A stretch of DNA of 26,598 nt. Origin: a virus. The notes under the pieces are model-generated. The model had not been told where the DNA came from and ran no database searches. It saw only the letters and a list, made by a program, of their open reading frames with translations. Both the position numbers and the translations under genes were made by a program. Positions 1-26,598 of this stretch are shown here, in pieces. The stretch's first letter is position 1. Every line of letters starts with the position of its first letter. Location of the stretch: the IMG/VR virus record IMGVR_UViG_3300021142_000156, positions 1 through 26,598 of that record; one strand, 5' to 3'.

Positions 1-968
1 ATATGTCAGAGAAAACTCGCGATGAGCAGTTGATGTACCAGAACTTTCCGCCGACCGAAGATTACGCTTTCATTATGTCAGGCTCGAATTTCTTCAACAA
101 TGCGCGGGTGACTGACGAGTACAAGAAGGCAATAAAGATTCCTGCAAACAACTTCCGTTTTGTCTTGCGTGAGAATTTTGAGGACACGGAATTGAACCAG
201 TGTTCTGAGAAAATGCAGAACCTGAAGATATGGGAGTTCCCGAAGGCGGGGGCGCATTACGTCATTGGGGCAGATCCTGCTTATGGCTCGTCAGAATGGG
301 CGGATAGATTCTGCGCGTCAGTGTACCGGTGCTATGCGGACGGAATGGAACAGGTTGCTGAGTTCAATACGCCGGACTGCTCACCGTTTCAGTTTGCGTG
401 GGTTATCTGCTATCTGGCTGGCGCGTACATGATGAACGATAAATCAACCTGTATGCTCAACCTTGAAATTAACGGCCCAGGGCAAGCTGTGCTCACTGAA
501 ATGAACCAGTTGAAGCGAGTTGCGGCTAACACTCAAACGTCCGCTGCACGAGGGGTGTTCAACATTGTGGCGAATATCCAGAACTTTATGTACAAGCGTC
601 AGGACTCGTTTGGCGCTCCATCGGCGTATCACACGATGACGAACACGAAGGAAAAGGAGCGTATGTTCGGAATGTTCAAGGATGGGTTTGAGCGAGGCAT
701 GATTACCGTCAAGTCGTCCGGCTGCATTGATGAAATGAAGGGCATTGTTCGTGAGGATGGATTCCTCGGCGCGCCTGGTCGTGGCAAGGATGACCGGATT
801 GTGGCTAGTGGATTGGCTACAGTGACGTGGCTGGATTACGTCAGGCTTCGTCTGGTTCAAACGGGGCAGACTAAGGCTCAGTGCATTCGCAACGAGTCAG
901 CCGGAGAGCAGGGGGCGGCTCAGAAAACGGTTTCAAATTACCTGAAGGGTGTCGGTCTTGGACAATGA
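1..968 (+). CDS. terL: Terminase large subunit, C-terminal (nuclease) part, 5'-truncated by window edge
   Basis: This is the DNA-packaging motor subunit that pumps DNA into the prohead and cuts the concatemer. Only the last 321 or so codons are in the window. The RuvC/RNase H-like nuclease domain is visible: IGADPAYG with Asp about residue 91 of the visible part, LEING with Glu about 155, and GKDDRI with Asp 263/264, which fit the three metal-binding acidic positions. The first ATG (base 3) lies inside the typical linker between the ATPase and nuclease domains (MYQNFPPTEDYAFIMSG), so it is probably internal and the Walker A/B ATPase part lies upstream of the window. The next gene begins inside its 3' end. 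A portal gene about 900 bp downstream agrees with the call. I am confident of the family but not of the true start. Confidence 0.93.
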   Translation, partial: MSEKTRDEQLMYQNFPPTEDYAFIMSGSNFFNNARVTDEYKKAIKIPANNFRFVLRENFEDTELNQCSEKMQNLKIWEFPKAGAHYVIGADPAYGSSEWADRFCASVYRCYADGMEQVAEFNTPDCSPFQFAWVICYLAGAYMMNDKSTCMLNLEINGPGQAVLTEMNQLKRVAANTQTSAARGVFNIVANIQNFMYKRQDSFGAPSAYHTMTNTKEKERMFGMFKDGFERGMITVKSSGCIDEMKGIVREDGFLGAPGRGKDDRIVASGLATVTWLDYVRLRLVQTGQTKAQCIRNESAGEQGAAQKTVSNYLKGVGLGQ

Positions 969-1392
969 CCCGCGTTATGACACGTCGGTTTGGTCGTCCG
1001 ATGAATGCCGCCAGCGGATAGAAGCGTATCGCGGCGTTGTTCACCGGCATCTTCCGGTGGCGGGTCTAAAGAGCAAGCGCATTGTCTTGTGGGATATTGC
1101 GATACTTTCTCGGATTGCCAAAGAGCAACTTGCTCGCTGGAGTGTTGGAAACTTTACGTTAGGCAGGGTGCGATTGGCTCGGCTTACCAGAATAATCCGT
1201 ATGTGCGATGCTGGCCTGATAACAAAATCTCAATACGGCGCGTACCATTTCCATGATGAGCCGAATATCAGACCTGCAATTCAATTGAAGGTGAACGTAA
1301 ATCTTACAGGCGGGATAAAATTGTCGAACATATCAAAGCCGGTTTCTCAAGCAGGTATGCCGGACTTCTCAACGATTTTTAAAGGAAAATAA
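958..1392 (+). CDS. Hypothetical phage protein, 144 aa
   Basis: I do not recognise a family. It is a basic protein (many Arg in residues 55-90, including GRVRLARLTRIIRM), with no obvious membrane segment. No ATG is available near the 5' end. A GTG at 949 abuts the GAAGG motif at 944-948 and so is badly spaced, while a TTG at 958 has that same motif nine bases upstream and is preferred. It overlaps the terminase gene by 11 bp in another frame and is followed after one base by the next gene, so it belongs to the packaging operon. A small DNA-binding or packaging accessory role is possible but only inferred from position and charge. Confidence 0.72.
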   Translation: MDNDPRYDTSVWSSDECRQRIEAYRGVVHRHLPVAGLKSKRIVLWDIAILSRIAKEQLARWSVGNFTLGRVRLARLTRIIRMCDAGLITKSQYGAYHFHDEPNIRPAIQLKVNVNLTGGIKLSNISKPVSQAGMPDFSTIFKGK

Positions 1393-1393
1393 A

Positions 1394-1840
1394 ATGGCTG
1401 TGACTCACGATTACAACTGCTTGGCACACGGGGTGTTCAAAGATAGCACGACTGGGCTTTGTCCTCATGGCTGCGCAAAGGAAATGTCGAGCATTGCGTA
1501 CCTGAAGCCTCCGTCTTTCCACGGCGGGCGCACGGCTGGTATCGACGCGACACTTCGCGGCCTTGCTCAAGACCACGGCTTGACGAACATGAACAACCAG
1601 AACGGAACAGGTGCGGCGTATGTCCAAGACCAAAGCTTTAACAGGGCGCAAAATGACATGCAGCGACAAATGATGTCAGGTCAGACGTTTGCTTCGGGGC
1701 TTGGTAGCGGGGATAATGCGATTCAAACTGCAATGCAAAGCGGCGGCTATCAGCCAGGCAATGCAATTGAGCAGGTAAAGCCGTTGCTCACTCAGCCAAA
1801 AGTGATTGTCGAAGGCAGTTACAACCCACCAAAAGCGTAA
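1394..1840 (+). CDS. Hypothetical protein with N-terminal Cys/His cluster, 148 aa
   Basis: The gene begins at ATG 1394 behind AAAGGAAAAT. The first 27 residues hold H5, C9, H12, C23, H25 and C27, a spacing that could bind a metal ion (CLAH...CPHGC), while the rest is Gln, Gly and Asn rich and probably flexible (QNGTGAAYVQDQSF, MQRQMMSGQTFASG). It lies between the terminase and portal genes. I do not recognise a named family. A small virion or packaging-associated protein is plausible from position, but the sequence shows no catalytic motif. Confidence 0.82.
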   Translation: MAVTHDYNCLAHGVFKDSTTGLCPHGCAKEMSSIAYLKPPSFHGGRTAGIDATLRGLAQDHGLTNMNNQNGTGAAYVQDQSFNRAQNDMQRQMMSGQTFASGLGSGDNAIQTAMQSGGYQPGNAIEQVKPLLTQPKVIVEGSYNPPKA

Positions 1841-1853
1841 AGGAAGATAGGCG

Positions 1854-3458
1854 ATGTTAATCCCAACAGAAGCGGTTGAAAGAGACTTTTTTTTCGAGGA
1901 CTTGATAAGAAAATGCACGGCTTCGCAACATGACAGGTCGCAGGATTACGCTCTGTTGAGGCATTATTTCCTTCACGGCAGGTCGCCAGAGCAGGCTGAA
2001 ACCCCGTACAACAAGATTTTCTCGCACATTGATACGCTTACCGCGTTTCTTTTTGCGTCTGAAACAACAAAGTTCTCAATCCATATCCAGGAGGGTGAGA
2101 ATGAGATTGAGTATCCTCGCCTAAATCCTCTCAATCGAGCAATGAACAATATGTGGCTCTCGACAAATGCCGACCAGGTGTTCTCTCAGGCGCTCACATG
2201 GTCGCTCGTTTACAACTCCATGTTTATCAAGCTTCGTGTTGACGGATCTAGCGTCACTCCGTTTACCGTTGACCCCGCCTCGTTTGGAGTTCTTCGCGAG
2301 GATATGTCCTTCACCGACCGTCAGGAGGCAATGGTTCACAGCTTCTACACAACGTATAGCCAGCTTGAGCGCGACTTGGCGAAGCACCCGCAAAAAGACG
2401 CAATACTCGCATCTGTGGTTGCCAGCCCAACATCAACACAGGAGGTTGACGGTCTGTCTCGTTTGATTATGACGGCTACAGCGCCGAATGTAACGGGCAA
2501 CGTGAATTCAGTTATGGACTTGCAATTGGCGTACACCCCGATGGTTGACGAAGAGCGCATCAGGATGCACGAGCTGTGGGTATGGGACGATGAGATTAAC
2601 GACTATCGAGTGGTGACGCGCCTCGATACCGGCACGACAATTTACGACCGCAAAAATTTCTTCCTGAAGGGCGAGAATCCGTTCATTCAGATATGCGCCA
2701 ACCCCATGTACTCATACTACTGGGGAATGTCTGAAGTCGGCGGCATGACCGGTCTGCAAAAGTGGCGCAATGAACGTGTCGAGCAGATACGCAAGCTGCT
2801 CAACCTTCAAGCCAACCCGCCCACCAGCATGACCGGCTGGCAGGGGATTATGGATGAAAAGCAGTATGCCGTATTCTCCGAAGGCTCGTTCCTGTCCACT
2901 GACTCAATGCAGGCGAAGATTGAGCGCCATGAGCCAAAGCTGCCTGCTGACTTGTTTAATGAGATTCGCGAGATTGACGCTGCTTTCGCGGAGCGTTCTG
3001 GATTGCAGAATATCTTGATGGGTAAGGGCGAGACTGGGGTTCGTTCTGGCAGCCAAACATCTACGCTGGCGAAGCTATCCAGCGCTCGTATCAAAAAGCG
3101 CGCACTTGTTGTTGAGGACGCTCTTGAAGCTATGGCTACGCTGTACCTGAAAATCATGCAAAAGTATGACCCGACAATCTATCAGGACGCTGACAAGAAT
3201 GAGTTTGTTGCTGACCAGTTTACGAGTTCTTTTGTCGTAAAAGTTGACGCTCACTCAAACAGCCCTTTGTTTGTCGAGGACGCTAACGCTCTTGCGTCTG
3301 AAATGCTGCAACTGAAAATAATCACGCGAGAACGGTTCGTGGAGATTATCTCGCCGCCTGACAAGGAGTTGATTATCAGAGAACTGAAGGTGATTGAAGC
3401 GAAAGAAAAAGAGGCACAGGAAGCGGCTCAAAAAGCAGAGCAGCAAAAAAAAGGTTGA
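1854..3458 (+). CDS. Portal protein
   Basis: This is the dodecameric ring at the capsid vertex through which DNA enters and leaves. At 534 aa it has a normal portal length. Recognisable portal-type stretches include the early helical region with HIDTLTAFLF, the wing/stem region around NPFIQICANPMYSYYWGMSEV, the stem helix around WRNERVEQIRKLLNLQANPP, and a C-terminal charged coiled coil rich in Lys, Glu and Gln (last 30 or so residues). The start at 1854 follows AAAGGAAGATAGGCG. It comes after the terminase and before the scaffold and capsid genes, the usual head-gene order. The assignment rests on family resemblance and position; there is no protease fusion. Confidence 0.9.
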   Translation: MLIPTEAVERDFFFEDLIRKCTASQHDRSQDYALLRHYFLHGRSPEQAETPYNKIFSHIDTLTAFLFASETTKFSIHIQEGENEIEYPRLNPLNRAMNNMWLSTNADQVFSQALTWSLVYNSMFIKLRVDGSSVTPFTVDPASFGVLREDMSFTDRQEAMVHSFYTTYSQLERDLAKHPQKDAILASVVASPTSTQEVDGLSRLIMTATAPNVTGNVNSVMDLQLAYTPMVDEERIRMHELWVWDDEINDYRVVTRLDTGTTIYDRKNFFLKGENPFIQICANPMYSYYWGMSEVGGMTGLQKWRNERVEQIRKLLNLQANPPTSMTGWQGIMDEKQYAVFSEGSFLSTDSMQAKIERHEPKLPADLFNEIREIDAAFAERSGLQNILMGKGETGVRSGSQTSTLAKLSSARIKKRALVVEDALEAMATLYLKIMQKYDPTIYQDADKNEFVADQFTSSFVVKVDAHSNSPLFVEDANALASEMLQLKIITRERFVEIISPPDKELIIRELKVIEAKEKEAQEAAQKAEQQKKG

Positions 3459-3546
3459 CGCAATAATTTAGATGGGTGTAGAGTCACGTTTAAGGGTGTA
3501 GCTGCTCCCTTCAAAGGTGGCTTGAATCCCTAACCGGAGGTGTACC

Positions 3547-3594
3547 ATGGCTCGCAAAGCTCGCAAGCACGCTCGTAAATCGAAGCGTAAGTAA
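3547..3594 (+). CDS. 15-residue very basic peptide (protamine-like)
   Basis: A short reading frame, MARKARKHARKSKRK, has five Lys, four Arg and one His in fifteen residues and no acidic residue. It is preceded by CCGGAGGTGTACC, one of the strongest Shine-Dalgarno sequences in the window, with seven to eight bases to the ATG, and it ends in TAA just before a hairpin at 3596-3621. It sits alone in a 225-bp gap between the portal and the next structural gene. The strong ribosome site and the biased composition argue that it is translated. The charge suggests binding to DNA or RNA, or to an acidic protein surface; this is inference. The 88 bp in front hold two GGGTGTAG copies and a weak AAGGG/CCCTT inverted repeat but no promoter I can support. 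Confidence 0.68.
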   Translation: MARKARKHARKSKRK

Positions 3595-3595
3595 C

Positions 3596-3621
3596 AATAA
3601 GTCGTCCGTCAGCGACTTATT
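3596..3621 (+). terminator. Hairpin between the basic peptide and the head genes (possible terminator)
   Basis: A perfect 9-bp inverted repeat, AATAAGTCG / CGACTTATT, has an 8-base loop. It starts two bases after the stop codon of the 15-residue peptide. There is no proper U-tract after it, so it may be a weak terminator, an RNA-stability element or a processing site that sets different expression levels for portal and capsid genes. Its base carries the same AATAAG/CTTATT arms as the strong terminator at 20927-20952. Confidence 0.5.
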
Positions 3622-3683
3622 CAATACTTGCAAAAAGCATTTTTCTTGAGATTCTTTTTTCAAGTAACGATAGGTAAACTGAT

Positions 3684-4454
3684 ATGTTGAACAACTTACA
3701 ACCAGGGCAGTCCGTAGGTCATCAGACCGTAGATAATTTTTTTGTCATTTCTCGCGGAACGGTCGGATTAAATTCTTCCGGCTACAGCGACGTTTTAACT
3801 TACACGTCACCAACTGTTGCCTCCGCTGTTAATGCCTCGATTGCTATTCAGACTATCAGTTCCTTGAACGGGGTTGTGCAGAACGCTCCTGCTGGTCAAA
3901 CAATCGGGAATGTCGACTTTTTTGGATCAACCACAAATGGCTTGGCATACGCGGCGAATATTGACGTTAATGCACTTGGCGCGTGGACTCCAACCAGCAC
4001 CCCGACGCAATTGGTTTTAAACGCAACTGCGTCAGGCTCAACAATCCCTGTTCCGGCTTTGCTTACCGGTACTCTAGCAACCGTTTCGGCGGGCAATATT
4101 TACGGAAAGTTGACTGTCGCTGCTGTAGCTACGGTTGGCGCAGCGACCTTGACGGCTGCTCAGTTGGTGGGCGGCGTTATTCTCCGTTCCGGCTCAACAG
4201 CGGCTTATACTGACACGACCGACACAGCGGCAAACATTGTTGCTGCAATACAGGGTTGCCAAATCGGTACTGCATTCCAGTTGAGAATCACGAATACTGT
4301 TGCGTTTATCGACACGATAGCTGCTGGCGCTGGCGTTACGCTGGCTGGCACGACCGCTATTGCCGCTTCGACTTACCGTGACTTTGTTGGCGTAGTTACC
4401 AACGTGGTAACTCCTGCTGTAACTCTCACCGGCACTGGCTCTGGTACGCTGTAA
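3684..4454 (+). CDS. Beta-rich virion protein, probable head decoration or fibre protein
   Basis: This 256-aa protein is rich in Thr, Ala, Val, Gly and Ser with almost no charged residues, typical of phage surface beta structures. The C-terminal 90 residues carry a pattern I know from many phage structural proteins: AAYTDTTDTAANIVAAIQG, then a GTAFQLRITNT strand, a TIAAGAGVTLAGTT turn, and a final Val/Thr strand. The N-terminus is GQSVGHQTVDNFFVISRG. It lies between the portal and the scaffold-like gene, where capsid-associated genes are expected. Its stop codon overlaps the start of the next gene (TAATG). A cement protein, head fibre or other decoration is likely; the exact role is not visible. 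Confidence 0.75.
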   Translation: MLNNLQPGQSVGHQTVDNFFVISRGTVGLNSSGYSDVLTYTSPTVASAVNASIAIQTISSLNGVVQNAPAGQTIGNVDFFGSTTNGLAYAANIDVNALGAWTPTSTPTQLVLNATASGSTIPVPALLTGTLATVSAGNIYGKLTVAAVATVGAATLTAAQLVGGVILRSGSTAAYTDTTDTAANIVAAIQGCQIGTAFQLRITNTVAFIDTIAAGAGVTLAGTTAIAASTYRDFVGVVTNVVTPAVTLTGTGSGTL

Positions 4455-5008
4455 TGGCACTTGATAGCTACAATTCCAAGTCGGTAAACACGGAAGGCAA
4501 TAAGCCTACGTTTTCAGCCGTCATAAACGACTTCAACACGTTTGCGGCGACGGCGACTGACTTCTTTGCAATCCAGAATCCGGTTGGTAGTGGCAAGGTT
4601 ATTCGTATTACTGAAGTCCGCATGAATGGTGGCGCAACAGCAGCCGTTCTTCAGGATATGTATGGATATATTCGTACCGCGCTAAATACTCTCGGAACAT
4701 CGGCGGCAGTTTCGATTGCCAAGCATGACCAGAATGACGTTGCGCCGGTTGCTTTGGCTCTGAAGTACACAGCTAACCCGACTTTGAACGGTGTTGCAAC
4801 AATTGTTCGTGGGGAAACTTTTCTCGCAACAGCTCTTGCCATTCCTACTCCAGCGCCGACTTCTATTGTATGGCCTTTCGGTGTTCGTCCGTCACGCTGT
4901 CCAGTGATTCGAGCTGGCCAGCAATTCTCTTTATCGAACAACGGTAACGCTGTTCCTGCCGGTCTGCTGGTTTACGCAACAATTGAATGGACTGAAGAAA
5001 ATGCCTGA
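4454..5008 (+). CDS. Probable virion structural protein, 184 aa
   Basis: The start ATG overlaps the previous stop (TAATG), implying coupled translation. The sequence is beta-rich with an aromatic/proline-rich middle, including SIVWPFGVRPSRCPVIRAGQ, and a final strand LLVYATIEW. It has few charges, no membrane segment and no catalytic motif. The pairing with the preceding beta-rich gene suggests that the two form one surface complex, for example a capsid fibre and its base, but that is inference. I recognise the general type from other phages, not a named family. Confidence 0.72.
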   Translation: MALDSYNSKSVNTEGNKPTFSAVINDFNTFAATATDFFAIQNPVGSGKVIRITEVRMNGGATAAVLQDMYGYIRTALNTLGTSAAVSIAKHDQNDVAPVALALKYTANPTLNGVATIVRGETFLATALAIPTPAPTSIVWPFGVRPSRCPVIRAGQQFSLSNNGNAVPAGLLVYATIEWTEENA

Positions 5009-5447
5009 TAATATTCCGCCTGAACTAATGGCTCTCATGCAAGGTGGCGCGCAGCCTGGAAGTGCTGGCGCTGTTGGAGGCGCTGCACCGAATTCTGCGC
5101 CGGTATCTTCGCCTATGTCGAATCCTCAACCAAATGAGGGCGAAAAACAAGCGGCAATGTCGCAGGTTCAAATGGCGGTTGACTTGCTTGAGCAAACACT
5201 TCCTCCTTTCGGTTCTGAAACACCGGAAGGCAAGGCTATTCTGTCTGTCCTGAAGGTTCTTTCGGCTACGTTTGGCGAGAAAAAAGACAAAGCGAGAGGG
5301 TTGATTCCTTCTGAAATAATGAACCTTGTAGCCAGTTTGCCGAAAGGCGCTGGACAAGGCGCACCGGCTGGCGCTCCACCAGGTATGCCGCCAGGTATGC
5401 CACCAATGCCAGGCGGTATGCCTCCTGGCGCTCAACCACCAATGTAA
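5001..5447 (+). CDS. Pro/Gly/Met-rich phage protein, 148 aa
   Basis: The preferred start is ATG 5001, behind ACTGAAGAAA; a TTG at 4983 would add six residues. It overlaps the previous gene by eight bases. The first 50 residues are low complexity (Gly, Ala, Ser, Pro), a central helical stretch of about 60 residues follows (QVQMAVDLLEQTLPP, then KAILSVLKVLSATFG and IMNLVASLPKG), and the last 30 residues are a repeat of PPGMPPGMP type. A short helical core flanked by disordered arms just before the scaffold and capsid genes suggests a head-assembly accessory. No known function is visible. Confidence 0.78.
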   Translation: MPDNIPPELMALMQGGAQPGSAGAVGGAAPNSAPVSSPMSNPQPNEGEKQAAMSQVQMAVDLLEQTLPPFGSETPEGKAILSVLKVLSATFGEKKDKARGLIPSEIMNLVASLPKGAGQGAPAGAPPGMPPGMPPMPGGMPPGAQPPM

Positions 5448-5459
5448 AGGGAAAACGCC

Positions 5460-5648
5460 ATGAGCGACAATAGCCTGTTTCGACCAAAAGCATATCCAGC
5501 ACGCAAGATTACCGACACTGCATTGCAGAACGGGGCTTGCTTGAACCCACCTCGCATGAGTCAGATTGGCGGCTTGTCCGGTCTGCACAAGACGGGCGGC
5601 GTAACGCGCAACAACCTGACTATCAAAAAGCCAGGCGGCACTAAGTAA
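5460..5648 (+). CDS. Small basic hypothetical protein, 62 aa
   Basis: A compact reading frame follows AAAGGGAAAACGCC. The protein is basic (12 Lys/Arg) with Gly and Pro turns, such as KPGGTK at the end and LNPPRMSQIGGLSGLHKTGG in the middle. Its first 14 bases are identical to those of the next gene at 5680 (both begin MSDNSL). It lies between the Pro/Met-rich gene and the scaffold-like gene. I do not recognise it. Its good ribosome site and its place in a tightly packed operon support it as a real gene. Confidence 0.7.
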   Translation: MSDNSLFRPKAYPARKITDTALQNGACLNPPRMSQIGGLSGLHKTGGVTRNNLTIKKPGGTK

Positions 5649-5679
5649 TTCTGTTTTCATTGGACATAGGGGCTAAAAA

Positions 5680-6213
5680 ATGAGCGACAATAGTTTAGAA
5701 GGAATGAGTCCAGACGCGATTGCGGGATTGGCGATGTTGGCAAAAGGCTTGTCAAGCAATCCGCATACCCGCAATCAGTTTTTGCAACTGACGAAGGCGG
5801 CGAATCCGAATATGTCAATTCCAGAAGTGGACTTGCCGTTTCAGATTAACAACGCTATCTCAGAAGAGCGAGGCAAGCGCGAGGCTCTGGAAGCAAGATT
5901 GCGCGAGAGAGATATTCGCGATAGCGTCATATCAAGGCGGCAGGAAATACAAAAGTCGAAAGGCTTGTCTGACGCTGACATTGCTGACGTTGAAAAATTG
6001 ATGCTTGAAAAAGGCATCACGAATCACGAAACTGCTGCTGACTTTATGCTGTCGCAACGCCAGTCGGCAAAGCCAACTCCATTTACCGGATACGGCTCGC
6101 ACAGTATGCCAGCGGTTGATACAAAGAGTTTCGGCGGGAATATCAATCAATGGGCGCGGAACGAAGCCGCGAATGCCATTAGTGATATTCGGTCGGGAAG
6201 AATCACACTTTAA
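5680..6213 (+). CDS. Probable capsid scaffolding protein
   Basis: The 177-aa protein lies directly upstream of the major capsid gene, the usual scaffold position. A helical, highly charged stretch at about residues 57-95 (SEERGKREALEARLRERD) should form a coiled coil, the usual way scaffolds dimerise. It ends with a short basic segment (SDIRSGRITL) that could contact the capsid protein. The start at 5680 follows AGGGGCTAAAAA. No protease motif is seen. The scaffold role is inferred from position, size and the coiled coil. Confidence 0.72.
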   Translation: MSDNSLEGMSPDAIAGLAMLAKGLSSNPHTRNQFLQLTKAANPNMSIPEVDLPFQINNAISEERGKREALEARLRERDIRDSVISRRQEIQKSKGLSDADIADVEKLMLEKGITNHETAADFMLSQRQSAKPTPFTGYGSHSMPAVDTKSFGGNINQWARNEAANAISDIRSGRITL

Positions 6214-6245
6214 GGGCTGTTTTTTAATTTTTCAGGAGTTTTACC

Positions 6246-7259
6246 ATGCCAGTCCTCGGAACAGGAATTATGCCAGCCGCAGGCGCGGTTGCCGCAGAGC
6301 TTACAGCCGTAACGCGCCGCGCATTTGTGCCTAAGTTGGTTGTCCAGACATACAACTCAACTCCGCTTTTGGCTATGCTAATGGCGAACAACCAGTCAGC
6401 ATCCGGTGGCGCGTCCAGCATCACCGTTCCTGTTCAGGGTACGAATATGGTCACGACTCAAGCATCGGATTATTCCGGTACTTTCAGTCAGCCTAACGTG
6501 CAACCAGGTATCCAGAACGCTGAATTCAACATGAAGCTGTCCATCACTCCGATTCCTTTCTTGGGAATGGAGGCGGCGACACAGGTTGATTATGCTGTTG
6601 TGCCTATCATTGAAGCGCGCATGAATGATGCCGGTAACAATATTGCGTCTTTCTGGTCGCAGGCACTGTACGGCAACACCTCAAACAATCTGCAAATGAT
6701 TGGTTTGCCTGGTGCTGTGGATGACTCGACCAACCTTGCGTCATACGGCAATATCAACCGTACCCAGAATGCTTTCTGGAAGTCTAAGGTTTACGCTGCT
6801 GGCTCAGTCAACCCGACTCGTCAGAATGTTCTGCAATACATCGTCGGTACAGCCAAGGCTGCCGGTGGTGAAATGCCTAACTTTGGTGTGTGCGGTTTTG
6901 GCACATGGGCGCTTCTTGCTCAAGACTTCCAAGGTCAGGAAACCTACATGGTTACACCTGGTTCTTCATTCGACCGTAGCGAAGATGGTGCTCGTTCTGG
7001 CTTCCGCGCATTAATGGTTGCTGGCGTGCCGATTTTTGCAGATATGAACTGTCCAGAAGGTACAATGTACTTCCTGAACAGCAATTACCTGAATATGTAT
7101 ATCCATGAGCAGGGCGCTTTCGCCTTCACTGGCTTTGAAAGTACGCTGTCAAACTGGCAGTTGGGTTATGTTGGCGCTATCGTCAATATCGCTGAACTTG
7201 TGTTGACTAAACCATCTGCTTGTGCGAGAGTTGGCGGATTCAACAGCGTTTCAATCTAA
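6246..7259 (+). CDS. Major capsid protein
   Basis: This is the shell protein, expected to have an HK97-type fold. At 337 aa it has the right length. Segments fit this fold: an N-terminal arm ending near FVPKLVVQTYNSTPLLAML, an E-loop-like beta section (SITVPVQGTNMVTT), a long spine-helix region around VDYAVVPIIEARMNDAGNNIASFWSQALYG, and a C-terminal beta section with GVPIFADMNCPEGTMYFLN. It starts at 6246 behind TTCAGGAGTTTTACC. Its place after a scaffold-like gene and before a connector-type gene series supports the call. No decoration or protease domain is fused to it. Confidence 0.88.
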   Translation: MPVLGTGIMPAAGAVAAELTAVTRRAFVPKLVVQTYNSTPLLAMLMANNQSASGGASSITVPVQGTNMVTTQASDYSGTFSQPNVQPGIQNAEFNMKLSITPIPFLGMEAATQVDYAVVPIIEARMNDAGNNIASFWSQALYGNTSNNLQMIGLPGAVDDSTNLASYGNINRTQNAFWKSKVYAAGSVNPTRQNVLQYIVGTAKAAGGEMPNFGVCGFGTWALLAQDFQGQETYMVTPGSSFDRSEDGARSGFRALMVAGVPIFADMNCPEGTMYFLNSNYLNMYIHEQGAFAFTGFESTLSNWQLGYVGAIVNIAELVLTKPSACARVGGFNSVSI

Positions 7260-7272
7260 TTAGGAGCATATA

Positions 7273-8460
7273 ATGGCTTTTAACCAATTATCATTTGCCG
7301 GTCAGCCAGCACCAACCCGCGTTCTGACGATGAGTCAGAATCCTGGTCAAGTGCCTCAACTGACTAGCAACGGCACGCAAATCGTTCTTCCTGTAAATCC
7401 AGGTCAACGCTGCTTGATTCCTGCTGGTCAATTCATCGCTGGCGCTGGCCCGTATTGCGACTTGCAATTTTGGGATAATGGCTCGCAACGCTGGATTGAT
7501 TACTCGATTTTCGATTCCAGCCCTACGCCGATTTCATCTGACGGCACGAATTACAGCTTCTCAAATTCGACTGGCTGCCCTATCGGTGCGGTAATCACTG
7601 CTGCCGGAACAGCGAATGCTCTGCCTGTCTCTATGTACACCCCAACAGGCGTTTGGGTTGGCGGGACATTCACGGCGCAAGCATCTCCAGCAATCACGGT
7701 TACTCCGTCTGCTGGTGGCGCGACATTCAACACCTTTATCGGCGGATCTGTATCTAATACCACGACCGCGTTCATCACGAACGGCGGCTCTGGCTATACG
7801 TTTGCTCCTAAGTTGGTTGTTGTCGCACCGGCTGCTCAAGGTTCTCAGCCTTACATTCCTGCAACAATGCAATGCACCATCTCTGGCGGCGTGATTAACG
7901 CTATCACCATGACGAATCAAGGTGCTGGTTACGTTTCTGCTCCGACAATCATGGTCTTGAATCAGCCTGGTGACTTGACTGGTAGTGGCGCGATTATCAC
8001 GCCTGTAATGACCGGCGCAGGGCAAATCACGGCGGTAATTACCAACACATTCGGCTCTGCTGTTACGGCTGTTCCAACTCTGGCATTTGCAGGCTCTTCT
8101 CTGCCTGCCGGTGCTGCTGCAACTGCATTGATGAACTTCTCAATCGCTGCTGGCGGTACTGCAACTGCCGGTTCGGGTTATACTACCGGCTACAAACTGG
8201 TTGAGCTGAACAGCATTTCCACCGCAGTTGCAATTTACAACAACCCGTCCATTGAAAAGGGTATAACTAACCCTGTGTCACCTATCATCTATGGAACTGG
8301 TACAACGGTTGTTGCAATTACGGCGGCTCAGATTGTGTTTGGTGGCTACGGCCTCCAGATAGCACCAAATCTGGCTGCAATCGGTGTTGGCACTCTGGGT
8401 GGTATCGCAACAACGGCTGTCGGCGGCTCGTCTGACACTTGTAACTTGTATCCTATGTAA
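7273..8460 (+). CDS. Beta-rich virion structural protein with GGxGY motifs
   Basis: The 395-aa protein follows the capsid gene behind TTAGGAGCATATA. Its middle holds repeated strands with a GSGY/GAGY turn followed by a Pro-containing strand: ITNGGSGYTFAPKLVV, MTNQGAGYVSAPTIMV and TAGSGYTTGYKLVEL. The same kind of motif occurs in the nozzle-like protein at 9552. Lys, Arg, Asp and Glu are scarce, as usual for exposed phage beta proteins. It could be a decoration, a fibre or a portal-vertex protein. I give no specific role because the N-terminal 120 residues match nothing I recognise. Confidence 0.75.
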   Translation: MAFNQLSFAGQPAPTRVLTMSQNPGQVPQLTSNGTQIVLPVNPGQRCLIPAGQFIAGAGPYCDLQFWDNGSQRWIDYSIFDSSPTPISSDGTNYSFSNSTGCPIGAVITAAGTANALPVSMYTPTGVWVGGTFTAQASPAITVTPSAGGATFNTFIGGSVSNTTTAFITNGGSGYTFAPKLVVVAPAAQGSQPYIPATMQCTISGGVINAITMTNQGAGYVSAPTIMVLNQPGDLTGSGAIITPVMTGAGQITAVITNTFGSAVTAVPTLAFAGSSLPAGAAATALMNFSIAAGGTATAGSGYTTGYKLVELNSISTAVAIYNNPSIEKGITNPVSPIIYGTGTTVVAITAAQIVFGGYGLQIAPNLAAIGVGTLGGIATTAVGGSSDTCNLYPM

Positions 8461-8480
8461 TTTGGAAGGGCTGGTTCAAA

Positions 8481-8900
8481 ATGCTTACAGTTACAAATCG
8501 CAATAATTTTGACTTCGATGGACGTTTCAACGGTATTGATTACCCGATACCGGCTGGAGCTACGGTTGCCGTGCCTGAAGATGCTGCACAGCATATCTTC
8601 GGGCTAGGTCAATCCGATAAAACAGACGTTCTTGTTCGTCAAGGCTGGATGCAGAACAGCGCAGGATACCTTGAAGGCATGGCGATTCTGAACAAATTTT
8701 CCTTCAACGTGGCGAATCAACTTGTCGCTGGCGAAATCGTCAGTGCGGCCACGGTGGATACCGAGCAATGTCCAGCCCCATTGCAAACTGAGGCAGTCGT
8801 GGAAGCAACCGTGTCTGACGGTGCGGAAGCAACCACGGCTGATTCAGCCTCTGCTGGTGGCGGCGGCAGCATCCTTGATGTTTTAGGCGGAGCGCAATAG
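8481..8900 (+). CDS. Phage head-associated hypothetical protein, 139 aa
   Basis: The first 60 residues show a pattern I know from many phage head-gene clusters: FDFDGRFNGIDYPIPAGATV followed by VPEDAAQHIFGLG, and then a conserved GW (QGWMQN). The last 50 residues are low complexity (Ala, Thr, Val, Gly), ending GGGGSILDVLGGAQ. It lies just before the adaptor gene. No enzyme or membrane motif is visible. A small virion or head-completion role is likely from context only. Confidence 0.8.
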   Translation: MLTVTNRNNFDFDGRFNGIDYPIPAGATVAVPEDAAQHIFGLGQSDKTDVLVRQGWMQNSAGYLEGMAILNKFSFNVANQLVAGEIVSAATVDTEQCPAPLQTEAVVEATVSDGAEATTADSASAGGGGSILDVLGGAQ

Positions 8901-8901
8901 T

Positions 8902-9543
8902 GTGGTATCGAATCCGCCTCTGCTTTCTGATTATCTCCTTGGTTTAAGGCGGTTACTGCATGATGCGACCGGTAATTACTGGTCGGATTCTGAATTAATT
9001 GATTACATAAACACGGGTCGAAGTCGAGTTGTGGCGGATACGGGGTGCAATCGCGTCCTGCAAACAATATCGACCGCAACTGGTCAGGAGACTTACCCGT
9101 ATATCAATTTGCCTCAAGGCGTGAATACGTTCGATGTTCTGAACGTCACGCTTATCTGGGGTAGTACCCGCGTTCCTCTCACATATATGTCATTTACAGA
9201 ATTCAATCTGAAAATGCGTGCGTGGCAATCGTTCCAGTCTCGACCAGCGGCGTTCACAATCTACGGGCAGAACACGATTTATCTTGGCCCTATACCAGAC
9301 CAGATTTATGTGTGCGAAATTGACTCCGTTGTGTCGCCAATACCTCTCACGAGTACGGCGCAACAAGATATTATCCAATTCCCGTATAGCGACCCTGTAA
9401 TTTACTACGCCGCATCGCTGGCTAAGTTCAAAGAACAGAGCGATTCTGAAGCGGAACGGTTCGCTAATATGTACACGGCGAAAGTTGGCGCGGCTATACG
9501 GTCGTCATTTACCCGCCGAATCACGAATCCTTACGGAAGATAG
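8902..9543 (+). CDS. Head-to-tail adaptor (connector) protein
   Basis: This protein is expected to bind under the portal and join it to the tail. The N-terminal pattern LLSDYLLGLRRLLHDATGNYWSDSELIDYINTG is characteristic of the short-tailed phage adaptor group typified by phage SU10. A beta insert in the middle (TIYGQNTIYLGPIPDQIY) and a C-terminal helix (AASLAKFKEQSDSEAERFANMY) follow, matching the helical-bundle-plus-beta layout of that group. It starts at GTG 8902, with GGCGGAG nine bases upstream. At 213 aa it is of normal length. It is followed at once by the large tail protein. Confidence 0.8.
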   Translation: MVSNPPLLSDYLLGLRRLLHDATGNYWSDSELIDYINTGRSRVVADTGCNRVLQTISTATGQETYPYINLPQGVNTFDVLNVTLIWGSTRVPLTYMSFTEFNLKMRAWQSFQSRPAAFTIYGQNTIYLGPIPDQIYVCEIDSVVSPIPLTSTAQQDIIQFPYSDPVIYYAASLAKFKEQSDSEAERFANMYTAKVGAAIRSSFTRRITNPYGR

Positions 9544-9551
9544 GGGGGCGC

Positions 9552-11555
9552 ATGGCTGCGCCAAAAGAATACTCTAAAAAAGACTTGTCGCTGAGAGACT
9601 TTAGCGGCATGAACACGCAATCCGATAGAAAAATGATTGGCGAGGATGAATTCTCTTGGCTTGAGAATGTTATGCCTATTGGTCACGGAAATATGCGTGC
9701 AGTTCCCGCTCCCTCGGCTGCTTTGGCAACGCTTCCTGCTGGCGAAATTTGCTATTACATGGCTGAAGGTAACTTGCTGAACGTGTCGTATATGTTCATG
9801 TTTTGCAATTCAGGCTCTTGCTATCAGATAAATCTCACAACCTATGCAATTACGGTAGTCGGTGCTGCCGGAGTGTTCTCTGGCGTGACTACAAAAATAG
9901 CTCAATGGAAGAATGAGCGAATCTGCATCATCGACTCGATCAATGGTTATTTTGACTGGAATGGAACGGTTCTTACTGCCTACAAAGGGACATTGACTTC
10001 AATTGTCACAATAGTCAGCGGCGGCATCAATTACACGTCATCACCAACCGTCGCTCCGGCCACCGGTTCGGCAACATTCACATCGGCTATCGGTATCGGT
10101 CTGGTGACGTTAGTTGCTGCCGGAACAGGGTATGCTGCGGGCGACATTCTTACGGTGGTTGGCGGCACTAGCACGCTGGCCGGAACAATATCCGTGTCGG
10201 CGGTCGGCGCTCTGGGCGTGATTACAGGGATAAACCTGACCACTCCAGGCATTTACACGGCTGCTCCGTCAAATCCGGCATCAGTAACTGGCGGACACGG
10301 AACTGGCGCGACATTCACTTTGAATTTCAGCGTTATCAGCGTTACGGTGACGAATGTCGGGAGTGGCTACACGGTAGCTCCTGTTCTGAATGTCACTGGC
10401 GGCGGCGGCAGTCTGGCGAACGTAACAGCGAATCTCGCTTTTAACACAAGCGGTACAACGATTGCCGTTTACTCAAGCCGTGTTTGGATAGGCAATAACC
10501 GGACTGTTGTATATACCGCGCCAAGCAGTTATAACGACTTCTCGGCAGGCAATCAGGGCGGTTCGTTTGTTATGACGGATGATACTCTCCGGTCTAATAT
10601 TACACGGCTATTCAGCGCGAACAGCTATCTGTACGTCATGGGAGCAAGTTCGATAAATATCATATCGAACGTGACGGTAACTAGCCCTATTACCAGTTCA
10701 ACAGGTGTTATCACAAGCCCTTCCGTGACAACGTTTTCAAACACGAATATCACCCCGACTTCAGGAACGTATATGCCTGATTCGGTGCTGCCGTTCTCTC
10801 GGTCTTTGCTGTACGCTGTTGATTATGGGATTATGGGCTTAACCGGCTCTTCGCCGCAAAAAATATCAGACAATCTTGATGGATTGTTTCAGAAAGTTGA
10901 TTTCACCCAGAATGTAAGTTCTGGGCTGTGTGTGATTTTCAATATTCTGTGTATGTGCTTTCTAGTTAAGTACAACGACCCAATAACAGGCTCTGCTAGG
11001 CAGATAATTCTCGTCTGCTTTAACAAGAAATGGTATGTCGCATCTCAGGTGGCTGCTGTTAATTTTATCGCTACGGCATCGCCGGATTCTGACGTTCCTG
11101 TTCTTTGGGGGACTGACGGCGTGAACTTGTACCAACTGTTCGCCAATACGCAAGGAAACGTCGCACAGACGATTTCAACGAAGCTTTGGGATATGGGTAG
11201 CCCATTGGTCACAAAGCAAGCGTTAAAGCTAGGTGTTGAGTGCATCTCGCCATTATCGCCATCGTCCATGACAGTTAATGTTGATACAGACTACATAAGC
11301 GTTGCTTATCCGCTATCTCAGTTCAATCTGACCACATGGACAAACAGTGCGGGCGGCGCAATAACTTGGACAAATAACACTGGCGGGGCTATTATTTGGG
11401 CGGGGATTTCCGGCTACGCATTTCTGCGTAGTGACGCTAATAATGTCGGCAATTACATTGGCTTTACGTTAACTTCAAACTCACCGAATGTTGTCTATAA
11501 CGGACTTCATTTGCAATACGAGGCGCGGACTCCTTGGGTCGGCGTTCCTTGGTAA
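9552..11555 (+). CDS. Tail nozzle / tail tubular-like protein
   Basis: At 667 aa this is the largest protein of the connector block, placed right after the adaptor. The N-terminus (LSLRDFSGMNTQSDRKMIGEDEFSWLENVMPI) is typical of short-tail proteins that build the nozzle at the tail tip. The C-terminal half reads as beta-propeller-like strands (LYVMGASSINIIS, SLLYAVDYGIMGL, VPVLWGTDGVNLYQL). Residues of about 150-300 form an insertion of Gly/Thr/Val-rich strands with GSGY and GTGY turns like those in the protein at 7273. The nozzle role is inferred from position and length; the family resemblance is moderate. Confidence 0.72.
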   Translation: MAAPKEYSKKDLSLRDFSGMNTQSDRKMIGEDEFSWLENVMPIGHGNMRAVPAPSAALATLPAGEICYYMAEGNLLNVSYMFMFCNSGSCYQINLTTYAITVVGAAGVFSGVTTKIAQWKNERICIIDSINGYFDWNGTVLTAYKGTLTSIVTIVSGGINYTSSPTVAPATGSATFTSAIGIGLVTLVAAGTGYAAGDILTVVGGTSTLAGTISVSAVGALGVITGINLTTPGIYTAAPSNPASVTGGHGTGATFTLNFSVISVTVTNVGSGYTVAPVLNVTGGGGSLANVTANLAFNTSGTTIAVYSSRVWIGNNRTVVYTAPSSYNDFSAGNQGGSFVMTDDTLRSNITRLFSANSYLYVMGASSINIISNVTVTSPITSSTGVITSPSVTTFSNTNITPTSGTYMPDSVLPFSRSLLYAVDYGIMGLTGSSPQKISDNLDGLFQKVDFTQNVSSGLCVIFNILCMCFLVKYNDPITGSARQIILVCFNKKWYVASQVAAVNFIATASPDSDVPVLWGTDGVNLYQLFANTQGNVAQTISTKLWDMGSPLVTKQALKLGVECISPLSPSSMTVNVDTDYISVAYPLSQFNLTTWTNSAGGAITWTNNTGGAIIWAGISGYAFLRSDANNVGNYIGFTLTSNSPNVVYNGLHLQYEARTPWVGVPW

Positions 11556-11565
11556 AGGATAAAAA

Positions 11566-12486
11566 ATGACAGTTCCAACAACTTTTGCGGCAGCAACAGC
11601 GGCAACCGGCGCGCAGCTTGACGGTAATTTTGCCGCTTGCGCTCAACTTAATGCGAATAATGCGTTTTCTGGAACGAATACCGTTCCTACGGCGGCGGTC
11701 GGAACTAACACTACGCAGATTGCATCTACCGCGTTTGTGCTTGCAAATAGCACAGTCGCCACAGTAATTCCAACAATTACCGCCACCGTAGCGGCAAACG
11801 CGCTAACCGTAGGCACATCAGCACAGCAATTATCATTCAGGTCAGCGACAGCCGGATCAGGCGCAATCACGACCATCACAGCAACGCCAGCCGCGTTAGT
11901 CGTACCATCAGGTGCAACACTCGGGACAATCGCTGCGACTGCCGCACGGCTGGCAATCCTCGAATTGCTGAATGCTGGCGTAGCTGAATTGGCAATTGTG
12001 AATCTTGCTGGCGGTAATCAGCTTGACGAAACGAATCTGATCACCACGACCGCGATAACTACTGGCGCAACAGCCGCTAACGTGATTTACTCAACTATTG
12101 CGCGAACTTCCGTTCCTTATCGTGTAGTTGGATTTATTGACATAACCGAGGCGGCCGCTGGAACGTGGGCGACTGCCCCATCGCTGGTTCAAGGGTGCGG
12201 TGGTCAGGCGCTAGCGGCGATGAGTTCCATCGGTTATGGACAGACGTATCAGTCCGTTGTCCGTAACGCCGCGACAAATTATTACAACACTACGGGTAGA
12301 CCGATACTGTTAAGTCTTGTGCAGCCCGCAGCAAGTACATTTCAAATGACTCTGAATGGCCTTGCAATGTACTCATTTGCCACTACTTCCTCCTATGGAA
12401 TGAACCATTATTTCGTAATCCCCCCCGGCGCAGTTTATTCATTCAGCTGCACTTTAGCCCCTATTGGGATTTTCGAGTTACGTTAA
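11566..12486 (+). CDS. Tail fibre protein
   Basis: The 306-aa protein begins with a fibre-type leader, FAAATAATGAQLDGNFAACA, then carries a phage tail-fibre repeat, FSGTNTVPTAAVGTNTTQIASTAFV, known from many fibres. The C-terminal 130 residues (IYSTIARTSVPYRVVGFIDI onward, ending FVIPPGAVYSFSC) look like a receptor-contacting tip domain. The spacing AAGGATAAAAATG and the position between nozzle and chaperone-like genes agree. The host receptor cannot be read from the sequence. Confidence 0.82.
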   Translation: MTVPTTFAAATAATGAQLDGNFAACAQLNANNAFSGTNTVPTAAVGTNTTQIASTAFVLANSTVATVIPTITATVAANALTVGTSAQQLSFRSATAGSGAITTITATPAALVVPSGATLGTIAATAARLAILELLNAGVAELAIVNLAGGNQLDETNLITTTAITTGATAANVIYSTIARTSVPYRVVGFIDITEAAAGTWATAPSLVQGCGGQALAAMSSIGYGQTYQSVVRNAATNYYNTTGRPILLSLVQPAASTFQMTLNGLAMYSFATTSSYGMNHYFVIPPGAVYSFSCTLAPIGIFELR

Positions 12487-12497
12487 GGATAAATAAA

Positions 12498-12773
12498 ATG
12501 CCAAATTACAAAGACAGCAACAATAAACTATATTTCCTTGATTCTTCCGAGCATGAATATCTCCTTCCTGCTGGCTGTGTTGAAATCTCTGATGCGGAGG
12601 CGGAAGCAATTCGTGCGGCCTCAATTATTCCTGCAACATGGATTGATAAAAGACTGTCTTTTTATCCTTCAATCCAACAACAGCTTGATATGCAATATCA
12701 CGATAGGATTAACGGCACAACCGTCTGGCAGGATACAATCACAGGTATCAAACAACTAATCCCAAAGGATTAA
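12498..12773 (+). CDS. Tail fibre assembly-like / fibre chaperone-like protein, 91 aa
   Basis: A short protein follows the fibre gene. The C-terminal part, YPSIQQQLDMQYHDRINGTT then VWQDTITGIKQLIPK, is a motif I recall from proteins encoded next to phage tail fibres and from the ends of some fibre-associated proteins. The N-terminus (YKDSNNKLYFLDSSEHEYLLPAGCVEISDAEAEAI) resembles the early part of fibre assembly proteins. It could aid fibre trimerisation. Its stop overlaps the next start (TAATG). Confidence 0.72.
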   Translation: MPNYKDSNNKLYFLDSSEHEYLLPAGCVEISDAEAEAIRAASIIPATWIDKRLSFYPSIQQQLDMQYHDRINGTTVWQDTITGIKQLIPKD

Positions 12774-13120
12774 TGATGCCGCACGAAATAATCGCCCTAA
12801 TCTCACCCGCTTTATTTGCTGTTCTCTGGTATCTTCTGAAACAGAAAGATGACAAACAGGCGAAGGAAATTGCCCTGCTTTTCAAAAAGCACGACGATGA
12901 CGCGGAAGAGTTAAAGGCGTTGCGATTGCAGATTGCGGAAAATCACTACAAGCGAGTCGAATTGGACGCTCGGTTCGATAAGCTGGATGGCACAATCAAG
13001 ACTTCATTTGATAGCCTTGGGTGCAAGCTTGAGAAGTTATCTGACGCTCTTTTAAGTCACATGACGGTGGAGACTGCGGCGGAAAATAATCGCAGAAGGT
13101 CTACCGACAAGCAAGGGTAA
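12773..13120 (+). CDS. Membrane-anchored coiled-coil protein (holin-like or spanin-like), 115 aa
   Basis: Residues 5-22 are a single membrane segment (IIALISPALFAVLWYLL), followed by a long charged helix (KQKDDKQAKEIALLFKK to SDALLSHM) and a basic tail (NNRRRSTDK). The layout resembles BhlA-type holin-like proteins and also inner-membrane spanin subunits, though its place between fibre and ejection genes is unusual for either. Two tandem ATG codons (12773, 12776) follow AAAGGATTA, and either may start. A lysis role is not proven; it could also anchor a virion component. Confidence 0.72.
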   Translation: MMPHEIIALISPALFAVLWYLLKQKDDKQAKEIALLFKKHDDDAEELKALRLQIAENHYKRVELDARFDKLDGTIKTSFDSLGCKLEKLSDALLSHMTVETAAENNRRRSTDKQG

Positions 13121-13122
13121 AA

Positions 13123-13458
13123 GTGGATATTAGCGTTTTCAACGATAGCGATTTCAAGTCGCCGGATGTGATGAATGACTTCCTTTTGGTTAATGAAATG
13201 AGTCATTCTTTGATAGCGATGACGCTTGAAAATCGAGGTTTGGCGGTTGATTCTTTTTTAATCGGGTCATACGAAGATGAGAATAATTGGCTTGAAATGC
13301 ACAATCTTGTCCATGAACGCGAAATGACCGCGCTCGGCATAAAGCAGCCAGTGAACCTTCGTGACGTTGATATGAAAGATGAAAAACAGTGGTATGATTG
13401 GTTGCTGCAACATAGCTTAATCCATCAATACACGAATCAAGCACTAGGGCTGAAATAA
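13123..13458 (+). CDS. Hypothetical phage protein, 111 aa
   Basis: The gene starts with GTG at 13123, behind AAGGGTAAAA, and ends in TAA overlapping the next ATG. The protein is acidic and helical (VNEMSHSLIAMTLENRG, LEMHNLVHEREMTALGIKQP, WYDWLLQHSLIHQYTNQALG). I recall similar small proteins next to acetyltransferase-like genes in phage late regions but know no function. It could be a virion-assembly accessory or a partner of the GNAT-like protein that follows. Confidence 0.72.
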   Translation: MDISVFNDSDFKSPDVMNDFLLVNEMSHSLIAMTLENRGLAVDSFLIGSYEDENNWLEMHNLVHEREMTALGIKQPVNLRDVDMKDEKQWYDWLLQHSLIHQYTNQALGLK

Positions 13459-13919
13459 TGATTACATTGCAAAGAGAGTCGCTGACTCGAAATTTCATCA
13501 ACGATGAGGCTATGCCTTTGTTTCGAGAGCACTGGGTCGAATGTGGTCTGTATCATCAGCAAATACCGCTATCTGTTGATCACGACTATTACACGTCGAG
13601 TGAAGAAAAGGGAATGACGTGCTGTTACACCATGCGAGACGGCGGCAGGCTTGCCGCTTATATGATCGTTTCGGCGCAGAAGCACCCGCATTACAAAGAG
13701 GACGGGTTCGCTTTTGTTGACGTTCTGTTTGTAGATAAAAAGTATCGCAAAGGAATGACGGCAATCCGGTTTATGCGATATGTCGAGCAAGAGGTAAAGA
13801 AAACCGGCGTGTCGGTTATGTCTTATCACATCAAGACTCACCACGACTATCCGGCAATATTTGAACGATTGGGCTTTAACAAGGTGGAAGTAATCTACCA
13901 AAAATGCTTTAAGGAGTAA
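13458..13919 (+). CDS. GNAT-like N-acetyltransferase, in virion gene block
   Basis: GNAT enzymes move an acetyl group from acetyl-CoA to an amine. The 153-aa protein shows the beta4-alpha3 core at residues 86-112 (AFVDVLFVDKKYRKGMTAIRF), where YRKGMTA stands for the usual pyrophosphate loop R/QxxGxG/A, although the second Gly is replaced. A typical end motif, AIFERLGFNKVEVIYQK (133-149), follows. The start overlaps the preceding stop (TAATG), so it is translationally coupled to the 111-aa gene. The target is unknown; candidates are a virion protein or a host protein. Confidence 0.75.
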   Translation: MITLQRESLTRNFINDEAMPLFREHWVECGLYHQQIPLSVDHDYYTSSEEKGMTCCYTMRDGGRLAAYMIVSAQKHPHYKEDGFAFVDVLFVDKKYRKGMTAIRFMRYVEQEVKKTGVSVMSYHIKTHHDYPAIFERLGFNKVEVIYQKCFKE

Positions 13920-13922
13920 GTT

Positions 13923-15086
13923 ATGGGGGGCTCATGGGTAGGTTTGCGTAATGCGATTGAGGATGCGTTTGTTGTAGGAGGGAATTATTTCCTGCCAGGC
14001 TCTTCAATGCTTACAAGCCAATTGGCAAGCAAGGGTTCGCAGAAAGATTTAAGCTCAACCCTTGGTCAGGTTGCACAGATTGGCTCTGGCGTTGCTGGCG
14101 GCGAGATGGGGACTGGCTCAAACTGGAACAATTTAAGCACTGGGAATATGCAGAACATGACCAGCGGGGCTTTCGGCTTTGATAGTGCGGCAGGTATCGG
14201 CGGCAACATCACAGGCGGGGCGCAAGCTGGCGTTTCTCCTGACATTGCTCTTGGTGGCGGAACGGGCGGCGGTAGCGCGGCATCTGGTACAGGCGCTGGC
14301 AGCGGCACAGTTGACCCTGCTCTTGCTTCTGGCGGCTCTGCTGCGACATCTGTCTCACCATCTCAGCCTACTGTTGCGCCTGTTGCTGACGTATCTGGGG
14401 CTGCTCCACCAGTCGCACCGGCAACTGCGGGTACTCCTCCGGCAACGTCGCAATACTCTCTCGGCTCAAGCCCTGTTAATTCTGGACTGACTCCAGGAAC
14501 GTCAACTAGCGGATTGCAGCCGACCGGATTAAGCGGTGGCGCAATTAAGCCGCCCCCTCCTCCCGCCACAACTAGCTTAATGCCTGCCTGGTTGCAGTCC
14601 GCTGGAAGTAATATTCTTGCCGGTGCTGAAAAGAACGCTGTGCCTCTGGGATTGGCTGCATTGAGCTTGAGTCAAAAACAACCTGCTCCGCAAACGCAAC
14701 CATTGAGCAATCTGTCCGCGCCTCTGGCGGCAACGTCTGCTCAGTTGATAGCGAACTTCAACTCCGGTCAATTGACGGCGGCTGACTCTCAGAATATCTC
14801 TCAATGGAAGCAGCAGCAGCAAGCGTCCGTGAAACAATACTACGCGCAGGCAGGTCTTGCGGATTCTTCTATGGCTCAACAGGCTATGGCTCAGATTGAC
14901 GCGCAGGCGGTTCAAATGACTCAGCAGGCGCTAAATAATTACCTGCAACAAGGCTCGTCTGTTGCTGGTGTTGCTGCTGGCCCGATGACTTCAGCCGTTA
15001 CGGGACAGATTGCCCAGAATACGGAAGCTATGCAGCAACAGCAAGCGTTTATGACGGCGCTGGCAAAAATGACTTCAGGAGCATAA
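13923..15086 (+). CDS. Internal virion / DNA ejection protein 1
   Basis: The 387-aa protein is preceded by AAGGAGTAAGTT. After about 45 residues it becomes very rich in Gly, Ala, Ser, Thr and Pro to about residue 230, then turns into a Gln/Ala-rich helical region (QWKQQQQASVKQYYAQAGL, MAQIDAQAVQMTQQALNNYL, NTEAMQQQQAFMTALAKM). This is the usual look of the small ejection proteins packed under the portal of short-tailed phages. It is the first of three consecutive genes of this type. The role is inferred from composition and place. Confidence 0.72.
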   Translation: MGGSWVGLRNAIEDAFVVGGNYFLPGSSMLTSQLASKGSQKDLSSTLGQVAQIGSGVAGGEMGTGSNWNNLSTGNMQNMTSGAFGFDSAAGIGGNITGGAQAGVSPDIALGGGTGGGSAASGTGAGSGTVDPALASGGSAATSVSPSQPTVAPVADVSGAAPPVAPATAGTPPATSQYSLGSSPVNSGLTPGTSTSGLQPTGLSGGAIKPPPPPATTSLMPAWLQSAGSNILAGAEKNAVPLGLAALSLSQKQPAPQTQPLSNLSAPLAATSAQLIANFNSGQLTAADSQNISQWKQQQQASVKQYYAQAGLADSSMAQQAMAQIDAQAVQMTQQALNNYLQQGSSVAGVAAGPMTSAVTGQIAQNTEAMQQQQAFMTALAKMTSGA

Positions 15087-15090
15087 CGAA

Positions 15091-16539
15091 ATGGCTGACA
15101 ATCAACCTGCTGCTACGCCTGCTGTTGCTGCTGCCGCGAAGGTAAAGAATCCGTCTGTGGAGGCAGGGATTAACGCAATCACTTCACCCGCTGCCGAAAA
15201 GTCGTATTACGAAGGAGTGCAAAAGAAGCAGGACGCGCTGTCGGCAAGCCAAACTGAAGGACTGAAGAAGTTCGGCGCTCGGATGGGTGATGTTGAATCT
15301 GCTCAAAAGGCGGAGCTGTCGGCAATGCCAAAAGTTGAAGCTCCGAAAGAAACGAAGTTTGACCACAAGGGCGCGTCTGAACTGAGTTCGTTGATGCTGG
15401 TGTTTGGCGCTTTGGCAGGCAGAAAGACCGCCACGCCATTGACTGCGGCTCTGGGAAATATGGCTGCGGCAATGGAAGGTCACGTTGCCGGTGACGCGGA
15501 AAGATTTGAGCGCGAAAGCAAGCAGTTCAAAGAGAATTTCGACCTCGGCATGAAGAATTACGAAAACTACATCAAAGGTCAGCAAGCGATTATCGAAAAG
15601 CACAATGGCGACCGTGCGAATATTGAGCGTGAGCAAAAGCAATTTGCGCTGGAGAATGGCGTTTCCGCTGAAATGATAGCCAATAGCGTGACGAATCATA
15701 AGGATTACCTGAATACGCTGTACAAAGCGGAAGATGGAAGGATGAAGGCAATGGATCATGCCGCCAATATATCAGAGCACGCCGAACGAATAATTAAGCT
15801 GCGTCGAGAGAATCAAGCCGTGTCGTCTGGCGGCTTTGACGATGAAACAAAAGCGTTCTGGACAAAGGTTCTTCAGTCCGGCGGTCAACTACCTTCCGGC
15901 CTGGCTAGAACGCCAGCAGGGAAGCAGCTAGTGTCAGAGGTGATGACCGGTGTTGGTCATGGGGATGTATCCCCTGAGAAAATATTGTCAAATCAAGCTG
16001 CTTTTGCCGGAGAGAAGGCTGGGCAAAGGACGGTCGGGGTAAGAGCTGCAAATATTGCTGTTTCAGGAATTGAGGCATATAAATTTGCTGATCTGGCATC
16101 AGTAGCGTCTAAAAACGTCCCTCGCGGGAAGTTTGTTCCGGCTAACAGCTTGTTACAGATTGGTGAAAGAAATTGGAGTCCAGAGCAGGCGGATTTTGTG
16201 GTGGCGAATCAATCATTGATAAATGCTTACGCTTCAGCCGTTTCAAGAAGCGGGTCAAAGACTGTTCACGACACGCAAAAAGCGGAAGAAATGCTAAATA
16301 CAGCTTACAGCCATGAGATGTATCAGGCGGCTGTGGATCAAGTGAAAAAAGAACTTGCTGTTCTTTCTGAAGCTCCGCAAGAAGCCAGCAAATCATTTTC
16401 TTTAAAAGAAAAAAGAAACGAATCCGAAAGAAAAGTTTTTTCCAGCAAGCTTGATCTTGAATCTGCTATTAAATCTGGACAAATAAGGTCAGGTGATACA
16501 TTTTATGATCCAGACGGAAATCCGCATAAGGTGAAATAA
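15091..16539 (+). CDS. Internal virion / DNA ejection protein 2
   Basis: The 482-aa protein starts at 15091 with CAGGAGCATAACGAA upstream. It is mostly alpha-helical and charged: a long heptad-like stretch (FERESKQFKENFDLGMKNYE; FALENGVSAEMIANSVTNH), a hydrophobic patch near LMLVFGALAGRKTATPLTAA that could cross or touch a membrane, and a basic tail (SFSLKEKRNESERKVFSSKL; final GDTFYDPDGNPHKVK). No lytic transglycosylase or peptidase motif is seen. Its stop overlaps the next start (TAATG). Confidence 0.72.
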   Translation: MADNQPAATPAVAAAAKVKNPSVEAGINAITSPAAEKSYYEGVQKKQDALSASQTEGLKKFGARMGDVESAQKAELSAMPKVEAPKETKFDHKGASELSSLMLVFGALAGRKTATPLTAALGNMAAAMEGHVAGDAERFERESKQFKENFDLGMKNYENYIKGQQAIIEKHNGDRANIEREQKQFALENGVSAEMIANSVTNHKDYLNTLYKAEDGRMKAMDHAANISEHAERIIKLRRENQAVSSGGFDDETKAFWTKVLQSGGQLPSGLARTPAGKQLVSEVMTGVGHGDVSPEKILSNQAAFAGEKAGQRTVGVRAANIAVSGIEAYKFADLASVASKNVPRGKFVPANSLLQIGERNWSPEQADFVVANQSLINAYASAVSRSGSKTVHDTQKAEEMLNTAYSHEMYQAAVDQVKKELAVLSEAPQEASKSFSLKEKRNESERKVFSSKLDLESAIKSGQIRSGDTFYDPDGNPHKVK

Positions 16540-19319
16540 TGGCTTACGATTTTGGCGGATTATCTGAGCCTGTTAGCACGGCTAAACCAAAATATGATTT
16601 TGGTGATCTTGCTCATCCTGAGGAAACATCTCCAGCGCAGAAACAAAAAACAGCGAAAGATATTTTTGATAGACCAGACTATTTGACAGAACTGGCCGGT
16701 GGAGTTGTTGAGCCAGCTCTAAAAATGGCGACTGGATTTCTTGCTCGTCCTGCATCCCAAGTAATGCAAATGTCGGCGGCTGCTTTTGGTGATCCTGAAG
16801 ACGTTGAACACCTAAAAGGTTTTCAGGAGCACATGCAGGATTTGCTCACATATCATCCAAAAACGCAGTTAGGCGCATCGGAAGGAAATTTGCTTAACGC
16901 GATACCATCAGCTATTGGTAGCGGCATAGAAAGTCTTTTGGTAAGGCCTATGGGCGAAGCTGCTGGTGGCGAAGGAACTGCTCTCGGCGCTGGAACGGCT
17001 GAAGCAACAAGGCAGGCGCTTGGATTTGTTGGCATGAAAGGCGCTCCGGCTGTTAAGTCTTTAGCAGCCCCAGCTGCCGAAGCTGCAATGAAGGGAGCGG
17101 TGAAGGCGAAAAACTTGGCAAAAGGCACGCCAAAATCTGAAACAGCTTATCGTGGTGCGCGAGATGTAATGTCTCACGGTGAGACAGCCGGAACCACCGA
17201 GTCGAAGCTTAGTGCGGCGATAGGCGCTCTTTCCGAAGGCGCTGGAATGCCGTCTGACGTGCTGGAAAAAGGAGCAAAGGATGAGCATGCGCGTTTAACT
17301 CGCGGCAAGGCCGCTATCGAAGCGAGAGGCGAGAGAGAACACAAGGCGGCTCTTGATGCAAAATCGCGGCATTTAGGCGATGTTTACGAACACGCTGATA
17401 TAGGCGCTCATCTTGAGGCTGTTGCGAATACCGTAATGACTGAGCTTGAGAAGAAGCGCAAAGACGAAGAAAAGCCAGCGCACGAAGCAATGACTCAGGC
17501 GACTACGGCGAAAGAGGCCGCCGGTGAACTGGTCGAGCACACGGACGAATTTCGCGACTTAACTAAGTTTATCGACGAAAAAACGTCGAAAGGCAAGGTT
17601 AGCGGCACGGCATCTGTCGTTATCAGCGATATGCTGAAGCAATTGCGCGCCATTGGCTCAATGTTGACCGGCATTCCGGCTGACGCGGCTAATGCGATGG
17701 CCGAAAGGAATATCCCTTCGCCTCCGCCAAAACCGAAATTGCGAAGCCTGTTAAGCGAACTGAAAAAGTCCGGTGTTGTTGAGCATTCTGTGGCGCGTGA
17801 CGCGACTGGAGCTGGCAAGCTGGAGCTATCTCGCGAACACATTGGTCTTGGCAGGAAGGCTGGCTCTGAAGCGACTGGCAAGGGGCTAGGGATTGATGGT
17901 GTTGCCCGCTGGATGATGGAAAACGGCTGGCTCACGCGCGCTGAGTTTGAAGGATCTGTTGACGGCGGGGCGCAGGCCGCTCGCGACAAGATAGCGCAGT
18001 CAATCGACAAAGAAAATCCCCCTGTTCACCCTGAAGATGAAGAGGCTGCATTTGGGTATCGTAACGACCGGCAATATTGGGATGAAACGTACGGTCAGGC
18101 TGTGCAAGGTCTGACTGAGCAAACTAGGCTGCCCGCCTCGTTCGGAAGCTTGGTCGAAATGCTCCGTATGCTGAAGGAGCGAGCGAAAGGAGGGGAGGGT
18201 GTTCGTGGGTTTGATGCCATTGACGTTGAAAATGCGCGAACAATGGCTGAAAAGTTACAGGACGCTTTGGTTGCATTCCATCCTGAGTACGCTGATTACC
18301 TAAAGAACTACAGCGAGAATTCGACACGCCTTGATGCTTTCAAGGAGACGATTGGCAAGCACCTGACCGAAGGAAAAATAAACAAGGACAGTCTGCCGAA
18401 AAGTATTTTTGAGGGGGCGGACTCTCTTCGGCGCGCTATTCACATGGTTGGTGACGAATACATTCCAGCTATTCAGGAAGCTGCTAGGGCGTATGCGTCA
18501 CGCGAACTTGAGGGTACGGCGCAGAAAACAGCGTCAGGCGCTCAGTTGTGGATTGAGCAGAATCGAGGATGGTTGAACGAGCCTTCGATGAAGGAGGTTA
18601 AGTCTAGCGTCCAGGCTTACGCTGACGGCTTAAAGAAAGGTGAGGATGCTCTTTCAGGCAGCGCAGAGTACGCGAAAAAGCTGCAAAAGGTTGCTGATTC
18701 TGTACTTGGTGATAAGTATCCGGATAAGCGTATGCGCGAGGTGCTGACTAGCGGCAATCCTGCTGTTATTCATAGCGTTGCTCGCGCTGTCCGCAATACT
18801 GCTGGCGGAAAGGATGCGCTTATGGGCGCGGCTCGCCAGATTCTGTCCGAGGCGAAGCCTGAAGGCATTAAAAAGCTGTTCCATGAAAGCGTCCGTCCAG
18901 CACTTGAGGAATTAAAGCTGTATTCCCCTGAAGAGATGACTCGACTTTCCGATATGGTTGACGAGGTTGATAAAGCTTTGAACACTCAGCCTATGAGCGA
19001 ATCCCATCAGGCGCGTCTTATCGAGGGCGCAATCAAGCCTGAAATGAAGGCTGCAACGGTTAAAACCGTGCTTGGTGGCGTTGCTATGGGCGCTCTGGGG
19101 TGGTGGGGTGGCGGGTTGTTTCGCGATGCAGCTACGATTCTTGAGGTTATGGGTGGTGGCGGGGCGATTCTACAGCGAGGAACGTACCGGACGAAGATTA
19201 CCAACTTGATAAAAGAGGTGATTGACGACCCTGAATTATCCAAACTTGCGTCAGCTCCTGAATCGGTGGAAAATAAAGCCAAGTTTATGAAGGCGTTGCA
19301 AGAAAGAGGTGTGAAGTGA
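16539..19319 (+). CDS. Internal virion / DNA ejection protein 3, large (926 aa)
   Basis: This is the longest gene in the window and the third of the ejection-type series. The N-terminus has two copies of a YDFGG/YDFGD motif (AYDFGGLSEP, KYDFGDLAHP) seen in other phage ejection proteins; such motifs may be a docking tag. The body is charged and helical over about 800 residues. A Gly-rich hydrophobic segment near the C-terminus (residues 839-878, with VAMGALGWWGGGLF) could insert in a membrane. No murein-cleaving motif is evident. It begins at ATG 16539, overlapping the previous stop, with AAGGTGAAATA in front. Assignment to the ejectosome is from size, helicity and place. Confidence 0.75.
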   Translation: MAYDFGGLSEPVSTAKPKYDFGDLAHPEETSPAQKQKTAKDIFDRPDYLTELAGGVVEPALKMATGFLARPASQVMQMSAAAFGDPEDVEHLKGFQEHMQDLLTYHPKTQLGASEGNLLNAIPSAIGSGIESLLVRPMGEAAGGEGTALGAGTAEATRQALGFVGMKGAPAVKSLAAPAAEAAMKGAVKAKNLAKGTPKSETAYRGARDVMSHGETAGTTESKLSAAIGALSEGAGMPSDVLEKGAKDEHARLTRGKAAIEARGEREHKAALDAKSRHLGDVYEHADIGAHLEAVANTVMTELEKKRKDEEKPAHEAMTQATTAKEAAGELVEHTDEFRDLTKFIDEKTSKGKVSGTASVVISDMLKQLRAIGSMLTGIPADAANAMAERNIPSPPPKPKLRSLLSELKKSGVVEHSVARDATGAGKLELSREHIGLGRKAGSEATGKGLGIDGVARWMMENGWLTRAEFEGSVDGGAQAARDKIAQSIDKENPPVHPEDEEAAFGYRNDRQYWDETYGQAVQGLTEQTRLPASFGSLVEMLRMLKERAKGGEGVRGFDAIDVENARTMAEKLQDALVAFHPEYADYLKNYSENSTRLDAFKETIGKHLTEGKINKDSLPKSIFEGADSLRRAIHMVGDEYIPAIQEAARAYASRELEGTAQKTASGAQLWIEQNRGWLNEPSMKEVKSSVQAYADGLKKGEDALSGSAEYAKKLQKVADSVLGDKYPDKRMREVLTSGNPAVIHSVARAVRNTAGGKDALMGAARQILSEAKPEGIKKLFHESVRPALEELKLYSPEEMTRLSDMVDEVDKALNTQPMSESHQARLIEGAIKPEMKAATVKTVLGGVAMGALGWWGGGLFRDAATILEVMGGGGAILQRGTYRTKITNLIKEVIDDPELSKLASAPESVENKAKFMKALQERGVK

Positions 19320-19513
19320 GTAAAAAGGAAGAAAAAAAGGGGGTAAATCCTGAACTGGAAAAGTTCTTGAATGACCTTATGCGTAAGGCAAAAAGCGACC
19401 CTGATATGTCATTGACTGATAAAATGCGTATCGCTGACAGGGTTTTAAAGCTTGAGCAATTGAAGCAAAAGTTTGTCGATGATGAATTTGGCAGTGGTTT
19501 TCACGACGATTAA
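19316..19513 (+). CDS. Small charged hypothetical protein, 65 aa
   Basis: The gene starts with GTG at 19316, overlapping the TGA of the large ejection gene, with AGAGG seven bases upstream. The protein is helical and Lys/Asp/Glu rich (ELEKFLNDLMRKAKSDPDMS, TDKMRIADRVLKLEQLKQKF). The pattern resembles small phage helical proteins that precede lysis cassettes, but I cannot name a function. It contains no Cys and no membrane segment. Confidence 0.75.
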   Translation: MSKKEEKKGVNPELEKFLNDLMRKAKSDPDMSLTDKMRIADRVLKLEQLKQKFVDDEFGSGFHDD

Positions 19514-19533
19514 TTCACACAATGGGGCTAAAA

Positions 19534-19782
19534 ATGAATGAAGTAGAACAAGCAAGATATTTGCTGGATTTTCTGAGCGCTGCAACAAAGGTTTTGTCCG
19601 CACGTTTTGCAATGCTGCTGTCTTTGGTGCTGACGTTTGTCCTATTCGCTTGGGCGATGAGTGGTTCAAGCTCTATGCGTATCGGGATTGCCACAATTTT
19701 TGCGCTTCTCGTCTACCTGCCGACTGTTTGGCTGGATTACAGCGAGAGGAATATCAGGGCTGCAATACCACAAGGGGAATAA
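19534..19782 (+). CDS. Two-span membrane protein, holin candidate, 82 aa
   Basis: The preferred start is ATG 19534 behind GGGGCTAAAA, the same ribosome-site context used at 5680; an upstream ATG at 19522 would add four residues but lies on that site. Two hydrophobic segments are visible, about residues 24-42 (RFAMLLSLVLTFVLFAWAM) and 48-66 (MRIGIATIFALLVYLPTVW), joined by a short Ser-rich turn, with a charged end (DYSERNIRA). Size, two spans and position just before a probable lysis enzyme fit a class II holin. No biochemical mark separates it from other small phage membrane proteins. Confidence 0.75.
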   Translation: MNEVEQARYLLDFLSAATKVLSARFAMLLSLVLTFVLFAWAMSGSSSMRIGIATIFALLVYLPTVWLDYSERNIRAAIPQGE

Positions 19783-19783
19783 A

Positions 19784-19987
19784 ATGCTTTTCTGTAAACC
19801 TGTCATCGTTTCACGCCCAACTCAAGACAATGGTCGCGATTGGGATAATCAAGACTTCGGAACAGGTCGTCCAGCGCCCGCTGCTCAGTCGCTTGATTGG
19901 AATAAGCGAGGCGGCGTTGCTATGCCTGTGCCGTTTATTCGCAATTTTCAACTGCCTGGTGCTGGCAAGCCTGGTTCTAAGGAGTAG
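19784..19987 (+). CDS. Small hypothetical protein, 67 aa
   Basis: The gene starts at ATG 19784 behind CAAGGGGAATAAA, one base after the previous stop. The protein is Pro, Gly and Arg rich with short aromatic motifs (RPTQDNGRDWDNQDFGTG, QSLDWNKRGG, VPFIRNFQLPG). It contains no membrane segment and one Cys. The gene is followed at two bases by the DUF5675 gene. I do not recognise it. Its good ribosome site and fit between two tightly spaced genes argue that it is real. Confidence 0.68.
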   Translation: MLFCKPVIVSRPTQDNGRDWDNQDFGTGRPAPAAQSLDWNKRGGVAMPVPFIRNFQLPGAGKPGSKE

Positions 19988-19989
19988 CG

Positions 19990-20418
19990 ATGAAGGCGGC
20001 TACTCTTACTCGCGGCACTTCCACGGATGAAGGAACGCATGGCGTTCTTTTGGTTGGTGAAGGCGTTACATTCACGACCGGCGAACTCCCATGGCGTGAC
20101 AATCATCACGGTCTTTCGTGCATTCCTGTGGGGACGTATCTGTGCAAGTGGATTAATTCTCCAAAGCACGGTATGTGTTATCAAGTGCAGGGTGTTCCTG
20201 ACCGCGATATGATTGAGATTCATGCCGCCAATTTCTCAGGTGATACGGTTGCTGGATGGGAGTCTGAATTGCTTGGCTGTATCGCTCTCGGAAAATCAAT
20301 CGGCTTGCTAACAAATAAGTTCGGCAAGGCGCAGTTGGCGGTATTCTCATCCCGTGTCGCCATTTCTGAATTCAACAATATAATGGGCGGCGAAGATTTT
20401 ATGCTGGAGGTCAAATGA
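19990..20418 (+). CDS. DUF5675 family protein, candidate lysis enzyme
   Basis: I recognise the DUF5675 pattern: ATLTRGTSTDEGTHGVLLV at the start, a GELPWRDNHHGLSCIPVGTY core (residues 31-50), then IEIHAANFSGDTVAGW and ELLGCIALGKS (76-102) and SSRVAISEF near the end. The His78 and Gly-Cys97 pair is laid out like the catalytic His...GC of YkuD L,D-transpeptidases, so a cysteine-based action on peptidoglycan is a fair inference, not an established fact. It starts at 19990 behind AAGGAGTAGCG and overlaps the next start by four bases. No other endolysin-like gene is in this window, which makes this gene the best lysis-enzyme candidate. Confidence 0.85.
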   Translation: MKAATLTRGTSTDEGTHGVLLVGEGVTFTTGELPWRDNHHGLSCIPVGTYLCKWINSPKHGMCYQVQGVPDRDMIEIHAANFSGDTVAGWESELLGCIALGKSIGLLTNKFGKAQLAVFSSRVAISEFNNIMGGEDFMLEVK

Positions 20419-20654
20419 GCAGCACGTTTTTGCAGGACGATAGCGGCAATGCCTCGTCGATGAGGCTTATCTTTGCTTTTACGCTGCTTTTTGTTATTCT
20501 CACATGGATGGTTATCAGCTATGAAAAGCGAATCCTTCAAGAAATTCCTTGGTCTGTTCTCAGCCTATTGGCTCTGCTTGTGTCAGGGAAAGTTGTACAG
20601 AAGCAAATCGAAGCAACAGCCAGCAGCACAACCACAACTACCGGAGAAAATTAA
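20415..20654 (+). CDS. Two-span membrane protein, holin candidate, 79 aa
   Basis: An ATGA overlap joins this gene to the DUF5675 gene, with a GGAG seven bases upstream of the ATG. The N-terminus, FLQDDSGNASSMRLIFAF, is a pattern I recall from small phage membrane proteins in lysis cassettes. Two hydrophobic segments at about residues 17-36 and 45-61 (WSVLSLLALLVSGKVVQ) are separated by a charged loop (SYEKRILQE), followed by a Thr/Ser-rich tail. It and the 82-aa protein at 19534 could be a holin and antiholin pair. The exact role is not shown by sequence alone. Confidence 0.78.
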   Translation: MSSTFLQDDSGNASSMRLIFAFTLLFVILTWMVISYEKRILQEIPWSVLSLLALLVSGKVVQKQIEATASSTTTTTGEN

Positions 20655-20655
20655 C

Positions 20656-20904
20656 ATGAACCCACTCGTACTGATTCAACTTTTTGGTTTTGCACAGTCC
20701 GCAATTCAAGCTCTTTCTGTTCTGTCTCACCCTCAAGCAACCGTGGCAGATAAAATGCAACTCGTTCAAGCGGTAGTTCAAGCTGGTCACAACGTAGTCA
20801 CGTCAAACGGCGGAACAACTTCCGGATTTGATGAATACTGGACTCCAATGAACGCGATGGTAAGCGCGATGGTTCAAGCGCAACATCAGACACCTACGGT
20901 TTAA
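20656..20904 (+). CDS. Hypothetical protein, 82 aa
   Basis: The last rightward gene starts at ATG 20656 behind CCGGAGAAAATTAAC. The protein is Ala/Gln/Val rich and helical (LIQLFGFAQSAIQALSVLSH; MQLVQAVVQAGHNVVTSNGG), ending in FDEYWTPMNAMVSAMVQAQH. It has few charges and no clear membrane segment, although the first helix is amphipathic. The gene is followed by the strong terminator at 20927. I do not recognise a family. Confidence 0.74.
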   Translation: MNPLVLIQLFGFAQSAIQALSVLSHPQATVADKMQLVQAVVQAGHNVVTSNGGTTSGFDEYWTPMNAMVSAMVQAQHQTPTV

Positions 20905-20926
20905 TCATTGCTGTCGTGTAGTAATA

Positions 20927-20952
20927 AATAAGCCCTCTTTCGAGGGCTTATT
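20927..20952. terminator. Strong bidirectional terminator between convergent operons
   Basis: A perfect 11-bp inverted repeat, AATAAGCCCTC / GAGGGCTTATT, has a TTTC loop. It lies 22 bases after the last rightward stop and 7 bases before the leftward gene end at 20960. The A-rich left arm and T-rich right arm supply a U-tract in either direction. It should stop both the late rightward transcript and the early leftward transcript. Confidence 0.92.
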
Positions 20953-20959
20953 CGCTTTC

Positions 20960-21172
20960 CTATTCTTTCGCGCCTTTCATTGCTCTGATTGATTCGGCAA
21001 TAGAGTATTTATTGTCATCACTTGCTGCGGACTCTGCACAAACAGCAGCCTCATCGAGCGCATCGTCCCGCATCTTTGCGTCGTGGTGTTTCATCCAATC
21101 AGTCGGGGTGCATCGAATTAGTGCAGTATCGGCGATTTCGGACGCGGTGATAATGTCTTCAATGTCGCGCAT
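20960..21172 (-). CDS. Small hypothetical phage protein, 70 aa
   Basis: This is the last gene of the leftward operon, ending next to the terminator. The protein is acidic and helical, with [19 protein letters not shown] and a final [13 protein letters not shown], a pattern I recall from small phage accessory proteins. It starts at ATG 21172, inside the end of the 109-aa gene (55-bp overlap in another frame), with only a poor ribosome site (GAAGA far upstream). Translation by re-initiation or coupling is possible. Function unknown. Confidence 0.68.
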
Positions 21173-21447
21173 ATAGATTCAAGGGAATCTTCAAGCATTG
21201 CAACCTGCGCATTCAGCCGCTCAATCTCTCGTAACGCACAGTCGTAATGCCTATTTCCCCAAGTGTGACAATTTTCGGCGTGAGTTCCGACGTGAGATTC
21301 TCTATCTTGCTGCCATTTTAGACACTGTTTTAGACGCTCAATTTCCTGCACCTCCCCATCGCGAAACCTCGTCATCCCATCAAGTTGATAATTTAGGCGC
21401 TCAATCTCAGCGGCTTGATAGTCGCATTCCTGTTGGTATCTTCCCAT
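21118..21447 (-). CDS. Coiled-coil protein with EIERL repeats, 109 aa
   Basis: Three copies of EIERLN/EIERLK, at residues 14-19, 35-40 and 74-79, give a Leu/Ile heptad pattern, so a coiled-coil dimer is expected. Cys and His residues cluster between the second and third copy ([15 protein letters not shown]), which could bind a metal, though this is uncertain. It starts at ATG 21447 behind AAGGAGATTAAATA, overlapping the stop of the previous gene by one base (TAATG). The last 16 residues overlap the start of the 70-aa gene. Function unknown. Confidence 0.72.
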
Positions 21448-21878
21448 TATTTAATCTCCTTCTGTGATGCGGATATCATGTTGATATAAACACATCGTGC
21501 TATTTCACGCTCGAATATGCTTTCACTACCTTTAATTGTATGTTTACCTGCTAACGTCATTTCATCCGTAGGCTCAACAGGCGCAAGCACGTAACTGTCA
21601 GGGATTGCGGGTACTGGGCGAGCATAAACAGGTCGAACTTTCCAATTATCTGCACCATCAACATCATAATCAACTATTGCGCAGTTAATGTGCTCGTGGC
21701 ATGCCTGCTCATAACTTGCAGAAAACTCAACAGTATCACGCGAGTAAACTTCATATGAGCAAGGATTCTGACTCTTCAGCGCATCCAGCTCTGCGCGGAG
21801 GGATTCTATCTCATTGTTTAAATCATCAACAAAAACACCATTTATGCAAGCTTCGCACATTTCTACTGGACTACTCAT
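21447..21878 (-). CDS. Early accessory protein with Ea22-like C-terminal pattern, 143 aa
   Basis: The start chosen is ATG 21878, preceded by GGAG six bases upstream; a TTG at 21890 would add four residues. C8 and C11 (MCEAC) with a following helix ([20 protein letters not shown]) give a small Cys pair and coiled coil. The C-terminal half, [22 protein letters not shown] then PTDEM, is the pattern found in lambdoid early proteins of the Ea22/Ead type. That family has no agreed biochemical function. The gene overlaps the preceding one by eight bases. Confidence 0.75.
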
Positions 21879-22206
21879 TTTCTGCTCCAATATTTAACAG
21901 ACAATTTATGGCCTCAATCGCAATAACGGAATGGCCTTCTGGGTCGGGTATTGTCTTCATAATCTCCAGCATATCGCGTAATTCAGATAAATCCGTTACG
22001 CCAATAAATCCAAACAAAGTATCAACTAACTGCGCATTATTTTTTTTCAAGTTACTTGCATTTATTTGCGGAAAGAATAAGAGCGCCTTGCGGAGTGTTG
22101 CAATCTCCTTATCTTTCGGTTCGCAGGCTGCTTTCCATTGCAGGTCAATATCGCACACCTTGCAATTTTCGTGATTGCATTCACAATGCCTTTTAATATT
22201 ACTCAT
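21871..22206 (-). CDS. Hypothetical early protein with N-terminal Cys/His cluster, 111 aa
   Basis: The N-terminus holds C8, C10, H12, C15 and C18 (HCECNHENCKVCDID), enough to bind a metal ion. A coil (KDKEIATLRKALLFFPQI) and a helical acidic body (TDLSELRDMLEIMKTIPDPE) follow. It starts at ATG 22206, which overlaps the stop of a 12-codon frame (ATGA), with GGAG eight bases upstream in the 22-bp repeat at 22203-22224. I do not recognise a family. Confidence 0.74.
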   Translation of the reverse strand: MSNIKRHCECNHENCKVCDIDLQWKAACEPKDKEIATLRKALLFFPQINASNLKKNNAQLVDTLFGFIGVTDLSELRDMLEIMKTIPDPEGHSVIAIEAINCLLNIGAENE

Positions 22207-22224
22207 TTTGTACGCTCCAGTTCT
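22203..22224. repeat. 22-bp direct repeat, left copy
   Basis: This copy matches 22591-22612 at 21 of 22 positions (one G/A change). On the minus strand it holds the last codons of one gene, the GGAG ribosome site and the ATGA start of the next. The two copies flank the DUF1566-like gene. Confidence 0.85.
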
Positions 22225-22241
22225 GTGATAAATTCACTCAT
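22203..22241 (-). CDS. 12-codon mini-cistron, remnant of upstream gene junction
   Basis: The frame MSEFITELERTK has an excellent ribosome site (GGGAGGAAATACG) and is joined by ATGA overlaps to the gene before and the gene after it. Its last residues, LERTK, are the same as those of the 78-aa protein at 22591-22827 (LELERTK). It therefore looks like the trimmed end of a related gene left by cassette insertion. It may still be translated and pass ribosomes to the next gene. Confidence 0.5.
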   Translation of the reverse strand: MSEFITELERTK

Positions 22242-22594
22242 CGTATTTCCTCCCTGCGGACGAAGCGCGCTCTGAGCTGGTTGGTCTTGTGAGTGACGTA
22301 CTGGTAGCCAGTGCCGAAAAACTGACACCAGGCATAATCTGAGCAGCTAGAGTGCTGCGTACCGGACCAATACCAGCGCTCTTCAAACTGCTCTTTGAGG
22401 TTGGCAAACAGCAACGATTGTTCGCGACGTGTCGGCAGATCTCCGCCCATATCTACAGCGCTTTGTTGTGCCTGGGCGAATGTCACATCGTTAGCTTGTC
22501 CGGGCAAAAGGATCACATGATGGTCAGGTTCGCCATCCTTGCCGAGATGGATTCCGGCATAGATTTCGCCTTCGTTCAACATCGGGATGTTCAT
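22238..22594 (-). CDS. DUF1566-like (Lcl C-terminal type) phage protein, 118 aa
   Basis: The C-terminal part has a recognisable pattern: LPTRREQSLLFANL (residues 53-66), RWYWSGTQHSSCSDYAW (73-89) and the end RARFVRRE. This is the DUF1566/Lcl type with its W-YWS core and is likely to have a C-type-lectin-like fold. The first half (GEIYAGIHLGKDGEPDHHVI) is a beta section. I know no enzymatic activity for it. The gene lies exactly between two copies of a 22-bp repeat that gives it its ribosome site (GGAG, eight bases from ATG 22594), and so it looks like an inserted cassette. Confidence 0.8.
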   Translation of the reverse strand: MNIPMLNEGEIYAGIHLGKDGEPDHHVILLPGQANDVTFAQAQQSAVDMGGDLPTRREQSLLFANLKEQFEERWYWSGTQHSSCSDYAWCQFFGTGYQYVTHKTNQLRARFVRREEIR

Positions 22595-22612
22595 TTTGTA
22601 CGCTCCAATTCT
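22591..22612. repeat. 22-bp direct repeat, right copy
   Basis: This is the partner of 22203-22224. On the minus strand it ends the 78-aa gene (LERTK plus stop) and gives the ribosome site and start of the DUF1566-like gene. The copies are 388 bp apart from start to start. Confidence 0.85.
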
Positions 22613-22827
22613 AAGATAAGTGCATCAGCGTACATAACCGCGCCAAGTGCTGTTGCGCGATACCCTTCATCAAACTCTGGATTCACGCCTTCGCATTCGA
22701 CTGGCGGGTTCTTGCTGATTATTGCTTGCATCGCTTCGTAAAGTTCGGTGCTAATTAATTGGCTACCGCATTGCTCAGTTGTGAACCGATTTAATCCATC
22801 CGTTTCGTGCATTACGTCACTCATCAT
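22591..22827 (-). CDS. Small hypothetical early protein, 78 aa
   Basis: The gene starts at tandem ATG codons (22827 and 22824) behind AGAGGTTT and overlaps the previous stop by ATGA. The protein is acidic with one Cys pair (EQCGSQL; VECEGVNP) and helical segments (TELYEAMQAIISKNP, ATALGAVMYADALILELERTK). Its stop overlaps the start of the DUF1566-like gene. I do not recognise a family. Confidence 0.75.
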   Translation of the reverse strand: MMSDVMHETDGLNRFTTEQCGSQLISTELYEAMQAIISKNPPVECEGVNPEFDEGYRATALGAVMYADALILELERTK

Positions 22828-23102
22828 AAACCTCTAATAAGTTGTTTCTGTTTTACTTCTTCAAGCCGATATTCAGCCCCATCCACCACATAACGCTCAC
22901 CGCTCATCATCGCCATAGCCTGTGCGTTATCGGCTGTCAAAGTCTTATTCTCGTGCAGCTTGTCAACCATGTATGCACCGAAGGCATAAAAGCCGTACAT
23001 GATAGCAGCCCCGAAAAGAATAAGCGCAATGGTGATGAGCGTGTCTTTGATGATTACGCGGTAGCGGAGGCGAAAGTAGTTGATCGTATGAAGGCGGGTC
23101 AT
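22824..23102 (-). CDS. Single-span membrane protein, 92 aa
   Basis: The hydrophobic segment lies at about residues 20-46 (TLITIALILFGAAIMYGFYA), after a basic N-terminus (RLHTINYFRLRYRVIIK) that should stay in the cytoplasm. The C-terminal half is soluble and acidic (MMSGERYVVDGAEYRLEEVK). The gene overlaps both neighbours by ATGA. A role in superinfection exclusion or host-membrane alteration is possible, but no motif shows it. Confidence 0.74.
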   Translation of the reverse strand: MTRLHTINYFRLRYRVIIKDTLITIALILFGAAIMYGFYAFGAYMVDKLHENKTLTADNAQAMAMMSGERYVVDGAEYRLEEVKQKQLIRGL

Positions 23103-23260
23103 TTAATCACCTCGGTATTTTGGATAGCATCTGCTATTTCGCGCAATAATTCAAAGTTTGATAGGCTGTTGACCCACTCATCAAATGAAACATGAGTAGT
23201 CATATATCCATCAGATAGCATTCTGTAGAACCATTCCTCCAAGTATTCGTCGATTCTCAT
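23099..23260 (-). CDS. Small hypothetical protein, 53 aa
   Basis: The ATG at 23260 follows GCGGAGGTGATGAA, a strong ribosome site, and the TGA overlaps the next ATG. The protein is acidic and helical: MRIDEYLEEWFYRMLSDG at the start, VSFDEWVNSLSNFELLREIA later. It fills the stretch between the 92-aa gene and the upstream small membrane frame. I do not recognise it. The coupling and the ribosome site make it likely real. Confidence 0.74.
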   Translation of the reverse strand: MRIDEYLEEWFYRMLSDGYMTTHVSFDEWVNSLSNFELLREIADAIQNTEVIK

Positions 23261-23358
23261 TTCATCACCTCCGCAACATAAGCCACTATAAATATCAATC
23301 CCATAACGCCTATCACAAAAAACCAGTCTTCTATTTTATTTCTCCTGTTGTTGAGCAA
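23257..23358 (-). CDS. Possible very small single-span membrane protein, 33 aa
   Basis: A short frame ends by ATGA overlap with the 53-aa gene. Its product has a basic start (NNRRNK) and one hydrophobic stretch (WFFVIGVMGLIFIVAYV). The start codon is unclear: TTG at 23358 gives 33 residues but has a poor ribosome site, while a strong AGGAG lies seven bases before an ATA codon eight codons further in, and a later GTG is also possible. The gap would otherwise hold no gene, so a small membrane protein here is plausible but unproven. Confidence 0.42.
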   Translation of the reverse strand: MLNNRRNKIEDWFFVIGVMGLIFIVAYVAEVMK

Positions 23359-23363
23359 CGAAT

Positions 23364-23531
23364 TTAAATTCCATTAAAATGCTTGGCAAGAGCGCCAAGT
23401 GAACGGGGCGCTGATTTTTTAACCTGCTTGTGATTCGCCTGCTTTATTTTGCTACACTTCTCGTGTTGTGACTGACCTTTCCCTCTGCGTTGTCCGCACA
23501 CCTCACACTCGAAATTAGTCTGCCACTTCAT
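23364..23531 (-). CDS. Cys2HisCys zinc-finger-like mini-protein, 55 aa
   Basis: The ATG at 23531 directly follows the TAA of the RusA-type gene, with AGAGGAA seven bases upstream. C9, C12, H23 and C26 (FECEVCGQRRGKGQ, then SQHEKCSKIKQ) form a compact metal site within a strongly basic protein (about 13 Lys/Arg). The pattern suggests a small nucleic-acid-binding protein, possibly a helper of the recombination genes before it. I do not recognise a named family. Confidence 0.75.
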   Translation of the reverse strand: MKWQTNFECEVCGQRRGKGQSQHEKCSKIKQANHKQVKKSAPRSLGALAKHFNGI

Positions 23532-23954
23532 TTAAAATTCCTCTCTGATTGAAATTGTCACGCAGGGCGTGTCGCTGTAATACTTCCGCATTGATACGCT
23601 GATTATCTGTGAGTCGTCTTTGTAGCACACCTCGTTAAGCGCGTCCTCAACACTCTTGAGCATATTCGATAAGTCCGGTTTTTTGGTGTGCCTCATCATG
23701 CCGGACAGCATTTCCGCCTTCGCCTTCTTGGATGCGCTCTTGGGTATCGGCATAAAGAACAGCAGGGACAGTCTTAACGGTGATTCTAGCGGTTCTCTGC
23801 CATTCATCGCCTCTTTACCTGCCTGCATTACAATGTCCTCGTAATTGCGCGTTTTGGCAGGCGTATAAGCCCTTGCGAATCCTCCGCGTGTCGTTACTCT
23901 AGCTCTTCCCTTTGGTACGGGCACACCTTCAACCGTAAACCCAATTTTAATCAT
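23532..23954 (-). CDS. rusA: RusA-family Holliday junction resolvase
   Basis: RusA resolves four-way junctions and branched DNA made during recombination and packaging. The 140-aa frame begins at ATG 23954, behind AAAGGGGTGAATCG, overlapping the methyltransferase stop (ATGA); a longer frame upstream is not needed. The typical start, GFTVEGVPVPKGRARVTTRG, and the active-site block KKPDLSNMLKSVEDALN (residues 91-107) followed by YKDDSQI (111-117) are present. E. coli RusA uses Asp70, Asp72 and Asp91. Here D94 and D113/D114 stand for the first and third, while the second is Ser96, which is noted below. Length and neighbours (ATPase, methyltransferase) fit. Confidence 0.88.
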   Translation of the reverse strand: MIKIGFTVEGVPVPKGRARVTTRGGFARAYTPAKTRNYEDIVMQAGKEAMNGREPLESPLRLSLLFFMPIPKSASKKAKAEMLSGMMRHTKKPDLSNMLKSVEDALNEVCYKDDSQIISVSMRKYYSDTPCVTISIREEF

Positions 23955-24688
23955 CGATTCACCCCTTTGCACAGTTGATAAATTGCTCCCGCTGCCATTG
24001 CAGGAACCCATCCATTGCCAGTGGCTTTGAGTCCGTCCATCCCTCTGGCCACATCATCAGAATCTCTTGGCATCGCGGCGTAGTCATCCGCTGGTAGAGC
24101 CGCATCAATTGCTCTTGTAAATTGCCGTCTGCGTGATTTTTTCGTATCAATGCAAGCGGGTTGCGGAATGTCCAGGCTTTCCAAGATTGCGCTGTCGGTG
24201 TAAGCAAGTAGGAAAATCCGCGCTCGATGGTGTGCCGCTCCAATGGTCGAAGCTCGAAACACTCCCCACCGGACATCAAACCCCATTCCGGCCAAATCTC
24301 TAAGGACTGTTCCAAGTCCTCGAACAGTGAGCATTGGGCTGTTTTCCACAACAACGAGTCTCGGTCCAACTTCGCAAATGACTCGTTTTTGCTCGCTCCA
24401 CAATCCTGATCTAGCACCGTCAAGACCCTTGCCTTTCCCGCACTGGCTAATGTCTTGGCACGGGAAGCCGCCGCTGATAACGTCAACATGTCCGCGCCAT
24501 GGCTTTCCGTCGAATGTCCTGATGTCATCCCAGATAGGGAATTGCTCGATAACTCCGTCTCGCTGTCGGTCAAGAAGGATTCTTCTCGCTCCGGCATCAA
24601 TTTCAACAGCGCAGACGGTGCGCCATCCAAGCAATCCTGCGGCCAACACGCTACCGCCCCCCCCTGCAAAAAGTGCCAGCTCATTCAT
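23951..24688 (-). CDS. C5-cytosine DNA methyltransferase
   Basis: The enzyme transfers a methyl group from S-adenosylmethionine to C5 of cytosine in a target site. In order: motif I FAGGGG (7-12), CAVEID (26-31), motif IV GGFPCQDIS with catalytic Cys77, motif VI as VVVENSP (112-118, ENS instead of ENV), motif VIII-like GAAHHRARIF (150-159) and motif X-like GNGWVPAM (224-231). Only about 60 residues separate VIII and X, so the target-recognition domain is very small. At 245 aa it is short for the family but has all core motifs. No restriction enzyme is next to it, so it is an orphan, probably for protection against host nucleases. The start at 24688 follows GGAGGGAAA and overlaps the previous stop by ATGA. 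Confidence 0.93.
   Translation of the reverse strand: MNELALFAGGGGSVLAAGLLGWRTVCAVEIDAGARRILLDRQRDGVIEQFPIWDDIRTFDGKPWRGHVDVISGGFPCQDISQCGKGKGLDGARSGLWSEQKRVICEVGPRLVVVENSPMLTVRGLGTVLRDLAGMGFDVRWGVFRASTIGAAHHRARIFLLAYTDSAILESLDIPQPACIDTKKSRRRQFTRAIDAALPADDYAAMPRDSDDVARGMDGLKATGNGWVPAMAAGAIYQLCKGVNR
23959..24684 (-). CDS. Alternative-frame protein nested in the methyltransferase gene, 241 aa
   Basis: A second frame, +1 to the methyltransferase, is open for 241 codons from ATG 24684 almost to the methyltransferase end. Its product is Trp, Ser and Leu rich and shows LDRDSLLWKTAQCSLFEDL (107-125), WPEWGLMSGGECF (131-143), LLTPTA (160-165) and MMWPEGWTDSKPLA (210-223). From memory, proteins with this same pattern (WKT.QCSLF...WP.WG.M..GEC... 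TPTA ... GWT) are annotated in other phages, so the frame recurs and is not a one-off. The GGAGG (24697-24693) is eight bases from this ATG and only four from the methyltransferase ATG. It may be a real overlapping gene, or a by-product of methyltransferase conservation. Confidence 0.45.
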   Translation of the reverse strand: MSWHFLQGGAVACWPQDCLDGAPSALLKLMPEREESFLTDSETELSSNSLSGMTSGHSTESHGADMLTLSAAASRAKTLASAGKARVLTVLDQDCGASKNESFAKLDRDSLLWKTAQCSLFEDLEQSLEIWPEWGLMSGGECFELRPLERHTIERGFSYLLTPTAQSWKAWTFRNPLALIRKNHADGNLQEQLMRLYQRMTTPRCQEILMMWPEGWTDSKPLAMDGFLQWQREQFINCAKG

Positions 24689-24954
24689 TTTCCCTCCAAA
24701 TATCGTTGTCGTTTGATCTGCGTGTCAATATCAACCAACTTCAAGCTGTCACACGCTGGGGTTGTGTGGTGAAGGAAAGGACGGTCTATTTTTGTCTGAA
24801 GTTGGCACAAAGCGCGCCCCTGTGCTGCGTGGTCACGCTCAACACTGTCAGTCTTATCAGACTTCCAAAAAACGCAAGTTCCGCACGTTTTAACCTTCGA
24901 TTCCTTCACCGTTGAAAGGTTTTTAACCCTCTCTATCAAATCGCTTGTTCGCAT
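24685..24954 (-). CDS. Hypothetical Cys4 metal-binding protein, 89 aa
   Basis: C24 and C27 (CGTCVFW), C50 (ALCQLQ) and C68 (PACDS) form a likely zinc site, with the rest charged and soluble. The start chosen is ATG 24954 (MRTSDL, behind AAGAAACA); another ATG at 24969 would add five residues. Both lie inside the end of the ATPase gene in a different frame. The stop overlaps the methyltransferase start (ATGA). The family is not named, but small CxxC proteins of this kind are common next to phage recombination genes. Confidence 0.74.
   Translation of the reverse strand: MRTSDLIERVKNLSTVKESKVKTCGTCVFWKSDKTDSVERDHAAQGRALCQLQTKIDRPFLHHTTPACDSLKLVDIDTQIKRQRYLEGK
24692..24697 (-). promoter_or_regulatory. 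Shared Shine-Dalgarno for methyltransferase and nested frame
   Basis: GGAGGG on the minus strand serves two nearby start codons, ATG 24688 and ATG 24684, which open different frames. The later ATG has the more usual spacing. It lies inside the end of the 89-aa Cys4 gene. Confidence 0.7.
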
Positions 24955-25868
24955 TGTTTCTTGACCCATTCAATAGCCGCGCTGTATGCGTTTGCTGGCA
25001 TATTCGACATTACGCCATAACGCTTGAGTAATTTTTCTTCAATCACTTTATGCCCGGATAACAGATCGTTGATTTCTGTAACTTGGTCGACAGTTATCAT
25101 CTCGATAACTTCCAGTTTTGCTCCGCCACCAGCAGCCCATTCAACTATTTTCTGTCCGGATTGTTCATTTACCTGTTTATCCAGTGGGAATAAATGGCGG
25201 TGTTGTTCTTGCAACTTGATCGGTTGCGGGATGCCTGGTCGGTCTGCGGTGAAAAGAAGGCTGGTCGTCAGTTCAAACGGTAGCGCCTTTTCGCAAACTG
25301 GTATCCATCCATCAAGTCCGGTTAGCGATTGTTTAGCTTGGATAACCGTCTTCCCGTTTTCCTTAACCATTTCGATTTTTTGCTCTGCCCGGAAGCATAA
25401 AATAAGGTGCGCTTTAACCTGTAAAAGTGATTGAACCATTTTTTTGTGCGACATTTTTGGTTTTATCCATGCCGCCATTTTCACCATTTCGCGTTTTTTC
25501 CAGTCCTGCCCCGCCATGCGGTCTAGTTCGTCTTCTTGCCAGTCCAGCACCCCGCCGTCACCAGCCCATACGTGAGACATAGAATCTACAACAATAACCG
25601 GATAGCCCGCCTTATCGGCTGCGCGGATTGCCTCAATGTAATTATCAGGCCGGAACGGCGCATGGATTTCGGCATGATCGAAATTAAACTGGTCTGCATA
25701 ATGAAGAGCGCGGCGTGCTTCTGTGTCGATTACAGCAAACGGCTTTCCGTTAGCGATACCTGAAGCAAGGCGCATGGCGGTAAACGTCTTTCCGCTTCCC
25801 GTGCCGCCTATTAGCCCGATAAGAAGCCCTACATTCTCGCGCTTCGCCTTTGTAAATATTACAGCCAT
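24936..25868 (-). CDS. RecA-like P-loop ATPase, possibly Sak4-type recombination protein
   Basis: The 310-aa protein has a Walker A motif GGTGSGKT (residues 21-28), a Walker B-type VIVVDS (91-96), and IDTEARRALHYADQF (47-61) after the P-loop as in RecA-like phage ATPases. The central part (LLQVKAHLILCFRAEQKIEM) continues the RecA core. The C-terminal 70 residues (MITVDQVTEINDLLSGHKVIEEKLLKRYGV) form a small helical domain seen in several phage recombination proteins. With a RusA gene in the same operon, a role in single-strand annealing or strand exchange (Sak4-like) is likely but inferred. It starts at ATG 25868 behind AAAGGAAATATC. Confidence 0.82.
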   Translation of the reverse strand: MAVIFTKAKRENVGLLIGLIGGTGSGKTFTAMRLASGIANGKPFAVIDTEARRALHYADQFNFDHAEIHAPFRPDNYIEAIRAADKAGYPVIVVDSMSHVWAGDGGVLDWQEDELDRMAGQDWKKREMVKMAAWIKPKMSHKKMVQSLLQVKAHLILCFRAEQKIEMVKENGKTVIQAKQSLTGLDGWIPVCEKALPFELTTSLLFTADRPGIPQPIKLQEQHRHLFPLDKQVNEQSGQKIVEWAAGGGAKLEVIEMITVDQVTEINDLLSGHKVIEEKLLKRYGVMSNMPANAYSAAIEWVKKQCEQAI

Positions 25869-25904
25869 GATATTTCCTTTAGTGCGGGAATTGCCGCGTA
25901 TAAG

Positions 25905-26249
25905 TTATTTTATTTCGATAGCTTTGACATATATTGTTTCCGGCGCTTTGTCGAAATAACAAAAAAGCGCGGGGCATAGCCAGCCGGTTATCTTGTAATC
26001 ATTGCAGATGTACCAATTACCGCCAAATTCCTCCATTAGCAACTCTATTTTAACGTCAAAATCAGGAAATTCGCTTTTTGAAAAAAGAAGGTTAAAGCCG
26101 CTTTCCGCGTTATAGATATTGGACGTTAAATAGTCAATCATTATGTCAATCCCAGACACAAATGGTTCTTTTGATAACCCAGCTTTAGTATCATCAAAAA
26201 CCCACATTCCGTTATGTCGATATGGTGTTATTTGCATAATAGAATTCAT
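25905..26249 (-). CDS. DUF6717 family protein
   Basis: I recognise the DUF6717 pattern: ITPYRHNGMWVFDDTKAGL (residues 7-25), KEPFVSGIDIMIDYL (27-41), NAESGFNLLFS (47-57), EEFGGNWYICND (73-84) and GWLCPALFCYFDKAPETIYVKA (89-110). The family is found in phages and bacteria and has no known reaction. It starts at ATG 26249 behind AAAGGACAATAAA and lies between the repeat protein and the ATPase. The length (114 aa) is what I expect. Confidence 0.85.
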   Translation of the reverse strand: MNSIMQITPYRHNGMWVFDDTKAGLSKEPFVSGIDIMIDYLTSNIYNAESGFNLLFSKSEFPDFDVKIELLMEEFGGNWYICNDYKITGWLCPALFCYFDKAPETIYVKAIEIK

Positions 26250-26250
26250 T

Positions 26251-26598
26251 TTATTGTCCTTTCAGTTCTTCGTGGATTTTAAGAAGTTTAGCGCGGTATT
26301 CTTTGGCTATTTTTGCGGCGTTTTCATCAAGAGAACCAATTTCATCGTTGGACATTCCGATCCATTCCTCCCATGTGCGCCGCTGGCATCCGATGCGGAG
26401 CATTTTAGGCGTGCAGATTGCAATCCAAACCGGGGTTTCAATGAACTTTATTTTTCCATTTGATACATCCTCCCCGTCGACTGACTGGAGCGCGTCCAGC
26501 GTGGCAGAGCCGTAAACCACCAGATCGCCGCCGACTGACTGGAGCGCAGGCGCGTCCAGCCTGGCATAGCCGTAAACCCGCAGATCGCCGCCGACTGA
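26251..26598 (-). CDS. Beta-repeat protein, C-terminal part, cut by window edge
   Basis: The frame is open to the window end, so the gene begins beyond it; a GTG at 26520 lies inside a repeat and is probably not the start. The visible N-terminal part is two copies of an 18-20 residue repeat (VYGYARLDAPALQSVGGDL and VYGSATLDALQSVD), of the beta-solenoid or leucine-repeat-like kind found in some phage and enterobacterial proteins. A C-terminal domain follows: WIAICTPKMLRIGCQRRTWE and a helical end (AAKIAKEYRAKLLKIHEELKG). The repeat arrays of this kind may bind proteins; no function is known to me. Confidence 0.75.
   Translation of the reverse strand, partial: SVGGDLRVYGYARLDAPALQSVGGDLVVYGSATLDALQSVDGEDVSNGKIKFIETPVWIAICTPKMLRIGCQRRTWEEWIGMSNDEIGSLDENAAKIAKEYRAKLLKIHEELKGQ
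26476..26598. repeat. Tandem in-frame repeats within the beta-repeat gene
   Basis: Unit one (26476-26529, 54 bp) and unit two (26530-26589, 60 bp) are nearly the same apart from a 6-bp insertion (AGGCGC) and a few base changes; a third copy starts at 26590 and is cut by the window edge. The insertion adds two codons (APA instead of A) and keeps the frame. Confidence 0.9.

Follow-up and report, generated by a model that had tools for sequence, protein, structure and literature searches.

The general view is that tailed phages use motor force, metal ions and polyamines to package their DNA, and not dedicated condensing proteins. Phage phiX174 has a very small basic head-module protein, J, of 38 residues. 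The homologue of J in Microviridae, VP8, lies in the capsid interior (PMC11945456), and baculovirus P6.9, a small basic protein of 50 residues, condenses dsDNA for packaging (PMC6669607). On the side of RNA, the gene 32 messenger of T4 and RB69 carries a pseudoknot of ~28 nt 5′ of its ribosome site (PMC535899), the Downstream-peptide RNA motif (RF01704) is a structured RNA ahead of conserved frames of 17–100 residues that show silent changes (PMC2864571), and the N proteins of lambda and P22 bind boxB RNA through a short arginine-rich segment (PMC11480772).

Here we describe a unit, present next to the head genes of many uncultured tailed phages, in which two of these kinds may meet. Each kind, the viral protamine and the pseudoknot operator, has precedents; as far as we have searched, what would be new is their union in a tailed-phage gene of 10–19 residues. 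We found no description of such a pseudoknot–peptide unit in the literature searched, a search that had most subscription journals outside its reach, and both RNA and peptide are uncatalogued in the databases searched (Rfam for the RNA), the peptide being too short for family libraries. The features lie as follows in the window, the whole 26,598-nt stretch of viral DNA that was analysed.

3455–3484, plus strand: promoter-like site TTGACG-N18-TAGAGT, with a predicted start near 3491, at the first pseudoknot base pair
3492–3522, plus strand: H-type RNA pseudoknot of 31 nt, from compensatory changes in both stems (model match 3491–3525)
3492–3496 with 3507–3511, plus strand: pseudoknot stem S1, AAGGG pairing with CCCUU, from covariation
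3500–3506 with 3516–3522, plus strand: pseudoknot stem S2, AGCUGCU pairing with GGUGGCU, from covariation
3497–3499 and 3512–3515, plus strand: pseudoknot loops L1 (UGU) and L3 (CAAA)
3536–3542, plus strand: Shine-Dalgarno sequence GGAGGTG, read from the sequence
3547–3594 (stop included), plus strand: type B basic mini-peptide gene, MARKARKHARKSKRK, from conserved position and a silent-change signature
3597–3620, plus strand: 9-bp hairpin 3′ of the mini-gene stop, loop CCGTCA, from folding

A conserved basic mini-gene between portal and head genes

The late genes of the window run on the plus strand from a first open frame through two small genes to the portal gene (1854–3458, PHROG portal match) and, later, the MCP gene (6246–7259). 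The mini-gene sits in the 225-nt gap between the end of the portal gene and the next long gene, with its ATG at 3547 and a TAA stop at 3592–3594, and 9 of the 15 residues of MARKARKHARKSKRK are K or R (10 counting H). GGAGG (3536–3540) has its 3′ edge 6 nt ahead of the ATG; because GGAGGTG-N3-12-ATG is seen twice in the window against 0.3 expected, the ribosome site is not decisive by itself. The 60 nt after the stop fold with a z of −2.8. The 15-residue basic frame, its GGAGGTG, the post-stop hairpin and the placement between portal and head genes, all noticed in the first-pass annotation, are confirmed in the window. Two features were absent from that annotation: a covarying pseudoknot upstream and, in many relatives, a second paralogous basic peptide.

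The peptides fall into two types. Type B peptides (MARKARKGRKARK-like) lie directly downstream of the pseudoknot, and the paralogous type A peptides (MYKAHKRGRKTRR-like) lie ~100 nt upstream of type B in many relatives, with their own ribosome site and no pseudoknot. Pseudoknot-led peptides have 10–19 residues and a net charge of +6 to +9. An acidic residue occurs in 1 of 53 basic peptides, and among members peptide length and residue order are degenerate while charge is retained.

Relatives were picked in IMG/VR by MCP alone, which keeps the selection independent of the feature under study. We took the best 80 of at least 576 and counted the 59 loci that extend 1.8 kb or more ahead of the MCP. 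A short basic peptide occupies the portal/head position in 53 of these 59 loci from the best 80 of at least 576, loci that are not independent, many being near-copies. The check on absence of the frame in close relatives, which the first-pass annotation had named as its refutation, was thereby run and did not refute the claim; one capsid subclade came out without the peptide. Pseudoknot and peptide occur together in 44 of the 59 (among them L197, with a GTG start), and the basic peptide occurs without pseudoknot in nine (L170, L182, L186, L202, L188, L191, L214, L224 and L225), with type A only in L188, L191, L214, L224 and L225, L188 and L225 being less basic. The basic peptide is missing from six loci (L181, L215, L217, L222, L223 and L229). 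These make up the one capsid subclade with no stand-alone basic peptide, and in its gap a TTTTGCCCC-TTTTTT stretch and a promoter-like site, TTGAC, take the place of the peptide. Where types A and B are both lost, the gap has shrunk. Elsewhere in the relatives, comparable mini-ORFs number 0.0027 per 300 nt (1.36 Mb, both strands).

Codon differences between type B genes (150 gapless pairs) are 548 silent versus 304 non-silent in frame 0; the remaining two frames of the same pairs give 48/881 and 10/919. Most arginine codons of the mini-genes are CGT or CGC. The earlier claim of a real, well-translated gene is therefore supported by conserved place, purifying selection and a predominance of CGT/CGC and AAA/AAG codons. 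A frame of only 15 codons might be put down to chance, a reading refuted by the coding signature and the conserved position and left with next to no probability. Gene callers had been expected to miss the frame, and in the two deposited relatives antisense gene calls indeed cover it: MW202825 and MW202753 have hypothetical genes annotated antisense to two tandem basic peptides (L016 7779–8039; L017 4740–5038), calls that are probably spurious given the coding signature on the opposite strand.

A short frame close upstream of other genes could also be a leader peptide or a translation-coupled switch for the next gene, with a functionless product, and a switch was among the roles first suggested. 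The amino acids, however, are under selection and kept through silent codon changes. The mini-gene is also separated from the next gene by 90–200 nt containing hairpins, the next gene varies among members, and in several relatives a TTGACA promoter-like site stands ahead of it. We found no close coupling to one downstream gene in these members, and a unit set apart from its neighbours by hairpins and promoters argues against a coupled switch, which we regard as very improbable.

On the capsid tree, loci with pseudoknot plus peptide lie on either side of the deepest (midpoint) split, and the pseudoknot label changes 5 times against 12.7 in shuffles, the changes being few and clustered; the unit thus looks old in the group, with several losses. 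At the same position, portal relatives in IMG/VR have MARRARKGRKAKRK, MARKARKHGRKARK, MAKSGRKSGRKHHRVGRKY and MARKTRRSKRKSKR, and MAKRGRKHKRK is the portal-relative peptide downstream of an inserted TPR-like gene. L006–L009 have a TPR-like gene (MTDDEAIAIGLDGNRMQ...) between portal and peptide unit, with pseudoknot and peptide retained downstream. The distant capsid relatives Mx8, Mx9, BUCT555 and a Microcystis phage yielded neither a convincing pseudoknot nor, ahead of the MCP, a convincing basic peptide. Far portal relatives (27–29% identity) have basic mini-ORFs, MSYRMKRKGKRRGR, MNIRFRRMKRGHKR and MLTKTPEAFRRGRKSRRRRR (at L014 9301, L015 5076 and L013 4982), with ribosome sites and no pseudoknot, and head modules may contain such peptides more widely. 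A GGCGGCGGCG repeat ahead of the L014 and L015 mini-ORFs was dropped because it seems to be part of the coding sequence of the gene before them.

A separate observation concerns the minus strand of the window, where a C5 cytosine methyltransferase gene (23951–24688, 245 aa, PF00145) overlaps almost fully with a 241-aa frame on the same strand (23959–24684) that starts 4 nt after the methyltransferase start. Homologues of the 241-aa frame occur in 28 phage records at 30–35% identity, and both frames stay open for ~240 codons in 4 checked records (Manatee Spring, Vibrio, Salmonella and Pseudomonas phages). The overlap resembles a conserved pair of dual-coding genes, of which mostly only the methyltransferase is annotated.

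The leader pseudoknot and its tie to the peptide

The leader RNA has the general architecture S1 (3–5 bp), UNU, S2 (7 bp), 0 or 2 nt, S1′, an A-rich loop and S2′. The core of S1 occurs as GGG/CCC, CAG/CUG, CUG/CAG, AAG/CUU, CGG/CCG and GGU/ACC; in S2 the outer pairs covary and a central tandem G-U pair is retained in most members. We counted covariation on alignments divided by junction length (A3 and A4), against shuffles that ignore relatedness. In A3, 99.0% of cells are paired and changes on both sides number 24 against 5.2 in shuffles (score 0.399 against 0.124); in A4, 94.8% are paired and the changes number 29 against 6.8 (score 0.287 against 0.080). Pairing falls to 38–66% once the stem partners are slid. 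S1 is the cleaner test, because the extraction patterns fix part of S2 and the sequences were grouped by junction length. A model built from one half of the members finds those of the second half in the correct place (E 1e-6 to 0.05), and a model search finds a single copy in the window. A generic pseudoknot finder was rejected as proof, being unspecific (unrelated leaders score too), so the argument rests on covariation. We conclude that the gene, its strand, the coding selection and the existence of the pseudoknot are shown by comparison of sequences, with a confidence far above that in the functional chain set out below.

In Rfam 15, the window searched at E up to 5 gave only a mir-7911 match, elsewhere and far below cut-off, and ten relatives at gathering score gave zero matches; a tRNA/tmRNA search of the leader found none. 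In IMG/VR, all 21 matches to a strict pattern of the first kind are followed by a basic peptide. The strict second-kind pattern gave 87 matches (45 distinct units), 86 followed by the peptide and one ending at a contig edge. Both scans together give 108 matches; 107 of these were checkable, and every one of the 107 precedes a basic peptide and no other gene. Bacterial genomes (257 billion bases) hold three strict matches to the first pattern, none with the peptide, which indicates the chance rate of that pattern; with the peptide missing downstream, the three were rejected as chance. A loose first pattern, GCTGCTCCC-N-AGTGGC, was also rejected, since among the matches listed most are chance.

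Spacers of 12–27 nt (median 22 nt) separate the 3′ end of the pseudoknot from the start codon. Against shuffled controls the ribosome site came out neither more hidden nor more open, and we saw no signal of sequestration by downstream structure. Polyamines are common inside phage heads, and a compact pseudoknot with invariant positions, ahead of the ribosome site and always of the same gene, could sense such a small molecule or an ion and turn the peptide on when it is scarce. We saw in this leader, however, no expression platform, no alternative structure that would hide the ribosome site and no Rfam kin, and consider a sensor quite improbable.

Promoter-like sites placed similarly to that of the window relative to the pseudoknot occur in L003, L005, L006, L088, L144 and L159 and, by eye, in L010. 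They stop 6–9 nt ahead of S1, which in the window and several relatives would place the 5′ end of the RNA at the pseudoknot. Taken one by one, the sites are weak (chance 0.01–0.16 per locus), and their shared position is the better argument. Most remaining members have no promoter-like site at the pseudoknot, and transcription would reach their unit from the portal gene. At the other end, most members have a hairpin after the stop (mean z −1.85), with U-tract versions in L003, L005, L006 and L010. Its loop keeps CGTCA/CGTCAG while the stem varies (window 3606–3611, L003, L005, L006, L010 and L159).

These ends bear on an alternative in which a DNA-binding head peptide leaves the pseudoknot unbound, the latter being a passive 5′ stabiliser or translation booster while the 3′ hairpin guards the other end. 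An RNA starting at the pseudoknot in promoter-bearing members, the post-stop hairpins and the strong ribosome sites are what it would predict. However, the UNU loop, the tandem G-U pair and AAA are conserved beyond the needs of pairing, which suggests recognition by something, and in the majority of members, with no promoter there, the pseudoknot would not be at a 5′ end unless the RNA is processed. We regard this alternative as a serious one, though doubtful.

Proposed function of the unit

The order of the unit is a promoter (in some members), the RNA pseudoknot, the ribosome site, a polycation of 10–19 residues and the hairpin. The reading we tentatively prefer, taken as a whole chain, is a nucleic-acid-binding head-module peptide that would limit itself through its leader pseudoknot. 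The peptide would be produced in quantity, late in infection, and would bind nucleic acid, helping in the manner of a protamine to neutralise or condense phage DNA at packaging. The pseudoknot would be its own operator: free peptide would bind it and lower further translation until DNA absorbs the excess.

Its composition, its position in the genome and the signs that it is made in quantity together point to a nucleic-acid-binding head-assembly peptide. While heads assemble it probably binds phage DNA, or else its own RNA; the simplest job would be to neutralise DNA charge, and DNA condensation, or neutralising an acidic head protein, is a possible role. That the mini-gene stands between the portal gene and the head-assembly genes in every member would also suit a structural glue for an acidic head or scaffold protein, but a peptide degenerate in length and order that keeps its charge is unlike a specific protein interface, and glue seems to us improbable.

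As for control, the one-to-one tie between pseudoknot and product is what autogenous control gives, and a second paralogous basic peptide in many members is expected if product and dosage matter. Against our preferred reading, the pseudoknot-less peptides and the one peptide-less subclade indicate that neither pseudoknot nor peptide is indispensable. Conservation is also stronger in the pseudoknot core than in the peptide; we count this against autoregulation, as it may be a sign of a host factor instead. The ribosome site, no more hidden or open than in the shuffled controls, likewise speaks against it. A full self-limiting circuit, in which a phage protamine of 10–19 residues helps pack the dsDNA of tailed phages and senses its own excess through a dedicated pseudoknot, would combine a new class of phage RNA element with a new class of gene product, and we consider it rather unlikely as stated.

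With a structured RNA at hand and terminator-like hairpins downstream, the peptide could also be a late-operon regulator, rich in arginine, that binds RNA in the manner of an antiterminator or repressor, as N does on boxB, with no action on DNA; arginine-rich segments of phage peptides do bind structured RNA (PMC11480772). Yet the post-stop hairpins vary in sequence, type A and pseudoknot-less peptides exist, and the window has no further pseudoknot copy; we judge such a regulator unlikely.

If the self-limited head-module peptide we favour is protamine-like, this conserved peptide would be an added player in DNA packing and a simple genetic handle. A large phage group can conserve genes of only 10–15 residues that escape both gene callers and protein-family libraries, and an uncatalogued RNA element is added whose role can be tested by one reporter experiment.

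Comparison with known systems

Like phiX174 J and Microviridae VP8, the product is basic, very small and encoded in a phage head module. J and VP8 come, however, from small ssDNA phages, which have neither portal nor terminase, and J exceeds the putative head peptide described here in length. P6.9 resembles it as a small basic viral protein, DNA condensation being a feature of P6.9 that is proposed here. To our knowledge, P6.9 has no pseudoknot. It differs further in being longer, regulated by phosphorylation and from a eukaryotic virus (PMC6669607). The protamine-like traits of J and P6.9 are found here: the peptides are very small, strongly basic and almost free of acidic residues, and they are encoded with head/packaging genes, in the portal/head gap of all members examined.

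With RF01704 the unit shares a conserved structured RNA before a short conserved frame with silent changes, whereas RF01704 is cyanobacterial, linked to nitrogen and of other structure, with no Rfam match here. With lambda and P22 N it shares a short arginine-rich phage peptide, structured-RNA binding being a feature of N and a candidate one here; N is larger, an antiterminator, and acts on a hairpin.

The likeness to T4 gene 32 is one of layout. Its product gp32 is a large ssDNA-binding protein as against 10–19 residues here. In T4 a longer distance separates pseudoknot and start codon, and UUAAA repeats come after the pseudoknot, whereas we found in our members no gp32-related product and no UUAAA/UAAA repeats in the spacers of 12–27 nt. 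What the two have in common is a phage leader pseudoknot 5′ of the ribosome site, here with covariation in both stems, ahead of the gene for a (here putative) nucleic-acid-binding product, and in both the pseudoknot is missing in some relatives (RB49 there; L170, L182 and L202 here) (PMC535899). In layout, T4 gp32 is the nearest model for the proposed autogenous control of the peptide.

Follow-up and report, generated by a model that had tools for sequence, protein, structure and literature searches.

In 1995, Lee, Kam and Shaw reportedly found the small chain of the methyltransferase M.EcoHK31I (176 amino acids) to be encoded inside the gene for its large chain (309 amino acids), in another reading frame, and both chains to be needed for activity. 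M.EcoHK31I is a two-polypeptide C5 methyltransferase for the target YGGCCR; its large chain possesses motifs I-VIII, motif X and the predicted target-recognition domain (TRD), and its small chain possesses motif IX (PMC3404938). A second two-polypeptide enzyme, M.AquI (CYCGRG), has a smaller chain with the distal variable region and motifs IX-X (PMC3404938). Out-of-frame coding in phage methylases was also reported in a 2025 paper, which described a hidden HNH endonuclease associated with the ShiLan domain (PMC11855218).

We analyzed a virus record of 26,598 bases (the window, meaning the whole stretch of DNA) in which a C5-cytosine methyltransferase gene on the minus strand, alpha (245 codons, positions 24688-23951), is overlapped by a second open frame on the same strand, beta (241 amino acids, positions 24684-23959), offset by +1. 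M.EcoHK31I is the nearest precedent for this pair. Going by its description, its large subunit is like alpha in having motifs I-VIII and X and lacking motif IX, and beta is like its small subunit, which is likewise said to be read in a different frame within the gene of the large subunit. Unlike in M.EcoHK31I, the overlap in the window is nearly total (241 of 245 codons, with starts 4 nucleotides apart). M.EcoHK31I is a member of a restriction-modification system, whereas the window pair is a phage orphan; no partner endonuclease for alpha and beta was present in the list of open reading frames of the window. Moreover, target recognition is seemingly in beta here, but the predicted TRD of M.EcoHK31I is in the large subunit (PMC3404938). 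Like beta, the ShiLan HNH endonuclease is an additional protein read out of frame from a phage methylase gene; however, it is a mobile insertion with a homing endonuclease in a different frame, whereas beta is spread over the conserved sequence of the methylase itself.

Beta is already represented in protein family databases, and gene callers chose the beta frame in many genomes. Sixty-one beta proteins were compared with phrog_1008, phrog_35493, and phrog_26627, and 60, 59, and 54 of them matched, respectively. The initial annotation of this locus had stated that motifs of the second frame recur in proteins of other phages, which agrees with the 60 of 61 aligned +1 proteins that matched phrog_1008, a family labelled "DNA methyltransferase". 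These three families are listed as stand-alone proteins ("DNA methyltransferase" or unknown function), with the frame overlap absent from the description. A search of freely accessible papers found no account of the overlap in phage methyltransferases; a prior description elsewhere is possible. Compared with the known split enzymes, two features are new: the genes overlap over their full length from twin starts (ATGAATG), and the arrangement is widespread. We propose, with a probability of roughly 85%, that these same-strand, +1-offset genes on one stretch of DNA encode two subunits of one DNA (cytosine-5) methyltransferase.

Layout and motifs of the alpha/beta locus

Alpha matched phrog_363 (E = 6.8e-55) and PF00145 (E = 1.5e-28), and beta had a profile match to phrog_1008 (E = 1.9e-13) over residues 41-206. 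The twin start ATGAATG occupies positions 24682..24688 of the minus strand, with the alpha ATG at 24688-24686, a TGA at 24687-24685, and the beta ATG at 24684-24682. A Shine-Dalgarno sequence common to both starts, GGAGG (24693..24697, minus strand), is 4 nucleotides from the alpha ATG and 8 nucleotides from the beta ATG, and the median distances from the end of the Shine-Dalgarno core over the homologues were also 4 and 8 nucleotides. The coordinates, the 241-codon +1 frame with its ATG four bases on, and the spacing of GGAGG to both starts had all been given correctly in the initial annotation.

Two neighboring reading frames were noted. A 94-amino-acid open reading frame in the beta frame (24685-24969) terminates at the TGA directly before the beta ATG, and no family match was found for it. 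In about 30 of 80 homologues, the beta frame likewise continued without a stop for over 60 codons on the 5' side of this TGA. On the other side, a RusA-like resolvase reading frame at 23535-24011 extends in its longest form into the alpha C-terminus; its likely start is the ATG at 23954, overlapping the end of alpha.

The assignment of alpha as a C5-cytosine methyltransferase is based on the PF00145 match and on five motifs, all on the minus strand: motif I (LFAGGGGS, 24650..24673, in invariant alignment columns), motif IV with PCQ (GGFPCQDIS, 24446..24472, including the catalytic Cys77 and invariant in 60 sequences), motif VI with EN (VVVENSP, 24335..24355, E115 and N116 being invariant), motif VIII with RxR (HHRARIF, 24212..24232, R157 being invariant and H153 and R155 nearly so), and motif X with GN (ATGNGWVPAMA, 23993..24025, placed by alignment). 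The ENS of motif VI and the HHRAR of motif VIII are slightly off the usual ENV and QxRxR. No in-frame motif IX was found in alpha by inspection, and the PF00145 match reached only position 182 of the 324 positions of the profile, that is, through motif VIII.

In beta, two conserved stretches stood out on the minus strand. The first is LLTPTA, a PTPTA motif (24190..24207), in which T162 and P163 are at least 90% conserved. The second, TPRCQEILMMWPEGWT (24034..24081), has conserved residues P203, E207, M210, W212, P213, W216, and T217 and is the proposed equivalent of motif IX. By eye, the family form of this stretch, LNPxWVEWLMGWPxGWT, looks similar to classic motif IX (RRLTPRECARLMGFPD). When the beta profile was compared with classic enzymes, the single best local alignment fell on motif IX (15 columns, P = 0.12, probability 0.5%). 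Composite alpha-beta-alpha chains were scanned with Pfam, and the match was neither raised nor lengthened over shuffled controls, a negative result that counts against a readily obtained motif IX match. Identification of motif IX in beta by sequence alone is weak.

Neither Pfam nor NCBIfam gave a meaningful match for the 61 beta proteins. The best hit of a PDB profile search with beta (E = 0.028) was to an unrelated protein and was taken as chance. AlphaFold2 models of full-length beta (58 sequences, with three rows from annotated phage records left out) and of the beta core (80 sequences) were poor (pLDDT 53 and 64, respectively; pTM 0.26-0.27). Approximately 100 residues at the N-terminus of beta are weakly conserved and were modelled without structure. 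Lack of a confident predicted fold for beta alone would fit an obligate subunit, and proves nothing.

Openness of and selection on the +1 frame

The chance of such an open frame under equal base use had been put at about 1e-5 in the initial annotation, with the remark that composition raises it. For the window gene alone, synonymous codon shuffling within the gene gave 3.2 expected stops and a probability of 0.010 that the first 90% is stop-free, which is only moderately unusual. The homologues were more informative. We used 86 alpha genes from IMG/VR and annotated phages, with 32-100% identity to the window alpha and gene GC contents of 0.37-0.62. The +1 frame was stop-free over the first 90% in 81 of these genes compared to a shuffle expectation of 0.36 genes, and 13 stops were observed compared to 402 expected, although the loci share descent and these shuffle counts are therefore not independent. 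Stops in the +2 frame numbered 1295, compared to 1111 expected. Among the few genes interrupted in the +1 frame are the most distant of the set (L106, L108, and L109), in which the stops were N-terminal and the last two thirds of the frame was open.

Similarity of the +1 peptides was assessed in 400 divergent pairs with alpha identity under 60%, and exceeded the synonymous-shuffle null with z values of 23, 35, and 46 for the N-terminal, core, and C-terminal parts, respectively. Similarity in the +2 frame was also above the null in this test, by less, as is expected because the nucleotides are constrained. Four-fold degenerate third positions differed at frequencies of 0.52, 0.46, and 0.36 in the same three parts, compared to 0.69-0.71 in classic methyltransferases at similar identity. 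The initial annotation had suggested comparing the openness of the +1 frame in homologues with codon-shuffled controls and looking for reduced synonymous variation, and the results of both comparisons were in favor of a second coding frame.

A switch of constraint between the frames was found in the clade of the window, where the substitution pattern changes over alpha codons 158-205 (24074..24217, minus strand), the proposed target-recognition part of beta. Identity over these codons was 0.89 for beta compared to 0.65 for alpha. First positions of the alpha codons, which are third positions of beta, differed at a frequency of 0.336, and third positions of alpha, which are second positions of beta, at 0.080. 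The wobble position over this stretch is that of beta; the codons preceding 158 show the alpha pattern. Constraint passes from one frame to the other just after alpha motif VIII, where a target-recognition domain should begin.

Codon use at the start was also constrained. In genes beginning M-N-E-L, Asn2 was AAT in 80 of 80 and Glu3 was GAG in 80 of 80, and of the remaining Asn codons in these genes 46% are AAT. The beta ATG requires AAT and not AAC at Asn2, so the beta ATG was kept in all 80. Among the 81 genes with the beta start at offset +4, beta begins with ATG in 80; the alpha start is GTG or TTG in three. Beta is a real gene. By computation, selection acts on both frames, the two starts are conserved, and alpha and beta occur together. 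The earlier suggestion of a conserved overlapping pair with a real second product was supported by the open +1 frame, the synonymous constraint, and the similarity at the protein level.

Motif IX, natural fusions, and alternative explanations

We surveyed all 76 PF00145 genes of 35 genomes, the genomes having been chosen for containing an alpha/beta pair. In 37 genes the +1 frame was open and motif IX was absent in frame, and 34 of these matched beta at E<=1e-16; the other 39 had +1 stops together with an in-frame motif IX, as determined by full-length Pfam match or inspection. Openness of the +1 frame and presence of motif IX in frame were therefore mutually exclusive in this sample of 76, in which motif IX was assigned by eye in 13 genes and two open cases of the 37, L335 among them, call for caution. 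In all 26 genes with a full-length Pfam match, +1 stops were as frequent as expected and beta was not matched. Ten long genes with a split Pfam match had motif IX in frame by inspection. Among the 40 short genes with an early-ending Pfam match, 37 had no +1 stop in the tested part, and the three exceptions (L336, L381, and L385) had motif IX in frame.

The cautionary case L335, from a Pseudomonas chlororaphis genome, is a short methyltransferase without in-frame motif IX and with no +1 stops compared to 4.3 expected. Its +1 frame did not match the beta profile, and it may represent this arrangement in a more distant form.

Large plasmids of Vibrio and Alteromonas encode a methyltransferase of approximately 400 amino acids (members L270, L280, L281, L282, L283, L284, and L285) in which alpha, with motifs I-VIII and X, is followed by a beta-like domain in one chain ending GGLHPEFCEVFMGYPAGWTEL. 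In L270, the fusion member examined, the +1 frame was full of stops. Profile comparison of beta with this fusion family aligned 112 columns (E = 2.5e-6, probability 89%). No relatives of the plasmid fusions were found in viral contigs or phage records.

Motif X was in the alpha frame in 200 relatives, solely in the beta frame in 3, and truly in both frames in none; a motif X match in L080 was a PTPT repeat and was rejected. The 3 relatives are from Gordonia phage Gmala1 (L107), Paraburkholderia (L200, identical to L371), and a Spirochaetia assembly (L244). They are staggered, alpha ending after motif VIII and the beta frame having a motif-IX-like stretch followed by motif X, and in this they resemble M.AquI. 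In the window pair, unlike in M.AquI, alpha retains motif X and the beta gene is nested instead of staggered.

The beta profile alone, searched against viral and GTDB contigs, returned 268 loci. Alpha was present at all 268, and the two overlapped in +1 at 267; at L267 the matched alpha and beta domains abut rather than overlap. No beta without alpha was found in these contigs. Given the mutual exclusion between an open +1 frame and motif IX in frame, the natural fusion of alpha with a beta-like domain in plasmid enzymes, and the relocation of motif X to the beta frame in three loci, beta appears to be part of the same enzyme as alpha, and is probably its missing target-recognition/motif-IX subunit.

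The initial annotation had instead suggested that the second product might modulate the methyltransferase or act against host defense. Overprinted viral proteins are often accessory in role, and a separate protein (a methyltransferase regulator or an anti-restriction/anti-defense factor) overprinted on a self-sufficient methyltransferase would be consistent with beta being a real coding frame without a Pfam or NCBIfam match. Such a protein is improbable, however, since the open beta frame is confined to alpha genes without motif IX, which a complete classic enzyme needs. Motif IX has been placed in the small domain of classic C5 methyltransferases (PMC3404938). The exclusion of motif IX, the fusion of a beta-like domain to alpha in plasmid enzymes, and the ability of motif X to shift into beta favor a structural half of the enzyme over a modulator, and beta was never seen without alpha. 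An anti-defense identity for beta was rejected because no independent beta was found in the viral and GTDB contigs.

Alternatively, a programmed +1 ribosomal frameshift could join the N-terminal part of alpha to the C-terminal part of beta in one chain. In the three staggered relatives, alpha motifs I-VIII followed by beta motifs IX-X would give the classic order, and some relatives have a tract of 9 to 11 G at alpha codons ~83-87, of which the G9 form joins both frames. The order I-VIII-IX-X cannot come from one shift in the window and 200 relatives, however, since motif X returns to the alpha frame there, and a simple frameshift fusion was rejected on the frame of motif X. Furthermore, beta is open from the start of the gene with its own ATG, neither of which a shift near motif VIII would require, and the window has no G tract. 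We consider a frameshift very unlikely. As for the tract itself, a run of 10-11 G was found in L005, L006, L011, L012, and L014, and one of 9 G in L018, L019, L020, and L021; the longer run leaves both frames intact, and the shorter joins the alpha N-terminus to the beta C-terminus. These differences in length could represent a phase-variable tract or homopolymer sequencing error.

A rival explanation, in which the composition and codon usage of the methyltransferase leave the +1 frame open incidentally and no second protein exists, would agree with the P of only 0.010 for the window gene alone, but has almost no probability and was rejected on the stop counts over the 86 homologues, the +1 stops at the expected rate in 26 of 26 full-length classic methyltransferases, the shift of the wobble position to the beta frame, and the absolute choice of the Asn2 codon.

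Proposed two-subunit enzyme and its distribution

If alpha and beta are two subunits of one methyltransferase, alpha would constitute the catalytic and AdoMet domain, with motifs I-VIII plus X, and beta would constitute the small domain, responsible for target recognition and for the motif IX function. Ribosomes at one Shine-Dalgarno sequence may initiate at either of the two ATGs four bases apart, and both subunits would therefore be produced from one message. Another possibility is termination-reinitiation coupling from the upstream 94-amino-acid reading frame, the TGA of which adjoins the beta ATG. Alpha and beta would then assemble into a heterodimeric orphan enzyme that methylates phage (or prophage or plasmid) DNA. 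Phage methylases are known as protection against host restriction, and by analogy the methylation predicted here probably serves to resist it.

Many phage, prophage, and plasmid methyltransferases that are annotated as single proteins would, if this explanation is true, be non-functional as annotated, and cloning of the annotated reading frame in recoded form would destroy the enzyme. The two-subunit explanation would also account simply for the label "DNA methyltransferase" on phrog_1008, a family without a recognizable domain. The role of the hidden frame is testable by one silent mutation. The locus family is a deeply sampled natural case of two enzyme subunits sharing DNA, with a measurable hand-over of constraint between frames, and should be useful for studying the origin and stability of overlapping genes.

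The alpha/beta loci span many bacterial phyla as well as Archaea. The two-frame arrangement recurs in hundreds of relatives from phages, prophages, and plasmids, and gene annotation usually displays only one of the two proteins. It is likely that a very large class of C5 methyltransferases of mobile elements in bacteria and archaea are obligate two-frame enzymes, with catalytic and specificity subunits in separate frames. If so, few same-strand overlapping gene pairs in DNA viruses would be as long or as widespread, target specificity would evolve in the hidden frame, and most databases would hold only half of each enzyme.

Variants were observed among the relatives. Beta has tandem WPTPTA-type modules in L043, L080, and L371, and the gene is correspondingly longer in both frames; these are perhaps repeated target-recognition modules. 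In L387, from Verrucomicrobiota, alpha has an altered motif IV (GDPCQANS) and VVRENP as motif VI, and the middle part has diverged in both frames.
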